Positions 1 to 64,000 of a DNA stretch of 64,000 bases are shown here, one piece after another. The position numbers and the translations under genes are program-made. The notes under the pieces are model-generated. The model saw only the letters and a list, made by a program, of their open reading frames with translations. It searched no databases and was not told where the DNA came from. The stretch comes from Chitinophagaceae bacterium (lineage in GTDB: Bacteria > Bacteroidota > Bacteroidia > Chitinophagales > Chitinophagaceae), in NCBI GenBank assembly GCA_019638595.1, contig JAHBTJ010000001.1:62001-126000 (forward strand). Direction: 5' to 3'. Each line of letters begins with the position of its first letter. Position 1 is the stretch's first letter.

Positions 1-43
1 CACTGTATATAAAATTCAATTTTTTAACTTAAACAATTAAAAC

Positions 44-62
44 CTCCTGCAATAAAAAGGAG
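44..62 (+). promoter_or_regulatory. small hairpin in the infC leader
   Basis: CTCCT at 44-48 can pair with AGGAG at 58-62 around a 9-nt loop, 20 bases before the infC start. The AGGAG looks like a Shine-Dalgarno sequence but lies too far from the start codon to act simply as one. IF-3 is known to control its own translation in other bacteria; a link to this stem is only a guess. Confidence 0.25.
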
Positions 63-82
63 TATCACTTTAAAAACTGTAA

Positions 83-667
83 ATGGCATTTTCACCACGA
101 CCTCAATTTCCCAGGGGTAATTTCAACCCCCGTTTCAGAAAAGAACAGCAGCAGGAACATCGCACCAACCACATGATAAGGGTACCCCAGGTTCGCCTGG
201 TAGGCGATAACGTGGAGGTAGGAGTATATTCCACACAGGAAGCTTTAAAGCTCGCGAATGAGCAGGGGCTTGACCTCGTAGAAATTTCTCCTAATGCCGA
301 TCCCCCGGTATGTAAAATAATTGACTATAATAAATTCCTTTACGAGAAGAAGAAGAAGGAAAAGGAGATGAAGGCCAATTCCAAAGTGTCGGAAGTAAAG
401 GAGATCCGTTTTACGCCTAATACGGATGACCACGATTTTAATTTTAAAGCCAAACATGCCGAAGACTTTTTAAAAGAGGGCAATAAAGTGAAGGCTTATG
501 TACAGTTTAAAGGCCGCGCCATCATGTTCAAGGAAAGAGGGGAATTGCTGTTGTTGAAGTTTGCCGAACGCCTTGCCGAAATAGGCGCGCCGGAAGGTTT
601 GCCCAAGCTGGAAGGAAAACGGATGCTGATCATCTTCGCCCCCAAAAGTCAGAAGAAAAAGAAATAA
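83..667 (+). CDS. infC: translation initiation factor IF-3
   Basis: IF-3 binds the 30S ribosomal subunit, keeps it apart from 50S and checks start-codon pairing. The 194 residues match the family over the whole length: the N-domain core [19 protein letters not shown], a lysine-rich linker ([13 protein letters not shown]) and the C-domain ending in lysines. An extra basic stretch of about 30 residues rich in Pro, Arg and Gln precedes the usual N-terminus. The codon just before this ATG is TAA in the same frame, so this is the earliest possible start, and it is a plain ATG rather than the rare AUU known in enterobacteria. thrS, the usual upstream neighbour, is not in the window. An unusually strong terminator follows. 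Confidence 0.97.
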
Positions 668-684
668 TTGATTTGAATTTTTGT

Positions 685-728
685 AACCTGTATGCTTTGC
701 AATACTTGCAAAGCATACAGGTTTTTTG
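685..728 (+). terminator. rho-independent terminator of infC
   Basis: A perfect 18-bp inverted repeat (arms 685-702 and 706-723, loop TAC) is followed by a run of T at 722-727. It sits 17 bases after the infC stop codon. There is no T-run on the other strand, so it works for infC only. Confidence 0.93.
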
Positions 729-922
729 TTGATGTAACGTGAGTCATTTATTTATGCACCGAAACCTTAATGTTTCTCCATTGTGTGCCGTCAAATACAC
801 TTGGAAAAACAAAAGCGTTGCCTACAGTATTTGCAAGGGAGGTGAGCGCGAATGGCAATCAGCAGGGTGTTTCATAATGGCAGCCGTATTTTGTGTAATT
901 ATTTGCACAGGGTTCTGCCTCT

Positions 923-3841
923 CTATACTATTTTTTCTGCATTATTACCGTTTGCATGAAAATCGAGCAGGTAAGTAAACAGGTTTATTTCTGTAGGTAT
1001 TTGCAGCTTTTTACGCAGCCTGTACCGGCTTATTTCAACACCTCTTACGGAAATATTCATGAGTTGTGCCATTTCCTTGGTGCTGAGGTTCATGCGCAGG
1101 TAAGCGCACAGCTTTAGCTCGTTGGGAGTAAGGTTGCTGTGTTTTTCCTTAAGGGCTACAAAAAAATCGTTGTGCGCTTTGTCGAAATGTACTGTAAAAT
1201 GTTCCCAGTCGGCGTCCATTTTGTCTTCTTCGCCCAGGGTTTTTATCATCTTTTTCAGCGCTTCCAGCGCTTTGTCGTCTTCCGTGTTTTTTATCAGCTT
1301 TTGTAACTCATCTCGCAGGCGGGTAATCAATTCTCCCTTTTTTACCAGGTGCATGGTGGCGGAGGCCATCTCTTTATTTTTGTGTTGTATTTCGGCCTCC
1401 AGCTTTTCATTGCGCAGCTTTACAATTTCCTTTTCATTTTTTTCGAGTTCCAGTTGGTGCAGATCGCGCAAACGTTTTTGCTTCTCTTCGTACCGCAGCC
1501 GTTGCTGATGAAATTTTTGCTTCTGCCAGCGATACAGGGCATACACGGCATACAGCAGCAAACAGCCATACAGCGCATATGCCCACCATGTTTGATACCA
1601 GGGCGGCAGTATTACAAATGAATATGTATTGATCGCCGATTCGTTGCCGAGATTGTTGCGGGCTTTTACCTGGAAATGATAAGTTCCTGCCGGCAGGTAG
1701 GAGTACTCTTTTTCCGTTTTACTGCTCCAGTCGCTCCAGCCGTTGTCATATCCCTTCAGCAGGTAGCTGTATTCAATATTAGATTGCTGCTCGTACAGCG
1801 GAGCGGTAAACTCAAGCCTGAACGAGTTCCAGTTGTACGGAACAGAATGTCGGTATTGCTGTACCTGCAGTTCATTTACATTGTTAAAATAACCGCCAAA
1901 TAAAAGACTGTCGGTTGTATTGATGGCTTTTACCTGCCTTACCTGAACCTGTATAACAGGGTGTTGTTGCCTGTATTTTGCATAGTTAATGTGAAAGTAC
2001 CCCTTTTCGCCTCCCACGAAGATATTGTTGCTGTCTACCGGGTATACCTGCTCAAACCCGCTTACAATTTTCCGGTTCAGCTCGGGTATATATATTACCT
2101 GTGGCTCCTGCCGGCTGCAGTCAACCACGCCCAGGGTTTTGCCGAATACAAACCAAATATTGCCCGAGTTATCTTCTTTTAAATATCTTACCACCGTTTT
2201 ACCAAAAACGGAGTTGAAATAAACGGATGGTTCGAACCTGTCGGTTGCCGGGTTGTACTCATACACGCCTTTTTCGCTGGTTACCACAATGCGGTTTTTT
2301 ACTTTGAACACATAGTTGCCGTTGCTGGTAAGCTCAAGTCCGTGACGCACATCATAGTTCTCTACGGTGGGTTCATTGTTTTCAGATACCCGTATCCTGT
2401 ATATACCCTTGTAGGGATGAGATACCCAGATGTCGTTGTTGTTAATGGCTACAAACCGGGCCGACTCGAACCTGGTATCGGTATAGTTTTTTGAAAAAGT
2501 GCCGTCTTTATAATTATAAAACCGCAGTCCGTCGTATGTGCCGGCAACTATAACAGGCGAAGGCATAATGGCGCTGAGGGGCAAAAACGTCCAGAACCCT
2601 GTTGAATGATCTGCCGGAAGCGCGGTTGTTCCTTTTATTTCCCAAAAGCCTTCGTGGTGGCTCATCACCAGCTTCCCATTTACTTCAGAAAGGTTCCATA
2701 CCTGCCCGCCTGCACCCTGCACCGGTGCAAAATCGCCTTTAACAAAGCTGAGGTCTGTTTTTGGGTGAAGGGGAACCTGGTATAAGCCGTTGGTAGTGGC
2801 AATGTAAAGACGGTTATTATGTATAATGGATGAATAGCCCGATCCTTCATTTTCTTTATCGGGGTATATATGTTTGATAGCGCTGTTGTAAGCAATAAAA
2901 TCAATTCCATGATCCAGTCCCAGCCACAGGTTTTTGTTTTTATCGGTAAAAACGCTCAGCACATTGTTGTTTTGCAAACCTTCCTGCCGCGAAAACTGCT
3001 GTACGGGGTTCCCTTTTTTATCAATTACAAAGCAGCCTTTCAAAGAGGTTGCCAATGCAAAGCTTTCATCGTCAATAGCAACCGCTCCGTAAATATTATA
3101 GCCCGCTATACCGGCTAACGCTGCAGATGTAAAAGGCTTTAGCTGGTTGTGTGCATATAAGTAAATGCCATGTTTCAAACTAATGATCAATGTGCTGTCT
3201 TTCCCGCATTGTACAACCGCGGTTATTAAAAAGCCGTTGGGCAATTGTTCCTTTACAAACAAAGGGTTCCACAGGTCTTTATCGAACTTAAGTATGCCTT
3301 TTGTAGCATCCTGGGCAATCAACATATCGGGTGTAGTGCCCATAAAAAGCCAGTTACCGGCAGGGTAAACCGATACCCGGTCGCCGGATAGCTGTAATAT
3401 TTGTGTATTAGACCGGAAAAATATCTGGTTGTTAGCGCTTACAATGTCCCAAACATCGGTGAAAGAACGGTTTTTCTTCGGGATAAGATGCTTAATGGAA
3501 TGATACTCAAGCAATCCCTGGCTGTTAGGCGAAAAAAAGCCGATCTCATCCTGTCCGCCAACATATATTTTATTATCAAATGCAACGGCTACCGATCGCA
3601 CAATGGTTTTATTCGGAAGGGGGTAGATCTTCCAGTAAGTTCCGTCAAAACTCACGAGCCCCTCGTTGTTTGCAAAATACAGTATACCATTCTTATCCTG
3701 GCAAATATCCCAGTTTTGAGTGCCTGCCTGGTATATTTGTTTGGTGTAGTTGATGATTTCAGGCAGGCCAATGGTATTCTGGGCCTTGCCCCATACCGTA
3801 AAAAGCAGAAGTAATATAGCCAGTTCAATCGTTAATTTCAT
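923..3841 (-). CDS. membrane-tethered propeller/Y_Y_Y/LuxR-type transcriptional regulator
   Basis: This 972-residue protein joins a periplasmic sensor to a cytoplasmic DNA-binding domain without a kinase. In order: signal peptide (about 1-20), a long two-component-regulator propeller region (about 40-660) with repeats such as DKNGILYFANNEGLVSFDG, a Y_Y_Y domain (about 680-745, SYLPAGTYHFQVKARN), one membrane helix (about 753-772), a charged coiled coil (about 775-865) and a LuxR-type helix-turn-helix (about 903-955, containing STKEMAQLMNISVRGVEISR). Neither a histidine-kinase nor a receiver domain is visible. In Bacteroidota such proteins control neighbouring glycan loci. It is divergent from susC/susD/GH16, so it probably senses a beta-glucan fragment and switches on that operon. 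The ligand is inference. Confidence 0.9.
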   Translation of the reverse strand: MKLTIELAILLLLFTVWGKAQNTIGLPEIINYTKQIYQAGTQNWDICQDKNGILYFANNEGLVSFDGTYWKIYPLPNKTIVRSVAVAFDNKIYVGGQDEIGFFSPNSQGLLEYHSIKHLIPKKNRSFTDVWDIVSANNQIFFRSNTQILQLSGDRVSVYPAGNWLFMGTTPDMLIAQDATKGILKFDKDLWNPLFVKEQLPNGFLITAVVQCGKDSTLIISLKHGIYLYAHNQLKPFTSAALAGIAGYNIYGAVAIDDESFALATSLKGCFVIDKKGNPVQQFSRQEGLQNNNVLSVFTDKNKNLWLGLDHGIDFIAYNSAIKHIYPDKENEGSGYSSIIHNNRLYIATTNGLYQVPLHPKTDLSFVKGDFAPVQGAGGQVWNLSEVNGKLVMSHHEGFWEIKGTTALPADHSTGFWTFLPLSAIMPSPVIVAGTYDGLRFYNYKDGTFSKNYTDTRFESARFVAINNNDIWVSHPYKGIYRIRVSENNEPTVENYDVRHGLELTSNGNYVFKVKNRIVVTSEKGVYEYNPATDRFEPSVYFNSVFGKTVVRYLKEDNSGNIWFVFGKTLGVVDCSRQEPQVIYIPELNRKIVSGFEQVYPVDSNNIFVGGEKGYFHINYAKYRQQHPVIQVQVRQVKAINTTDSLLFGGYFNNVNELQVQQYRHSVPYNWNSFRLEFTAPLYEQQSNIEYSYLLKGYDNGWSDWSSKTEKEYSYLPAGTYHFQVKARNNLGNESAINTYSFVILPPWYQTWWAYALYGCLLLYAVYALYRWQKQKFHQQRLRYEEKQKRLRDLHQLELEKNEKEIVKLRNEKLEAEIQHKNKEMASATMHLVKKGELITRLRDELQKLIKNTEDDKALEALKKMIKTLGEEDKMDADWEHFTVHFDKAHNDFFVALKEKHSNLTPNELKLCAYLRMNLSTKEMAQLMNISVRGVEISRYRLRKKLQIPTEINLFTYLLDFHANGNNAEKIV

Positions 3842-3884
3842 GTGCCTTGAAAGATAATACTAATTTAAAAAGAAATACCTCTGG

Positions 3885-3984
3885 TTGTAGAGTTGATGAG
3901 GTAGTTACGGCTATTATTTTAGATACTGATGTAGTATTGATGTAGCCTAAAACTGTTGTAGTAGGTCTATTTTGAATAGTTTTA
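3885..3984 (+). promoter_or_regulatory. candidate operator and promoter of the GH16 locus
   Basis: Two copies of TGATGTAG lie at 3927-3934 and 3938-3945, 11 bp apart, so they sit on the same face of the helix. Related TTGATGAG (3893-3900) and TTGTAG (3885-3890) lie just upstream. Downstream are a -33-like TTG (3956-3958) and, 18 bases later, TAGTTTTA (3977-3984), one base off the Bacteroidota -7 box TAnnTTTG. The regulator gene starts at 3841 on the other strand, so this is the natural place for its binding site. Confidence 0.45.
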
Positions 3985-4030
3985 TGCTTGTAATAATAAC
4001 TTTTCTAACAACTGACTTAATTGTTTGCTT

Positions 4031-7000
4031 ATGAGACGTAACATTGTTTTGCTTATATGTGCAATTTCTCTTATTTATTTTTTGCCCCTCAGCGTTTTTT
4101 CACAAACACTACAGGTTAGCGGCAAAGTATCCGACAAACTAACCGGGGAAGTCCTGCCCGGCGCTACTGTTAATATTAAAGGAAGTGCGATATCCGCCGT
4201 AACGGATATGAACGGGAACTTTAAAATTTCCGTTCCCAAAAGCGGCAGTGTGCTGGTGGTTACTTATACCGGTATGGCCACCATGGAACGGGTGATAACC
4301 AGTAGCGGCACCCAAAACTTTGAACTGGAAGCAGGGGATGGAAAGCTGGATGAAGTAGTAGTAGTAGGGTATGGTACACAGAAGAAAACCTCGCTCACCG
4401 CTTCAGTTGCATCTATTAAAGGAAGTGATATGAAGAGTCAGCCAGTAGGCGACCTTACCAATGCGCTGGGAGGCAGGGCATCGGGAGTAATATTTACCCA
4501 GGGTAGCGGACAGGCGGGAAATGACGCCTCACGTATCCTGATCAGGGGTATTGGAAGTAATGGTAACTCGGCTCCGCTGCTAATTGTGGATGGAGTTCCA
4601 AGAAACTTTAGCCAGCTGAATCCTGCCGATGTTGAAACGATATCCGTATTAAAAGATGCGGCGGCAGTGGCTCCATACGGTTTGGGAGGCGCTAACGGTG
4701 TAATACTGGTTACCACCAGGCAGGGAAAAACCGGAAAACCTGTGCTCAGTTATGATGGCTATGTTGGTTTTCAGAACCCGACTGTTATTTCAAAATTTGT
4801 AGATGCTTATCATTATGCCTTATTAAAGAATGAAGGAGCTAAAAATGCCGGATCTTTCCAAATGCCCTACAGCGAAGCGGATCTGCAGAAATACCGCGAC
4901 GGATCAGACCCTGACGGGCATCCCAATATTGATCCTATAGGAGATATGATCCTGAAGAATACGTTGATCACCAGCCATAGTTTAACACTGAACGGGGGAA
5001 CTGATATTGTAAAATATGCAATGGGCTTAGGCTACCTGAACCAGGAAGGAATGTTCCCGGGTATCAAATACCAGCGGTATAATGTTTCCGGTAATATGCA
5101 GGTGCAGGCAACTAAAACCACGTTGGTAGGACTTTCACTCAATGGTCGTGTTGAAAAAAGAGATCTTACAGGCGCCGGGTATAATAACCAGAGTATGTTC
5201 GAGAACCTGATCAATACGGTTACAAACAGTACTCCACTTATATACAGCAACGGACTTCACCCGTATATGTATGCCTACTTTTACGATAACCCCAGCTACC
5301 AGCAAATTACAGGCAACACTTTGCTCAGCCAGCTTTCTATTGAGCAGAAACTCCCTGTAAAAGGACTGAGTGTAAAATTTGTAGGTTCGTATGATTTTAA
5401 TCCTTACGATCCCTTTAATACAGATAATAGCGGTATAGTAAGTTACAGGCGCAGTTGGAATCAGCCATTTACTTTTTACTCCATTGATACCACAACACGC
5501 CCTTATACATACCCTGAAATACCGATCACAACTCTTCCTTCTTTCAGCCAGGAATATCGCCAGACACAGGCTTTTACTTACCAGGGGTATATTAATTACG
5601 CGGGAAATTTTGGCAAAAGTGCGGTTACCGGTTTGGTGGTGCTGGAGGCGCGGAGCACCAATTCTCAACGCTTCAACGCAGGAAGAAATAACTACAATCT
5701 GCCCATCCAGGAACTGTTTGCCGGGGGCAGCGGAGAAACTGATCTGAGCAACGATGGTAATTCCATGGGTACCAGGCAACGTTCGATCGTATATAGAGTA
5801 ACGTATGGTTTTGACAGTAAGTATTTGTTTGAGGCATCAGGCAGGTACGACGGGCACTACTATTTTGCACCTGGAAAAAGATTTGGCTTCTTCCCCGCAT
5901 TCTCTGCCGCATGGCGTATTTCGCAGGAAAAGTTCATGGAGAATGTTAGCTGGATGGATGAGTTGAAGCTAAGGGCTTCATGGGGGCAATCAGCTAATCT
6001 TGCCGGTGATCCCTATCAATATCAAACCGGGTTCACGCTGTATGGCAACTCCGCTATTTTAAACGGATCTCAAACCCAGGGCTTGTATGAAATGGCTGAG
6101 CCCAACCCTAACATTACATGGGAAAAAGCATCTAAAACCGACATAGGGATTGAAGCGAGATTGTGGAACGGGTTAGTGAATATTGAAGCGGACTATTTTC
6201 ATGAGCGGAGGGCAAACATGCTGCTTGCTCCCAATGTAACAGTTCCTGTTGAATATGGAATAGGCCTCTCGCAGGTAAACGCGGGTATTATGGAAAACCA
6301 TGGATTTGAGTTTACTGTTTCCGGCAACTATAATATTACAAAAGATCTGCGTGTAGGCATCAGCGGTAATTTTACGTATGCCAAAAATAAAATGGTAGAG
6401 ATTTTTGAAGACCCTGCCACTTTCGGCAATCCAAATCTCAGGAGAACAGGCAGACCTTACGATGTTCGCTTCGGATACCAGTCAATTGGTTACTTTACCC
6501 AGGATGATTTTACAACAGCCGGTGAATTAAAAGATGGCATTGCCAAACAAACATTCGCTACGGTATACCCCGGCGATATCCGTTATAAGGATATCAGTGG
6601 TCCTGATGGAAAACCGGACGGGTTGATTGATTTTAACGACCAGATAGCAATGGGAAATCCGCCCAGCTATCCGGCCATCATTTACGGCTTTACGCCGACA
6701 ATAGGTTACAAAGGCTTTGAACTGTCCTTGCTCTTCCAGGGAGTAGCCCAACGTGATATACAACTTGCCAATAGCGCAGCGTGGGCTTTCGATAATAATA
6801 AAAATGCACCCATAACCGTCCTGGATTACTGGACTCCTGAAAACCCCAATGCTTCTTATCCCAGGATGACAACTTCTCCCAGCCCCAATAATATGCAGGC
6901 ATCTACTTTCTGGCAAAGAAGCCTGGCTTATTTGCGGTTGAGAACAGGAATGTTGAGCTATACCATTCCCGGAAATATTACAAGCCGCTGGGGAATGAAT

Positions 7001-7141
7001 ATGGTATCCGTATACCTGTCGGGCCAGAATCTTATTACATGGACCCCTATTGAAAATTTTGATCCTGAAGTAAGTAATGACAGGGGCTGGTATTTCCCTA
7101 CGCAAAAGGCCGTAACCGTGGGTTTAAGGGTGCAATTTTAA
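4031..7141 (+). CDS. SusC-family TonB-dependent outer-membrane transporter (PUL 1)
   Basis: SusC-type proteins are TonB-driven barrels that import oligosaccharides captured by a SusD lipoprotein. This one (1036 residues) has a signal peptide ending near VFSQ, a carboxypeptidase-regulatory-like domain (about 25-105, with TGEVLPGATVNIKG), the TonB-box/plug motif DEVVVVGYGTQKK, plug segments LLIVDGVPRNF and ISVLKDAAAVAPYG, and a C-terminal beta-barrel ending in aromatic-X-F (VGLRVQF). There is no STN domain, so it does not signal to a FecR. The frame opens at a TTG at 4025, but ATG at 4031 gives a normal signal peptide. susD follows after 24 bases. The GH16 neighbour suggests a beta-1,3-glucan substrate. 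Confidence 0.95.
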   Translation: MRRNIVLLICAISLIYFLPLSVFSQTLQVSGKVSDKLTGEVLPGATVNIKGSAISAVTDMNGNFKISVPKSGSVLVVTYTGMATMERVITSSGTQNFELEAGDGKLDEVVVVGYGTQKKTSLTASVASIKGSDMKSQPVGDLTNALGGRASGVIFTQGSGQAGNDASRILIRGIGSNGNSAPLLIVDGVPRNFSQLNPADVETISVLKDAAAVAPYGLGGANGVILVTTRQGKTGKPVLSYDGYVGFQNPTVISKFVDAYHYALLKNEGAKNAGSFQMPYSEADLQKYRDGSDPDGHPNIDPIGDMILKNTLITSHSLTLNGGTDIVKYAMGLGYLNQEGMFPGIKYQRYNVSGNMQVQATKTTLVGLSLNGRVEKRDLTGAGYNNQSMFENLINTVTNSTPLIYSNGLHPYMYAYFYDNPSYQQITGNTLLSQLSIEQKLPVKGLSVKFVGSYDFNPYDPFNTDNSGIVSYRRSWNQPFTFYSIDTTTRPYTYPEIPITTLPSFSQEYRQTQAFTYQGYINYAGNFGKSAVTGLVVLEARSTNSQRFNAGRNNYNLPIQELFAGGSGETDLSNDGNSMGTRQRSIVYRVTYGFDSKYLFEASGRYDGHYYFAPGKRFGFFPAFSAAWRISQEKFMENVSWMDELKLRASWGQSANLAGDPYQYQTGFTLYGNSAILNGSQTQGLYEMAEPNPNITWEKASKTDIGIEARLWNGLVNIEADYFHERRANMLLAPNVTVPVEYGIGLSQVNAGIMENHGFEFTVSGNYNITKDLRVGISGNFTYAKNKMVEIFEDPATFGNPNLRRTGRPYDVRFGYQSIGYFTQDDFTTAGELKDGIAKQTFATVYPGDIRYKDISGPDGKPDGLIDFNDQIAMGNPPSYPAIIYGFTPTIGYKGFELSLLFQGVAQRDIQLANSAAWAFDNNKNAPITVLDYWTPENPNASYPRMTTSPSPNNMQASTFWQRSLAYLRLRTGMLSYTIPGNITSRWGMNMVSVYLSGQNLITWTPIENFDPEVSNDRGWYFPTQKAVTVGLRVQF

Positions 7142-7165
7142 TCTAACACTTTAATTAAGATCATT

Positions 7166-8881
7166 ATGAAATCTATAATAAATATCAGTAAGCTTTGGGT
7201 GATGGGGATTGTTTGTGCTTCCCTGTTTTCCGGTTGTAAAAAGGATGGTTTCCTGGAAGTTCCCAATACGGGCGCCGTTAGTAGTGAAACGGCGTTTTCT
7301 ACTGAATCATCTGCAGACCTTGTATTGAACGATATATACAGCAATCTTCCTGACCTGAACAATTTTATATTTGAGCCTTTCGATTCCTGGGCAGACGACC
7401 TGATGACCGGGTTTAACTGGAATATCAGTTCGCAGGTAGCAAGAAATAAGTCTACCATAAATTCTAATACTGTTCTTTGGTACGACTGGGCAGCCGCTTC
7501 AATGTGGCTTGACTGGACTACGCTATACGGGAGGGTGAGGAAATGTAATGTATTTATTGAAGGGGTTGAAAATTCAGAATTATCCCAGGAGTACAAGGAT
7601 AAAAAGATCGGGGAGGCAAGAGTAATGCGTGCTTTTTTCTACCACCAGTTGTGGATGCTGTATGGAGGAGTGCCCGTTATTACCAAACCTGATAATCGTG
7701 AAACTGATGGCGATGAAATATTTCATGCCCGCGCCAGCTTTGATGAAACATTTTCATTTATACAAAAAGAGCTGGAAGAAGCCGCAGCGTTATTACCTGC
7801 CAATAATGGTAACGATGGCGCCGGTAAAATAACCAGGGGCGCAGCGCTAACCATTAAAGGTTGGGTTGAATTGTTTTACGCAAGCAAGCACAATAATCCC
7901 GCAAATGATTTGAGCAGATGGGCCACCGCAGCCGCTACCAATAAGCAGGTAATGCAACTGGGATATTCCTTATATCCCAAATACGATGAATTCTTTTTCA
8001 CAACAGGTAACGATAATAATGAGGGCATTTTGTATCGTGAATACCTTACCATAAAACAGGGTAGTAACATCATCGGCTACCAGGGACCCAACAATGTTGG
8101 AACACAATGGCTGAGCTGGGGTGGTTCTACTCCAACACAGGAACTGGTGGATGATTATGCCATGGCAAACGGGAAAGCCATCACAGACCCCGGTTCAGGT
8201 TATGATGAGAATAACCCGTACGCAAACAGGGAACCCCGTTTCAGGCAATCGGTATTATATAATGGAAATACTTTTAACGGGGTTACATTTTTAAGTGCAG
8301 TTGGTTCAGGTAACAATGCAATTGATCTTGCAGATGCAACAGACAATACCAATACAGGATATTGTACTAAAAAACGCATGGATACCACGGTAAATATTTT
8401 TCAATGGGCTGCCAGCGCCCAGAATTATTACTTTTTCCGTTATGCCGAAGTATTGCTGAATTATGCCGAAGCGCAAAATGAAGCTGTAGGGCCAGATGCA
8501 TCGGTATACGAAGCGTTGGATCAGATCAGGACGAGGGCCGGCATTCCTACTTTTTCGGAAGTATACCCCGGTGCTACGCAGGCACAAATGCGCGACCTGA
8601 TCCGCAGGGAGAGAAGGATAGAACTTGCATTTGAGGGCAAACGTTATTTTGATTTAATACGCTGGGAGTTGGCAGAAGTAAACCTCAATAAAGTAATGCA
8701 TGGCATGAAAATTACTCCTAAAACAGGCGGCGGCTATACGTATGAAAGAATCAATGCCATACCTTCCGGTGCACCGCAATGGTCGTTTGATAAAACCAAA
8801 AATTACTTACTGCCTATACCCCTGAGCGCTATTGGAAGAAATCCTGCTATGAAGGATCATCAAAACCCGGGGTATAATTAA
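7166..8881 (+). CDS. SusD/RagB-family glycan-binding lipoprotein (PUL 1)
   Basis: This 571-residue surface lipoprotein should form the lid over the SusC channel encoded just upstream. The signal peptide ends in a lipobox (SLFSGC), followed by the usual acidic start of the mature chain (KKDGFLEVPNTG). TPR-like helices carry typical SusD signatures: GEARVMRAFFYHQLWMLYG, then RYAEVLLNYAEAQNEA, RRERRIELAFEGKRYFDLIRW and the C-terminal LLPIPLSAIGRNPAMKDHQNPGY. The spacing to susC (24 bases) and to the GH16 gene (16 bases) indicates one transcript. Ligand choice cannot be read from sequence alone. Confidence 0.95.
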   Translation: MKSIINISKLWVMGIVCASLFSGCKKDGFLEVPNTGAVSSETAFSTESSADLVLNDIYSNLPDLNNFIFEPFDSWADDLMTGFNWNISSQVARNKSTINSNTVLWYDWAAASMWLDWTTLYGRVRKCNVFIEGVENSELSQEYKDKKIGEARVMRAFFYHQLWMLYGGVPVITKPDNRETDGDEIFHARASFDETFSFIQKELEEAAALLPANNGNDGAGKITRGAALTIKGWVELFYASKHNNPANDLSRWATAAATNKQVMQLGYSLYPKYDEFFFTTGNDNNEGILYREYLTIKQGSNIIGYQGPNNVGTQWLSWGGSTPTQELVDDYAMANGKAITDPGSGYDENNPYANREPRFRQSVLYNGNTFNGVTFLSAVGSGNNAIDLADATDNTNTGYCTKKRMDTTVNIFQWAASAQNYYFFRYAEVLLNYAEAQNEAVGPDASVYEALDQIRTRAGIPTFSEVYPGATQAQMRDLIRRERRIELAFEGKRYFDLIRWELAEVNLNKVMHGMKITPKTGGGYTYERINAIPSGAPQWSFDKTKNYLLPIPLSAIGRNPAMKDHQNPGYN

Positions 8882-8897
8882 ATAAACTTCAAATTTT

Positions 8898-9704
8898 ATG
8901 GAAATAAAGCGGTTGGTTTTTGGTTTAATAGCAATAGGCCAGTTATACCTGGCAGGGTGCGCGCAAAAAAAAGATCCAGAAATAAAAGAGGCAAAACTGG
9001 TATGGAGCGATGAATTTAACTACACCGGTTTGCCTGACAGTACTAAATGGAGCTATGATACCGGTGGGGATGGCTGGGGAAATAATGAAAAACAATTTTA
9101 TACTGAAAAAAGAACGCAGAACGCACATGTGGAAAATGGGATACTCACCATTACTGCAATGAAAGAAGATTTTCAGGGCGCCGGGTATACATCCGCAAGA
9201 TTGGTAAGTAAAAACAAAGGCGAATGGAAATACGGGCGAATGGAAATAAGAGCAAAATTACCCAAAGGACGTGGGGTTTGGCCCGCTATATGGATGCTGC
9301 CTACCTATTCGGACCATGGCGATTGGCCAGCCAGCGGCGAAATAGATATTATGGAACATGTAGGATACCTGCCCGACTCTGTTTTTGCAACGGTACATAC
9401 CGGGGCCTATAATCATACAATCGGTACCCAAAAGGGAACCCAAACTTTTCGTACCGACTTGTCGGAAGCATTTCATGTATACAAATTGGATTGGAACGAA
9501 AATGAAATTAAAATATTCATAGATGACGAGCTGTATTTTACTTTCAGCAATGAAAAGAAGACATTCCGGGAATGGCCTTTTGATCAAAAATTCCATTTGT
9601 TGCTGAATGTAGCCGTAGGAGGTAATTGGGGAGGTTCCAGGGGGATAGACGACAGTATATTTCCGCAGGCAATGCAGGTAGACTGGGTACGGGTGTATCA
9701 ATAA
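8898..9704 (+). CDS. GH16 endo-beta-glucanase (laminarinase-like) lipoprotein
   Basis: Glycoside hydrolase family 16 cuts beta-1,3 or mixed-linkage beta-glucans with retention. The 268-residue protein has a lipobox (LAGC, Cys21) that should anchor it to a membrane, then a single GH16 domain. The active-site motif GEIDIMEHVG gives the likely nucleophile Glu148, the assisting Asp150 and the acid/base Glu153. SDEFNYTGLPDSTKW and the ending MQVDWVRVYQ are typical of the laminarinase branch. It is the only enzyme in this PUL, so products are presumably finished by enzymes encoded elsewhere. The stop codon overlaps the end of the convergent AraC gene by 7 bases, and no terminator is seen between them. 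Confidence 0.93.
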   Translation: MEIKRLVFGLIAIGQLYLAGCAQKKDPEIKEAKLVWSDEFNYTGLPDSTKWSYDTGGDGWGNNEKQFYTEKRTQNAHVENGILTITAMKEDFQGAGYTSARLVSKNKGEWKYGRMEIRAKLPKGRGVWPAIWMLPTYSDHGDWPASGEIDIMEHVGYLPDSVFATVHTGAYNHTIGTQKGTQTFRTDLSEAFHVYKLDWNENEIKIFIDDELYFTFSNEKKTFREWPFDQKFHLLLNVAVGGNWGGSRGIDDSIFPQAMQVDWVRVYQ

Positions 9705-10789
9705 CGGGCAAATAAAGCAGGAGTTTCAAATATGTATATTACTTCGGGTTCGCTTAAAATGGATAAGAGCACCACTTTTATTTTATTAGGCAGGTACCCG
9801 AAGTATTTTTTGAATGCCGTGGTAAAATGCGAGGCATGCTTGTACCCGGTAAGGCGGGCTATTTCCGAGATCTTTTTCTCGCCCTCCATCAGCAGCCTTC
9901 TTGATCTTTCCATTCTCTCTTTTTGCAGGTACCCGTATACGGTAGTTCCAAAAACCTGCTTGAAATGTTTTTTCAGGTAACAATCGTTGGTGCCTACCTG
10001 CTGTGCAAGATCAAGAATGGAGCAGGATTTGCCCAAATTGGAAGTAATGATTGCTCTGGCCAGGTACATTTTCTCTACATGAGCATTATGCGGCAATTCC
10101 ACAGCGTTCTTTTCTCCTGCTTTTTCGAGCTGCTCCAGTTGCAGCATCAGCAGCTCAATCACTTTCGATTTTACGAGCATCCGCTTGTAATGATGTTTCT
10201 GTTCGCTTTGTGCAATCTCGTATATCAGCGTAAGCATGCGGGGAACTATCTGTAACGTATACTCACCCAGTGCGGCCGGAGTGTTTTCGTATACAGTGCT
10301 TTCAAATACCTGGTATAGAGGATGGTTTTGCGGGATGAATCTTTTGAAATAGTCAATAGTAAGATTGATGATAAAAACTTCAGCGCCCGGCTCACTCTGC
10401 CATTGTATTTTTGTTTCCTGGTTCGATATAAAGATAAGGCTGTGCTCATTATTGTTTACATCGGCAAAAGGGGTATTGGTGAGCTGGTTAATATAGGTAC
10501 AATGGTTCTTAAGGCAAAAAACCATGCTGATGTAGGATTCCTTACTTTTAAAAACCATTTCTTCCTGCTGGGCCTTCTCGCAGGTAATGTGCATGAAATG
10601 AATGCCCGGAAATAAAAATTCTTTGCAGCGGTTGGTGGTTGTCTTCATTTTCTGAAAACCTTCCCTTTCAATTACTTCATGTTCTTTTAACGTAAAAAAA
10701 TCTGAGTAAGCCATGCTTGCCACACTTACCGGCTGGTGATACCGGCAAAGGTCTGATCTGGTTAATGTACTAAGAGGGTTGTTACTCAT
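9698..10789 (-). CDS. AraC-family transcriptional regulator
   Basis: The last 110 or so residues of the normal domain form the double helix-turn-helix of AraC proteins (SILDLAQQVGTNDCYLKKHF and ISEIARLTGYKHASHFTTAFKKYFG). The roughly 220-residue N-terminal part lacks a clear cupin motif and resembles the sensor part of PchR-type siderophore regulators; that likeness is judged by eye. About 25 extra residues follow the usual end (after FGYLPNKIK), reaching into the GH16 stop codon. The gene is divergent from the susC/susD-like/PepSY set at 11012-17154, so it probably controls that set. Start chosen: ATG at 10789 after an AT-rich region. Confidence 0.88.
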   Translation of the reverse strand: MSNNPLSTLTRSDLCRYHQPVSVASMAYSDFFTLKEHEVIEREGFQKMKTTTNRCKEFLFPGIHFMHITCEKAQQEEMVFKSKESYISMVFCLKNHCTYINQLTNTPFADVNNNEHSLIFISNQETKIQWQSEPGAEVFIINLTIDYFKRFIPQNHPLYQVFESTVYENTPAALGEYTLQIVPRMLTLIYEIAQSEQKHHYKRMLVKSKVIELLMLQLEQLEKAGEKNAVELPHNAHVEKMYLARAIITSNLGKSCSILDLAQQVGTNDCYLKKHFKQVFGTTVYGYLQKERMERSRRLLMEGEKKISEIARLTGYKHASHFTTAFKKYFGYLPNKIKVVLLSILSEPEVIYIFETPALFARY

Positions 10790-10791
10790 TT

Positions 10792-10860
10792 GCTCACATT
10801 AAAATACGCTCACATGGCAACAAGTGTAATGGTATTCTATCGCAAAAATGTCACATTATT
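10792..10860. promoter_or_regulatory. candidate AraC operator repeats
   Basis: GCTCACAT occurs at 10792-10799 and 10808-10815, a 16-bp period, and GTCACATTA occurs again near 10850. They lie between the divergent araC-type gene and susC, where such regulators bind. On the minus strand TACACTTG and CATTTTTG each miss the TAnnTTTG box by one base. No binding evidence is available. Confidence 0.3.
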
Positions 10861-11011
10861 GTAAAACATCCTTCCGAAATACGAAAAATATTTCCTTTCT
10901 GCCGGTACTTCTCCTTTTCACGTAATCATTTTTCCGTATCGTGTTATTGTTCAATAGGAAATTTGCAGCGAAAATATGAAATAATTAACTGCTACAGGCA
11001 GGTTTAAAGAA

Positions 11012-14000
11012 ATGCGAATGTTTAGAAAATTACTTTTTTTGATTGTTCTTTTTTCTTCGGTGGTTGTTTCATCCGCCCAACAACGTGTTATTTCGGGGCA
11101 ATTAAAAGATGATAACACAGGAACCCCGGTAGAAAATGCCAGTATTGCCGTTAGAGGCACTGCTGTTACCGCATTGAGCGATACAGAAGGAAGGTTTACC
11201 ATTGCCGTTCAGAACGGGCAGGTGCTCGAGATATCACATATCTCTTATGCTACCGCGGAGTTTGTAGTACGGCCTGAAACAAAAACCATAACATTAGGAC
11301 TTGTTTCGGCGAATAAGCAGCTTTCTGAAATAGTGGTAACCGGTGTGCTTGGTATAAAAAGGGCTGCCAGGGAGTTGGCTACCTCAAGCCAGGAGGTTGG
11401 CAATGCCGAGCTGAACCAGGGTAAGCCCGTAAATCCGATTCTGGGCCTGGCAAGCAAGGTGGCAGGCTTAAGGATCAATATGTTCGACAGTAAGGTGGAT
11501 CCTGACGTGCAGGTGAACCTTCGCGGAATACGTTCGCATAGCGGCGATAATTCGCCGTTGTATGTGGTGGACGGCACTCCGGTTCCCGAGATCAACAGGA
11601 TCAATCCGAATGATATTGAAAGCATTAACGTACTGAAAGGAGCCAATGCCGCGGCTGTGTACGGCTCCGAAGGGGTGAACGGGGTGCTCATGATCACTAC
11701 TAAAAAAGGAAAAGCCGGAAGGCAGAAAATTGCTGTATCTAATACTACTTTATTTGAAAATATAATGCGTTTACCCGAACAGCAAACTGTATATGGTAAT
11801 GGTGTAAATGGTACCTATAATCCTACCGAATACCGTTCGTGGGGCCCGGCTTACGACGGAAGCCTGAAAGCGGTAGGAACTGTTTTGCCTGATGGCAGCC
11901 AGTGGGAAGTGCCTTATACTGCCGCTAAAGACTCCCGTAAAGATTTCTTTAATACGGGAGCGACAACACAAACAGACATTTCATTTTCCGGTGGCGATGA
12001 AGTATCAACATTTTTCCTTTCCGCGCAAAATGTGCTTACAAAAGGCATTATTGAGGGCGATAAAAATTCCAGGACAGGTGTTCGCTTTAATGCTTCGCGC
12101 AAGTTCGGAAAGCTTACCGCGCTGTTTAATGTAAACTATGTGTATAACCGTAACGATGTAACTCCGAGCGAACCCTGGTCTACGGTATACAGGCATCCCG
12201 CGCATATACCTTATAATGAAATACGTGATTGGGAAAATGTGCCGTATGCCAACCCAAACTATTGGTATAGTACCAACCAGCCCAATCCTTATTTTAACGC
12301 GGCCAACCAGCGTACCTTAACCAACCAGCAAACATTGAATGCGAACGTGGAATTGAACTACCAGTTTACGTCATGGTTCAGCGCTATATACAGGGTTGGC
12401 TTGTATAACCGCAACGAACAAACGCGCAATACAACCGGTAAATTCACTTATACTACCCCCGGGCGTACAAATATTGCCGGAAGTGTAACGGATGGCTCCG
12501 GCGATTTCAGGAGAATAAACAGCGACCTTATTCTTAATTTCAATAAGGATTTTGGAAAATTCAGCACACGCCTGCTTGTAGGTAATAACCTGCGGACCGA
12601 TGATACAAAAACGAACAGTATTGGCGCGAGCGCGTTGGTTGTTCCCGGTATTTTTAATCCTGGTAACAGCACAGGCCAGTTAAGCGGCAGTTCAGCCATT
12701 ACACAATACAGGCAAACCGCTGTATATGGTGAGTTTACTGCCGGCTACGATAATTATTTGTTTGTAACCCTTACGGGAAGGAACGAATGGGTATCTGTGC
12801 TGAATCCCGACAATCGTTCTTATTTCTATCCCGGCGTGGGCGCTACCTTTATTTTTACCGACGCTTTTCCGGGCTTAAAGAATAATGTACTGGGTTTTGG
12901 AAAACTGTTTGCTTCGTATAACCGTACCGGTAATGTAAATGGTATCTCCCCCTACGCGTTAAATAATACGTACAGTCAAACCAACGGGTTTCCCTTTGGT
13001 ACTTTGCCAGGTTTCGCTTTGGGTACAAACTACCCCAACTTTAACATGAAGCCTGAATTTGTAACTTCTTATGAAGCGGGAGCACAACTCGGGTTTTTCA
13101 ACAACCGCCTCAATGTTGATCTTACGTACGCGTATTCTTTATCTACCGATGGTATAATCCAGACAGATATACCCGGATCTACAGGTTATGCTACTGCACT
13201 GGTAAATGCTTTTGAAGTGAGCAATAATATTTACGAAGTGGGGGTGAGCGGCGATGTGATTCGTAAAAGGAGCTTAAGATGGAATGTGGGCGTTACCATG
13301 TATTACATGGATAACAAAGTGCAGAAAATTTATGGAGAGCTGGATGCGTTGCATACTTTCAGGCAAAACTATGTAGTGATAGGATCGCCTTATAACACCT
13401 TTATGTTCTATGATTACAAAAGAGATCCTAACGGTAATATTATTGTGAACGGAACAACGGGCTTGCCTGTAAGTACAACAGAGCTGTACAACGCGGGTAC
13501 AGGCACGCCTCCCTGGCAGTTGGGACTTCATACCAGCTTTGATTTCAAAGGCTTTCATATAGGCGCGCAGTTTGATTACCGACTCGGAGCCGTAGTATAC
13601 AGCGAGGCCGCTAACCGGATGATCCAGGATGGAACGAGCCCGCTGACCATCGCGTACGATCGCCAGCCTTTTGTAATACCCGGTTCCGTAGTAGAAACGG
13701 AAGCCGGTAAGTTTGAAGCAAACACAGTACCTGTAGCGGGCGACAGGGCATACTTTACCTCGTATGTGGGTCCTGTGCAATCTAATTATGCGGTAAGCGC
13801 CAACTTTTTTAAGCTGCGCGAATTACAGATCGGGTATAACCTGCCTGCCAGCCTGTTGTCAAAGCAGAAGCTGGTTAAAACCGCCGGTATAGCTCTAATA
13901 GGACGAAACCTGTTTTCAATATGGCACAGCGATAATATTTATAACGATCCTGAATTTGTGTATGCCGGCGGAAGCAGCGAAGGTTACCTGAGCTGGAGGC

Positions 14001-14050
14001 ATTTACCTCCTACCCGTATGTTCGGATTCAGCGTGAACGTTGGCTTTTAA
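11012..14050 (+). CDS. SusC-like TonB-dependent receptor, suspected chelate transporter
   Basis: The 1012 residues carry a signal peptide (to about 22, ending VVSSAQQ), a carboxypeptidase-regulatory-like domain (TPVENASIAVRG), a plug with SEIVVTGVLGIKRA, SPLYVVDGTPVPEI and INVLKGANAAAVYGSEG, and a barrel ending FGFSVNVGF. The plug motif differs from the usual VVVGYGTQ form and matches the RagA-like subgroup that pairs with SusD-like_2 lipoproteins. No STN domain is present. The gene heads a set with a SusD-like protein and a PepSY membrane protein and is divergent from an AraC regulator. Uptake of an iron or other metal chelate is therefore more likely than glycan uptake; that is inference from neighbours. 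Confidence 0.92.
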   Translation: MRMFRKLLFLIVLFSSVVVSSAQQRVISGQLKDDNTGTPVENASIAVRGTAVTALSDTEGRFTIAVQNGQVLEISHISYATAEFVVRPETKTITLGLVSANKQLSEIVVTGVLGIKRAARELATSSQEVGNAELNQGKPVNPILGLASKVAGLRINMFDSKVDPDVQVNLRGIRSHSGDNSPLYVVDGTPVPEINRINPNDIESINVLKGANAAAVYGSEGVNGVLMITTKKGKAGRQKIAVSNTTLFENIMRLPEQQTVYGNGVNGTYNPTEYRSWGPAYDGSLKAVGTVLPDGSQWEVPYTAAKDSRKDFFNTGATTQTDISFSGGDEVSTFFLSAQNVLTKGIIEGDKNSRTGVRFNASRKFGKLTALFNVNYVYNRNDVTPSEPWSTVYRHPAHIPYNEIRDWENVPYANPNYWYSTNQPNPYFNAANQRTLTNQQTLNANVELNYQFTSWFSAIYRVGLYNRNEQTRNTTGKFTYTTPGRTNIAGSVTDGSGDFRRINSDLILNFNKDFGKFSTRLLVGNNLRTDDTKTNSIGASALVVPGIFNPGNSTGQLSGSSAITQYRQTAVYGEFTAGYDNYLFVTLTGRNEWVSVLNPDNRSYFYPGVGATFIFTDAFPGLKNNVLGFGKLFASYNRTGNVNGISPYALNNTYSQTNGFPFGTLPGFALGTNYPNFNMKPEFVTSYEAGAQLGFFNNRLNVDLTYAYSLSTDGIIQTDIPGSTGYATALVNAFEVSNNIYEVGVSGDVIRKRSLRWNVGVTMYYMDNKVQKIYGELDALHTFRQNYVVIGSPYNTFMFYDYKRDPNGNIIVNGTTGLPVSTTELYNAGTGTPPWQLGLHTSFDFKGFHIGAQFDYRLGAVVYSEAANRMIQDGTSPLTIAYDRQPFVIPGSVVETEAGKFEANTVPVAGDRAYFTSYVGPVQSNYAVSANFFKLRELQIGYNLPASLLSKQKLVKTAGIALIGRNLFSIWHSDNIYNDPEFVYAGGSSEGYLSWRHLPPTRMFGFSVNVGF

Positions 14051-14080
14051 CTGAATGATTGTTGAATGACTAATATTTAA

Positions 14081-15643
14081 ATGATGAAAAGATTTTCGAA
14101 ATATATTTTACTAAAGGCTGTAGCGGTGACGTTGCTCTTCAGCTCTTGCTCCAAATTTTTAGATGTCAATGAAAACCCCAATGCTACCTCTGATGTACCG
14201 GTAGAGCAGATATTGCCTAACGTACTGGTTAGTTCTGTAAATATTGAAGTGATTGGTATCTCTAATTCCCCCGGCGTTAGCGGGTCCCTTAATCAGCTTG
14301 GTTCCGTATGGGCCGGCTACTGGTCAAAAGCAACGGATGGCCCCGGCGCGGCAAACTTGTTTTTGCTGGAAGAAACCTATGCGGTTGGCGCTATGGCATC
14401 CGACAGGGATGGAAGGAATTTTTGGGAAGATATTTATAAGATCCTCACCAACTACAAAAACATTGAAACAAAAGCCACCGCCGATGGCGACCTGGCATAC
14501 GCGGGTATAGCTAAAATTATGCAGGGCTGGCATTTTATGCGCCTGGTAGACCTGTACAACAATGTGCCGTTTGACGAAGCGCTGCAGGGAACGGAGAACG
14601 CTACGCCGGCTTTTGAGGATGGCAAAGCGGTTTACGACAAATCGGTCAATCTTATTACTTCCGGCATTGCCGATATTAAAAGCGCCAACGCTTTTTCAAA
14701 GAAACCGGGAGTAGACGATATTATGTTCAAAGGAGATATTGCCAAATGGATAAAGTTCGCCAATACGGTAAAGCTGCGGGCGCTGCTCCGGCAGAGCGAA
14801 ACCGGCAATGCCTCGTATATCAACGATGAGCTGGTCAAAATAGTAACGGAAGGAAGCGGCTTCCTGGGTGCAGGGCAAAGCGCGTTGATAAACCCGGGGT
14901 ATATTGCCGGTACGGCGGGCTTGCAAAATCCTTTATGGGAAACGTATTACCGTACAGCCATAGGCGCGTTGACCAGTAATTATAATACGATCCGTCCTAC
15001 AGAGTTTTTAGTAGAAAAATACAAGAGCCTGGATGACCCCCGCCTGGAAAAAATATATGCTAAAGCATCTGCTACCGGCGAATATACGGGGGCTCCGCTT
15101 GGTACCGAAGACGCTGTCTTTTCAATGAAAAATACTTCCGCTTTTTTAGGCCCGGAAGAAAACGGAGGGCAATCCGCAGCATTATTCAAGAGCGCCACCC
15201 AATCATCTGTATTAATGGGCTCTTTTGAAAGTTTATTTTTGCAGGCGGAAGCGGCTGAACGCGGATGGATTGACGGAAATGCCGCTGAGTTCTATGAGCT
15301 GGCTGTACAGGAGTCGTTTGCCTATATGGAAGCAGCCGGCGGTTTTTCCGGATATATTGAGCAGGATGAGGTAAAGCTGGAAGCTGCTCCTGATAAAATA
15401 GAAAGAATAATAGAACAAAAATGGCTTGCACTGAATACCATTAATGGCTTTGAAGCGTGGAGCGATTACCGCCGGTTAGGTATTCCTGTTATACCTCAAT
15501 CATTAAGAAGTCCGAACGCTGATCCTGCATTCAGACCATTAAGGTTAACATACAGGCAGTCTGAAATAACAGGCAATGGCCAGGAAGTGGCAAAGCAGGG
15601 TACGATAGATCCTTTTACTTCTACCGTATTTTGGGATAAATAA
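14081..15643 (+). CDS. SusD-like_2 nutrient-binding outer-membrane lipoprotein
   Basis: The protein (520 residues) has a lipoprotein signal (LLFSSCSKFLDVNENPNATS) with the NENPN start typical of the SusD-like_2 group rather than classical SusD. Further signatures are GIAKIMQGWHFMRLVDLYNNVPF, SLFLQAEAAERGW and IEQKWLALNTINGFEAWSDYRR. It should sit as a lid on the SusC-like barrel encoded 30 bases upstream. ATG codons at 14081 and 14084 are both possible. Two hairpins follow the stop codon, so this is probably the end of the main transcript. Confidence 0.93.
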   Translation: MMKRFSKYILLKAVAVTLLFSSCSKFLDVNENPNATSDVPVEQILPNVLVSSVNIEVIGISNSPGVSGSLNQLGSVWAGYWSKATDGPGAANLFLLEETYAVGAMASDRDGRNFWEDIYKILTNYKNIETKATADGDLAYAGIAKIMQGWHFMRLVDLYNNVPFDEALQGTENATPAFEDGKAVYDKSVNLITSGIADIKSANAFSKKPGVDDIMFKGDIAKWIKFANTVKLRALLRQSETGNASYINDELVKIVTEGSGFLGAGQSALINPGYIAGTAGLQNPLWETYYRTAIGALTSNYNTIRPTEFLVEKYKSLDDPRLEKIYAKASATGEYTGAPLGTEDAVFSMKNTSAFLGPEENGGQSAALFKSATQSSVLMGSFESLFLQAEAAERGWIDGNAAEFYELAVQESFAYMEAAGGFSGYIEQDEVKLEAAPDKIERIIEQKWLALNTINGFEAWSDYRRLGIPVIPQSLRSPNADPAFRPLRLTYRQSEITGNGQEVAKQGTIDPFTSTVFWDK

Positions 15644-15659
15644 AAAAAACGATTTATTT

Positions 15660-15690
15660 GCCACCGCTATTTTGCGGTGGCTTAAATATT
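15660..15690 (+). terminator. hairpin after the SusD-like_2 gene
   Basis: GCCACCGC (15660-15667) pairs with GCGGTGGC (15674-15681) around a 6-nt loop. It is followed by TTAAATATTT, a weak T tract, so termination may be partial. Confidence 0.55.
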
Positions 15691-15700
15691 TAATGATCAT

Positions 15701-15728
15701 CGGGTTGAAGCAATTCAACCCGGTTTTT
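15701..15728 (+). terminator. second terminator, GCAA tetraloop
   Basis: CGGGTTGAA (15701-15709) pairs with TTCAACCCG (15714-15722) around a stable GCAA tetraloop, followed by GTTTTT. Together with the preceding hairpin it separates the SusC/D pair from the PepSY gene, which may be read through or have its own promoter. Confidence 0.75.
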
Positions 15729-15792
15729 GATTTATAGGGCAGCGCCCCCTTAATAGTTTATAAGGTTCTTCCACATCGTAAAAAACGACCGC

Positions 15793-17154
15793 ATGATACA
15801 GTCTGTAAAAAAGAAATCGGTATGGCAAAAAACACGAAAGTTGTTCAATGATATTCATTTGTGGCTGGGCCTCGCCAGTGGATTAATAGTAATTGTTATT
15901 TGCTTTAGCGGTACGGTATATACCTATAATACCGAGCTTACGGAAATGGCTGCTCCTCATTTATATAAGGTTGAAAAGCCTGCTAACCAGGAGCGAAGAT
16001 CCCCTGATGAATTTATAGCGATCGTAGAGCAGGCTTCAGGAGCAAATGTAATAGGGGTTACCGTACCGGCTGATCCGGGAAGAACCTATCAGTTCAATAC
16101 AAGAAAAAAAGATGATAAATCAAGGTTTGGTACCTCGTATATGGTGAATCCGTATACGGGTGAAATTACAGGCAACTCGCAGGAGAAAAATGGCACCAAA
16201 GAGTTTATGAGCACCATGTTCAGCCTGCACCGCTGGTTATTGCTGGACAAGGTGGAAAAGCCTGTTATAACGGGCATGACTAACCGGGAACTGGGCAGTA
16301 AAATTTCGGGCTGGACAACCATTGTTTTTACGCTCGGCTGCATTACCGGTTTGGTAATATGGTTTCCCCAAAAAATAAGAACCTGGAGGCAGGGCTTAAA
16401 AATAAAATGGAATGCTAACTGGAAACGTATCAACCACGACCTCCATAATACGCTCGCGTTTTATTCCCTCATCTTTTTATTACTGATGGGCTTAACCGGG
16501 CCGCAGTGGTCGTTTGAGTGGTACAGGGATGGCTTGCAAAAAACATTGGGAACCTACAAGCCCCGGCAGGAGAATGCGGGGCGACCCGGTGACGGCGCCC
16601 AGGCAAAAGCCGGTAACGCCCGCGATGAAGGCCGCGTTCGGGGAGAGGGTTCCGGTAAGACAGGAGAAATGGCAGTAAAAAAGGAAGCGGATACCGGCAG
16701 GGAGCTGAATGTAACCGGCAATGCGGTTATGGCGGCGGCATTTTTTGACACGGCGGCGATAGCAAAAAAGCAGCGGCTCAGTATTGCTTCTTATATAGAA
16801 GCGGCGGATAAAGCGTTACCCTATGAAGGCAACTATATGATTAATTTACCGGCCGACGAAAAAGCACCGGTAAGCGTAAGTAAAACTAAAACGGGCTTTT
16901 TCGCTCCCGCGGCAGGCGACAGGTTAACGCTGGATCAATATACCGCCGTTGTAACTAAAAAAGATATTTTTAAAGAAAAGCCATTGAACGAACGTATCGC
17001 GGGTTCTATTAAAGCCCTGCATGTGGGAAATGTATATGGCGGCTTTACGAAGCTGTTATATTTCCTGTCGTGCCTGGTTGCCACAACATTGCCCGTAACC
17101 GGAACCTTAATATGGCTGAATAAGCTTAAAAAGAAAGGGAAACGCAAAGCTTAG
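15793..17154 (+). CDS. PepSY-associated membrane protein, possible ferric reductase
   Basis: Family members are inner-membrane proteins, often linked to iron uptake and proposed to reduce ferric chelates. The 453 residues show four membrane helices (about 25-47, 172-192, 219-237, 421-443) with PepSY-type domains between them. Histidines at 22, 146, 215, 218 and 410 lie near helix ends, as in the family, and could bind heme. Residues about 257-308 form a charged, low-complexity insert rich in Gly, Ala, Arg, Glu and Lys, not expected in the core fold. The position downstream of the SusC/SusD-like pair supports a role in handling what that pair imports. Confidence 0.88.
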   Translation: MIQSVKKKSVWQKTRKLFNDIHLWLGLASGLIVIVICFSGTVYTYNTELTEMAAPHLYKVEKPANQERRSPDEFIAIVEQASGANVIGVTVPADPGRTYQFNTRKKDDKSRFGTSYMVNPYTGEITGNSQEKNGTKEFMSTMFSLHRWLLLDKVEKPVITGMTNRELGSKISGWTTIVFTLGCITGLVIWFPQKIRTWRQGLKIKWNANWKRINHDLHNTLAFYSLIFLLLMGLTGPQWSFEWYRDGLQKTLGTYKPRQENAGRPGDGAQAKAGNARDEGRVRGEGSGKTGEMAVKKEADTGRELNVTGNAVMAAAFFDTAAIAKKQRLSIASYIEAADKALPYEGNYMINLPADEKAPVSVSKTKTGFFAPAAGDRLTLDQYTAVVTKKDIFKEKPLNERIAGSIKALHVGNVYGGFTKLLYFLSCLVATTLPVTGTLIWLNKLKKKGKRKA

Positions 17155-17358
17155 CACGGGGAGGCATTGCGGAGAACCAACCGGTAGCCGTTAGTGGTTA
17201 GCATTCAGCTATCAGCATTTGTGAAACCTGCCTGATTGATTTTGATGTAAAGGCGGTTATTCAACTATAGGCAAAAATGCTTACAATTCTCCGCAGGTCA
17301 CCTCCTCCAGGCCATGTAGGTAACCAGGCTGCCGTGGCAGGCGGAGCACTAAAGCCGG

Positions 17359-17808
17359 TCATTCTCCTGCAAGTATCTGCCTGTGGTAGCTGATCTGGCC
17401 GATATTAAAGTTGAGATCGTTCAGTAAATAAATAAGATAATACTCTGTGGTCACGTTCTCTTCAAAAACAGGCAACGGGTAATTTTTAGCCAGTTCGTTT
17501 TTCGATAATTGCTCCAGCGCATCCGTAACTGCCGCCCTGGTAGATGCAATATCTTCCAGCAGCTTACTCCTTGGAACGTTCTTAACCCGGAGCTCTGCTT
17601 CTTTATTGCGCACATACCCCGAATCTCCCAATACCGCTCCTATGAAATGTTGAAGGCTTCCTGCCAGTTGCAGGCAAATATTTCCCGGAGTTTTATGAAT
17701 ACTCCCCTTTAATTGCCATAGTTGCTCGTCTTTTGAATAAAGTTCAATTTCTTCTTTTAACCTGTCTAAATCTTTTTGAAAAAGCGGAATGAGATGTTGA
17801 GTGATCAT
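17359..17808 (-). CDS. DinB-like / DUF1572 family protein
   Basis: This 149-residue four-helix protein has the DUF1572/DinB pattern: a helix with NICLQLAGSLQHFIGAVL, then RNKEAE, and a C-terminal YHRQILAGE. The histidines in LQHFI and SYHRQ could be metal ligands, as in the DinB fold. Some relatives act as thiol-dependent transferases or detoxification enzymes; the substrate here is unknown. It is a single gene with no operon partner. The 204 bases to the PepSY gene hold nothing that I recognise. Confidence 0.8.
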   Translation of the reverse strand: MITQHLIPLFQKDLDRLKEEIELYSKDEQLWQLKGSIHKTPGNICLQLAGSLQHFIGAVLGDSGYVRNKEAELRVKNVPRSKLLEDIASTRAAVTDALEQLSKNELAKNYPLPVFEENVTTEYYLIYLLNDLNFNIGQISYHRQILAGE

Positions 17809-18176
17809 ACAGATGCGTTGTTGTGAACTACCAACGAATATTTAGGTTTTAATAGTATACTTTTTGGTAGCGCCGGCAAAATATAAAATTTTTGTGAGCA
17901 CACGCCTATTTTTAAGCATGAAAACCTTTCTATAAAAAACAAAACTTTTGTAAGTACAGGATAACGGGCTGCGGGAAAGTGCTGAACCGGGGGGTATATA
18001 TCCCGGTACTTTAGTGGCCAGGGTCCTTTTTATTAGTGGAAGGATCTTTTCAATATCATGAATATCAATTCTTTATAAAAGAAATGCCATTCAAAAAAAG
18101 CAGCTTTTTCCTTGCCGGTTGTTATATTTAGCCGTACCTTTGCCGTCCCAATTTTTAAAGCCATTGGGTTTATATC
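17809..18176. other. intergenic region before rpsA
   Basis: These 368 bases separate the divergent DinB-like and rpsA genes. The right end holds the rpsA promoter. A 6-bp inverted repeat (ACCGGG at 17986-17991, CCCGGT at 18002-18007) flanks TATATA, and the part around 17880-17950 is AT-rich. No gene was seen. Confidence 0.6.
18112..18142 (+). promoter_or_regulatory. rpsA promoter (TTG / TAnnTTTG)
   Basis: TTG at 18112-18114 and TACCTTTG at 18135-18142, 20 bases apart, fit the Bacteroidota housekeeping promoter (-33 TTTG or TTG, -7 TAnnTTTG). Transcription should start near 18149, about 28 bases before the rpsA ATG. Confidence 0.8.
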
Positions 18177-20099
18177 ATGTCAGATAATCAAATTGTTAAC
18201 TCGTCTGCCGCCGAGGCAGGCTCAAACGCTGAAGTACAGGAGGTGGCCCAGGCACCTGCAGCGACAACAAATGCACCTGTAGCAATTGAACCTGAAACAG
18301 CTCACGATGACTTCGACTGGAGCATTGACAAACGGAATGTTTCTTCTTACAGTAAAGAGGAAAAAGAAAAGTATGATTCCGTGTACGACAGTACTTTTAA
18401 GACCATTACCGATAATGAAATGGTGGAAGGTATTGTGGTAGGCGTAACTAAAACCGATGTTGTGGTAAATATTGGTTTTAAAAGTGACGGGCTGGTTTCT
18501 TTAAATGAATTCCGCGATCTTCCCGGCCTTAAAGTAGGCGATGTGGTGGAAGTAATGGTGGTGGAAAAAGAAGACAGGGACGGACACCTGCACCTGAGCC
18601 GCAAACAGGCGCGTATTACCCGTGCATGGGAGCGCATTGTTGAAATACATAAAACAGGCGAAGTGGTTACCGGTGTGGTTACCAGCAAAACAAAAGGTGG
18701 TTTGATCGTGGATGTATTCGGTATGGAAACCTTCCTGCCGGGTTCGCAAATTGACGTTAAGCCTGTAACCGATTACGATCAGTTTGTTGGCAAAACGATG
18801 GAGTTTAAAGTAGTTAAGATCAACGAAACGATCAAGAACGCGGTTGTGTCTCACAAGGCGCTTATTGAAAGCGATATTGAAGCGCAGCGTGCAGAGATCA
18901 TCAGCAAGCTTGAAAAAGGCCAGGTGCTTGAGGGTACGATCAAAAATATCACCGATTTCGGTGCATTTCTTGATTTGGGCGGCTTAGATGGCCTGTTGTA
19001 CATCACCGATATCAGTTGGGGTCGTATCAGCCACCCGAGCGAAGTGCTGAAAATGGATCAGAAGCTGAACGTGGTGGTGCTTGATTTTGATGATGACAAA
19101 AAACGTATCAGCCTCGGTTTAAAACAATTGACACCTCATCCGTGGGACACATTGCCTGATACCATCAGTGAAGGAAAGGTAGTAAAAGGAAAAGTAGTAA
19201 ATATTGAAGATTACGGCGCGTTCCTCGAAATACTTCCCGGCGTGGAAGGGCTTGTTCACGTAAGTGAAATTACATGGGCGAATACACCGATCAACGCGAA
19301 AGAATTCTTCAAGTTGGGCGATGAGTACGAAGCGAAGGTTGTAACACTTGATAAAGACTCCCGCAAAATGAGCCTTTCCATCAAGCAGCTTACGCCGGAT
19401 CCCTGGAATGAAATTGAAAACAAATACCCGGTTGAAAGCCGTCATAAAGGACTGGTAAAAAATATCACCCCTTACGGCGTATTCGTAGAGCTTGAGCCCG
19501 GTATTGGCGGTATGATCCACATCAGCGACCTGAGCTGGTTAAAGCGCTTCAATCACCCCAGCGAGTACACCAAGGTGGGCAGTGAAATTGAAGTGATCAT
19601 TCTTGGTATTGATAAGGATAACCGTAAGCTGCAGTTAGGACATAAGCAACTGGAAGAAGATCCCTGGAATGCATTGCAGGATACTTTCGCGGTAGGCACC
19701 ATACATGAAGGCGCTGTGATCAAGAAGGATGAAAAAGGTGCTGTAGTTCAATTGTCTTACGGACTGGAAGGGTTTGCGCCTAACCGTCATCTTGCAAAAG
19801 AAGACGGTAAAACGATCAGCGCAGATGAAACCAACCAGTTTATGGTAATTGAGTTTGACAGAAATGAAAAAAGGATCGTACTGAGCCATACCCGCATTTG
19901 GGAGCAGGCAAAGGCCGATGAAAAAGAAGCTGTCAATAAGGAAAGGAAAGCAGAAGCTGCCAAAACGAAGAAGGCTGTTAAAGACATCCAGGGCAAAGTA
20001 GAAAAAACTACACTGGGCGATCTGGGTGTTCTTGCTGAGCTGAAAAAGAAGATGGAGCAGGGCGGTGATGAAAAAGTGGAAGACAAAGCTGCAGAATAA
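18177..20099 (+). CDS. rpsA: 30S ribosomal protein S1
   Basis: S1 binds mRNA and brings it to the 30S subunit. The 640 residues contain six S1 repeats, starting at about 80 (NEMVEGIVVGVTKTDVVVNI), 160 (GEVVTGVVTSKTKGGLIV), 245 (GQVLEGTIKNITDFGAFLDL), 330 (GKVVKGKVVNIEDYGAFLEI), 420 (KGLVKNITPYGVFVEL) and 505 (EGAVIKKDEKGAVVQL). An acidic, Ala-rich head of about 45 residues and a Lys/Glu-rich tail flank them. The head is longer than in E. coli S1, as is usual in this phylum. It has its own promoter and terminator, so it is a single-gene unit. Confidence 0.97.
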   Translation: MSDNQIVNSSAAEAGSNAEVQEVAQAPAATTNAPVAIEPETAHDDFDWSIDKRNVSSYSKEEKEKYDSVYDSTFKTITDNEMVEGIVVGVTKTDVVVNIGFKSDGLVSLNEFRDLPGLKVGDVVEVMVVEKEDRDGHLHLSRKQARITRAWERIVEIHKTGEVVTGVVTSKTKGGLIVDVFGMETFLPGSQIDVKPVTDYDQFVGKTMEFKVVKINETIKNAVVSHKALIESDIEAQRAEIISKLEKGQVLEGTIKNITDFGAFLDLGGLDGLLYITDISWGRISHPSEVLKMDQKLNVVVLDFDDDKKRISLGLKQLTPHPWDTLPDTISEGKVVKGKVVNIEDYGAFLEILPGVEGLVHVSEITWANTPINAKEFFKLGDEYEAKVVTLDKDSRKMSLSIKQLTPDPWNEIENKYPVESRHKGLVKNITPYGVFVELEPGIGGMIHISDLSWLKRFNHPSEYTKVGSEIEVIILGIDKDNRKLQLGHKQLEEDPWNALQDTFAVGTIHEGAVIKKDEKGAVVQLSYGLEGFAPNRHLAKEDGKTISADETNQFMVIEFDRNEKRIVLSHTRIWEQAKADEKEAVNKERKAEAAKTKKAVKDIQGKVEKTTLGDLGVLAELKKKMEQGGDEKVEDKAAE

Positions 20100-20120
20100 G
20101 TAATCCTGTCTTTACAATAC

Positions 20121-20156
20121 AATCCGGTTTGTTTAAATAGCAAACCGGATTTTTTT
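20121..20156 (+). terminator. rpsA terminator
   Basis: AATCCGGTTTG (20121-20131) pairs with CAAACCGGATT (20141-20151) around a 9-nt loop and runs into TTTTTT. It starts 21 bases after the stop codon. Confidence 0.92.
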
Positions 20157-20424
20157 ATGGTAGGGGGTACAAACGGGTGTAAAAAGCAAGCTGTTATGAT
20201 GCCTCATAGAGGTTGTCTGTTGGTAGAAAAAAACAATAAGGTCTTATGCACCATAGGCCCTACCTATTCCGGTGCGGCTTAAAGGGTGCGGTCTTCTTTA
20301 TAGAATCAGAATAGCGCCTATAGCGCAATATTGTAAGCGCCCTGTAAAGGATGCCCGTTAATATGGAATACAGTAAAAACTGTCCATGACAGATTTTAGA
20401 AACTATGTTGAAGGAATGAAAATA
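20157..20424. other. non-coding gap after rpsA
   Basis: Including the terminator, this gap is 325 bases long. Beyond the terminator I see no convincing gene, RNA or repeat. Confidence 0.5.
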
Positions 20425-20817
20425 TTAGCGGTTAGCAGTAGTGCTTTGGCAGGGGGCGGCTTTAATAAAGCCGGGTAATTTTATGGCGGATTGTGTTTTG
20501 TAGGGAAGTAAGTATACCACATTTCCCTTTTTGTAAGTTACTACCGAGTTCTGCGCTTTGAAATTTTCGGCAGTCTTATGACTGTTCAGGAACGCATTAC
20601 CGGCATTTATCCTGTAATTATCTTTTATCGAAAAAGTAACGGTAGATTTCAGGTTCGAAAAATTGCCTGAAGTATTATCGGATTTTCCTTTGTCATCACC
20701 CCCCGACCTCACCCGTATGCCTGATGCAGCAATTACATACTGGGTAACGGCAAATATTGCCATTACTATCAGTGTATATTTTACAATTGCGGGCAATATG
20801 TTTGTAGCTTTCCTCAT
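20425..20817 (-). CDS. small exported protein of unknown function
   Basis: I do not recognise this 130-residue protein. It has one hydrophobic N-terminal segment (about 10-32, IVKYTLIVMAIFAVTQYVIAA) that acts as a signal peptide or anchor. A short, polar, Gly/Ser/Asp-rich linker (about 34-52) follows, then a domain of about 70 residues likely to be beta-rich (STVTFSIKDNYRINAGNAF, NVVYLLPYKTQ). No cysteine precedes the linker, so it is not a lipoprotein. The ATG is preceded by an AT-rich region and no other reading frame competes, so a real gene is likely. Confidence 0.6.
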   Translation of the reverse strand: MRKATNILPAIVKYTLIVMAIFAVTQYVIAASGIRVRSGGDDKGKSDNTSGNFSNLKSTVTFSIKDNYRINAGNAFLNSHKTAENFKAQNSVVTYKKGNVVYLLPYKTQSAIKLPGFIKAAPCQSTTANR

Positions 20818-20974
20818 TTATTTAACAAAAATAATGATTAATATTCATTATTTGCAATACCGTTCATCATAAATTTCACGCTTATTTAACGTATATGAGC
20901 GTAAAAGGTTACAAATATCGAAAAAAGTTGCGATTTTATCAATAAAGTGTTAACTTCCATTAACTTATAAATGC

Positions 20975-22396
20975 ATGCAAGAAAATCCGCAGCGAAATGA
21001 CCGCCAGGAAATACGAGATCTCCTGAAGCAATTTGAAAGTTTCCGGTTGGGGAAGCCGCATTCATTTCTGGAAGAAGAAGCTTTTGAAAAGATAATTGAC
21101 CATTTTGATGAAAAAGATGACCTGGCTAAAGCGCTGGAAGCGGCGGAGCTGGGAATTACTCAATTTCCGTATTCAGCCTCTTTAATGGTAAAAAAAGCCG
21201 ATTTGCTGATAGCTACCCGAAAATATACGGAAGCCTTAGCTGTGCTGGAAAACGCGGAAATACTGGACAGCATGGATATAGATATTTATATCCTTAAAAC
21301 CGATGTTTACCTGGCGCTCGATGAACACGAAAAGGCTGTAAGCATCCTGGAAGCGGCGCTGCATAACTTTGAAGGAGAGGAGCGGGTAAACCTTTTGTTT
21401 GAGCTGGCGGATGTATATGATGACTACGAGGAGTTTGATAAGGTGTTTGATTGCTTAACGCACATTCTGCAAAATGATCCCAATAACGAAGAAGCTTTGT
21501 ATAAAATTTGTTTCTGGACGGATTTTACGGGCAGAAGCGAGGAAAGTATTAAGCTTCACCAGGGTATTATTAACGAATATCCTTACAATGAATTAGCCTG
21601 GTTTAATCTCGGCGCCGCTTTCCAGGGGTTGAAGCTTTTTGAAAAGGCAATAGATGCTTACAAATACGCTATCGTCATCAATGAAAAATTTGATTACGCG
21701 TACCGCAATATGGCGGATGCCTATATCCGGTTAAGACGGTATAAAGACGCGATTGAGTCGCTTGAAAAGGTAATTGAGCTGGCCCGCCCCGAAGATGTGA
21801 TCTACGAAGCGATCGGGCATTGTTACGACCGGCTGAAAAATTACGCGCAGGCACGGTTTTACTATAAAAAGGCATCACATCTTAATAGCGACGACAGTAA
21901 ATTATACTATAAAATTGCCTGTACCTATATTAACGAAATGCTGCTCGGCAAAGCAGTGCAGTACCTCGAATCTGCCATGCGTATCCATCGCATGCAGCCT
22001 GAGTATAACCTGGCTATGGGCGAATGTTTACTGGAGCTGGGAAATGTAAAAGATGCCATCATTCACTTTTCCAATGTGGTAAAAGTGCGCCCTAAAGGTA
22101 TGGGTGGCTGGGAAGCCCTGATCAGGTGCCTGTATAAGGAAGACTATTTTGAAGAGGCGCTGGAACAAATTGATGTGGCGATTGAAGCTGCCGGTGATAA
22201 GCCTTTATTTACGTTTTATAAAAGCGCGGTATTGTTTGCCATGGGTAAAAGCAAGGAAGCCATACTTTTACTGCAGGCAGCTATGGAACGGTCGCCCAAA
22301 ATGCTCAGGAAGTTCATAGAGCTCAATCCCACTATTCTTCAAAATCAGCAGGTGGTGGATCTCATTGCCTACTTTAAACGCAAAAGGTCTATCTAA
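20975..22396 (+). CDS. tetratricopeptide-repeat protein
   Basis: The 473 residues are built almost entirely of TPR helix pairs. Clear repeats include EEALYKICFWTDFTGRSEES, AWFNLGAAFQGLKLFEKAID and YAYRNMADAYIRLRRYKDAI. No signal peptide or membrane helix is present, so it is a cytoplasmic scaffold, probably for protein-protein contacts. The partner is unknown. The phosphosulfolactate synthase gene follows after 92 bases that hold a likely promoter box of their own, so co-transcription is possible but not required. Confidence 0.9.
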   Translation: MQENPQRNDRQEIRDLLKQFESFRLGKPHSFLEEEAFEKIIDHFDEKDDLAKALEAAELGITQFPYSASLMVKKADLLIATRKYTEALAVLENAEILDSMDIDIYILKTDVYLALDEHEKAVSILEAALHNFEGEERVNLLFELADVYDDYEEFDKVFDCLTHILQNDPNNEEALYKICFWTDFTGRSEESIKLHQGIINEYPYNELAWFNLGAAFQGLKLFEKAIDAYKYAIVINEKFDYAYRNMADAYIRLRRYKDAIESLEKVIELARPEDVIYEAIGHCYDRLKNYAQARFYYKKASHLNSDDSKLYYKIACTYINEMLLGKAVQYLESAMRIHRMQPEYNLAMGECLLELGNVKDAIIHFSNVVKVRPKGMGGWEALIRCLYKEDYFEEALEQIDVAIEAAGDKPLFTFYKSAVLFAMGKSKEAILLLQAAMERSPKMLRKFIELNPTILQNQQVVDLIAYFKRKRSI

Positions 22397-22454
22397 CGGT
22401 ATTTTCTGTGCAGCCCCGTAGCCGGATTGTTATTTTCATCAATCTTTTCTTCCT

Positions 22455-22462
22455 TATTTTTG
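22455..22462 (+). promoter_or_regulatory. -7 box before the phosphosulfolactate synthase gene
   Basis: TATTTTTG at 22455-22462 matches TAnnTTTG exactly, 26 bases before the ATG. The nearest TTG upstream (22427-22429) is 25 bases away, longer than the usual 19-21, so the -33 part is doubtful. Confidence 0.45.
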
Positions 22463-22488
22463 CTGATTCTTAAAATACATCGTTTTGC

Positions 22489-23262
22489 ATGAATTTTAAT
22501 CTAAGTCAGATACCCGAACGAAAAGGAAAACCTCGTAGTTCTGGTGTCACTATGGTAATGGATAAGGGGTTAAGTATAGAAGAAGCAAAAAATTTCCTGA
22601 GCATTGCGGAACCCTATGTAGACATCGTTAAATTAGGCTTCGGCACTTCTTATGTTACGCCGGGCTTGCGTAAAAAAATTGAATTATACCAATCGTTTAA
22701 TATTCCTGTTTATTTCGGCGGCACTTTGTTCGAGGCCTTTTTGATCCGCAATCAGTTTAATGATTATATAGCCACCTGCCGTGATTATAATATAAATTAC
22801 ATGGAGGTAAGCGATGGATCTATTACCATTCCGCACGCGGAAAAATGCGGGTATATTGAAAAGCTGACCAAATATGGCGTGGTGCTGAGCGAGGTGGGCA
22901 GTAAAGACGCAGAGCATATTATTCCGCCTTATAAATGGATTGAGCTGATGCGTGCGGAGCTGGAGGCCGGGTCTTCTTATGTAATTGCGGAAGCGAGGGA
23001 AGCCGGCAACGTGGGTATATACCGTGGGTCGGGCGAAGTGAGGGAAGGATTGGTGCAGGAAATACTGACCCAGATACCGGAAGATAAAATTATTTGGGAA
23101 GCCCCGCAAAAGGGACAGCAATTATACTTTATTGAGCTGCTGGGTTGTAACGCCAACCTCGGCAATATTGCGCCTGCTGAAATGATTGCGCTTGAAGCCA
23201 TGCGAATAGGCTTACGTGGAGATACCTTCAACCTGTTTTTAAATAAAGACGAAGTAGAATGA
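22489..23262 (+). CDS. phosphosulfolactate synthase (ComA family)
   Basis: ComA adds sulfite to phosphoenolpyruvate to give phosphosulfolactate, the first step of coenzyme M synthesis in some archaea and of sulfolactate formation in some bacteria. The 257 residues fit the family along their length: GVTMVMDKGLSIEEAKNFL, VDIVKLGFGTSYV, NYMEVSDGSITIP, VLSEVGSKD, VIAEAREAGNVGIYRGSGEVR, IIWEAPQKGQQLYFIELLG and the ending RGDTFNLF. The fold is a TIM barrel. Bacteroidota do not make coenzyme M, so the product may feed another sulfonate; sulfonolipid precursors are a guess. Its stop overlaps the aroE start by 4 bases (ATGA), so the two are co-translated. Confidence 0.9.
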   Translation: MNFNLSQIPERKGKPRSSGVTMVMDKGLSIEEAKNFLSIAEPYVDIVKLGFGTSYVTPGLRKKIELYQSFNIPVYFGGTLFEAFLIRNQFNDYIATCRDYNINYMEVSDGSITIPHAEKCGYIEKLTKYGVVLSEVGSKDAEHIIPPYKWIELMRAELEAGSSYVIAEAREAGNVGIYRGSGEVREGLVQEILTQIPEDKIIWEAPQKGQQLYFIELLGCNANLGNIAPAEMIALEAMRIGLRGDTFNLFLNKDEVE

Positions 23263-23987
23263 AACTGTATGGGCTGATAGGATATCCACTCGGGCATTCT
23301 TTTTCCAAAAAATACTTTACCGAAAAATTTGAAAGGGAAAACCTGGATTGCAGGTTCGAAAACTTTCCTATAGAGCGCATTGATTTGTTACCCGGAATTA
23401 TTGCCCGGCACCCTCTTTTACAGGGACTTTGTGTAACCATTCCGTATAAAGAAAAGATCATTCCCTACCTGCACGAGGTGTCGGACGAAGTGCAGCAGAT
23501 CAGGGCCTGTAATTCAGTATTGGTACGCGATGGAGTACTAAAAGGATTTAATACAGATACCATAGGGTTTGAGGAATCGTTGCTCAGGCAACTACGCCCT
23601 GAACATACGAAGGCTTTAATACTCGGTACCGGCGGCGCTTCCAAGGCGGTGGCATATGTATTACAAAAGCTCGGGATCCGTTATCAAAAGGTAAGCCGCA
23701 ACAAGGCTGCCGGTGTAATTACCTATAATGATGTAGATGAAAAGCTGCTGGCAGAATACCTGCTTATTATAAACGCTTCACCTGCGGGTACCTTTCCGGC
23801 TGTTGATACTTTCCCTCCTCTTCCTTACCAGGCGCTCACTCCCATCCATTTTTTATTCGACCTGGTATACAATCCTGCTAAAACAATTTTTCTTCAAAAA
23901 GGCGAGGAGCGGGGCGCATCTGTACAAAATGGCTATGATATGCTGGTAGGACAGGCGGAAGCAAGCTGGCGATTGTGGAATGAATAA
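23259..23987 (+). CDS. aroE: shikimate dehydrogenase
   Basis: AroE reduces 3-dehydroshikimate to shikimate with NADPH in aromatic amino acid synthesis. The 242-residue protein is slightly short for the family (about 270) but complete in motifs: substrate-binding Ser14 and Ser16 in GHSFS, catalytic Lys64 in TIPYKEK, Asn85 in ACNSV, Asp100 in FNTDTIGF, the nucleotide-binding GTGGASKA (about 123-130) and a C-terminal NGYDMLVGQAEASWRLW. It is coupled to the upstream ComA gene by an ATGA overlap. No terminator is visible; a repeat-rich gap follows. Confidence 0.94.
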   Translation: MKLYGLIGYPLGHSFSKKYFTEKFERENLDCRFENFPIERIDLLPGIIARHPLLQGLCVTIPYKEKIIPYLHEVSDEVQQIRACNSVLVRDGVLKGFNTDTIGFEESLLRQLRPEHTKALILGTGGASKAVAYVLQKLGIRYQKVSRNKAAGVITYNDVDEKLLAEYLLIINASPAGTFPAVDTFPPLPYQALTPIHFLFDLVYNPAKTIFLQKGEERGASVQNGYDMLVGQAEASWRLWNE

Positions 23988-24090
23988 CAGCAGAAAGCAA
24001 ACTTATAGAATATTGCCAGGGCATCGCAGCTACATTACTGTTCCTTGTATACGGACTGATCAAAAAGGTCATTGGCAACCCGCCCACCGG

Positions 24091-24257
24091 TGGTATTAAA
24101 TTAAATGTATGTTGCGGCAGGTGAGAAATCTGCCGGGCAGGGCTAAGAAAACCTATAAGGTTTGCCGGGGCAGCATTGCAGCGCTGCAAACCTTATAGGT
24201 TTATCCGCCACAGATGCCAAACAGATTTACCTTCGGTGAGAGCAGTTCTCCTTCGCA
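24091..24257. repeat. palindromic intergenic repeat, copy 1
   Basis: A unit of about 165 bp is repeated 249-250 bp downstream with few changes. Its core is a perfect 17-bp inverted repeat: arms 24149-24165 and 24186-24202, loop 20 nt. Each arm is itself partly palindromic (AACCT-ATA-AGGTT), so RNA or single-stranded DNA could fold into a branched structure. Flanking parts (GTGAGAAATCTGCCGGGCAG and CAGATGCCAAACAGATTTAC) are also conserved. Confidence 0.85.
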
Positions 24258-24294
24258 TAAAAGTGATTAAACTACAGTGATCATGTTGGCTCAG

Positions 24295-24327
24295 TCGAAA
24301 TGACGGAATCCGCAGCCGTCATTTCGA
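24295..24327. repeat. inverted repeat between the two copies
   Basis: TCGAAATGACGG (24295-24306) pairs with CCGTCATTTCGA (24316-24327) around 9 bases. It resembles short intergenic repeats ending in GTCATTTCGA that I recall from Bacteroidota genomes; this is not verified here. Confidence 0.7.
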
Positions 24328-24340
24328 AGCTGCCCATAGG

Positions 24341-24506
24341 TTGTATTGAATTAAATGCATATTACGGCGGTGAGAAATCTGCCGGGCAGGGCTAAGAAAA
24401 CCTATAAGGTTTGCCGGGGTAGCATTGCAGCGCTGCAAGCCTTATAGGTTTATACGCCACAGATGCCAAACAGATTTACCTTCGGTGAGAATAGTTCCCC
24501 CTAGCA
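24341..24506. repeat. palindromic intergenic repeat, copy 2
   Basis: This is the second copy of the unit at 24091-24257, in the same orientation. The right arm has one change (GCAAGCC for GCAAACC), which leaves a G-T (G-U in RNA) wobble and so keeps the stem. One base is missing in CGGCGGTG compared with CGGCAGGTG. Confidence 0.85.
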
Positions 24507-24614
24507 AAGACGTTCAACGCCCTTTTTTGATCAACCCCGTCAAATCCATGCGCTGCATGAGCAATACAGCAACATACTGTGTATGGGCAGTAATAATTAA
24601 ATTTTCAGAAAATA

Positions 24615-24644
24615 TTGAAAATATGGAAAATTTAATTATTTTTG
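24615..24644 (+). promoter_or_regulatory. promoter of the small membrane-protein pair
   Basis: TTG at 24615-24617 and TATTTTTG at 24637-24644, 19 bases apart, match the Bacteroidota promoter. Transcription should begin near 24651, which supports the ATG at 24679 over the TTG at 24670. Confidence 0.7.
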
Positions 24645-24678
24645 TGTTGTTAAAGATGCTTTCACCCAATTGTATGGT

Positions 24679-25032
24679 ATGAACATCCTGGCGTACATTA
24701 TCTACTTTGTTTTAACGTATCTTATTACAGTACAGGCGGGGTTTATTTTTTACAGGAATGGAAAAGTATATATACTTCGATTGCTCAACGGCGATGAAAA
24801 GTTAACGGACTTTATTAATAAAATGCTTTTAACCGGTTACTATCTTCTTAACCTGGGGCATGTTGCTTTCTCTGTTCATTCGTGGAATACCATAGAAAGC
24901 CGGATGGAACTGGTAACTATAGTAACAACATTGACCGGCAGGATCATGCTCATCCTGGCAATCATTCATTTTGTGAACATGACGGTAATTTTTCTTTTCA
25001 GCAAATACAAGAAATCAATTTTCTCATCATAA
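24679..25032 (+). CDS. small integral membrane protein, paralog A
   Basis: I do not recognise a function for this 117-residue protein. It has about three membrane helices (about 3-25, 48-66, 78-103), with a charged loop after the first (RNGKVYILRLLNGDEKLTDF) and a basic tail. NKMLLTGYYLLNLGHVAF aligns with NKLFETGFYLLNLGCAFL of the next gene, so the two are paralogs. The frame opens at TTG 24670 (MYGMN); ATG 24679 is preferred because of the promoter. Only 11 bases separate it from the next gene. Confidence 0.75.
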   Translation: MNILAYIIYFVLTYLITVQAGFIFYRNGKVYILRLLNGDEKLTDFINKMLLTGYYLLNLGHVAFSVHSWNTIESRMELVTIVTTLTGRIMLILAIIHFVNMTVIFLFSKYKKSIFSS

Positions 25033-25043
25033 AACGTTATACA

Positions 25044-25442
25044 ATGAAAGATGCTCTTAATTTTACTGCTTACCTGATTTACCTGCCTGCAGTAATATTT
25101 TTAACCTGGTATGTAGCACATATTTTATTCAAAAACAGCAGGGTATTTATGAATGATATTTTCGGAGGCAAAGTTGATATCGCCTTATCTACCAATAAGC
25201 TTTTTGAAACAGGCTTTTATTTATTAAACCTGGGCTGTGCGTTTCTTGTAATGGATATTACCTACGACATTAAGGATAGCCGGAGCCTGCTCGAAGTACT
25301 GAGCGCCAAACTGGGCGGATTCAGCATTTACCTGGGCATTATGCTGTTTTTTAACCTTTACCTGTTTTTCAGGGGCAGAAGAATAGCAAAGCAAAAAGCA
25401 AAACAGGCAGAAGCATTAAAAAGTACCGGGAGCCTGGCATAA
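25044..25442 (+). CDS. small integral membrane protein, paralog B
   Basis: This 132-residue protein is a tandem paralog of the preceding gene, with about three membrane helices (about 8-28, 58-76, 90-112) and the shared NKLFETGFYLLNLG segment. Its tail is strongly basic (RGRRIAKQKAKQ) and probably cytoplasmic. The frame is open from 24882, but there it overlaps the first paralog; ATG 25044 aligns with the paralog's start and leaves a short intergenic gap. Conserved pairing suggests a hetero-oligomer; the function is unknown. Confidence 0.75.
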   Translation: MKDALNFTAYLIYLPAVIFLTWYVAHILFKNSRVFMNDIFGGKVDIALSTNKLFETGFYLLNLGCAFLVMDITYDIKDSRSLLEVLSAKLGGFSIYLGIMLFFNLYLFFRGRRIAKQKAKQAEALKSTGSLA

Positions 25443-25467
25443 TGAGTTGCCGCAATTAAAAAGCTTC

Positions 25468-25515
25468 AAACAAATAAAGCCTGCAGGTATTATGCAGGCT
25501 TTATTTGTTTTTATT
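25468..25515. terminator. bidirectional terminator
   Basis: A perfect 18-bp stem (arms 25468-25485 and 25493-25510, loop GGTATTA) is T-rich on the plus-strand exit (TTTGTTTTTATT). It lies between two converging genes (ends 25442 and 25520). The minus-strand exit is less T-rich, so it mainly serves the membrane-protein pair. Confidence 0.88.
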
Positions 25516-25519
25516 GAGG

Positions 25520-27334
25520 TTAGTTAAGGTTTAACAGGCGGTCTTTAGGATATTTTACACTGTAGGCAAACCTTATTTTTTTGCTTTCTCCCGGCGCCAG
25601 CTCTATGTTCCACGAAAGTATTCCAAGCTCTTTGTTTACAGACGCATTGCCTGTTTCGAGCAGTTCAACCTCTATTTCTTTTAACGACGGCAACGGGTAC
25701 TGATCTTTTAATAAGAGGGTTATCTTGTCTTTTTTGTTGTTCCTTACAGAGATCTCATAAGTGATTTTTTGCAGCTTGTTACTGCCCAAAAATTTTACGC
25801 TGCTATAGTCTGCCAGCTTTTCTTTTTTTACAACTACCCGCTTATCCCGCCCCAGCGTAAGGTTAAGCGTATCTGATATAGCGTTCGGGTCTATGAACGA
25901 TTTGCCAACATATGTGCCTTCTAAAATGATGTTGGCATCTCCCGGCAGCAGGTTTAATTTTTCCCAATCGGTTACGTCTGCCAGCAGGTAAGTATCTTTA
26001 TCCAGCCGGGGAGCTGAATAAAACTTATATACAGATCCGGCGGTATACTCTTTTAAAATTGCCGTTTGTTCCTTGCCGTTAGTAGGAACATCGTATGGCA
26101 GCTCTATATCAAAAGTTACATTCAGCTCATTATCGGTTACTGAAACATAATCACTCATACCTTCTTTTAAAGTTACCACTATGGCGCCACCTTCCGCTCT
26201 TGCGCCATACAGGGCGGTAGCCGCCTCTTTCTTTAGCACTTCGGTGCTTTTAATTGATATCCTGCTGATCTTAGAGAATTCTTCCTTGCTCATAATGGCT
26301 CCGTTCACCACGTATATGGGCTCTCTTACCGTTTCACTCTCTGCAGAAGTTGCTCCGCGTACACCATATCCTGTTACTACTACCTCGCTTAAATGATTCA
26401 TGTCTGCGTCTGCAACAGCTATCCCGGCAAGCCTTCCGGAAAGTTTCTTTTCCATGGCGGTAACGGGATTGATATAACTCAGGAACCAGGATTTTACAAG
26501 GGGAGCGTTTCCCCATTGGCTGGGTACGGAAGTAGACAGGGATAGCTTCACTTTTTTCCAGTCAATGCCCGTGGTTTGAACAATTTTAGATTTATAGATC
26601 ACTTTCAGCGGGTTTTTGATGTCGTCTACACGTATATCATAATAAGGCGTCCAGTAAGCATTGGGAGTGACATAGGAAACCGTAAATTCATATCTTCCTG
26701 AAACTGCCGCATTCAGTTGGAGTGTTATCTGCCCCGCCTTACGGGTATTTCTTTTTTCTTCTTCCTGCAGTTGACGGGTTAACTTCGATTGCAGCTCATT
26801 CCATTTTTTTTGCTTTTCCTGCCGGGTAATTAATTCCTGTTGCAGCTCAAGCAGCTTGTTTTTATAATAATCCATCAGCTTCATGAGCTCCCCTACACTC
26901 AGGCCTGTTTGAGCGCCTTTAATGTCTTTATTTGCTTTCAGCACAGACAGGAGCTCATTTAAAGTATTGACCTGAACACTGTTTCTTTCAATTTCTTTTT
27001 CCACTTTTTTAAGGGAATCTTTAAGTAACTGTATCCTGCCGTTAGCAGCAGGCATTACCATGAAATTGGTGGAAAATTCAACGCCCATAATGGTAACGGA
27101 ACCGGCACAACCAACCTGTATGCTGTTAATGTCTGTACTGTTGCTGATATTTTCTATGATCAGCTCATTGAACCCTTGTGAAAGCTGGGCGTTCGCATGG
27201 TGCTGCATTTCTGCACCGGTGCGGTAAACAATAACAGTTTTAAGGGTGGATGAAACGCTGAGCGGTTCATTACCGGCAAACGATGGAATCGTTAACAGGA
27301 GAAATGCCGCACAGTTGATGATAGTTTTATGCAT
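25520..27334 (-). CDS. MuiA/DUF4139 family protein with inserted TonB-plug-like segment
   Basis: The family (mucoidy inhibitor MuiA, DUF4140 plus DUF4139) is exported and of unclear function. The 604 residues show a signal peptide (to about 21), an N-terminal domain with VSSTLKTVIVYRTGAEM, a coiled coil (about 100-200) and a beta-rich DUF4139 domain (YVTPNAYWTPYYDIRVDD to FAYSVKYPKDRLLNL). Inserted in that domain, at about 300-391, is a stretch like a SusC plug: LSGRLAGIAVADAD, EVVVTGYGVRG, PIYVVNGAIM, EVLKKEAATALYGARAEGG and AIVVTLKEG. The frame is open from 27385; ATG 27334 gives the proper signal peptide. It is a single-gene unit. Confidence 0.87.
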   Translation of the reverse strand: MHKTIINCAAFLLLTIPSFAGNEPLSVSSTLKTVIVYRTGAEMQHHANAQLSQGFNELIIENISNSTDINSIQVGCAGSVTIMGVEFSTNFMVMPAANGRIQLLKDSLKKVEKEIERNSVQVNTLNELLSVLKANKDIKGAQTGLSVGELMKLMDYYKNKLLELQQELITRQEKQKKWNELQSKLTRQLQEEEKRNTRKAGQITLQLNAAVSGRYEFTVSYVTPNAYWTPYYDIRVDDIKNPLKVIYKSKIVQTTGIDWKKVKLSLSTSVPSQWGNAPLVKSWFLSYINPVTAMEKKLSGRLAGIAVADADMNHLSEVVVTGYGVRGATSAESETVREPIYVVNGAIMSKEEFSKISRISIKSTEVLKKEAATALYGARAEGGAIVVTLKEGMSDYVSVTDNELNVTFDIELPYDVPTNGKEQTAILKEYTAGSVYKFYSAPRLDKDTYLLADVTDWEKLNLLPGDANIILEGTYVGKSFIDPNAISDTLNLTLGRDKRVVVKKEKLADYSSVKFLGSNKLQKITYEISVRNNKKDKITLLLKDQYPLPSLKEIEVELLETGNASVNKELGILSWNIELAPGESKKIRFAYSVKYPKDRLLNLN

Positions 27335-27526
27335 AATAAAATACTTTGAAGCATAGATGCGGAAAATGAAGGGATTGCATAACAAAAGAAATGATTGGAG
27401 GAGCTGTTACAATGATCCAGGTATCAACCGGTAAGTTGTTCTACTTATAGTATTTTTCCGATGCTGTCGTAGAGATTGTTACAAAACAATTGTATGCTGT
27501 ACTATTTTTTAGCGATCAAACCAGTC

Positions 27527-27703
27527 GTTACTTTGTGTAACAAATCCAATAAATCCTGGAAAAAAATCAGCCTGATCCTTTGAAACCCAACCCTGACCCC
27601 GGAAACACTGATCTAAGCCCGTACCCTGGAAAAGCAATGCTCCTTTTAACCGTCTGACAAAGACATTGCAACGACGCCGCAGCAATGCGGCGTTAATTTT
27701 TTA
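27527..27703 (+). ncRNA. candidate small RNA ending in a GCAA-loop terminator
   Basis: An unassigned stretch of about 170 bases ends in a clear rho-independent terminator: ACGCCGCA (27675-27682), GCAA loop, TGCGGCGT (27687-27694), then TAATTTTTT. No gene precedes it on this strand, so something else must be terminated. A 5-bp hairpin (GTTAC, 27527-27531; GTAAC, 27537-27541) lies near the possible 5' end. No exact TAnnTTTG box was found; TTACTTTG near 27528 is one base short. It does not match tmRNA, RNase P or SRP RNA motifs that I know. The 5' end is a guess. Confidence 0.3.
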
Positions 27704-27989
27704 ATTGCCCTGCGACTTGACCACCTAAAACAAATGAAGCCGCTGAACGGTGGCTTTGTTCTTGAATCACCGTTTGCTGGTTTTTTTCTACCGAAAACTC
27801 AATGGGACTGAAAAAGCTGTGAAACAAGTCGCAGATTTGTATCTGAAAGTCATTTTAAGAAAACTTTTACAATTCCGTATAGGACAAACAGCCTGTTCGT
27901 GCGTCTTATATATGTATACAGAAGTTTATTATAAGTACTACAATAATTTATTATATAAAGATTCTCATAAGCAGTTAGTTTTGGTTTCG

Positions 27990-28018
27990 ACCCCCGTTTC
28001 TACGGGGGTTTGCTTTTA
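27990..28018 (+). terminator. CG-rich hairpin with T tail
   Basis: ACCCCCG (27990-27996) pairs with CGGGGGT (28003-28009) around TTTCTA and is followed by TTTGCTTTT. It may end a short transcript from the AT-rich stretch before it (27900-27985), whose content is unknown. Confidence 0.55.
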
Positions 28019-28055
28019 TACGTCCCCTTCCTTTCTTCCTTTAGACGAAGACATT

Positions 28056-28088
28056 AAAAAACCCACACGATACGCGTGTGGGTTTTTT
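28056..28088. terminator. terminator of PUL 2 (strong, symmetric)
   Basis: AAAAAACCCACACG (28056-28069) pairs perfectly with CGTGTGGGTTTTTT (28075-28088), loop ATACG. T-runs occur on both exits, so it can stop transcription both ways; it lies 21 bases after the minus-strand susD stop. Confidence 0.93.
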
Positions 28089-28108
28089 GCAATATAACTG
28101 TTCAGGAG

Positions 28109-29680
28109 TTAATATCCTTTATTCTGCTTCAGGTTAACGCCTTTGGCAATTTCCCTGTTAGGAATAGGAAAAACATGATGAACGGCAGGATTGAAATTTC
28201 TTGCCGGCCATACTTCTATTTCGTCCAGGGAAGTGATGGTGGTACCGGAAAGGTTTACTTTGTAACCGTGCAGCGGCTGTGCGTATACGCTTTGCGCGTC
28301 GCCCCAGCGTACAAGGTCTAAGTGACGGAAAACACCAAATTCCAATACAAATTCACAACGGCGTTCTCTCTTCAGATCTTCTTTAGTAGCATTTGTAATA
28401 GCAGGAAGACCCGCGCGTTGCCTTACAAGGTTCAGCGGCTCATCGCCGTTTTGTCCTTTCCATATCAAAGCTTCCGCTTTCATCAGCAATACATCGGCAT
28501 AACGGATAATAGGGATGCTCAGATCGGTAGTACCATTATCGCTATTGGGGTTCACTGTTTTGCCTACGGCATCCGCATCGCGGAATGGCGCCAGGTATTT
28601 ACCAATGGTAAGAGCTGTTGGGCTCGAAACGGAAGAAGGGTTAACCGCCCATACTATCTGGTTACCTACAAATTGTATAGTATCGCCTGGTTGCACAATG
28701 CTCACTTTTAAGCGTTGGTCATTAGGCTCAAAAGCCTTCAGCAATTCAACAGTTGGCTGAAAGTAGCCCCATGTATTGTATATGCCAAAACCACCATTCT
28801 GGAAAATAACTCCGGGTAGTTTGGAGCCGTCTATTTCGGTGCTGGTGGCGCTCATGATATATTCAGGGCTCCAGTTGCTTTCAATTTCAAACAGCGTTTT
28901 ATAGCTGGGCACCAGGCTGTGTTTGCCGGAGTTGATAACCCTGTTGCTGTACTCTATCACTTTATCGTAATACGACGCGTCGTACTGCGCGGCATACAGC
29001 GCGGCACGCGCCATGAGAGACCATGCGGCCGTTTTATGCATCAATCCCCACTCGTTTTGCGACATTTCATCAAACCAGGGCAGCAGGTCGGAGGCTTTTT
29101 GCAGGTCATCAATGATCATATTGTAATTTTCCAATACCGAAGCCGGGCGGAGAACATCCATCTGGTCAATAGGCGTTTCTTCGGTTACAATAGGTATACC
29201 GCCGTTAGGTCCGTTATCGCCATACCAGGGCGCCAGCCACAGGTACGCGAATCCACGCATGAAATAAGCATGCCCCAATACGCTGTTACGTACTCTTTCA
29301 GATAATTTGTTAGCTGTTGGTGCGGATTTGAGAAGGTTGTTGGCGTAATTGATGGTTTCATACATCTGCGGCCAGTTGTCCCTTACATCCCGCCCGTGGG
29401 AACCCTCATCTACAAAGTTTTTGATATTCTGCGCTTCGGCCTGGGTTCTTCCGGTAACAAAATTATCGCTGCAGTTCTCATACCACATAAACCCTCTTCC
29501 TAGGGTACCTTCCCTGTACTGCCAGTAAAACAACGCGTACACGGCCTGCATAGCCTGTCCGTCGCTGAGGTTATTGAGCTCAGCCGGCTGCCCGTATGGT
29601 TGCAGCTCAAGAAATTTTTTACAGGAGCTAAAGCTGCCCGCTGTAAGTAAAAATGCTAATATGATGATTTTTGTTTTCAT
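28109..29680 (-). CDS. SusD/RagB-family lipoprotein (PUL 2)
   Basis: The 523 residues begin with a lipoprotein signal (GSFSSCKKFLELQPYG) and carry the classical SusD features: GHAYFMRGFAYLWLAPWYG, RYADVLLMKAEALIWKGQNG, LKRERRCEFVLEFGVFRHLDLVRWG and the ending VFPIPNREIAKGVNLKQNKGY. It is the last gene of the sigma-FecR-SusC-SusD set, 44 bases after susC. No enzyme gene accompanies it, so the substrate cannot be guessed from neighbours. Confidence 0.95.
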   Translation of the reverse strand: MKTKIIILAFLLTAGSFSSCKKFLELQPYGQPAELNNLSDGQAMQAVYALFYWQYREGTLGRGFMWYENCSDNFVTGRTQAEAQNIKNFVDEGSHGRDVRDNWPQMYETINYANNLLKSAPTANKLSERVRNSVLGHAYFMRGFAYLWLAPWYGDNGPNGGIPIVTEETPIDQMDVLRPASVLENYNMIIDDLQKASDLLPWFDEMSQNEWGLMHKTAAWSLMARAALYAAQYDASYYDKVIEYSNRVINSGKHSLVPSYKTLFEIESNWSPEYIMSATSTEIDGSKLPGVIFQNGGFGIYNTWGYFQPTVELLKAFEPNDQRLKVSIVQPGDTIQFVGNQIVWAVNPSSVSSPTALTIGKYLAPFRDADAVGKTVNPNSDNGTTDLSIPIIRYADVLLMKAEALIWKGQNGDEPLNLVRQRAGLPAITNATKEDLKRERRCEFVLEFGVFRHLDLVRWGDAQSVYAQPLHGYKVNLSGTTITSLDEIEVWPARNFNPAVHHVFPIPNREIAKGVNLKQNKGY

Positions 29681-29724
29681 TTGAACATTATTTTAGTTTT
29701 AACCTGTTGACTTTTTGTCCAGGT

Positions 29725-32700
29725 TTAAAATGAAACATTCATTCCTGCGCTGAACATCCTTGATACGGGAAAACGTCCGCCATCAATACCAAGGCTGCCC
29801 ACTTCGGGGTCGAAGCCGGAATACTTGGTAATGGTAACCAGGTTCTCTGCATTTACATACACACGTACTCTCGTATTATTCAAAAAAGAAACTTTTGATA
29901 CCAGGCTTGATGGAAGTGAGTATGCGAGATGCACATTCTTAATACGCATATAGTCGGCCCTGTCCAGGAAATAATCAGATACTTTGGAAAAGTTACCATT
30001 GGGATCTTCCACTACTGCCAGGTTAGGAATATTTGAGTTAGGATTATAGTTGTAGGAATCCAGCACATCCACGCTCATGTTCCAGCCTTTTGATCCTGTA
30101 TAGCTCATGGCTTTTACACCATTGAATACTTTTGATCCGGATACCCCCTGCAGGAAAACAGAAAGACTAAAGCCTTTCCAATTGGCGCCGAGGTTAAAGC
30201 CATAGTTGAAATCCGGCACATCGTATGCACCCATGTACACGCGGTCGCCATCATTGATAGTACCATCGTTATTAGCATCGCGGAATTTAAGATCACCCGG
30301 TCTTGCATTGGGTTGGATCTTTTTCACATCCCCGGAGCTGGGATCTGTCCAGGTATAATCGTCTATTTCTTTCTGGCTGCGGAACAAGCCCTCAGCATCA
30401 ATCAGGAAAAACGAATGCCAGGGTTGACCCGCGGTAGAACGTAAAGGGTTCATGGAGTTAACCCCATCGCCGTGAGCAATAAATGCCGTCTGTCCAATGC
30501 TGATCACCTTGTTTTTGAATGTTCCCAGGTTGCCGCCTACGTTAAAATCAACGTTTCCGATTTTTTTGCTGTAGTTCACTATAAACTCCCATCCTTTGTT
30601 CGTCACGTCTCCAACATTGAATTCGGGGGGAGAAGCCACACCGGCTACAGATGGCATTGGCATTTCCTCAATGAGGTCACGTGTTTTTTTAATGAAGTGG
30701 TCTATTGTTATATTCAGTGAGTTGTTGAACAGGCTCGCGTCTATGCCAATATTGGTTTGTCCGGTTCTTTCCCATCTCAGGCTGGGATTAGGAATGGTAG
30801 GCTGATAGATCCCGAAAGCCTGTATATCGCCTATAGGCCCCAGGAACATAGGCCAGCCGGTAACCTGGTAAGGCGGCGCGTAAATGAATCGCCGGACTGA
30901 GCCAATATTACCTACTTTTCCCCAGCTTGCACGGATCTTCAGCAGGCTTACGCTCGTGAGGGAACTCATAAATTTTTCGGAAGAAATTTTCCATGACCCT
31001 GATATGGCCGGGAGCACATCATAGTTATGTGTGGGGCTTAATTTTGAGGACGCATCGCGGCGGATGCTGCCGGATATAAAATAACGGTCGTTATAAGAGT
31101 AAGAAAGCCTGCCTAAAAAGGAAACAACCGTTTCTGTCCATATTTCTTCTGAGGGGCGGACAGACCAGTCGGTACCGTTGTTGAAGATCGTATAGTATGG
31201 ATCTTCGAATTCATAATTTCTTACTTCGGTTGAATTCCACCTTGAGCTTCTTTTGTTCATGATATAACCCCCCATCGCGGATACATCGTGAACGCCGCCT
31301 ATTAATTTATTATATGCTATGATATTGTCCCAGTTCCACCCGGTAGTGAGTGTGTTTGCAATGATACGATAGTTCTGGTTGATGGTTCTGCCGGGTTCCA
31401 GGAATCTTTGCTGGAAAGATTCATTGCGGTAGTTCCCCGCGTCTGCCGAAAATTCAGAACGGATGCTGAGCCCGGCAAATGGTTTCAACCTAAGGGAAGT
31501 TTTAGAAAATACTTTATTACCCGGATTGTACTGGTGCACCTTTTCCAGCATGGCTACAGGATTACGGAGATCGGCTTCCACGCTAAAGCCCTGGGGGAGC
31601 GCCCAGCGTGGCAGAGTGCCGCTGTACAACAAATTGCCGTCAGCATCTTCCTCAAACATGCTGTTAAAACGCGGGTAGGCCATAGCGCCGAAAATAGTGC
31701 CGGTATGCCCGTCGCCTATAGCGCTTTGTCCCCTGCCTGATTCATACAGTATGTGTTCACCTACTTCTATCCATTTTGCAAGGGCAAAATCAACATTCAA
31801 CCTGGTGGTGAGCTTTTTATTATACGTATTGCGCAAAGTGCCCTGTATATCATCATAGCTTACAGAAGCAAGCGCTTTTATCTTTTCTGTACCGCCACGG
31901 AGTGTAAGATCGTAGTGCTGAAGTTTACCGGTGCGGAATATTTCGTCTACCCAATCTGTACGCGTAACATTTCCATAAGGGAAAAGGGATGGATTGTACG
32001 TGTTAGGCACGTCCTTGCCCGCCGCGTCAGACGCGTCTTTCCACACTTTGTTAAACTGTTCCGCGGTAAGCACCTGTGGCGTACGCCATGCCGTTTGAGC
32101 TCCCTGCCATGCATTGGCTTCTACCGATAGCTTGCCTGATTTGGCTTGTTTGGTAGTAATAATAATAACACCACCGGAGCCTGCAAAAGCACCATAGATA
32201 GCTGCCGAGGAAGCGTCTTTCAATACGGTGATGGTTTCAATGTCAGCGGGGTTGTAGGGCGCTCCCGGAACGCCATCAACCACCACCAGCACCGCATCGC
32301 CGTTCCTGTTACCCTTGCCACGTATACTGATAGAACCACTTGAAGTGGGATCACCGCTTTGCGTGATATTTACGCCGGGCATTTGTCCCTGCATCATATT
32401 GCCGAGCGAGGCGGGCCTGCCTTTAAAGTTGTCGGTTACCTTTACGGTAGATACAGCGCCCAGCAGGTTTTGCCGGCGCGTGTTGCCGTAACCAATTACT
32501 ACAACTTCATCCTGCTGTGTTACAGCCGGCTGCATTTTTATGATCAATCCTTCTGTTTGTGTAGCGTTTATTTCCTGTGTAGCCATTCCTATATAGGAAA
32601 TGATCAGCAAACGGTTTTTGTTAGAGGGAATATAGATGGTGAATGAGCCGTTTTCGCCAGCCGTTACACCTGCGGCAACGCCTTTGGCCTGTATGGTAGC

Positions 32701-33201
32701 TCCTTCCAGCGGATTATCGTTTTCATCGAGAACAATGCCGCTTATTTTAATTTTAGCCGTATCGCTCATCACGGTTGCAGCCGGCTTTGTTTCCTCAACC
32801 GGTTTTTCTTTTTGCTTTATAACTATATTGTTCCCGATCAAAGCGTAAGTGAGAGGAAAATTTTTGAGGCACATGTCAAGCACGGCGGTTACCGGGGCTT
32901 CGCGTACGTCAATATCAATGGGCGACGTTCCGGCCAATAACGATTCGTTATAGAAAAATGCGTAGCCGGTTTGCTTTTTAATTTCGCTGAAAATTTCCTT
33001 GAGGGTGGCATTGCGTTCATGAAGCGTTACTGTTTGCGCGTTAGCTGCTCTAAGCTGAATGCATGCTACCAGCATAAAGAAAACGAGTAGCTTCATTTTT
33101 AATAATAGTTTTTTACAGGGGCTTTGCGGCAATCTTGTTAAGCGGCGCCCTGGTAAAGTCCGGTTGAAATATGCCGGATCAACATTTACGTTCAAGTGCA
33201 T
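29725..33201 (-). CDS. SusC-family transporter with STN signalling domain (PUL 2)
   Basis: At 1158 residues this is a transducing SusC. A long N-terminal leader and signal peptide (cleaved near LRAANAQ) precede an STN domain (about 55-125, with ATLKEIFSEIKKQTGYAFFYNESLL). Next come a linker, a carboxypeptidase-regulatory-like domain (NPLEGATIQAKGVAAG), the plug (DEVVVIGYGNTRRQN, AVLVVVDGVPGAP, ITVLKDASSAAIYGAFAG) and a barrel ending MFSAGMNVSF. The STN domain should contact the FecR encoded upstream and release the sigma factor when substrate binds. ATG at 33201; the leader contains a 6-bp hairpin (CCCTTC/GAAGGG). Confidence 0.95.
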   Translation of the reverse strand: MHLNVNVDPAYFNRTLPGRRLTRLPQSPCKKLLLKMKLLVFFMLVACIQLRAANAQTVTLHERNATLKEIFSEIKKQTGYAFFYNESLLAGTSPIDIDVREAPVTAVLDMCLKNFPLTYALIGNNIVIKQKEKPVEETKPAATVMSDTAKIKISGIVLDENDNPLEGATIQAKGVAAGVTAGENGSFTIYIPSNKNRLLIISYIGMATQEINATQTEGLIIKMQPAVTQQDEVVVIGYGNTRRQNLLGAVSTVKVTDNFKGRPASLGNMMQGQMPGVNITQSGDPTSSGSISIRGKGNRNGDAVLVVVDGVPGAPYNPADIETITVLKDASSAAIYGAFAGSGGVIIITTKQAKSGKLSVEANAWQGAQTAWRTPQVLTAEQFNKVWKDASDAAGKDVPNTYNPSLFPYGNVTRTDWVDEIFRTGKLQHYDLTLRGGTEKIKALASVSYDDIQGTLRNTYNKKLTTRLNVDFALAKWIEVGEHILYESGRGQSAIGDGHTGTIFGAMAYPRFNSMFEEDADGNLLYSGTLPRWALPQGFSVEADLRNPVAMLEKVHQYNPGNKVFSKTSLRLKPFAGLSIRSEFSADAGNYRNESFQQRFLEPGRTINQNYRIIANTLTTGWNWDNIIAYNKLIGGVHDVSAMGGYIMNKRSSRWNSTEVRNYEFEDPYYTIFNNGTDWSVRPSEEIWTETVVSFLGRLSYSYNDRYFISGSIRRDASSKLSPTHNYDVLPAISGSWKISSEKFMSSLTSVSLLKIRASWGKVGNIGSVRRFIYAPPYQVTGWPMFLGPIGDIQAFGIYQPTIPNPSLRWERTGQTNIGIDASLFNNSLNITIDHFIKKTRDLIEEMPMPSVAGVASPPEFNVGDVTNKGWEFIVNYSKKIGNVDFNVGGNLGTFKNKVISIGQTAFIAHGDGVNSMNPLRSTAGQPWHSFFLIDAEGLFRSQKEIDDYTWTDPSSGDVKKIQPNARPGDLKFRDANNDGTINDGDRVYMGAYDVPDFNYGFNLGANWKGFSLSVFLQGVSGSKVFNGVKAMSYTGSKGWNMSVDVLDSYNYNPNSNIPNLAVVEDPNGNFSKVSDYFLDRADYMRIKNVHLAYSLPSSLVSKVSFLNNTRVRVYVNAENLVTITKYSGFDPEVGSLGIDGGRFPVSRMFSAGMNVSF

Positions 33202-33355
33202 AACTTTAGCTAGTTAGGTTAATGAATTGGCTTCCCTTCGCACGAAGGGGTAACCGGGTTGGTTTTAAGATTTGGTAAGGATGAACCCTGTATGAGTATG
33301 TTTTTAACAGGTTATCTTCCCTGATTTTTCAAGATGAGGTTACATAAAAAATAAT

Positions 33356-34564
33356 TTAAGGTGAAACAATGATCTTTCCTGAATTGCCTGAAGGGCTGTT
33401 ATTTTCGATTCTGAAATGAACTTTGCTTTCCTGGAGAATATCCAGCACCTGCGATAAATTGCTGTTTCTTGCTATTTCCCCTCCGAACTTCATCGCGGGT
33501 ATATTTCCTTCATATAGAACTTCCACATTATACCATCTCGACAGTTTGCGCATTACCGACTGCAGGTCGGAGTTATTGAAAGAAAAATAGCCATTTTTCC
33601 ACGCCATCACTTCTTCTGTGTTTACAGATGTATGTAGCTGTAATTGTTCTGTTCCTATGGTCTCCGCCTGTTGCCCCGGAAGTAAATTCTCCTCCGCTTT
33701 CCCATTTCTTACTGTTACCCTTCCTTCCAGTAAAGTTACCTGTGCTGTAAGGTCATCATCGTATGTATTGATATTAAAGTGAGTGCCGGTTACTACCACA
33801 GCAAGCGAGCCCTTTTCAACAATAAAAGGACGTTTTTTATCTGTGGATACTTCAAAATATGCTTCCCCTGTAACTTTTACGGCCCTTTGCAACGCGCTGA
33901 ACTCAACCGGGTAGGTTATGGAAGAAGCCGCATTTAACCATACCTGGGTGCCATCCGGTAACCCCAGCCTGAACTGCCTGCCGTTAGGCGTGCTAACGGT
34001 ATTAAATATCATATCGCCTTTAGTATCTGCGTCTCCCCTGTAGGAAAGCGCTCCTTCTTTCAACACTATTTCATACCCGTTCTGTGAAGCGATCGCACCA
34101 TCCTGCAGGCTGTCCAGCACTACCTGGCTGCCATCTGCAAGTGTTAATATAGCGCCATCATGCCCCGGGGCAATAGGGGAAGGTGATATAGCTACAGGAG
34201 TTTCTTTTTGAGGTATTGAGTTTTGCGTTATAAAAAAAGTACCCGCAACAGCCGCTACCAGTACCGCGGCAGCCCACATCCACCAGCGGTTAAAAGTTCT
34301 TCGGGCCAGGGGATCGGATGGCTGTAGCGTATCTGCAGGAGTAATATCCCGCATCAACCGGTTCAGCATTCTTTCACTGCTTTCGCTGGTAAAAGCATTT
34401 GCCTGCTCCTCCCGGGATAATGCCCATGCTTCATCTATTAAAGTCTTCAGCTTTAAATTATTATCATTGTCTTCCAGAAAAGAAACAAGCTCCAGATCTT
34501 CTTCGGGAGTAATTTTTGAACTAAAATGCTGATTGAGCAAATAACAGAGTCGCTGAACGGTCAT
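33356..34564 (-). CDS. FecR-family anti-sigma factor (PUL 2)
   Basis: FecR spans the inner membrane, holds an ECF sigma factor and receives the signal from the STN domain. The 402 residues show an N-terminal cytoplasmic sigma-binding part (1-90, LNQHFSSKITPEEDLELVSFL), one membrane helix (about 92-112, WWMWAAAVLVAAVAGTFFI), the periplasmic FecR domain (TPNGRQFRLGLPDGTQVWLNAASSITYP, GEAYFEVSTDKKRPFIVEKG, VTGTHFNINTYDDD, LLEGRV) and a C-terminal STN-like domain (FNNSDLQSVMRKLSRWYNVEVLYEG). The order sigma, FecR, SusC, SusD is the standard arrangement. Confidence 0.95.
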   Translation of the reverse strand: MTVQRLCYLLNQHFSSKITPEEDLELVSFLEDNDNNLKLKTLIDEAWALSREEQANAFTSESSERMLNRLMRDITPADTLQPSDPLARRTFNRWWMWAAAVLVAAVAGTFFITQNSIPQKETPVAISPSPIAPGHDGAILTLADGSQVVLDSLQDGAIASQNGYEIVLKEGALSYRGDADTKGDMIFNTVSTPNGRQFRLGLPDGTQVWLNAASSITYPVEFSALQRAVKVTGEAYFEVSTDKKRPFIVEKGSLAVVVTGTHFNINTYDDDLTAQVTLLEGRVTVRNGKAEENLLPGQQAETIGTEQLQLHTSVNTEEVMAWKNGYFSFNNSDLQSVMRKLSRWYNVEVLYEGNIPAMKFGGEIARNSNLSQVLDILQESKVHFRIENNSPSGNSGKIIVSP

Positions 34565-34630
34565 TAGTACTTATTGTTACTGTACAACGACTGCTGAAAC
34601 AGGACAAAAGAGGTAATATGGTAAAAAAAA

Positions 34631-35230
34631 TTATAAGAGTAAAAAAATGAACAGGAACTCTAAGGCTACGCGGTCTTTATTTTCTGCAACCTTTTGCCGT
34701 ATATTTCTGAGTGCCAGCACCATATGTTTTTTTACCGTTTCCAGGGAAATACCCAGCCGCCCGGCTATGTCTGCATGTGGTAAGCCTTCATCCCTGCTTA
34801 ACAGGTAAATTTTTTGTTGCTGTGCCGGTAATTGGCGTACGGCGTATTCAATCAGGCTTTTATAGTAGTTATCTTCTTCTGAAGAATGTTGCAGGTTGTA
34901 TTGTCTGTACAGGTTATTCGTTTTCCATTGGTTGTGTTTTGCCAGCTCTTTGCCTGTTTTTTTGAGGTAGCTAAACATATGATTGCGTGCTATGGTAAAC
35001 AAATAGGCTGAAAAATTTTCTACCTCAGCTATTTTTTCCCGATGCCTCCACAATTTCATAAAAATGTCCTGTACTAATTCTTCTGCTACAGGTCCTGTTC
35101 CTGCAACCTGTTTTACGAAAGCTCCTATTCGTTGATGATAAAGTTGAAAAAGCCTGCTGAACGCAAACTCATTGCCCTGTATGAGCAACTGAACAAGCTC
35201 CTTTTCATTGTATGTTTCGTACGCAGTCAC
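34631..35230 (-). CDS. FecI-type ECF sigma factor (PUL 2)
   Basis: This 199-residue sigma-70 family protein has region 2 (about 25-90, EELVQDIFMKLWRHREKI and FSAYLFTIARNHMFSYLK) and region 4 (about 130-185, LPAQQQKIYLLSRDEGLPHADIAGRLGISLETVKKHM), with a hydrophobic tail (EFLFIFLLL) often seen in this subgroup. It should transcribe the downstream SusC/SusD genes once FecR lets go. Translation appears to start at a GTG, because the region upstream of the conserved EKELVQLLIQGNEFAF has no nearby ATG. A MITE-like element begins 53 bases upstream of the GTG, target duplication included. Confidence 0.94.
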   Translation of the reverse strand: MTAYETYNEKELVQLLIQGNEFAFSRLFQLYHQRIGAFVKQVAGTGPVAEELVQDIFMKLWRHREKIAEVENFSAYLFTIARNHMFSYLKKTGKELAKHNQWKTNNLYRQYNLQHSSEEDNYYKSLIEYAVRQLPAQQQKIYLLSRDEGLPHADIAGRLGISLETVKKHMVLALRNIRQKVAENKDRVALEFLFIFLLL

Positions 35231-35282
35231 TCGTTTTGGTTATCAACTTCAATGCAAACTATAAAAAAAAGTTATACTTCGT

Positions 35283-35405
35283 GTTTAATTGGGTGCATTT
35301 AAAATTGTCGCCGGTTGGTGGGGAGGGGCAGCCAGCCGTGGGCGGTGTCTCCACCACCCACATGAAGCAAAGGAGTGCGACAATTTTAAATGCACCCGTT
35401 TAATT
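35283..35405. mobile_element. MITE-like non-autonomous element with 8-bp target duplication
   Basis: A 107-bp element (35291-35397) is bounded by perfect 21-bp terminal inverted repeats (35291-35311 and 35377-35397, outer ends GGGTGCATTT and AAATGCACCC). It is flanked by an identical 8-bp direct repeat, GTTTAATT, at 35283-35290 and 35398-35405. The interior is GC-rich, has partial internal complementarity (GGTGGGGAG against CTCCACCACC) and encodes nothing. Perfect ends and an intact target duplication point to a recent insertion by a transposase encoded elsewhere. The transposase family is not determined. Confidence 0.9.
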
Positions 35406-35580
35406 TGAGGGTTTAGAAAGAACTTTTCAATAAAAAGTGTTTGATATTAAGAAATCGTTCATCATTCAAACGCGTAGCTATTTTATCATTGAAAAATTAA
35501 TATTCCAGGTTAACAACCCGCCGGCAGGTGAGCGCTCTTTGCTCCCGGGCAATTCCATTTCCACCCTTGCTTCCTGCGGA
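35406..35580. other. AT-rich spacer
   Basis: Between the element and the msrA stop codon there are 175 bases of mainly AT-rich sequence. I see no gene or clear terminator. Confidence 0.5.
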
Positions 35581-36246
35581 TCAGTGCGCCTTTAGCTTGT
35601 TTTTAAACACCTTCTCAAATTTTTCAAGCTTGGGCTTAATTACAAAATAACAATAAGGCGCTTTTCCATTGAGCTTGTAATAATTCTGGTGATAATCTTC
35701 GGCGGCGTAAAAATTTTTAAAAGGCTCAATAGCGGTAACAATGGGATTGGTAAATGCGCCGCTTTTATCCAGCTCCGCTTTATACTTTTCCGCTTTTTCT
35801 TTTTGTTCTGCATTATGATAAAATATTACGCTCCTGTATTGGGGTCCTATATCATTACCCTGCCGGTTCAAAGTAGTGGGATCATGCGTTTGCCAGAAAA
35901 CTTCCAGCAATTCATCGTACGTAATAACCGAAGGATTAAAAACAACCTGTATCGCTTCCGCGTGACCGGTTGTTTTAGTACACACTTCTTCATACGTAGG
36001 ATTTTCCACATGCCCGCCGCTGTAACCGCTTATTACCTTAGAAACGCCCTTCAGTTGTTGAAACACCGCTTCCGTACACCAGAAACAGCCGTTGCCGAAA
36101 GTGGCGGTTTCCGATGAGCCGTTTGATGCTGTGCTGTGTATATCGTTTTCGTTGCTCATAGTATTTGCTTTGCCGTTATTTTTTTGGACACAGGCAAGCA
36201 ATATACCTGCCGGGATGATTCCCAGCAAAATAAACACATACCGCAT
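35581..36246 (-). CDS. msrA: peptide methionine sulfoxide reductase MsrA, lipoprotein form
   Basis: MsrA reduces methionine-S-sulfoxide in damaged proteins. From the ATG at 36246 the protein has 221 residues with a lipobox (ILLAC, Cys19), so it is exported and membrane-anchored. A low-complexity linker of about 30 residues follows, then the catalytic domain with GCFWC (Cys54 the nucleophile), VISGYSGGHVENPTYEEVCTK cut short in neither end, HDPTTLNRQGNDIGPQYRSV and EDYHQNYY. The frame is open from 36291, but a promoter box lies at 36289-36296, so the longer starts would overlap the promoter. No MsrB domain is fused. Confidence 0.94.
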   Translation of the reverse strand: MRYVFILLGIIPAGILLACVQKNNGKANTMSNENDIHSTASNGSSETATFGNGCFWCTEAVFQQLKGVSKVISGYSGGHVENPTYEEVCTKTTGHAEAIQVVFNPSVITYDELLEVFWQTHDPTTLNRQGNDIGPQYRSVIFYHNAEQKEKAEKYKAELDKSGAFTNPIVTAIEPFKNFYAAEDYHQNYYKLNGKAPYCYFVIKPKLEKFEKVFKNKLKAH

Positions 36247-36288
36247 GGTTGAATGTTTTCTTAGCCTGTGCATATCTTCAGTTCTGTG

Positions 36289-36320
36289 CAAAATTACTGA
36301 TAATAGTAAGTAATTGCGAA
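36289..36320 (-). promoter_or_regulatory. msrA promoter
   Basis: On the minus strand TAATTTTG (36296-36289) matches TAnnTTTG, with TTCG (36320-36317) 20 bases upstream as a near -33 match. The start would be near 36282, leaving a leader of about 36 bases before ATG 36246. Confidence 0.65.
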
Positions 36321-36342
36321 AGAAGCCAACCTGCGGAGGGCG

Positions 36343-37044
36343 TTAAACTTTGTTAAACCCTGCAAGCCGGTTCAATATAACAGCCAGCATGGCATTGGTA
36401 GTTGTAATAGCAGAAGAGCCATCCTTCAGCTCCTGTTCCCGCTGTACATAAAGCGCCGGCGCCAGCTCGTGCCGGCAGCTTTCGATCATTAAAGGCAAAG
36501 TATCTCCGGTTGATTCAAAGTGGAACTGCAGTCCCAGCACATTGTTCCCGTAGAGGAATGCCTGGTTTTTACAGGCCCGGCTTTCCGCCAGCAGCGTTGC
36601 TCCCCCGGGCAGGTCAAAAGTATCGCCATGCCAGTGCAATACCGTAAAGTCTCCTGGAAAATCCCCGAACAGGTAAGATGATCTTGCTGCTTCCGTTAGC
36701 TGAACAGGGAACCACCCGATCTCTTTTTGATCATTCGGGTATACCGCCGCACCCAGGGCGGAAGCGATCAACTGGCTGCCAAGGCAGATGCCGATAACGG
36801 TTTTGCCAGCGTGTATACATAGCCGTATAAACTTCTTTTCCGCCTCCAGCCAGGGATGTATTTCCGTGTCGTAAACTCCCATAGGGCCGCCCATTACAAC
36901 CAGCCAGTCAATTTGTGCTATATCCGGCAGGCTGTATTTTTCATAAAACCGGGTAAAAGATTGACTACACCGGTTTGCTTCGGCCCACTGCTGTATATAA
37001 CCCGGGCTTTCGAAAGGAACATGCTGAAAATAATGGATGCGCAT
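36343..37044 (-). CDS. class I glutamine amidotransferase-like protein
   Basis: The 233-residue stand-alone amidotransferase domain keeps the triad: Cys87 in GICLGSQLIA, His175 and Glu177 in GLQFHFEST. The oxyanion loop VVMGGPMGVYD and the motif HWHGDTFDLPGGATLLAES are typical of GMP-synthase-like proteins, which include gamma-glutamyl hydrolases and peptidases. The real substrate is not known. A longer frame opens at TTG 37089, but that codon is inside a promoter box; ATG 37044 starts at the conserved RIHYFQHVPFE. Confidence 0.88.
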   Translation of the reverse strand: MRIHYFQHVPFESPGYIQQWAEANRCSQSFTRFYEKYSLPDIAQIDWLVVMGGPMGVYDTEIHPWLEAEKKFIRLCIHAGKTVIGICLGSQLIASALGAAVYPNDQKEIGWFPVQLTEAARSSYLFGDFPGDFTVLHWHGDTFDLPGGATLLAESRACKNQAFLYGNNVLGLQFHFESTGDTLPLMIESCRHELAPALYVQREQELKDGSSAITTTNAMLAVILNRLAGFNKV

Positions 37045-37086
37045 ACAAAATTTGTTATAAGCAGGCACTTGCCCTGTTTGCGACAG

Positions 37087-37131
37087 CAAACCTAGTTAAA
37101 TCCGTATAAAACTCTTTTAACCTTACCTTTG
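37087..37131. promoter_or_regulatory. divergent promoter pair, amidotransferase gene / mutS2
   Basis: Two exact TAnnTTTG boxes face away from each other: TAGGTTTG on the minus strand (37094-37087) and TACCTTTG on the plus strand (37124-37131). Expected starts are near 37080 and 37138. Their -33 parts are weak. The two boxes rule out the TTG starts at 37089 and 37129. Confidence 0.7.
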
Positions 37132-37158
37132 CTGCGCTTAAAAAAGAGGCGGTGGTGT

Positions 37159-39285
37159 ATGAAACTTTTTCCTGAATCGGCTTTAATGCAACTGGAGTTC
37201 GATAAAGTAAAGGCTTTGCTCGGGGAGCATTGCCAGGCTTCGTATGCCAGGGAAAAAGCCGCTAACCTGCGCATTCATACCAGGCTCGATTATATAGAGC
37301 CGGAATTAAAGCAGGGCAACGAGTATAAGCAGTTGCTGCAAAACGGGCAGTATTTTCCCAACGACGCTGTTTTCAATCTGGCGCAGGAGTTGAAATTGCT
37401 TGGCATTCCGGGAGCGGTGTTAAATGGAGAGCAATTGCTGGAAATACGCAAGCTGGCAGAAAGCATACGCCATGTTTTTCATTGGTTTGATACCGACAGG
37501 AAGGCTGCCTATCCTGCATTGCTGCGTGTAATTGCACACAGCTATTACGAAAAAAATATTTCTCTTCTTATTAATGACGTGCTGGACGAATTGGGTGTGG
37601 TTAAAGACACTGCATCAAAAGAGCTTTCGCAAATAAGAACGAACCTTACAAGAAAACGTGCCGAGCTGCGGAGGGTATTTGACAAGGTGGTTGCCAAATG
37701 GAATAAAAGCGGCTATGTATCTGAAACAGAAGAAGCTTTTTTGAACGGGAGAAGGGTAGTGGCGGTACATGCCGAATATAAAAGGCAGGTAAAAGGGATT
37801 TTACTGGGCGAGAGCGATACCCGGAAAACCTCGTTTATTGAGCCCGATGAAACGATAGAGCTGAATAACGATGTTTTCGCGCTTGAACATGAAGAGAGCC
37901 GGGAGGTGTACCGTATCCTCAGGGAGCTCACCCAAAAGCTCGCGGTGCATGCGCCTTTGTTAAAAGATTACCATACTATTACCGGTGAGTACGATTTTAT
38001 ACGGGCTAAGGCAAAGCTGGCGATAGATATAGATGGCAGTTACCCGCTTGTGCACGACAAAGCGCACGTGCACCTGGTGCAGGCCCGTCATCCTTTACTA
38101 TACCTGTATAATAAAAAATCCGGTAAAGCAACAGTGCCTGTTTCTGTAACGCTCGATGACAGGAACCGGGTGCTTGTTATTTCCGGCCCCAATGCGGGCG
38201 GTAAAACCGTTACGTTAAAAACAATTGGCTTATTGCAGATGATGCTGCAGAGCGGGTTGCTCGTTTCGCTCAGCCCCGATTCGCAAATGGGTATATTCAG
38301 GCAGTTGATGATCCATATAGGCGATACGCAAAGCCTGGAATTTGAATTGAGCACCTATAGCTCCCATCTTAAGAACATGAAGTACTTTATTGAGAACGCC
38401 AATGGCCGTACTTTGTTCTTTATTGATGAATTGGGCAGTGGCAGCGATCCGCACCTGGGGGGCGCTTTTGCCGAAGTGATACTGGAAGAACTGGCGAGAA
38501 AGCATGCTTTCGGTATTGTTACCACGCACTATCTGAACCTGAAAGTAATGGCCAATAAAACACCGGGCATTGTTAACGGCGCTATGGCGTTCGACGAACA
38601 AACATTGCTTCCGCTGTATAAATTAATTACAGGTAAGCCCGGAAGTTCTTATACTTTTTCGATAGCTGAACGGATTGGTTTGGATAAACGCCTGGTGCAA
38701 AGAGCTAAAACTCTTGTGGATGAAGGTCATTTCAGGCTCGACAAGCTGTTGAACCGGGCTGAGCAGGACATTCGCAAACTGGAGGAAAAGGAAAAGGAAT
38801 TACACAAGCTGATGAAGGAAAACGAGCGGTTGAAAAAAGAAATGGAACAAATCATCCACAAAGAAAAGCACCGGCAGCAGGTAGAGTTGCTAAAGCACCA
38901 GAATAAGCAAAGCGAAGAAAGGCTGGCTTACCTGAAAGACATGGAGCGTAAGCTGAAGCAGATAGTATTTGACTGGCGCCGCATGGAAAGCCAGGAAGAT
39001 AAGACTGCATTGATGAAACAAATGCATGCCATGTTATTTAAGCAAAAAGAAAAACAGGTGAAGGAAAAGGTGAAGAAAAAATTTGATGCTAAATACATTG
39101 AAACGGGCGGCGAAATAAAGCCCGGTATAAAAGTAAGAATGGTACAGAACAACCAGGTGGGTGTTGTAAAGGAGTTGCGCGATAAAAAGGCGATTATTCA
39201 GCTAGGCGCCGTTCCCCTAACGGTTGATATCAAAAATTTGATCGCTGTGGAGGATAGAGTTCCTGAAAATGCCGAAAGGCATTAA
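37159..39285 (+). CDS. MutS2-family ATPase without a C-terminal Smr domain
   Basis: MutS2 proteins bind branched DNA or stalled ribosomes and are not classic mismatch-repair proteins. The 708 residues have the core and lever helices (about 1-320), the ATPase with Walker A GPNAGGKT (343-350), Walker B LFFIDELGSGSDP and the switch TTHYLNLK, then a long charged coiled coil (about 520-640) and a short beta domain (GIKVRMVQNNQVGVVKELRDKKAIIQLGAVPLTVDI). The Smr nuclease domain usual at the C-terminus is missing, and the frame ends normally. ATG 37159 was chosen because an upstream TTG lies in the promoter box. Confidence 0.9.
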   Translation: MKLFPESALMQLEFDKVKALLGEHCQASYAREKAANLRIHTRLDYIEPELKQGNEYKQLLQNGQYFPNDAVFNLAQELKLLGIPGAVLNGEQLLEIRKLAESIRHVFHWFDTDRKAAYPALLRVIAHSYYEKNISLLINDVLDELGVVKDTASKELSQIRTNLTRKRAELRRVFDKVVAKWNKSGYVSETEEAFLNGRRVVAVHAEYKRQVKGILLGESDTRKTSFIEPDETIELNNDVFALEHEESREVYRILRELTQKLAVHAPLLKDYHTITGEYDFIRAKAKLAIDIDGSYPLVHDKAHVHLVQARHPLLYLYNKKSGKATVPVSVTLDDRNRVLVISGPNAGGKTVTLKTIGLLQMMLQSGLLVSLSPDSQMGIFRQLMIHIGDTQSLEFELSTYSSHLKNMKYFIENANGRTLFFIDELGSGSDPHLGGAFAEVILEELARKHAFGIVTTHYLNLKVMANKTPGIVNGAMAFDEQTLLPLYKLITGKPGSSYTFSIAERIGLDKRLVQRAKTLVDEGHFRLDKLLNRAEQDIRKLEEKEKELHKLMKENERLKKEMEQIIHKEKHRQQVELLKHQNKQSEERLAYLKDMERKLKQIVFDWRRMESQEDKTALMKQMHAMLFKQKEKQVKEKVKKKFDAKYIETGGEIKPGIKVRMVQNNQVGVVKELRDKKAIIQLGAVPLTVDIKNLIAVEDRVPENAERH

Positions 39286-39321
39286 TAAAGAGTTATCTTT
39301 AAATTGTAATCAATTCTGATT

Positions 39322-41700
39322 ATGAAAAGATTCTGGCTGACCATTCTTTTTTTCGTCATAGCCCTTGTTATTATTGTGTTTGCTGTCAGAAAAAAAACCT
39401 CTGTCCGCACAGATTATACTGTACAGCAGGCTGTGCTGAACCTGTCAAAAAACGATGTGTCGTACGGCACTTTTTCTTTAAAAGGAAAATGGGAGTTTTA
39501 CTGGCAGCAATTACTGGCCCCCAACGATATTTCTTTATATACCCCGTCTTACATCAGTTTTCCATCCTTGTGGAACGATATAGAGCTGAACGGGAAGTCC
39601 CTTCCTTCCAAAGGATATGCTACGTATAAATTCAGGCTTATACTGCCTTCTCAACGCCCGGAAATGGCATTGGAGATACCGGATACCTATACCACTTACG
39701 CTTTGTATGTAAATAGTGAACTGCTGGCACGCAATGGCAGGCCGGCTACACAAAAAGAAGATGCGATTCCCTTCTGGAACACAAATGTAGTAACGCTTCC
39801 CGGCAATAAAGACACCCTGAACATAGTAATGCAGGTGGCTAATTTCTGGCATTCCAAAGGAGGGACTTACCGCGCTCCCATATTGGGGAACAGTAAAGAA
39901 TTAACGAGAATTGCTGACAGGAACTGGGCATGGGATGTTTTTGTAGGCGGCGGTTTTATAATGAGCGGACTACTTTTTTTTGGGTTATACCTGTTTGCCC
40001 GGCACGATAAATCAATACTCTGCTTTTCGCTATTCTGTATTATTTACAGCTATCGCCTGGTGGGCACGGAGCCCTATATACTTCATGGGCTGCTGCCACA
40101 GCTAAGCTGGTTTTTAACGATCAGGCTGGAATATATTTCACTGGCGCTGGGCATAGCCTTTTTTACTCAATATATCAGGTACCTTTATCCCGAAGAAAGC
40201 CGGGGCATTATTATTAAAATTTTATTCTGGATTTGCCTCTTATATACAGGAATTATTATAGTGGCGCCGGTGCAGCTATTTACCGCCATACTCCCGGTAT
40301 ACCTGGTAGCGATGTTTTTTTATATTGGGTATGCCTTTTATATATTTATGCAGGCTTCCCGGCATGGGCGCAGCGGATCTGAATATGCTTTTTTAAGTTC
40401 GGGAGTTGCGCTTATCCTGTTTCTGGTGATCAATCTTGGTTATTTTAGAGTTACAACTCCCCTGAAAGAAATAGTTTCAACAGGATATATACTTTTCCTT
40501 TTCCTGCAATCGCTTATCCTTTCCTTCAGGTTTTCATTTACACTGAAAAAAGCGGCTGAGGAAGCGCGGCAGGGATTGAAAGCCAAATCAGAATTCCTGT
40601 CTACCATTTCTCATGAATTACGTACTCCGTTGAACGCGATGATTGGTATGACACACCTGATGATGCACAACCAGCCAAGGGAAGACCAGAAGGAAAATCT
40701 CCGGTTGCTCCTGTTTTCTTCCAATAACCTGCTGTCTATAGTAAATGATATTCTTGATTTTAACAAGCTTGAAACGCAACAGATAGATTTTGAGGAAGCG
40801 GATATGAGCTTGAAGGAAATAGGTGAAAATATAATACGCGGGCATAAGAATGCCGCAGAGGAAAAAAACATTCTTCTCAAATGTGAAATAGACAATGATA
40901 TTCCGGATATTGTAAAAGGAGACCCCGCGCGGTTAACACAGGTGATCAGTAACCTGGTAAACAACGCCATTAAATTTACCAATAGGGGATATGTAACATT
41001 ATACATGTTTAACGAGGCAATGGATCCATTCGGCGTAACGGTTAAGATAGCTGTTGAAGATACCGGTATAGGCATCTCTCCAGAAAAACAGAAAATCATT
41101 TTTGAAGGATTTACCCAGGTTGACTCGTCCACTTCGCGTAGCTATGGAGGAGCCGGATTGGGACTCGCTATCTGCAAAAAGATCCTTGACCAGCAAAGTA
41201 TTTCCCTGCTGCTGCATAGCGAACCCGGAACAGGATCTACTTTCTGGTTTACACAAACTTTCCCGGTAGTTACCCTTAAAGCGGCTACTACCCCTTCTCA
41301 ATTTAATAAAAGTATTCTCCAGAGCGAGCCGCTCCATCGTTGCACGATCCTTTTGGCTGAAGACAACTCGCTGAATGTGCTTGTAGCGCAATCCATACTG
41401 CAGGATTTTGGAGCAAGAGTGGATATCGCTTCCAATGGCGAAGAAGCCATTAAAAAGTTCAGGCCGGACATTCACGACATTATCCTGATGGATTTGAATA
41501 TGCCGGTGATGGATGGTTTTGAAGCTACCAAACAATTGAGGCAAAACGGTGCGCTTGTTCCCGTTATTGCACTTACCGCTACTGCGCCGGAAGAAGTGTT
41601 TGAAAAAGCAAAGGCTGCCGGATTTAACGATATTGTTGTAAAACCTTTTAACCCCGATACTCTTTGCCGCACTATACTCCGGCATCTGGGTATGGTTTAA
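39322..41700 (+). CDS. hybrid histidine kinase with 7TMR-DISM-type sensor
   Basis: The 792 residues show a first membrane helix (about 4-22), an extracytoplasmic beta-domain (about 48-190, FSLKGKWEFYWQQLL) like DISMED2, a block of about seven membrane helices (about 205-402), HisKA with the phospho-acceptor His431 (STISHELRTPLNAMIG) and HATPase with N (NLVNNAIKFTNRG), G1 (VEDTGIGIS) and G2 (GGAGLGLAIC) boxes. A C-terminal receiver domain carries the acidic pair Glu680/Asp681, Asp724 (ILMDLNMPVMDG) and Lys774. No DNA-binding output is attached, so a partner carries the signal on. It follows mutS2 by 36 bases and may share its transcript; a functional link is not evident. Confidence 0.93.
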   Translation: MKRFWLTILFFVIALVIIVFAVRKKTSVRTDYTVQQAVLNLSKNDVSYGTFSLKGKWEFYWQQLLAPNDISLYTPSYISFPSLWNDIELNGKSLPSKGYATYKFRLILPSQRPEMALEIPDTYTTYALYVNSELLARNGRPATQKEDAIPFWNTNVVTLPGNKDTLNIVMQVANFWHSKGGTYRAPILGNSKELTRIADRNWAWDVFVGGGFIMSGLLFFGLYLFARHDKSILCFSLFCIIYSYRLVGTEPYILHGLLPQLSWFLTIRLEYISLALGIAFFTQYIRYLYPEESRGIIIKILFWICLLYTGIIIVAPVQLFTAILPVYLVAMFFYIGYAFYIFMQASRHGRSGSEYAFLSSGVALILFLVINLGYFRVTTPLKEIVSTGYILFLFLQSLILSFRFSFTLKKAAEEARQGLKAKSEFLSTISHELRTPLNAMIGMTHLMMHNQPREDQKENLRLLLFSSNNLLSIVNDILDFNKLETQQIDFEEADMSLKEIGENIIRGHKNAAEEKNILLKCEIDNDIPDIVKGDPARLTQVISNLVNNAIKFTNRGYVTLYMFNEAMDPFGVTVKIAVEDTGIGISPEKQKIIFEGFTQVDSSTSRSYGGAGLGLAICKKILDQQSISLLLHSEPGTGSTFWFTQTFPVVTLKAATTPSQFNKSILQSEPLHRCTILLAEDNSLNVLVAQSILQDFGARVDIASNGEEAIKKFRPDIHDIILMDLNMPVMDGFEATKQLRQNGALVPVIALTATAPEEVFEKAKAAGFNDIVVKPFNPDTLCRTILRHLGMV

Positions 41701-41709
41701 CGCGGCTGC

Positions 41710-41748
41710 AACAAGCCCCGGGATGGCGCTTGTTATCCTGCTTTTTTG
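41710..41748 (+). terminator. possible terminator after the hybrid kinase
   Basis: AACAAGC (41710-41716) pairs with GCTTGTT (41728-41734) around 11 bases, and TTTTTT follows 7 bases after the stem. The stem is short, so this is uncertain. Confidence 0.4.
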
Positions 41749-41866
41749 TTTGCCCGATGGCTTTCTCCCCCTTTATGCACAGAAAATTTTCCCGTGCGGC
41801 TTTTTCCAATAATTTTTTTTACCTGCTGGTACTTTTACTTTATTTTCTACTCCCTGTCGGTATAAC

Positions 41867-43045
41867 ATGAATAATGAACGCTTAAAATACCTGCTGGAGC
41901 AGTATACTGCAGACGCTTCTACGCCAGAGGAAACAAAGGAATTGTTTAAATGGATCAGAAATTTAAATGACGACACTCTTCTGAAAGAAAAGATAAGAGA
42001 GCTCTGGTCGGGCGATGAGCAGATGCCGGGGACCGGCTTAAGCAGCATCCATATAAAAAGTTTTGACCCTCCTTTAATTGGCAAGAGAAGGATTTGGCTG
42101 CGCGTGGTAGCCGCTATTGTTATTGTAACTCTTGGCGTAGGTAGTTATTTTTTGTTCAATCCACACAATGAACAGCCCGTTGCCGGCGCTGTAATATATC
42201 CTGTTAAAGCCGAACTGGCCCCGGGAGGAGATAAGGCGGTGCTCACGCTGGCAAACGGTCAACAAATTGTTCTGGACAGTACAGGAGAAGGTACATTAAC
42301 ACAACAGGGGAATACAAAAATTATCAAATTAGACCACGGACAGCTTACTTACAGCTCACCGGATGACAAACCGGGCAAAGTGCTGTACAATACCATTTCA
42401 ACTCCGCGTGGCGGTCAATACCAAATTGTATTGTCTGACGGCAGTAAGGTATGGCTGAATGCGGCATCATCATTGCACTTCCCCGTTTCCTTTACAGGAG
42501 AAAAAAGAGAAGTAACGCTGAGCGGTGAAGGATATTTTGAGGTTGTCCATAACGAAAACCAACCGTTTGTTGTTTTGGTAAAGGGGATAGAAGTGCAGGT
42601 TCTTGGAACACATTTTAATGTAAATGCATACAACGATGAGGGAGCTATAAAAACCACTTTACTGGAAGGGTTAGTGAGGATAAATAACGGTAAATCCGGC
42701 AAAGTGATCAACCCGGGACAGCAGGCCCAAATAAAGATCCATGATAATTCTTTAAACCCGGAGATCATCGTTCAAACAGTGGATGTGGATGCGGTGACCG
42801 CATGGAAGAACGGGCGGTTCATTTTTAAAGGGGATGATATTCAAGCGGTGATGCGCCAGTTGGCAAGATGGTACGATGCAGATGTTAGCTATGAAGAAAA
42901 TATAACCCGTGAACAGTTTGTGGGTGTGATCAACCGTTCCCGCTATGATAGTATATCTGATGTTTTGGAAATGCTGGAAAAGACGGGTACAGTAAGCTTT
43001 GCAGTACAGGGCAACTATATTAAAGTGATGCCGTACCAAAAATGA
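41867..43045 (+). CDS. FecR-family anti-sigma factor (PUL 3), no sigma gene beside it
   Basis: The 392 residues have the usual plan: an N-terminal cytoplasmic part (YLLEQYTADASTPEETKELFKWI), one membrane helix (about 78-98), a FecR domain (TPRGGQYQIVLSDGSKVWLNAASSLHFP, GEGYFEVVHNENQPF, VLGTHFNVNAYNDEGAIKTTLLEG) and a C-terminal STN-like domain (FKGDDIQAVMRQLARWYDADVSY). Normally an ECF sigma gene lies just upstream; here the preceding gene is a hybrid kinase. The closest unpaired sigma is at 50722, beyond the far end of this PUL, and may be its partner. Confidence 0.94.
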   Translation: MNNERLKYLLEQYTADASTPEETKELFKWIRNLNDDTLLKEKIRELWSGDEQMPGTGLSSIHIKSFDPPLIGKRRIWLRVVAAIVIVTLGVGSYFLFNPHNEQPVAGAVIYPVKAELAPGGDKAVLTLANGQQIVLDSTGEGTLTQQGNTKIIKLDHGQLTYSSPDDKPGKVLYNTISTPRGGQYQIVLSDGSKVWLNAASSLHFPVSFTGEKREVTLSGEGYFEVVHNENQPFVVLVKGIEVQVLGTHFNVNAYNDEGAIKTTLLEGLVRINNGKSGKVINPGQQAQIKIHDNSLNPEIIVQTVDVDAVTAWKNGRFIFKGDDIQAVMRQLARWYDADVSYEENITREQFVGVINRSRYDSISDVLEMLEKTGTVSFAVQGNYIKVMPYQK

Positions 43046-43229
43046 TTTACAAAGCATGCAAGCAATAGTACTGCAACAAACAGAAAGAACAGGATGATTA
43101 CCCGAAAAAGCCATCCCGACTGCAATCGGGACGGCAGGATTTTCAGGCAATCTGATTTAAATAAAACAAACCATCACGTTCATTTATTCAAAACCTGTCT
43201 GCCGACAGGCAGGCCCAAAACACAAAACT
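43046..43229 (+). repeat. two hairpins in the fecR-susC spacer
   Basis: The 184-base spacer holds TCCCGA/TCGGGA (43114-43119 and 43126-43131, loop CTGCAA) and CCTGTC/GACAGG (43194-43199 and 43204-43209, loop TGCC). Both lie in GC-rich islands within AT-rich sequence and look like short REP-type repeats rather than terminators, since no T-run follows. They may affect mRNA processing between fecR and susC. Confidence 0.5.
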
Positions 43230-46200
43230 ATGATCTTTTCTGTTAACGACAAGTATCCGCCGAAATGGCGGATATCGCGCCAATTCCTGAAATTCATGAA
43301 ACTTACTGCTATTTTCCTGACGGTTGCTTTTTTGCAGGTACATGCAAAAAGCTTTCCGCAGGTAACGCTTTCCCTTAAAAATGTACCGGTGGAAAAGGTG
43401 TTCATAGAAATTGAACGCCAGGCAGGTTATGGTTTTTTGTACACTAAAACCGTCCTCTCCGGTTTGCCTAAAGTAACGATTGAAGTGAGAAATGTATCGG
43501 TTGATGAAGTGCTCAACGAATGCTTCAAAGGCCAGCCTATGGAATATTCTATCGAAAACAACATGATTGTAATAAAAAGAAAGATCACTGCAAATCTTAC
43601 ATCAACTGCCGAAATTAAAGATATTACAGAACCGCCTGTTCAGATTAGCGGGCAGGTTCTTAACCAGGACAGAGAACCCCTGTCCAATGTATCGGTAACC
43701 ATTGTAGGTTCAAAAACCGGAACTACTACCAATTCCGAAGGCCGTTTTACGCTCGACGCTCCCGACAATAAAAACCTGGTACTTGAGTTTTCGAGCATTG
43801 GTTACAAAACCAAAAGGGTAAATACAGGAACCCAGAACCTGGTGGAGGTAGTATTGGAATTGGATGTTGCCGGTTTGAGTGACGTGGTAGTGGTAGGGTA
43901 TGGTACACAAAGGAAGGTTGATGTTACCGGGGCTATTGACGTAATAAAAATTGATGAACTGAATAGAAACACGGCAAGTAATCCGCTTACCGGCTTGCAG
44001 GGTCAATCTCCGGGTGTTTTTGTATCGGTTTCCGGCAGACCCGGCTCTAATCCTGATATCATAATCAGGGGACTTAGCACTCTGGGAAACAACGCTCCTC
44101 TTTACATCATTGATGGAATACCTACCGAAAGCGGCCTTGAAAATATCCAGGCAAGCAATATAGAAAGTATCCAGATACTGAAAGATGCGGCAGCAGCATC
44201 AATTTATGGATCCAGGGCTTCCAATGGGGTAATTATTGTAGAGACCAAAAAAGGCAACAGTACGCTCTTAACGTTCGAAAGCAGGATTACCAGTCAAAAA
44301 TATTTAAATGGAATTAAGGTTCTTAATACTGAGCAAAGAGGAAGAGTTCTTTGGCAGGCTTCTATCAATGAAGGGAAGGATCCGAATGCTCAACCGCTCT
44401 ATGATTATGAATGGTCGTATGACAATAACGGTAATCCCGTTTTGGAAAAAGTGATTCCTATTACATGGATAAATGAAGACATGGGTATAAAAGGGGCAGA
44501 TACCGACTGGTATAAAGAAGTAACAAGGCCCGGTTTGATTTTGACCAATCAATTAACCTTATCAACAAATGGAAAATCAGGAGGAGGAAGATTGTCCGTA
44601 ACGCATTATAAAGACAAGGGAGTTTTCATTTATAATAATTTTAGTAAACTGAACATTGATTTAAATTCTCATTACAGGTTTAAAGAAAATATCGAAGTCG
44701 GGCAAAGCATCATTTTAAATTCTTCTACAGATTATCCTGATAATGTTAGAGGGGACGCGTTAACCCAGCAGCCGCTTGTTCCTGTTCATACAACATCCGG
44801 AGGATGGGGCGGACCCTGGGGAGCCGGTTTTGAAGACTGGATGCAACCGGTAATGAATGCAACTATTAATTCATGGGATAACACTAAAAGACTCAGTGTT
44901 TTTGGGAGCGGCTACCTCTCCATCAAATTCCTTAAAGACTTTACATTCAAATCTAACGTAGGTATCGAATATATAAATTCTGTATTTACAGACTATCAAA
45001 GGCCTTATGAAGCCGGCTTTCTACACCGAAACCTGGGGAGTCTTGGAATTAATAACAGCACTACGCTTAACTGGAGTTTGAGCAACACCTTAACCTACAA
45101 CCTCAAACGTGGAAACCATGCTATCAACGTATTAGCGGGAACTGATTTATACAAGAATACAACTAACTTTTTAAATACGTTTGCGCAGGACTTTGCTGTT
45201 GACCAAAGAGATTATTATCAAATGAACTCAGCCGTTGGCACAAAAACGATATCCGGAAACGGATCAGGATATCAATTGTTGTCGTTTTTCGGAAAAGTTA
45301 ACTACAACTTCTTAAACAGGTACCTGCTTTCCACAACACTCAGGTATGATGGGTCCTCAAGATTTGGTAAGGACAATCGCTTCGGATTATTCCCTTCTTT
45401 CTCTTTAGGGTGGAGAATGGATGAAGAGAAATTCATAAGAGAGCTTAATGTTTTCGACTTATTAAAACCAAGGTTTGGCTATGGTGTAGTGGGTAATCAA
45501 AAAATCCAGAACGATGCTGCGATAGGGCTTTATGAAGCGCTTTATGGAATTGATTATACATGGATATGGGATCCCAGCACCTCCTATGATATAAACGGGA
45601 GTGATGGCGGTAACCTTGCATCCGGGTTCCATAGAGTTAAAAGCGGCAATAGTCATTTAAAATGGGAAACGACCACGGAAAATAATTTTGGATTTGATTT
45701 CGGAATATTGAATATGCTTATTTCCGGTTCTTTTGATTACTACATCAGAAAGTCGAAAGATATATTGATCCAGCCTCCTTACTTGGGCGCCATCGGAGAG
45801 GGCGGAACTACATGGTATAATGGAGCATCTGTTTCTAACAAAGGATGGGAGCTGTCGCTGAATTATAAAAAATCAGTGAACCTGTTTACCTACGGAATAA
45901 CATTAAACCTTGGTCACTTCAAAGATAAAATAACCTATTTACCGGAAGACGTTGTTAAGGCCTATCCGGGTAATGTTGAAAAAACAATTCTGGGTCGTTC
46001 TCAACGGGAAATGTTTGGGTATGTTGCAGATGGACTTTTCCAGAATCAACAGGAGGTAGATGATCATGCTGCTCAAACAGGAAAAGGAATAGGAAGAATT
46101 AGATATAAAGACCTTAACAAAGATGGAGTGATAAACGCGTTAGACCAGGAATACTTAGGAAATACATTACCAGGTATTATTTATGGCATTGGGTTTAATA

Positions 46201-46637
46201 TTATATATAAGCAATGGAGCCTGAATATATTCGCCAACGGTGAGGGCTCCAAAAATGTTTATAATTCAGTGAAGCAAAATACCGATTTCATTTTTGCCCG
46301 GGCAGGGATCAATTATGGTACAAGAGTGTTAGACGCATGGACCCCTCAAAACAATACAAGTACTATTCCGGCATTAAAAACAACCAATGAAAATAATGAG
46401 TATAGAAGCTCCACCTATTTCGTTGAAAGTGGTTCCTATTTTAAATTAAGAAATGTGGAAGTCAACTACACGTTTAAAGACGGGCTTCAGTTCTTCAACA
46501 GATTAAGGCTTTTCCTGATCGGGGAAAATTTAGTAGCAGTTAAACCGAGATCGTATACCGGGCCGGATCCTGAAAGCCCCAACAACGCTTACGGGCGTCC
46601 GCGTAAGGTTACTTTCGGAGTTAATTTCTCCCTGTAA
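43230..46637 (+). CDS. SusC-family transporter with STN signalling domain (PUL 3)
   Basis: The 1135 residues have a long leader and signal peptide (cleaved near QVHAKS), an STN domain (about 48-115, VPVEKVFIEIERQAGYGFLY), a carboxypeptidase-regulatory-like domain (EPLSNVSVTIVGSKTGT), a plug (DVVVVGYGTQRKVD, PLYIIDGIPTESG, IQILKDAAAASIYGSRASNG) and a barrel ending KVTFGVNFSL. Codon use from about 44300 on looks more AT-rich than in the other susC genes. ATG 43230 gives the extended N-terminus usual for STN-type SusC; an inner ATG at 43296 is possible. The STN domain should signal to the FecR just upstream. Confidence 0.95.
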   Translation: MIFSVNDKYPPKWRISRQFLKFMKLTAIFLTVAFLQVHAKSFPQVTLSLKNVPVEKVFIEIERQAGYGFLYTKTVLSGLPKVTIEVRNVSVDEVLNECFKGQPMEYSIENNMIVIKRKITANLTSTAEIKDITEPPVQISGQVLNQDREPLSNVSVTIVGSKTGTTTNSEGRFTLDAPDNKNLVLEFSSIGYKTKRVNTGTQNLVEVVLELDVAGLSDVVVVGYGTQRKVDVTGAIDVIKIDELNRNTASNPLTGLQGQSPGVFVSVSGRPGSNPDIIIRGLSTLGNNAPLYIIDGIPTESGLENIQASNIESIQILKDAAAASIYGSRASNGVIIVETKKGNSTLLTFESRITSQKYLNGIKVLNTEQRGRVLWQASINEGKDPNAQPLYDYEWSYDNNGNPVLEKVIPITWINEDMGIKGADTDWYKEVTRPGLILTNQLTLSTNGKSGGGRLSVTHYKDKGVFIYNNFSKLNIDLNSHYRFKENIEVGQSIILNSSTDYPDNVRGDALTQQPLVPVHTTSGGWGGPWGAGFEDWMQPVMNATINSWDNTKRLSVFGSGYLSIKFLKDFTFKSNVGIEYINSVFTDYQRPYEAGFLHRNLGSLGINNSTTLNWSLSNTLTYNLKRGNHAINVLAGTDLYKNTTNFLNTFAQDFAVDQRDYYQMNSAVGTKTISGNGSGYQLLSFFGKVNYNFLNRYLLSTTLRYDGSSRFGKDNRFGLFPSFSLGWRMDEEKFIRELNVFDLLKPRFGYGVVGNQKIQNDAAIGLYEALYGIDYTWIWDPSTSYDINGSDGGNLASGFHRVKSGNSHLKWETTTENNFGFDFGILNMLISGSFDYYIRKSKDILIQPPYLGAIGEGGTTWYNGASVSNKGWELSLNYKKSVNLFTYGITLNLGHFKDKITYLPEDVVKAYPGNVEKTILGRSQREMFGYVADGLFQNQQEVDDHAAQTGKGIGRIRYKDLNKDGVINALDQEYLGNTLPGIIYGIGFNIIYKQWSLNIFANGEGSKNVYNSVKQNTDFIFARAGINYGTRVLDAWTPQNNTSTIPALKTTNENNEYRSSTYFVESGSYFKLRNVEVNYTFKDGLQFFNRLRLFLIGENLVAVKPRSYTGPDPESPNNAYGRPRKVTFGVNFSL

Positions 46638-46680
46638 TGATCATCTGCCAATATAAAAGTAAAAGTCAAATAAAATAATT

Positions 46681-48429
46681 ATGAAAGCAAATAAATACTG
46701 TAAAGCGTATTTACTACCAGCCATTATAATATTTGTTTTAAGCTGTACGCGTTCAAAATTTTTAGAATACGACCCCCAGGGTTATCTTTCGGAAGAACAG
46801 CTAAATACACCCGAAGCCGTAGAGAAAATTTGCAATGCCGCATATGCCACATTAGCCGCCGGGCATTGGAGCGCGCCATATATGTCGCAGTGGATGTGGG
46901 ATGATGTGCGGTCTGATGATGCATACAAAGGCGGCGGAGGAACCAACGACCAGGGGCAATGGAATCTTTGGGAGGGGTATAAGTATGGCACTCCTGAAGT
47001 AAATGGCCCGGATCAGATGTGGTTCAACTTATTCGAATGCATCCAGAGGACTAATATAGCTCTCAAAGGACTGAACCAGTTGGAAGAGAGTACGTTCCCG
47101 CTTAAGAAAGAAAGGATTGCCGAGATGAGATTCCTGAGAGGGTTATTTTATTCCAGGTTAAAAGTGCTGTTTAAATATTTTCCCTATTTGGATGAAACAA
47201 TGGATAATGAAGCTATCCGGAACGTTTCAAACCGGGAACTATCGGACCAGGAATTGTGGGAACGTATTGACAATGATTTTGATTTTGCAAGCAATAATTT
47301 ACCAGGCACACAATCCCAGGTGGGAAGGCCAAACAAGTTTGCCGCAATTGCTATGTTAGCAAGAACACGTCTCTTCAGGGCCTATGTGCAGGACGAGAAC
47401 AATCAGGTTTCCAGCATCAATAACAGCTTGCTGGAGGATGTAGTTCGTTTAACCAGCGAGGTAATAACATCAGGAGTATACGAGCTGCATGATGATATCC
47501 GTAAAAACTTTTTATGGGACTTCGATAATGGAATAGAATCAATATTTGCTGTTCAATATTCAATAAGCGACGGAACGCCCTTTGGTAATACCAATATGGA
47601 AAGGGCATTAAACTATAACACGTCTTCAAGGTATGGCTGTTGCAGCTTTCATCAACCCAGTCAAAACCTGGTAAATGCCTTTAGAACAGATCCTGCTACA
47701 GGGCTGCCTCTATTTGACAATTATAACGATGCACCCATGATAGAACCGGAGGATTTCCAGGAGAATACATTTGATCCCCGTTTGGATCATACCATTGGCA
47801 TACCGGGTCATCCTTTTAAATACGATCCTGATTTTATTTATTCTACTGGCTGGGTAAGAGACCCAACCTCTTATGGTCCCTTTTCCCCGATGCGTGAAAC
47901 ACAAAAGCCCGATTGCCCCTGCCTGACTGTTTCAATCGGGTATGCCTATAATACGGATTCAAAGAACCTGGATGTGATTCGGTTTGATGATGTGTTACTG
48001 AATAAAGCCGAAGCTTTAATTCAGCTAGGCCGCGAAGCTGAAGCGCTTCCCATCATCAACCAGGTAAGGGAACGGGCCGGGCAAAGCGTAGAATATTTGA
48101 AAATGAAAAATGGAGACCCGATCTCAAACTATAAAATTGACCTGTACAAACCAGGCGTAAATTGTACCTGGACCAAAGAATTTGCATTTAAAGCCCTGCA
48201 ATGGGAACGAAGGCTTGAGTTTGCAATGGAAGGAAGCCGTTTCTCTGACCTGGTTCGGTGGGGAATTGCGGAACAAACCCTGAATAAGTATTTGCAAAAA
48301 GAAAAGGAATATCGTAAATATTTAATTGAGGCGGAATTTACCAGGGGGAGGGATGAATATTTGCCTATTCCCCAGCAACAGATCAATCTTAGCGGGGGGC
48401 TTTACCAGCAAAATGTGGGATATCATTAA
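46681..48429 (+). CDS. SusD/RagB-family lipoprotein (PUL 3)
   Basis: The 582 residues start with a lipoprotein signal (IIFVLSCTRSKFLEYDPQG). Signatures include EMRFLRGLFYSRLKVLFKYFPY, RFDDVLLNKAEALIQLGREAEA, ALQWERRLEFAMEGSRFSDLVRWG and the ending YLPIPQQQINLSGGLYQQNVGY. A CC pair (RYGCCSFHQ) and a CPC stretch (KPDCPCLT) are unusual and could form loop disulfides. It follows susC after 43 bases. Confidence 0.95.
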   Translation: MKANKYCKAYLLPAIIIFVLSCTRSKFLEYDPQGYLSEEQLNTPEAVEKICNAAYATLAAGHWSAPYMSQWMWDDVRSDDAYKGGGGTNDQGQWNLWEGYKYGTPEVNGPDQMWFNLFECIQRTNIALKGLNQLEESTFPLKKERIAEMRFLRGLFYSRLKVLFKYFPYLDETMDNEAIRNVSNRELSDQELWERIDNDFDFASNNLPGTQSQVGRPNKFAAIAMLARTRLFRAYVQDENNQVSSINNSLLEDVVRLTSEVITSGVYELHDDIRKNFLWDFDNGIESIFAVQYSISDGTPFGNTNMERALNYNTSSRYGCCSFHQPSQNLVNAFRTDPATGLPLFDNYNDAPMIEPEDFQENTFDPRLDHTIGIPGHPFKYDPDFIYSTGWVRDPTSYGPFSPMRETQKPDCPCLTVSIGYAYNTDSKNLDVIRFDDVLLNKAEALIQLGREAEALPIINQVRERAGQSVEYLKMKNGDPISNYKIDLYKPGVNCTWTKEFAFKALQWERRLEFAMEGSRFSDLVRWGIAEQTLNKYLQKEKEYRKYLIEAEFTRGRDEYLPIPQQQINLSGGLYQQNVGYH

Positions 48430-48461
48430 TTATTAAAAAATTGATTTTATCTTTAAAATGT

Positions 48462-49115
48462 ATGAAATTGTTTTCTTTACTATCATTACCGGTAATAGCT
48501 GTATGTATAGCCGGATTGCATCAGGCAAATGCACAGGTATCATCCGTAAAAGCAGTATCGCTTTTCAATGGCAAAACACTTGAAGGATGGAAGACCGTTA
48601 ATCCTGCCGATCAGCATCTCTGGTACGTAAAAGACAGCATGATCGTGTGTGGTGACGGCGTTAAAAAAATACCATCAAACACATACCTGTATACTGAAAA
48701 AGAGTATAGTGATTTTGAATTTCGCTGCCTGTTTCGTTTATGGGGCGATGAGAAAACAGGGATGATCAACAGCGGGATCCAATACAGGTCTGCAATAATC
48801 AACGGACAAATTGTGGGTTACCAGGCCGATATCGGCAATGGCTATTGGGGTGATATTTATGATGAGCATCGCCGGGGCAAGCTGGTGGGTGGAGATTTGA
48901 GCATTTTAAAACGTATACTAAAGCCCGACGGCTGGAATAGTTATATTATCCGGGTTAAAGGCAACTATCATGAGCTATACATTAATGGAGTTAAAACCTG
49001 TGAGTACAGGGAAGAAGATCGTACTATCCCGGCAAAGGGAGTGATTGCTGTGCAGATACATAGCGGCGGCGCCGCAGTAGTTGAGTTCCGGGATTTGACG
49101 ATAACTGAATTATAG
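48462..49115 (+). CDS. DUF1080 protein (3-keto-disaccharide hydrolase family)
   Basis: DUF1080 proteins are concanavalin-like beta-sandwich enzymes; studied members split 3-keto-glycosides. The 217 residues have a signal peptide (ending HQANAQ) and the family opening VSLFNGKTLEGWKTV, then TEKEYSDFEFRCLFRLWGDEKTGMINSGIQYRS, YQADIGNGYWGDIYDEHRRG, WNSYIIRVKGNYHELYINGVKT and IAVQIHSGGAAVVEFRDLTI. No lipobox is seen, so it is periplasmic or secreted. The frame opens at TTG 48441, but ATG 48462 starts the signal peptide. It is the only likely enzyme in this PUL, which hints at an oxidised or unusual sugar as substrate. Confidence 0.92.
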   Translation: MKLFSLLSLPVIAVCIAGLHQANAQVSSVKAVSLFNGKTLEGWKTVNPADQHLWYVKDSMIVCGDGVKKIPSNTYLYTEKEYSDFEFRCLFRLWGDEKTGMINSGIQYRSAIINGQIVGYQADIGNGYWGDIYDEHRRGKLVGGDLSILKRILKPDGWNSYIIRVKGNYHELYINGVKTCEYREEDRTIPAKGVIAVQIHSGGAAVVEFRDLTITEL

Positions 49116-49190
49116 CTTGTTGTGCCTTTAAATAAACCGGATGATTGTGCCACCAAGGAAATTTCAGAGATAAACAGAATAATCAAAACA

Positions 49191-50411
49191 ATGAAACTTT
49201 CATTTACGAGACTAAAGACTAAGCCCATTTTAAAAAAAATGGTACGGACTGTATGTACCGGCGGAATGTATTTGTGCTGCATGGTTTCTTTTAATGCTGT
49301 ATCTCAAACAGCGGGTCGTGATGTAAAGTTTACAAAGCATCATTTATGGGATGAGTTTTATACGGAAGGGGCTACGGTTGCTGATGTGAACAGGGACGGG
49401 CTGATGGATATTATTGCCGGAGCAAGATGGTTTGAGGCTCCGGACTGGAAGCCGCATGATATTTGGAAGCATAAAAAATTTGACTATACAAAAGGGTATA
49501 GTGATTCGTTCCTGAATTTTGCCGTAGATATAAATGAAGATGGATGGACAGACCTGGTGTGTTTTGATTTTCCCGGCACACAGGTATACTGGTTTGAAAA
49601 CCCCCAAAATGCCGGCACATTATGGAAGAGATATTTGATTGATTCGATCGCTTCTAATGAATCTCCCATGGTGGTAGATATAAATGGGGACGGGAAAAAA
49701 GACCTGGTGTTCGGGAATGAAAGATCAGGACAAATGGCCTGGTACAATGCTATATTAAAAAATGGAAAAGTAAGCTGGCAACGTTATCCTGTAAGTGATG
49801 TTAATATGAAGGAAGTTGGCATCTTTTCGCATGGGCTGGGCTGGGGTGATATTAATGGCGATGGTATAAATGATGTAATAATACGCAGCGGGTGGTGGGA
49901 AGCGCCCAAAAGCATGGGGAATGCCCCCTGGAAATTTCATAAGACCGACCTGGGGGAATCCTGTGCACAAATGATCGTGTATGATTTTGATGGGGATGGA
50001 GATAATGATGTTTTAACTACTTCTGCTCATGATTATGGAGTATGGTGGCATGAACAAATACGTGACAACGGGGGGCAGATTTCTTTTAAAAAGCACATTA
50101 TAGATACTACATTTTCTGAATCGCATAGTGTGGTGCTGCAGGATGTTAATGGTGACGGACTTCCGGACTTTATAACGGGTAAACGTTTTTATTCTCACCA
50201 GGGGAAAGGACCAGGAGGGCAGGAACCTGCAGTACTCTATTGGTTTGAGCTGTTAAAAGACGGTAAGAACAAACCTGTTTGGGTGCGGCATCTTATTGAT
50301 AATACTTCCGGTGTAGGTATCCAGTTTATTACGGAAGATATGAACAAGGACAATAAGCCGGATATCATAATCGCTAATAAAAACGGGGTATTTTACTTCG
50401 AACAGCAATAA
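49191..50411 (+). CDS. exported FG-GAP/VCBS seven-motif beta-propeller protein
   Basis: The 406 residues have a signal peptide (to about 38, FNAVSQ) and seven calcium-binding-type motifs at about 65, 113, 163, 220, 265, 318 and 383 (DVNRDGLMD, DINEDGWTD, DINGDGKKD, DINGDGIND, DFDGDGDND, DVNGDGLPD, DMNKDNKPD). Such motifs lie one per blade, so a seven-bladed FG-GAP propeller is likely. No catalytic domain is visible; binding of a glycan or protein is the best guess. A longer frame starts at GTG 49122, only 6 bases after the previous stop, but ATG 49191 gives the proper signal peptide. The gene seems to end the PUL. Confidence 0.88.
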   Translation: MKLSFTRLKTKPILKKMVRTVCTGGMYLCCMVSFNAVSQTAGRDVKFTKHHLWDEFYTEGATVADVNRDGLMDIIAGARWFEAPDWKPHDIWKHKKFDYTKGYSDSFLNFAVDINEDGWTDLVCFDFPGTQVYWFENPQNAGTLWKRYLIDSIASNESPMVVDINGDGKKDLVFGNERSGQMAWYNAILKNGKVSWQRYPVSDVNMKEVGIFSHGLGWGDINGDGINDVIIRSGWWEAPKSMGNAPWKFHKTDLGESCAQMIVYDFDGDGDNDVLTTSAHDYGVWWHEQIRDNGGQISFKKHIIDTTFSESHSVVLQDVNGDGLPDFITGKRFYSHQGKGPGGQEPAVLYWFELLKDGKNKPVWVRHLIDNTSGVGIQFITEDMNKDNKPDIIIANKNGVFYFEQQ

Positions 50412-50721
50412 GCCACTTCAGTGCAAAAAACCGGTGCAATGCATTGCCGAACGGTAGCATGCTGCTGTTGGCTGCAATGCGTTCATGGAATGGTTTCGCT
50501 TTAAGCCTCCGCAGAAATATTTTTCCCTTAACCTGGCTGCCTAACAGCTTCCACCAACAAGCCGCAACGTACGAAATACTAACTTTTGCAGCATTACTAA
50601 GCGGGCGTTTTTCGGAAATATAGAACCTGTATATTTAAATGTAAGTAATAAGCAATAACTTAGAGAGTCTATAATTAAAACGTTCTGCAGTATTGAAATA
50701 GATTCTTAAGTATATTCCTCA
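50412..50721. other. intergenic region before the sigma gene
   Basis: These 310 bases hold no gene. GCAATGCATTGC (50436-50447) is a perfect 12-bp palindrome and AGCATGCT follows near 50457. No clear terminator for the PUL or TAnnTTTG box for the sigma gene was found. Confidence 0.5.
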
Positions 50722-51315
50722 ATGCTTATGCCGATTCTTGCTTCCTTTAATATAAACGTATGCTTTAAAGCCCTTGGGGATGGGGATACAAGCGGGTTTG
50801 AAACCTTTTTTGAAGCCTACAAAAAAAGAGTTTTTGGCGTTGCTCTTAAAATGCTGAAATCCGAAACAGAAGCAGAGGAAATCGTTCAGGAGGTATTTCT
50901 TTCTATCTGGCAATCGCGGGCCAGACTGGGAGATATAAACGATCCCGAAGCCTATCTTTTTACTATTACTTACAATGCTATTTACAGCCAGTTAAGAAAA
51001 ATATCCCGTAATCTGCAGCTCATCAACAGGGTTGTACAGCAAATAACCGAAAAGCAAAATTCAGCAGAAGAAGTTATTGCAGCGCATGAAACCGATAGAA
51101 TGATCCGGGAAGCACTCCTGCATCTTCCTCCGCAACAACGAACCATTTACGAACTGAACAAATTACAGGGACTGAGTTATCATGAAATAGCTGAATGTAT
51201 GCACCTTTCGCAAAATACAGTCAGGAATCATCTTTCGGTGGCTACAAAAACAATCCGGGGAATTTTAAAAAAATGGGTGACATTTTTCATTTTTATATCA
51301 GATCTTTTGCTTTAA
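50722..51315 (+). CDS. FecI-type ECF sigma factor without adjacent fecR
   Basis: The 197 residues have sigma region 2 (about 25-95, EEIVQEVFLSIWQSRARL and EAYLFTITYNAIYSQLRKI), region 4 (about 130-185, LPPQQRTIYELNKLQGLSYHEIAECMHLSQNTVRNHL) and the hydrophobic tail typical of this subgroup (FFIFISDLLL). Normally fecR comes next; here a DyP peroxidase gene follows. The nearest unpaired FecR is at 41867, at the other end of PUL 3, so the two may be a separated pair. ATG 50722 is used; the codons before it give nothing conserved. Confidence 0.93.
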   Translation: MLMPILASFNINVCFKALGDGDTSGFETFFEAYKKRVFGVALKMLKSETEAEEIVQEVFLSIWQSRARLGDINDPEAYLFTITYNAIYSQLRKISRNLQLINRVVQQITEKQNSAEEVIAAHETDRMIREALLHLPPQQRTIYELNKLQGLSYHEIAECMHLSQNTVRNHLSVATKTIRGILKKWVTFFIFISDLLL

Positions 51316-51359
51316 AACAAAAATGATTCAATAACAAGACGATTAAACATGTGCTTACT

Positions 51360-52292
51360 ATGCAACCAAATTCTCAAAACGTAACAGATTATCCTAATAA
51401 TAACGCCATTTTTCTTGTTTGGAACTTTAAGGAAGATATACCGGCAGAAAAAATTAAATCCGTGTTCCAAAGAGTTTGCGCTTTGGTCATCAACCTCAAC
51501 AATTCGGCGCTTGACCGCTTTCCTGACGCAAAAGCAAGCTGCGTGCTGGGCATAGGATACGAAGCCTGGCTGAAATTAAGCCTGCCACAACCCTTGCCCA
51601 AAGAGTTGAAAAATTTTGAACCTGTAATTGGAGATAAACACACGGCTGTAGCAACCAGGGGCGATTTGCATTTTCATATAAGGGCAGATGAGAAAAGCCT
51701 TGCCTATGATATGTCGGCCGCGATTTCGGGTTTTATGAAAGAAATTGCCGGCTGTGTAGTGGAGGTTCAGGGCTTCCGTTATTGGGACAGTCGTTCCATC
51801 CTGGGTTTTGTAGACGGAACCGAAAATCCTCACGGAACAGATCGGGAGCATTTTGCTGTAATGGGTGAGCAAGACGCGGCATATAAAGGCGGAAGCTACC
51901 TTTTTGTTCAGAAATATATTCATAACCTTGACGCCTGGAAGTCGCTTCCGGTGGAAGAGCAGGAAAAAGTGATGGGCAGAACAAAAGACAACGATATAGA
52001 AATGACCGATGATGTAAAACCCCCAAACTCGCATATAGCCCTTGCTAATGTAGGCGATGATTTTAAGGTAGTGCGCGACAATATGCCTTTTGGAAATATA
52101 GCTACCAACGAAATGGGAACTTACTTTATCTGTTATGCAAGCACTTTTACCACGGTACAAAAAATGCTGACCAATATGTTTATCGGCAACCCGCCCGGTA
52201 ACTATGACCGTATTTTAGACTTTAGCACTGCAAAAACAGGAACGTTGTTTTTTGTACCATCAATGGATATGCTGAGCGAGTTTGGTGGGTAA
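51360..52292 (+). CDS. DyP-type heme peroxidase
   Basis: DyP peroxidases use peroxide to oxidise dyes and other substrates. The 310 residues contain the hallmark GFVDGTENP (about 149-157, with the catalytic Asp152), the proximal heme ligand His225 in KPPNSHIALANV, GGSYLFVQKYIHNLDAW and the C-terminal DRILDFSTAKTGTLFFVPS. There is no signal peptide, and no encapsulin gene nearby, so it should be cytoplasmic. A GTG at 51351 is an alternative start; ATG 51360 is favoured. Confidence 0.94.
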   Translation: MQPNSQNVTDYPNNNAIFLVWNFKEDIPAEKIKSVFQRVCALVINLNNSALDRFPDAKASCVLGIGYEAWLKLSLPQPLPKELKNFEPVIGDKHTAVATRGDLHFHIRADEKSLAYDMSAAISGFMKEIAGCVVEVQGFRYWDSRSILGFVDGTENPHGTDREHFAVMGEQDAAYKGGSYLFVQKYIHNLDAWKSLPVEEQEKVMGRTKDNDIEMTDDVKPPNSHIALANVGDDFKVVRDNMPFGNIATNEMGTYFICYASTFTTVQKMLTNMFIGNPPGNYDRILDFSTAKTGTLFFVPSMDMLSEFGG

Positions 52293-52483
52293 GATGGTTT
52301 CGGCAACAGGCGGGCTAATGTGAAGCAATGGAGATGACGATAATTCTATCCGGGTTTTGGGGCCGGTATGTTTTATACACCTTGTTGATATACGTTGTGG
52401 AACTAAGACCAGAAAGTGAAGCAACAGTTGCCGCGTTTACATGAAGGGGCAATAGGATATAGGTAGAATTCAAAGCAAATCAT

Positions 52484-52909
52484 TTAATGCTCCGATTCGG
52501 TTGTTACCTTCCACATGATTCCAAATTTGTCAATGCAAATACCATAATAAGACCCCCAAAATGTCAGATCCATTGGCACTTTAATTTGTCCGCCTTCTGA
52601 AAGTTCATTAAATAATCTATCTGCTTTTTCTTTTTTATCCGTATGAATAATAAGAGAGAAGTTGCTATGCGATAATGCTTCCGGATATGCTTCGTTGTTG
52701 TCGGCTCCCATTAGTACTGTTTCCTTGCTAATCGGTAAAGAAACGTGCATTATTTTCTCGTCTATTTCCCGGAAAACTTGCCTATCTGTTTTTGGTACAT
52801 CTTTATAGCGCCCCATATATGTGAACTCTGTTTGGAAAACAGATTTATAGAAATTAAATGCCTCTTCGCAATTTCCGTTGAAATAAATGTATGGATTTAA
52901 TCTTATCAT
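52484..52909 (-). CDS. VOC-family (PhnB-like glyoxalase fold) protein
   Basis: The 141 residues follow the PhnB/3-demethylubiquinone pattern of the VOC superfamily: MIRLNPYIYFNGNCEEAFNFYKSVF, then MHVSLPISKETVLMGAD, LSHSNFSLIIHTDKKEKADRLFNELSEGG and LTFWGSYYGICIDKFGIMWKV. The exact activity is unknown; many relatives bind no metal or drugs only. The frame is open upstream to 52960, running into the tRNA terminator; ATG 52909 matches the conserved start. Confidence 0.87.
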   Translation of the reverse strand: MIRLNPYIYFNGNCEEAFNFYKSVFQTEFTYMGRYKDVPKTDRQVFREIDEKIMHVSLPISKETVLMGADNNEAYPEALSHSNFSLIIHTDKKEKADRLFNELSEGGQIKVPMDLTFWGSYYGICIDKFGIMWKVTTESEH

Positions 52910-52934
52910 AAAATTGTGTTTAGGAAATGTGTTC

Positions 52935-52979
52935 AATAAATAAGAAACCCTGCAAATCAATTATTTACAGGGTTTCTTA
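52935..52979 (-). terminator. terminator of the tRNA-Leu gene
   Basis: TAAGAAACCCTG (52941-52952) and CAGGGTTTCTTA (52968-52979) form a perfect 12-bp stem with a 15-nt loop, and the minus-strand exit is TTTATTG. It lies between the tRNA 3' end and the VOC gene. Confidence 0.75.
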
Positions 52980-52991
52980 CATTGTGTAACG

Positions 52992-53075
52992 TGCCCAAGA
53001 CTGGATTCGAACCAGCACGCCGTTGCCAGCGCTACCACCTCAAAGTAGTGCGTCTACCAATTTCGCCACCTGGGC
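52992..53075 (-). tRNA. tRNA-Leu(GAG)
   Basis: On the minus strand the sequence folds as an 84-nt class II tRNA. The acceptor stem pairs GCCCAGG with CTTGGGC (one G-T pair) and has discriminator A. The D-arm contains AAATTGGTAGA. The anticodon stem CTACT/GGTAG carries the loop TTGAGGT, which gives anticodon GAG. A long variable arm (CGCTGGCAACGGCG) and the T-arm GCTGGTTCGAATCCAGT follow. CCA is not encoded. Anticodon GAG reads the Leu codons CUC and CUU. Confidence 0.96.
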
Positions 53076-53097
53076 ATGCACTTTTTTTGAAGCGCAG

Positions 53098-53105
53098 CAA
53101 ATGTA
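53098..53105 (-). promoter_or_regulatory. -7 box of the tRNA-Leu gene
   Basis: TACATTTG on the minus strand (53105-53098) is an exact TAnnTTTG match, with transcription expected near 53091, about 16 bases before the tRNA. A clear -33 element was not seen. Confidence 0.6.
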
Positions 53106-53160
53106 GGGTTTTTCCGGGAATAGGGAAATATTACATATCGCAAATTTTATGTTTCCGAAG

Positions 53161-53886
53161 CTATTCGAACCGGATAGAGCGGTATTTTTCAAATTCATGG
53201 AAAGACTTTTGTATGGGCGACCAGGACCATTTGATCATTTTGCCGCTATCGTAGTCCAGCCTGCAAAAATTGGCGTTCCAAACGGTTCCGCTTTTGGGTG
53301 GAGTTTGATCAAACAGGTTTAATAAAGCGTAGGGAAAAAACACTTCGGCAATCCAGTATTGAACAGGTGAATTGTTTTGCATGGCGCCCTCCGTAAAAAC
53401 GGCTTTCCTGGTTTTGTACTGTCCCTCGTAATGCCAGGGCTTCCAACTGCTCATGCCTGCTGTTTTGTTGGAAATGAGCAATACCAGCTCTTTATTCAAA
53501 GGACTGATCTCGTACTCAAAATACAGGGACGATCCGGGATTGGGATGAAAGAATACTTCAAAAACATCGGCTTTAAACAATGTTTCAAAATCGTTTTGAT
53601 AAGGCGAGGTTACTTTTTCATCGTCGCCATACATCAATACATAAATACCTTTATTGGAGTACATGATCTTGAACCTGGTTTCTTGTTTTTTTTCTTCATC
53701 TATCTGCGTTAAATATACCCAGCCCGTTTTATTCCATTCCTTGTTGTCTCCTTTGCCGTTTACTTCAAAATCAGCGCATTTTTTTACAGGAAGCTGGGTG
53801 GTTTGCTGCGAAAAAAGCTGGCAGGAAAATACCAGCCCTATAAAGCCGGCAACTATTTTTATCCTGTTACTGGTAGTTATGATCAT
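53161..53886 (-). CDS. CBM9-like (DOMON-fold) exported protein
   Basis: The 241 residues have a signal peptide (ending LFSQQ) and a carbohydrate-binding family 9-like domain: DFEVNGKGDNKEWNKTGWVYL, RFKIMYSNKGIYVLMYGDDEKV, LFKADVFEVFFHPNPGSSLYFEYEISPLN, YWIAEVFFPYALL and WNANFCRLDYDSGKMIKWSWSP. Related domains bind xylan or heme; the ligand here is unknown. Its start overlaps the stop of the upstream solute-binding protein gene by 4 bases, so they are translated together. Confidence 0.87.
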   Translation of the reverse strand: MIITTSNRIKIVAGFIGLVFSCQLFSQQTTQLPVKKCADFEVNGKGDNKEWNKTGWVYLTQIDEEKKQETRFKIMYSNKGIYVLMYGDDEKVTSPYQNDFETLFKADVFEVFFHPNPGSSLYFEYEISPLNKELVLLISNKTAGMSSWKPWHYEGQYKTRKAVFTEGAMQNNSPVQYWIAEVFFPYALLNLFDQTPPKSGTVWNANFCRLDYDSGKMIKWSWSPIQKSFHEFEKYRSIRFE

Positions 53887-55601
53887 GGTTTTTTGTTTTC
53901 GATGGTCACTGTTTTTACATCCAGCAGGTTTAGGCTGTTAGGAACAAAATTTTTTACCCGGGGTTGTACCAGGCGAATTACCATGTCGTACCAAAGTGGT
54001 ACTATGGGTGCATCCGCGATGATCATCCTGTCCATTTGCCGGTATATTTCAAAGCGAACCGAATCGTTTTGTTCCAGCATCGCTTTTTCGTATAGCAGGT
54101 TATATTCAAGGTTATTGTAGCGGGTATAATTGGGAGGCGCCGGGTTTTTCCCGTAAAAAACGCCCAGGTAGTTTTCCGCGTCCGCGTAATCAGCCATCCA
54201 GCTACCCCTGAAAAACAGCGCCTGCGATTTGGCGGTTTGTTCCAGCAGCAGGCTTTTCTGCACTACTTCTACCTGTATTTTTATGCCCACATCTTCAAGC
54301 TGGCGGGCAATAAAGCTGCCCAGTTCGGCGTATACGGGAATGGTGAGTAATTTTATTACCGGAAGATCTTTCCCGTCTTCAAACCCTGCATCCTTCAGTA
54401 ATTGCCTGGCTTTTGCCGGATTATAATAGTATCCCCGAACCTGTACGCTATCGTACGATGGCAATCCTGCGGGCACAAAACCGCTTTCGGCGGGAGTGCC
54501 CAATGAATTACGCAGGTACATGATCATTTTGCGCCTGTCGAACCCGTAATTGATGGCTTGCCGCACAAACTTCCGTTTCAATGGATTTTGTTTCAGCAAC
54601 ACGTTATTGGTATCCACCAGTATACCCAGGTATTCCGTATTCAAAAAAGGATGTTTGCTGAGTGTGATAGTATGCTGCCAGTCTTTTTTCAGCTCTCCGC
54701 TTTTGGTAAGCACCTCATCCTTAAATGAAGCGTCAATATCATTGATAAAATCGAGCCTCCCCTGGCGGAATTCAAGAAATTCAGTGGCTTTGCTGTCAAG
54801 AAAGCTAACCTGTATTCCATCGAGGTAAGGCAAACGGGTACCCATACTGTCCTTTTCAAAATAGCGTTCATTCCTGGCCAAAAGCAAAATCTGTCCTTCT
54901 TCCCATATTGTAAACCTGAATGGACCAGTACCACAGGGGTGTCTTCTGAAATCTTTGCCGTACTTTTCCACTACCTCCCGCGGTACAACAGCGCAGTATT
55001 GCATGCTCAAAATTTCAAGAATAGGATTGAACGGTTTTGCCAGCTTTAACCGGAAGGTAGTATCATTGATAGCTTTGAACCCTTCGGTACTGTCAATCCG
55101 CCCGTTAAATATCCAGGCGCCTGGCGAAGCCGTGGACTTATCTATGATCCGTTGCAGGCTATACTCCACATCTCCGGCGGTCATCCTGCGTCCTTCACCG
55201 TTGCTGAAAGCCTCATTGTTGTGGAAGAAAACATCGTCGCGCAATATGAAGGTATAAGTCAGCCTGTCGGCAGCTACTGTCCAGCTTTTTGCCAGGGAAG
55301 GCTTCAATTGCAGGGTTTCATCCGTTTCAACCAGTGTATTATACAATTGATGCACAGCCCATATAACCGACTGATTTTTTGCAAAAGCGGGGTCTAACGA
55401 AGCAATACCTTCGGATTGGTTGTAACGAAATGTTTTTTTATCGCTTTCTGCTTTGCGGGAGCAGGAAGCAAAAATACATACCGTTAAAAAAAGGATGCTA
55501 AAACGCAGGAAATGAAACAGGGATATTCTATTGCCTGCCTGCTTCTCTTTTGTACCAGGTGTTGAGACCTTTTTTCCCGCTGCTGTAATATTACTCATCA
55601 T
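53883..55601 (-). CDS. family-5 ABC solute-binding lipoprotein (oligopeptide-type)
   Basis: SBP_bac_5 proteins pick up peptides or similar solutes for ABC importers. The 572 residues have an unusually long, basic N-region and then a lipobox (CIFASCSRKAES, Cys about 48). The domain follows: YNTLVETDETLQLKPSLAKSW, YTFILRDDVFFHNNEAFSNGEGRRMTAGDVEYSLQRI, GTGPFRFTIWEEGQILLLARNERYF, VRQAINYGFDRRKMI and the C-terminal MDRMIIADAPIVPLWYDM. No permease or ATPase gene is nearby, so its transporter is elsewhere or it binds solute alone. Start ATG 55601; the ATG two codons on is equally possible. Confidence 0.92.
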   Translation of the reverse strand: MMSNITAAGKKVSTPGTKEKQAGNRISLFHFLRFSILFLTVCIFASCSRKAESDKKTFRYNQSEGIASLDPAFAKNQSVIWAVHQLYNTLVETDETLQLKPSLAKSWTVAADRLTYTFILRDDVFFHNNEAFSNGEGRRMTAGDVEYSLQRIIDKSTASPGAWIFNGRIDSTEGFKAINDTTFRLKLAKPFNPILEILSMQYCAVVPREVVEKYGKDFRRHPCGTGPFRFTIWEEGQILLLARNERYFEKDSMGTRLPYLDGIQVSFLDSKATEFLEFRQGRLDFINDIDASFKDEVLTKSGELKKDWQHTITLSKHPFLNTEYLGILVDTNNVLLKQNPLKRKFVRQAINYGFDRRKMIMYLRNSLGTPAESGFVPAGLPSYDSVQVRGYYYNPAKARQLLKDAGFEDGKDLPVIKLLTIPVYAELGSFIARQLEDVGIKIQVEVVQKSLLLEQTAKSQALFFRGSWMADYADAENYLGVFYGKNPAPPNYTRYNNLEYNLLYEKAMLEQNDSVRFEIYRQMDRMIIADAPIVPLWYDMVIRLVQPRVKNFVPNSLNLLDVKTVTIENKKP

Positions 55602-55643
55602 AATGGGTAAATCGTGTTAAATTTAGCCCTTAAATATTGCATC

Positions 55644-57299
55644 GTGCAAAAAACAATCCATAGTTTTATTGTTCTGCTGTTTATAATGCCTGTGGCTTTG
55701 TTCAGCCAGCCATTGCATCAAAGCCGTGAGTTTACACGTGCAGATACTTTGAGAGGAACGATCACTCCTGAACGGGCATGGTGGAATGTTACCAAATATG
55801 ATCTTGAAGTAAACTTTGATTTTAATAAAAAAAGCCTGTCCGGGCGGAATATTATTTCTTATGAAGTATTGTCGGCTCCTGCCGGGGAAATGCAGATTGA
55901 TCTGCAGGTTGGACTGGATATAGACAGCGCTGTTATAAATAACCGGCTTCTTGATTTCAGGAGGGACGGTAACGCTTATTTCATAAAAGTACCCGGCGAT
56001 CATCCCGGCAATGGCATCCGGCAGATAACTGTTTATTACCATGGTATACCACGTCCGGCTATTCGTCCTCCCTGGGATGGCGGAGTAATATGGAGCAAAG
56101 ATAAAAATGGTAACCCGTGGATCAGCGTTGCCTGCCAGGGATTGGGAGCAAGCGTTTGGTATCCCTGCAAAGATCACCAGGCAGATGAGCCCGACAGCGC
56201 TTCCGTAACTATAGTAGTTCCTGATACGTTGGCGGCTGTTGCCAATGGCAGGTTGAGAAACAAAATACAAAACAATGATGGTACAACGTCTTATACATGG
56301 GCGGTAGTCAACCCCATCAACAATTACAATATCATTCCTTATATAGGGAAATACGCACACTGGCATGAAGATTATACCGGGGAGAAAGGAAAACTGGATT
56401 GTGATTACTGGGTGCTGGAGTACAACCTGGAAAAAGCGAAAACGCAGTTTAAGCAGGCTATTCAAATGCTGCACTGTTTTGAATACTGGTTTGGTCCTTA
56501 TCCTTTTTATGAAGATGGATATAAGCTGGTAGAATCACCTCACCTTGGTATGGAACATCAAAGTGCCATAGCTTACGGAAATGCTTTTAAAAACGGTTAC
56601 CGGGGCACAGATCTGTCCAAAACCGGTTGGGGGTTAAAATGGGATTTTATTATTGTGCATGAAAGCGGTCACGAATGGTTTGGTAATAATATCACTACCA
56701 AAGATGTTGCAGACATGTGGGTACATGAAGGGTTTACCAATTATTCGGAAACTATTTTTACTACCTGTGAATATGGAGAAGAAGCGGGTAATGATTATGT
56801 AACAGGAACCCGGAAACGTATACAGAATGATATACCTGTTCAGGGCGTTTATGGAGTAAACCAGGAAGGGTCGGGCGATATGTATTATAAAGGAGGCAAC
56901 CTGGTGCATATGATACGGCAGGTGATGAATAATGATTCGCTGTTCAGGCAATTGTTGCGGGGCATGAACAGCACATTTTATCATCAAACGGTTACAGGTA
57001 AGCAAATGGAAGATTATATAAATCGCACATCAGGCATTGATTTTACGAAAGTTTTCGATCAATATCTCAGAACAACACAAATCCCCACGCTTGAATATAA
57101 AATTAAAGGCAATAAACTTTTATACAGGTGGGCGGATTGTGTGAATGGATTTAACATGCCTGTTAAAGTTAAGTACGGTGATGCGTATTGGTTACATCCT
57201 GCCACTCAGTGGAAGACCCTAAAGGTCAGGCAAAAGATGGGAGCAGGCGCTTTTAGTGTGGACAGAAATTTTTATATAAACAGCAGGCAGCTTAAGTAG
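55644..57299 (+). CDS. M1-family zinc metallopeptidase, exported
   Basis: M1 enzymes are zinc aminopeptidases. Numbering from a GTG at 55614, zinc ligands are His349 and His353 of HESGH and Glu372 (VHEGFTNYSE), and LGMEHQSAIAYG is the exopeptidase motif in altered form (GMEHQ for GAMEN). A signal peptide ends near LFSQ. The C-terminal part is short, as in many Bacteroidota members. No good ATG exists at the N-terminus. GTG 55644 (starting QKTIHSFIVLL) is favoured because 55614 lies only 12 bases from the divergent gene. The next gene begins 3 bases after the stop codon. Confidence 0.88.
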   Translation: MQKTIHSFIVLLFIMPVALFSQPLHQSREFTRADTLRGTITPERAWWNVTKYDLEVNFDFNKKSLSGRNIISYEVLSAPAGEMQIDLQVGLDIDSAVINNRLLDFRRDGNAYFIKVPGDHPGNGIRQITVYYHGIPRPAIRPPWDGGVIWSKDKNGNPWISVACQGLGASVWYPCKDHQADEPDSASVTIVVPDTLAAVANGRLRNKIQNNDGTTSYTWAVVNPINNYNIIPYIGKYAHWHEDYTGEKGKLDCDYWVLEYNLEKAKTQFKQAIQMLHCFEYWFGPYPFYEDGYKLVESPHLGMEHQSAIAYGNAFKNGYRGTDLSKTGWGLKWDFIIVHESGHEWFGNNITTKDVADMWVHEGFTNYSETIFTTCEYGEEAGNDYVTGTRKRIQNDIPVQGVYGVNQEGSGDMYYKGGNLVHMIRQVMNNDSLFRQLLRGMNSTFYHQTVTGKQMEDYINRTSGIDFTKVFDQYLRTTQIPTLEYKIKGNKLLYRWADCVNGFNMPVKVKYGDAYWLHPATQWKTLKVRQKMGAGAFSVDRNFYINSRQLK

Positions 57300-57302
57300 G
57301 AT

Positions 57303-58598
57303 ATGGCAAATAAATTATGGATTGTTGCTTGTACAATATGTTTGGCAGGAGTTTCCTGTGCCATATATCGTGATACGGATCTCCGGAAATATTCTACCCA
57401 ACTGGATTTTAGAAACAGGATTGCTGGCGCCAGGTTACAGAAAGACGGGCTTATACCTTATATGTATGAATGGAAGAAAGGAGATGAGTTAAAATATTTT
57501 GATACGTATGGAGATTATTCATCTCAAATTGGCTTGATTACGGCTACTCCTTTTTTTCACACTTTGCTATTTCCTATAGCCGACTTTAAGGAAACAACCA
57601 TTTCAAAAGTATGGATGGTGGTTCAATATATAATGCTGTTCGGTACAATTTTGTCAGCGTATAGTTTTGGGACTTCAATACTTCAAAAAAGAATAGTAAT
57701 TGCCGGGGGGGCGTGTTTCCTTTTTACTGAAGCATGGATGAATACTATTGCGTCTGGTCAAATGTACCTGGTTATACCTTTTCTTTTTAGTTTATATATG
57801 TTTTGCCTGCGGCAAAAAAAAGATATTTACTTCTTTCTGGCAGGTCTGAGTGCCATTTCCCTGACATTCGTTCGTCCTAATGCTGTGCTTATATTTTTAC
57901 CATTCCTGCCGCTTTTAAAAAACATAACTTTCCGGCAGGGTATTGCTTTTGTGATTGCTCCCCTGTTATTTTTAGCATATATATCAGGTAGTAATCACCA
58001 GCGGAATTTATGGGCAAAATATAAAGTGACCGTTTCTGAGCATATAAAAGCTCATCAAAATGCCCAGCCTGCTCCGGTGAAGAGTGAGGTTCATAAAGAA
58101 ATCGTTTCTTCAACCGGGCGTATTTTTTATTCAGAAAATGGCAACTTTTTTGTCCTGGTAAATAAAATAACAGGACTCAGGGTTTCTGCTTCTTTTCTTT
58201 TTATAGTCAGTCTTTTAATTATTATAGTACTGTGTACATTGTTCATAAAAGTTAATTTCAAAGGAAATGATTCATTATACATTTGCGGTATTTTGGGAGC
58301 ATGTTTATATATGATCAGTGATCTGTTTTCGCCTATATACCGGCACCAGTATTATACAGTACAATGGTTTTTTGCTTTGTTGCTTGCGATGGCAGGATAC
58401 CAAAAAAGATATATAGCCATTTATATAGTGCTTGGAGTTGGTTTATTGCTCAATATAGTCAATATACCCCTCATGAAAATGGAGCATACCGTTGGCGAAT
58501 ATATATGGTTAATCGCATTACTGATACTGGTATTTGTATACAAGCCTGTATTATTGCCAACCGGTACCGATTCTCTAAACCAATCCGTTGTGCAGTGA
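57303..58598 (+). CDS. multi-pass membrane protein, GT87/DUF2029-like
   Basis: The 431 residues contain about ten membrane helices. A conserved-looking extracytoplasmic loop follows the first helix ([29 protein letters not shown]), a position that carries the catalytic acidic residue in GT-C glycosyltransferases. [17 protein letters not shown] and the general layout recall DUF2029/GT87 mannosyltransferases that use polyprenyl-phosphate sugars. The family call is moderate. It lies in a tight set with the M1 peptidase gene (3 bases) and the flavoprotein gene (4-base overlap). Confidence 0.72.
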
Positions 58599-60163
58599 AA
58601 AAAGCCATTATCATTGGAGCCGGTCCTGCCGGGCTGACCGCCGCGTATGAATTGCTTACTAAAACAGATATTATACCGGTTGTTATTGAACTGGACAAGC
58701 AGGTGGGCGGCCTTTCAAAAACAATAGACTATAATGGAAATAAGATTGACATAGGAGGGCATCGTTTTTTTTCAAAATCAGGAACCGTGATAGACTGGTG
58801 GTTGAATTTTTTGCCCCTGCAGCCACTGACCGGTAAACAGGACATAGATCTTAAATACCATCATAAAACTACCCGGTACACACCAGCGTCAACCTCCCAG
58901 ACCGATACTGAAAAAGTAATGTTGGTGCGTCCCCGTAAGTCAAGCATTTATTACAATAAAAAATTTTTTGATTATCCTCTTCAGTTAAACCTTCGTACCG
59001 TTCGTAACCTGGGACTGGTTAAAATGCTACAGATCGCTTTTTCATATGCGCGGTCTAAATTTTTTCCCGAAACGCCGGAAACTACGTTGGAGCAGTTCTT
59101 CAAAAACCGTTTTGGAAGCACTTTGTACGAGACCTTTTTTAAAGAGTATACTGAAAAAGTATGGGGCGTTCCCTGCAGTAAATTGCCCGCTACCTGGGGG
59201 CAGCAACGGGTAAAAGACCTGAGTATCTCGAAGGTTTTAAAACATGCTGTCAAATCTGTTCTTGGAAATTCAAAAGGAATACGGCAGGAGGGCACCAGCA
59301 CCAGTTTGATCGAACAATTTCTTTATCCCATGTATGGGCCGGGGCAAATGTGGGAAACGGTAGCCGGCGAGATAGTAAAACGTGGCGGAACGATACAGCT
59401 CCAAACCAGCCTGCAATCTGTTGTTGGCAATAATGGCAGGATTACACATGTAACTACAAAAAATGAACGAACCGGCAATGTTGCGATACTGGAAGGCGAT
59501 TATTTTTTTTCGTCAATACCGGTTAAAGAGCTGGTAGAAAAAACAGAAGGATTGTATGTACCTGAAAATGTAATGCATGCGGCGCAAAGCCTGGAATACC
59601 GGGATTTTTTGATCGTTGGGATCCTTACTTCGTCACAGCGACCGCAGGATCGGCAAATTTCTGACAACTGGATATACCTGCAGGACAAAAATCTGAAAGC
59701 AGGCAGGGTACAGTTTTTTCATAACTGGAGCCCGGGCATGATAAAACAACAGGACACCAATTGGATAGGCGTTGAGTATTTCTGTAATGAAACCGATGAC
59801 TTCTGGCAGCAGGACGATAAAACCATTTCAATATTCGCGGTGCAGGAAATGGAGGAAGCCGGGCTTATAAGCCAACAGGATGTAAAAGACACGCTGGTGG
59901 TAAAAGTGAAGAAAGCGTATCCTTCCTATTTTGGGGGATATGACAACTTTCATATAGTGCAGCAATACCTCGACTCCATACATAACTTATTTCCTATAGG
60001 GCGCAATGGTATGCACCGTTATAACAATACAGATCACAGCATGCTTACGGCTATGGTTGCGGTAAACAATATCATCATTAACAGGGAAGATAAATCGAAT
60101 ATATGGGAGATTAACACCGAAAATGAGTACCATGAAGAAGCAGGCAATACCGGCAATGATTAA
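58595..60163 (+). CDS. UDP-galactopyranose-mutase-like FAD oxidoreductase
   Basis: The 522 residues begin with an FAD-binding Rossmann motif (GAGPAG, about 8-13; Glu38 region [15 protein letters not shown]) and [10 protein letters not shown], a pattern of UDP-galactopyranose mutase and amine-oxidase relatives. Further features are [19 protein letters not shown] and [22 protein letters not shown], then [14 protein letters not shown] near the C-terminus. The product is not certain. It starts at a GTG overlapping the previous stop (GTGA), which places it in one operon with the GT87-like gene and suggests sugar-nucleotide or glycolipid chemistry. Confidence 0.85.
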
Positions 60164-60195
60164 TATTTATTGAAAGCGGCTTCCATAAAACAAAA

Positions 60196-60240
60196 CAACC
60201 AACATGGCTTTTGAGCTGTTATGCTGGTTGCTTTAAAAAA
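60196..60240. terminator. terminator between converging genes
   Basis: CAACCAACAT (60196-60205) pairs with ATGCTGGTTG (60221-60230) with one G-T wobble. T-rich sequence follows on the minus-strand exit; the plus-strand exit is CTTTAAAAAA. It can serve both converging genes. Confidence 0.65.
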
Positions 60241-60252
60241 CGTAAAGGATGT

Positions 60253-62802
60253 TTACTGCATTCCCTGCATTCCGTTTTGCATGCCTTCCGCCTGTCCCTT
60301 TAGGTTCTGACGTTTGAAAAGCGTCATGTCTACCTTACCAAAACGGTAAGTGAGTGTAAGTCTTACCATTTGCGGATTGTTGAGCCTGTAATAATACTGC
60401 TCAAAGCCGGTACCCTGCGAGTACTGGTCGGATTTGCGGCTGCGGAAAATATCATTAAAGCTCAATGTAGCGGCTGCCGCATTGTCTTTGAGAAAAGTTT
60501 TTTTAATGGCCAGGTCTACGCCATAAAACGCTTTGATGTATCCCTGGGAAGCGCTTTGCGCCGAAGACATAGGCGGACCGAACTGCTGGGCAGTGGTAAT
60601 GGGAAGGTTGGTTTTACTCTGGTAATCGCCCGAAAGCTGTATGGTAAATGTTTTAGACAACTTAAAGTTATTGTTCAATTTACCAAACATGCTCCACATG
60701 GCATCCTGGGAGGTGCCTGCAATATTATCTGTATTGATCCTGGAATTATACAGGTTGATATTAGTGGTGATATCCCACCATTTTGAGACCGTATTTACAG
60801 AAGTCAGTTCAACGCCAAAAGACTGCGCCGAATTAGCGTTGATGAATGTACTGATATAATCTCTTTTACCGGATATTTCATTTATTGCCGTATCATAATA
60901 CCTGGTGATCAGGTTGTCGGTGTATTTATAATATAAAGAAGCCAGGAAACTGTTGTTGCCCGCAAAGGTTTTGCTGTAAGAAAGTTCCCCGGTATAAGTA
61001 AATTCAGGTACCAGGTCCGGGTTACCACGGGTAATATTCAGGCTATCGGTGTAATCTGTATAGGGTATCAACTGGAAGAAGTTCGGGCGGTTAATGCGCC
61101 TTGTTACGCTGAACTGCAGCTCCTGCCTGTTATTGAGCTTCTGGCTTAAAAATAAGGAGGGGAAGAGGCTTACAGGATAGTTGTTCCTGAACTTTTCTCC
61201 TGAGTTTATCAGTTGCCCGGTATAGGCTGAGCTTTCCGCGCGAAGTCCTATTTTATAACCGAAGTTTTTGCCGATGCTGCTTGCTAAAGATGCATACGCG
61301 GCATACACGTTGTTGGTGTTTTTATAATTGGTGGTAGCCGCCATTATTTTAATATACTCTTCAGCGCCCGGATAACGGATCAGGTTTTCATTGTTGTTAT
61401 CGGTGGTAGTGATTTGGGCGCGCAAGCCGGTTTCCAGCTTGGTTGAGCCTTTAAACGGCTTTACATAATCTGTTTGTATGGTAATAAAACGGTTTTTACC
61501 GCTGCTGATATTTTTTTGTAGCTGTGTACCTGCTATCCCGTTATTGTCTGCATAATAATTTGTGGTATACAGCGCGTCGCCATCCATTTTTCCGTTGAAC
61601 ATATTAAAATCGGCGGTCCATTCTTCGCCGGGCGTTTTAAAATTATGTTTCATGCCTGCCTGGAAGCCAAGTGCGTTGAATTGACGCGATGATTGGGATA
61701 TCCTGTCGGAGAACTTGCTGTACGTATTTCCGCCGAACAGGCTGTCGGTTTGTATATCTATCGTTTCGTTAGGGCGAAACTTACCATGTACCCTGATAAC
61801 GCCGGCAGATAAGGTAGTACGATTGGTAACAAAATAATCCAGCCCCAGCTTGCCGAACAAGAAGCCCCCTTTTGTTTTGCTGAGATTATCCTGGAATATA
61901 TTAACGGCGGTATCTCCCTGGTTATACCTGTCTACCGTACCCGTAGTCTTGTTGCGCATCTGGTTAGTCATAACCGATGCTGAAAAATTAAATTTATCCT
62001 GCCGCAGGTTAAAGTTTCCTCCCGCGTTCCATCCTCCCCGCCTGTCTATACCTGCCATAATATTGCCGTTGTACCCTGATTTCCGGTTCTTCTTCAGCAC
62101 AATATTTAAAATACCTGCATTACCGCCGGAAGCATCATACTTGGCTGAAGGATTGGTGATCACTTCCACGCTCTCTATAGCGTCCGCGGGTATCTGGTCG
62201 AGTGTTAAAGTAGTCGGTCTTCCATCTACATACAGTTGCGGACTGGCATTTCTTAGTTTTACGTTACCGTCAATATCTACCTGTAACGATGGTACGTTCC
62301 GCATTACATCTACTGCCGTTCCGCCTGCCGTTACAATATTCTTATCAACATTGAACGTTTTTTTATCAATGTCCATTTTCATCAATGGCTTTTCAGCGGT
62401 AACTACTACTGTTTCCAGTTGTTTTACTTCCGGTTTCAGTTCAATATTTCCCAGGTCCTTGTCGAAATTACCACCCAAAGCGGCTATTTCCTGTTCAAAG
62501 CTGGTATAACCTACTGCCGATATTTTTAATTTCAGCTTAGAAACAACGGGTAGCTCTTCCAGGCTGAACTCTCCATTGTTCCTGGTTGAAACTCCCTTGA
62601 GCAAAGTTTCTTTCGCCTTTTTTGTTTCGGGATTTATTTTATTTTCTAATATTAAAACCGAAGCATCTGCAATACCCTTGCCTGAGGCGTCTACTGCCTT
62701 GCCGTATACATGACCGATAGACGGAGGTGTTTTGCCGGGCGGCTGGGCCACTGCCTGAATAGCAAAGAGCGCAGTGATTAAAAAGAAAGAAAAATGTTTC
62801 AT
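60253..62802 (-). CDS. outer-membrane beta-barrel receptor (OMP_b-brl_3 / TonB-dependent type)
   Basis: The 849 residues have a signal peptide (ending AVAQPPG), a carboxypeptidase-regulatory-like domain (GKGIADASVLILENK), a plug region (LETVVVTAEKPLMKMDIDKKTF, GTAVDVMRNVPSLQVD, LYVDGRPTTLTL, AIESVEVITNPSAKYDASGGNAGILNIVLKKN) and an outer-membrane beta-barrel. The tail is Gln/Gly/Met-rich (EGMQNGMQGMQ). No SusD partner is present. Members are outer-membrane receptors of unknown cargo. The frame is open from 62826; ATG 62802 starts the signal peptide. The LytTR regulator gene begins 94 bases upstream on the same strand and may control it. Confidence 0.9.
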   Translation of the reverse strand: MKHFSFFLITALFAIQAVAQPPGKTPPSIGHVYGKAVDASGKGIADASVLILENKINPETKKAKETLLKGVSTRNNGEFSLEELPVVSKLKLKISAVGYTSFEQEIAALGGNFDKDLGNIELKPEVKQLETVVVTAEKPLMKMDIDKKTFNVDKNIVTAGGTAVDVMRNVPSLQVDIDGNVKLRNASPQLYVDGRPTTLTLDQIPADAIESVEVITNPSAKYDASGGNAGILNIVLKKNRKSGYNGNIMAGIDRRGGWNAGGNFNLRQDKFNFSASVMTNQMRNKTTGTVDRYNQGDTAVNIFQDNLSKTKGGFLFGKLGLDYFVTNRTTLSAGVIRVHGKFRPNETIDIQTDSLFGGNTYSKFSDRISQSSRQFNALGFQAGMKHNFKTPGEEWTADFNMFNGKMDGDALYTTNYYADNNGIAGTQLQKNISSGKNRFITIQTDYVKPFKGSTKLETGLRAQITTTDNNNENLIRYPGAEEYIKIMAATTNYKNTNNVYAAYASLASSIGKNFGYKIGLRAESSAYTGQLINSGEKFRNNYPVSLFPSLFLSQKLNNRQELQFSVTRRINRPNFFQLIPYTDYTDSLNITRGNPDLVPEFTYTGELSYSKTFAGNNSFLASLYYKYTDNLITRYYDTAINEISGKRDYISTFINANSAQSFGVELTSVNTVSKWWDITTNINLYNSRINTDNIAGTSQDAMWSMFGKLNNNFKLSKTFTIQLSGDYQSKTNLPITTAQQFGPPMSSAQSASQGYIKAFYGVDLAIKKTFLKDNAAAATLSFNDIFRSRKSDQYSQGTGFEQYYYRLNNPQMVRLTLTYRFGKVDMTLFKRQNLKGQAEGMQNGMQGMQ

Positions 62803-62895
62803 AACAAACTGAATTAACGAATGCAAAAGTATATGCAGATGATATTTGCAGGAAGGAATTGAGATGAGAAGGCAAAAAACTGCGACGAACGCTGT

Positions 62896-63615
62896 TTAAA
62901 GTTGTTGACCGGTAATGGATGCGATCGCATCGGGGTAATTGCTGCCTACAGGCAACTCTGTTTTATCAATAAAAATGCTGTTTTTACGTACGGCGGTAAT
63001 GTGAAGCTTTGATACAATATACGACCTGTGAATACGCACAAAATCTTTTTCGGGTAATTGTTCTTCTATGGACTTCATTGCCATGCGTACGATCAACGGT
63101 TTAGAGCTGTTTTTGAGATGTATGCGCAGGTAATCTTTTAATCCCTCTATCCAGCGTATATCCTCCAGCACCACTTTTACCAGGCTGTAATCGGCATTTA
63201 CAAAAATATAGTCTAACCGGGCCGGCATAACATCCCCGGCTCCTTTTGCTTTGAGCCGGAGCTGGTGCAGATCCCACGCTTTGTTGCAGGCCTTTATAAA
63301 ACGGTCTATAGAAACCGGCTTTACAAGATAATCCACAACATCAAGATTGAAACCTTCCAATGCGTATTTTTCATACGCGGTAACCAAAATAGCCATCGGC
63401 TTGTTAACAAGCCCCTGCAGCAATTGCAACCCCGTAATACGGGGCATTTGTATATCAATGAAGATGAGGTCAATCTCTTTTTCCTGTAACAACCTCAATG
63501 CTTCTACGGGATTGGAGCAGCTTGCCGACAATTGAAGGAACGGCACTTTGCTGATGTTGTCTTCCAGCAGCTCAAGCGCCAGTGGTTCATCATCTATAGC
63601 AAGGCAGCGTAACAT
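62896..63615 (-). CDS. LytTR-family response regulator
   Basis: The 239 residues show a receiver domain (1-120) with acidic residues Asp8/Asp9, phospho-acceptor Asp54 (FIDIQMPRITG) and Lys about 106 (VDYLVKPVSIDRF). A LytTR DNA-binding domain follows (about 135-235, YIFVNADYSLVKVVLEDIRWIEGLKDYLRIHL and FVRIHRSYIVSKLHITAV). The histidine kinase gene lies directly upstream with one base between stop and start, so they are one unit. Targets are probably this operon and the receptor gene downstream. Confidence 0.95.
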   Translation of the reverse strand: MLRCLAIDDEPLALELLEDNISKVPFLQLSASCSNPVEALRLLQEKEIDLIFIDIQMPRITGLQLLQGLVNKPMAILVTAYEKYALEGFNLDVVDYLVKPVSIDRFIKACNKAWDLHQLRLKAKGAGDVMPARLDYIFVNADYSLVKVVLEDIRWIEGLKDYLRIHLKNSSKPLIVRMAMKSIEEQLPEKDFVRIHRSYIVSKLHITAVRKNSIFIDKTELPVGSNYPDAIASITGQQL

Positions 63616-63616
63616 A

Positions 63617-64000
63617 TTAATGAAGTATTAGTTTAAGTACAACAGTAAACCATCCGTCTTTTTTTTCTATTTGCAACTGGTGGCTGTGGGGGTACAGCAA
63701 ATTAAGACGTCTTCTTACATTCGCAAGTCCTATACCGGATGTTTTATCTTTTATTTCATTATCTTCTGCATTGTACTTATTCCGTACAAAAAAAAGTAAA
63801 TTTTTTTCAGTTGTGCTTAATTGAATGTTGATCTCAGCATTTTCAATAAAGCCCGTTCCGTGTTTAATGGCATTTTCAACAAAGGGAATAAGCAGCATAG
63901 GTTCAATATGAAGGTTTTGGTGCGGGCGTTGCAGGGAAATGCTAAACTGAACATTGCTGCCAAACCTTTGCTGCTGAAGGTCAATATAGCTTTCCAGGTA
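63617..64000 (-). CDS. LytS-type sensor histidine kinase, C-terminal part (runs off the window)
   Basis: The last 127 residues are present; the gene continues beyond 64000. The frame stays open to the edge with YLESYIDLQQQRF and HIEPMLLIPFVENAIKHG, the His_kinase/HATPase junction of 5TM/LytS kinases. IGLANVRRRLNLLYP is the G2-like region. An inner ATG at 63898 is not the true start. It is the partner of the LytTR regulator gene that follows after one base. Confidence 0.93.
   Translation of the reverse strand, partial: YLESYIDLQQQRFGSNVQFSISLQRPHQNLHIEPMLLIPFVENAIKHGTGFIENAEINIQLSTTEKNLLFFVRNKYNAEDNEIKDKTSGIGLANVRRRLNLLYPHSHQLQIEKKDGWFTVVLKLILH

Follow-up and report, generated by a model that had tools for sequence, protein, structure and literature searches.

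A Transposase-Less Element Upstream of an ECF Sigma Factor Gene in a Chitinophagaceae Bacterium, and the Promoter-Like Boxes near the Junctions of Its ISKra4-Like Family

Introduction

How does a short palindromic element, perfectly framed by its own ends and by a target duplication, come to lie just upstream of a sigma factor gene, and is it likely to matter to that gene? The question is raised by a 64,000-nucleotide stretch of a Chitinophagaceae genome (assembly GCA_019638595.1, contig JAHBTJ010000001.1, positions 62,001 to 126,000), hereafter called the window, in which such an element separates the start of a gene for an ECF (FecI-type) sigma factor from an msrA-like gene. The original prediction for this locus described a MITE-like element that had moved recently and that might supply or remove upstream promoter parts. 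Here we describe the element, the family to which it belongs, the candidate parents of that family, and the sequences that lie outside its junctions.

Results

The element in the window

The element occupies 35291-35397, a length of 107 bp (Table 1). Its inverted repeats match at 21 of 21 positions, both ends reading GGGTGCATTTAAAATTGTCGC, and the two copies of the GTTTAATT duplication match at 8 of 8, just as the original prediction had described them. Apart from these ends, no 21-mer in the 64 kb has an exact inverted copy starting 20-300 bp away, and when up to three mismatches are allowed the end is found twice in the window, against 0.00 times expected (100 shuffles). Short, without a transposase gene, and bounded by terminal repeats and a duplication, the element qualifies as a MITE, a reading further upheld by the many copies, the 8-9-bp duplications, and the full-length elements bearing the same ends that are described below. 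The gap between element and sigma gene had been put at 53 bases, duplication included; counted to the GTG start codon at 35230, it is 60.

Both strands of the element fold very stably (RNA z-scores of -8.4 and -6.5 against shuffles), as is expected of a palindromic sequence. Alignment with sister copies reveals an internal deletion in the window copy, where hairpin 1 is left without its right arm. The product of the neighboring sigma gene contains the domains Sigma70_r2 and r4_2, and the genes next to it encode FecR, a TonB-receptor (SusC-like), and SusD.

Table 1. Features of the element and its surroundings, in positions of the window
Feature	Position	Strand	Basis or remark
Target site duplication, left copy GTTTAATT	35283..35290		Read from sequence
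Left terminal inverted repeat GGGTGCATTTAAAATTGTCGC	35291..35311	+	Same 21 bp as both ends of full-length L231 and L171
Left arm of internal hairpin 1 (CGGTTGGTG)	35312..35320	+	Alignment; right arm missing here, present in most aligned sister copies
Internal hairpin 2 (GTGGGCGGTG TCTC CACCACCCAC)	35338..35361	+	Folding and alignment; one plus-strand C-A mismatch
Right terminal inverted repeat	35377..35397	-	Read from sequence
Target site duplication, right copy GTTTAATT	35398..35405		Read from sequence
Putative imperfect -7-like box TATAGTTTG (3-base spacer, not 2)	35255..35263	-	28 bp from junction, in the block conserved in G007; assignment inferred
ECF (FecI-type) sigma factor gene	34631..35230	-	GTG start 60 bp from element; start as given by the ORF list
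msrA-like gene (PF01625)	35581..36291	-	Gene end faces the element's other side

An element-free locus in a congener

When the sigma-msrA region was used in a DNA search, the match to one congener (G007) covered the sigma gene at 84% identity and stopped exactly at the insertion junction, where G007 has a single copy of AATTAAAT and the window has AATTAAAC, the element, and AATTAAAC again. Beyond the junction the similarity is weak: joining the two flanks of the window lifts the alignment score from 129 to 136, and 7 of 500 shuffled right flanks do as well. G007 is also the only one of the 12 genus genomes without family ends in a one-mismatch search. Judged by these sequence comparisons, the congener that lacks the family ends has an element-free sigma locus with a single copy of the target, which is the kind of empty site that the original prediction had envisaged. 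Its further claim of recent movement is moderately supported. The site is element-free in G007, a comparison made at the level of congeners, and perfect ends are uncommon in the family, since just 14 of 84 duplication-bearing elements have fully identical 21-bp ends; the internal deletion relative to sister copies, on the other hand, speaks against it.

Copies in the genome, the genus, and beyond

Within the element's own genome (7.06 Mb in 52 contigs) the end occurs 41 times with at most three mismatches, against 1 for the reversed-pattern control, and the degenerate end GGGTGCATTYMAAATTGTCGC occurs 63 times, again against 1 for its control; these figures count ends, of which an intact element has two. 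The nearest full-length sister copies in this genome are 115 and 112 bp long, at 89% identity. Ends within one mismatch were found in 12 of 58 genomes, comprising 11 of the 12 genomes of the genus (its own included) and 1 of the 46 outside it. A scan of species genomes yielded at least 115 stretches with exact ends, and the 80 stretches among the matches listed all come from Bacteroidota (phylum taken from the name). Viral contigs held no exact match to the end pattern, and the 107-bp element gave no blastn match in plasmids at E 1e-5. The search for further copies that had been proposed for the terminal repeat has, in short, found its ends to be abundant in the genome and the genus, and the relatives do not all carry the same element at the same place.

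Lone ends in the same genome were also considered as the borders of hidden full-length insertion sequences (ISs). None of 20 stretches contained a pair of ends with both a duplication and a transposase, and the lone-end copies that were inspected look decayed or nested. Copies at contig ends of another genome (G003) were likewise rejected as ISs, the 10 tails inspected consisting of MITE ends and other repeats without a transposase.

Anatomy of the family

We compiled 84 distinct elements flanked by a duplication of 8 bp (61 elements) or 9 bp (23), the only two lengths tried; at most one mismatch was allowed in the duplication, and pairs that failed, like lone ends, were dropped. The duplication is perfect in 56 cases, and the elements range in length from 40 to 1275 bp. 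Three positions of the end are variable, and the resulting end variants agree between the two ends of an element in 62 of the 84, where shuffling gives a mean of 17.4 and a maximum of 30.

The class of elements that contains the window copy carries two hairpins. We aligned 23 of the 42 listed elements of 95-135 bp, picked by their likeness to the window copy (four that scored similarly were omitted). Seven of 38 predicted pairs are changed on both sides in at least one of these 23 copies; some predicted pairs are broken in several of them, and covariation contributes little (-0.69 of -54.25 kcal/mol). The Correia, RUP, and ERIC elements are short, multi-copy bacterial MITEs with terminal repeats and internal hairpins; their palindromic interiors are alike in kind to those seen here, whereas their ends and parents are others.

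Several variants deserve mention in their own right. A number of the MITEs (L009 at 1501-1955, L003, L028, L047, L095, and L096) harbor another repeat, whose ends resemble CATAGGCGTCAACTTAAG...CTTAAGTTGACGCCTATG and which was apparently inserted in the hairpin region. One element of 40 bp (L126, 665-704) consists of hardly more than its two ends and yet has a perfect 9-bp duplication. Five elements of 137 bp (L017, L023, L025, L071, and L074) have the same end type around a different, unrelated interior (GTCATGCCGACTGTAAGGAGG... or the complement of this); one type of end can therefore enclose interiors that are not related.

Candidate parents with an ISKra4-like transposase

The original prediction had left the parent transposon unnamed and proposed a search for a full-length transposon with the same ends, which turned up two. 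An element of 1255 bp in a Ferruginibacter MAG (L171) encodes a transposase between ends that are both identical to those in the window, with no duplication visible around it, and an element of 1275 bp in a genome of the same genus (L231, in G006) has both 21-bp ends exact and the duplication AGGCAGCA, with one stop in its transposase frame. In a third copy (L230, in G009) the transposase frame is open and one end has decayed; no parent copy is thus seen intact throughout. As far as sequence comparison can tell, the ends of the MITE are those of the transposase-bearing candidate parents L231 and L171.

The best profile for the transposase is that of the ISKra4 family, with 196 bits for ORF2 alone and 200.1 bits when both frames are read as one, just below the curated cut-off of 205 bits for NCBIfam NF033572; the next best, ISLre2, scores 109.5 and 109 bits. 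Because the score falls so close under the cut-off, we call the family ISKra4-like. Members of the ISKra4 family have GGG ends and duplications of 8-9 bp, traits that are present in the 84 elements, which were compiled with those criteria. In L171 (1906-3160) and L231 (1267-2541) ORF1 and ORF2 overlap at an in-phase A9 run in the -1 frame, and L230 is in another register; the overlap in the former two resembles programmed frameshifting.

Transposase matches occur in 4 of 58 genomes, all of the genus, and in a wider search in 1 of 395 genomes of the class (E up to 1e-20). The ISKra4 family model finds matches in 5 of the 12 genus genomes, and the element's own genome contains no match to either the transposase (protein search) or the family model. 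Of the two, the ends are thus the more widespread among the genomes and the transposase the rarer. Nothing seen in the full-length ISs resembles the interior of the MITE, whose parentage is therefore argued from the ends, the duplication length, and the two full-length examples.

Decayed pieces of transposase, 48-54% identical to the L171 protein, lie beside a CC-type end variant on contigs G008:C11 and G008:C36 (L232 and L235), which may be a sign that particular end variants accompany particular lineages of transposase. An IS1595 parent (8-bp duplications, GGG ends) was considered and rejected: the element's own genome has no PF12762 match, and the transposase found between family ends is ISKra4-like instead of DDE_Tnp_IS1595.

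A promoter-like box at preferred distances from the junctions

The -7 box of Bacteroidota promoters has the consensus TAnnTTTG. As insertion upstream of promoters is described in the available text of a published study of related transposases (PMC3942029), we looked for this word in the outward flanks of the family, scanning several other words alongside it in the flanks of the 84 elements. Their 168 flanks contain TAnnTTTG 11 times at 31-40 bp from the junction, against an average of 1.08 in the other 10-bp bins; when the flanks are rotated, the 31-40 bin has a mean of 2.03 and a maximum of 8, and 0 of 5000 rotations reach 11. Six reversed, complemented, or permuted words occur there 0-3 times, and the inward-facing word occurs 5 times, against 0.54 per other bin. 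TATAAT, TTGACA, and TA-N3-TTTG give no comparable peak, and the last of these, the variant present at the window copy, is not enriched in this set.

A second set was made up of ends with at most two mismatches from all 391 loci, minus the junctions of the first set. Its 271 junctions, 196 of them from loci available to the first test, which had passed them over for want of a qualifying duplication, and 75 from later loci, have 27 occurrences of TAnnTTTG at 31-40 (rotated mean 4.90, maximum 15, 0 of 5000). The six control words occur 0-4 times in that bin and the inward word 4 times (2 and 3 times in the neighboring bins). The 75 later-locus junctions by themselves have 4 matches, against 0.53 per 10 bp farther out. 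No cluster of flanks is common to the two sets, and with one flank kept per cluster the count is 27 in 268 (rotated mean 4.86, 0 of 5000).

When the 413 junctions are combined, the box is found 30 times at 38-41, in 30 unrelated flanks, against 1.3 expected, and a smaller peak lies at 29-34 (16 against 1.9), both of these finer windows having been chosen on the combined data. There is 1 match at 35-37 and there are 3 at 42-50 (2.9 expected), and boxes are also raised at 10-28 (12 against 6.1). Words with one mismatch peak likewise, with 43 against 15.1 at 38-41 and 60 against 22.7 at 29-34. The matches at 38-41 are divided between the 261 junctions of L001-L114 and L230 onward (14 matches), nearly all from the same genus, and the 152 junctions of species-genome scan records (16 matches), a few of which are also from the genus. 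Among the 30 flanks with a box at 38-41, the nine bases lying 27 to 19 before the box include TTTG in 7 (random mean 1.73, 0 of 3000) and TTG in 10 (mean 4.08, 10 of 3000). A -7 box at 38-41, with TTTG placed in this manner, puts the start of the -33 region some 15 bp away from the junction. A sizeable share of family insertions, then, have a promoter-like box at a set distance from one junction; among the 84 elements, only 12 carry an exact box at the registers. The -7 registers, one near 39 and the other near 31 bp, are separated by about 8 bp, as many as the duplication has.

At the window copy TAnnTTTG is absent from both registers (38-41 and 29-34), whether exact or with one mismatch; on the sigma side the closest box with one mismatch lies at 17. 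On that side TATAGTTTGC begins 28 bp from the junction, in a stretch that is almost unchanged in G007. Given the lack of a box at the registers, targeting is a statement about the family, and we infer it for the window copy.

Discussion

We think it very likely that the element is a non-autonomous MITE, mobilized in trans by an ISKra4-like transposase of the prokaryotic Mutator-type DDE class, one that probably landed where it did by a preference for promoters. An ISKra4-like transposase would move the transposase-less 107-bp element in trans, and this transposase, or a complex that it follows, would recognize promoters. While a source of transposase was present, such a preference could have brought the element to the gap between msrA and the sigma gene, where it would now lie upstream of the core promoter and would not be needed for it. 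The palindromic arms might act as an insulator or as a block to readthrough. The position beside the sigma gene is probably a matter of target choice, this copy having just an imperfect -7-like box. The suggestion that the element could supply or remove promoter parts draws no support from the family pattern, which is insertion upstream of the core promoter and would leave the -33 and -7 regions in place; a family that lands upstream of promoters would tend to spare them.

The same MITE could have been inserted at random by its ISKra4-like IS, with purifying selection sparing the intergenic copies, so that promoters lie nearby by default. We hold this to be unlikely. Most junctions, that of the window copy among them, do lack an exact box at the registers, and boxes are somewhat more frequent than expected at 10-28 as well. 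Selection of this sort, however, predicts a minimum distance and not a peak at 38-41 with hardly a match at 35-37 and no excess at 42-50. Nor do rotated flanks ever reach the counts observed, and the reversed, complemented, and permuted words stay at 0-4 in the 31-40 bin.

The element may conceivably regulate the sigma gene, and one might go further and suppose, from its proximity to the start codon, its very stable fold on both strands, and the paired changes among the aligned copies, that it has been recruited to supply an upstream promoter part, a regulator site, an insulator, or an RNA hairpin controlling that gene. Such recruitment appears improbable to us: G007 does without the element at the same locus, hairpin 1 is broken in the very copy that would be in use, the covariation term is small, and distinct junction sequences in the family number in the hundreds. 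A stationary palindromic repeat of the REP kind, which never transposed, could account for internal hairpins with some paired changes, but we give it hardly any credence in view of the 8-9-bp duplications of 84 elements, the existence of a duplication-flanked full-length element whose ends are the same, and the element-free site in G007; moreover, the exact hairpin GGGCGGTG...CACCGCCC occurs at 5 places in the element's own genome, all of them beside or between family ends.

Comparable behavior has been described elsewhere. The available text of Guerillot et al. (PMC3942029) reports that sigma-A promoters have insertions upstream of them, 13-17 bp from the junction, made by part of the ISKra4 group as well as by TnGBS and ISLre2. 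In the classification given there, p-MULT 4 consists of the ISAzba1, ISMich2, and ISKra4 groups, and p-MULT 3 includes ISLre2 and TnGBS; within p-MULT 4, promoter targeting is reported only in the ISKra4 group and a two-ORF arrangement with a -1 frameshift in ISMich2. A preference of ISLre2 and ISKra4 for sites 50-250 bp from genes appears in the available text of PMC9208149. The family described here shares with the ISKra4 group its preference for targets upstream of promoters, and in 2 of its 3 full copies the in-phase A9 overlap resembles the two-ORF frameshift arrangement of the ISMich2 group, so that it may join features which PMC3942029, in that same text, assigns to separate groups. It departs from the ISKra4 family in that the element in the window is a transposase-less MITE and in that the promoter is of the Bacteroidota type. 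ISLre2 and TnGBS insert 15-17 bases upstream of the -35 region (PMC3942029, available text), and here some 15 bp are implied between the junction and the -33 region; yet ISLre2 is a much weaker match to the transposase (109 against 200.1 bits), and TnGBS are conjugative elements, whereas the parents found here (1.26-1.28 kb) carry no conjugation genes.

MITEs that use the ends of an IS are also on record in this phylum's literature, where BrickBuilt, MITEPgRS, and MITE293/700 of Porphyromonas have IS5 ends (PMC4596501) and MITECca01 of Cardinium has IS982 ends (PMC9769881). They are like our element in being short and transposase-less and in bearing the ends of an IS, and BrickBuilt, like the family here, has an interior unrelated to its IS (PMC4596501). 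Their ends and IS families are different, however, and no promoter-distance pattern is described in the available text of either paper. Among the matches listed from the open-licence literature there was no account of an ISKra4-type MITE family, none of a MITE with inverted repeats in Chitinophagaceae, and, for TAnnTTTG, nothing on targeting. What is new here is the accumulation of TAnnTTTG at a fixed distance from 413 family junctions, and it resembles the insertion published for ISKra4, ISLre2, and TnGBS.

In a larger context we speculate, with rather more doubt than confidence, that there is in Bacteroidota a large MITE/IS family with a Mutator-type transposase that reads the promoter of the phylum, either as -33 TTTG and TAnnTTTG or as the RNA polymerase-sigma complex bound to it, and that inserts some 15 bp before the -33 box. 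Transposase-less copies would then mark promoters from genome to genome and would set strong palindromes immediately before core promoters, where these might serve as insulators of transcription. It is unusual for DDE transposases to seek out promoters when they insert, and the available text of PMC3942029 describes the habit for sigma-A promoters. The same targeting with the Bacteroidota promoter, which is a different one, would point to a transposase that follows the promoter complex instead of a single fixed DNA word. The junctions of the family could help to map promoters in Bacteroidota genomes, and what had been suspected to be a regulatory accident beside a polysaccharide-utilization sigma gene becomes a likely outcome of target choice.
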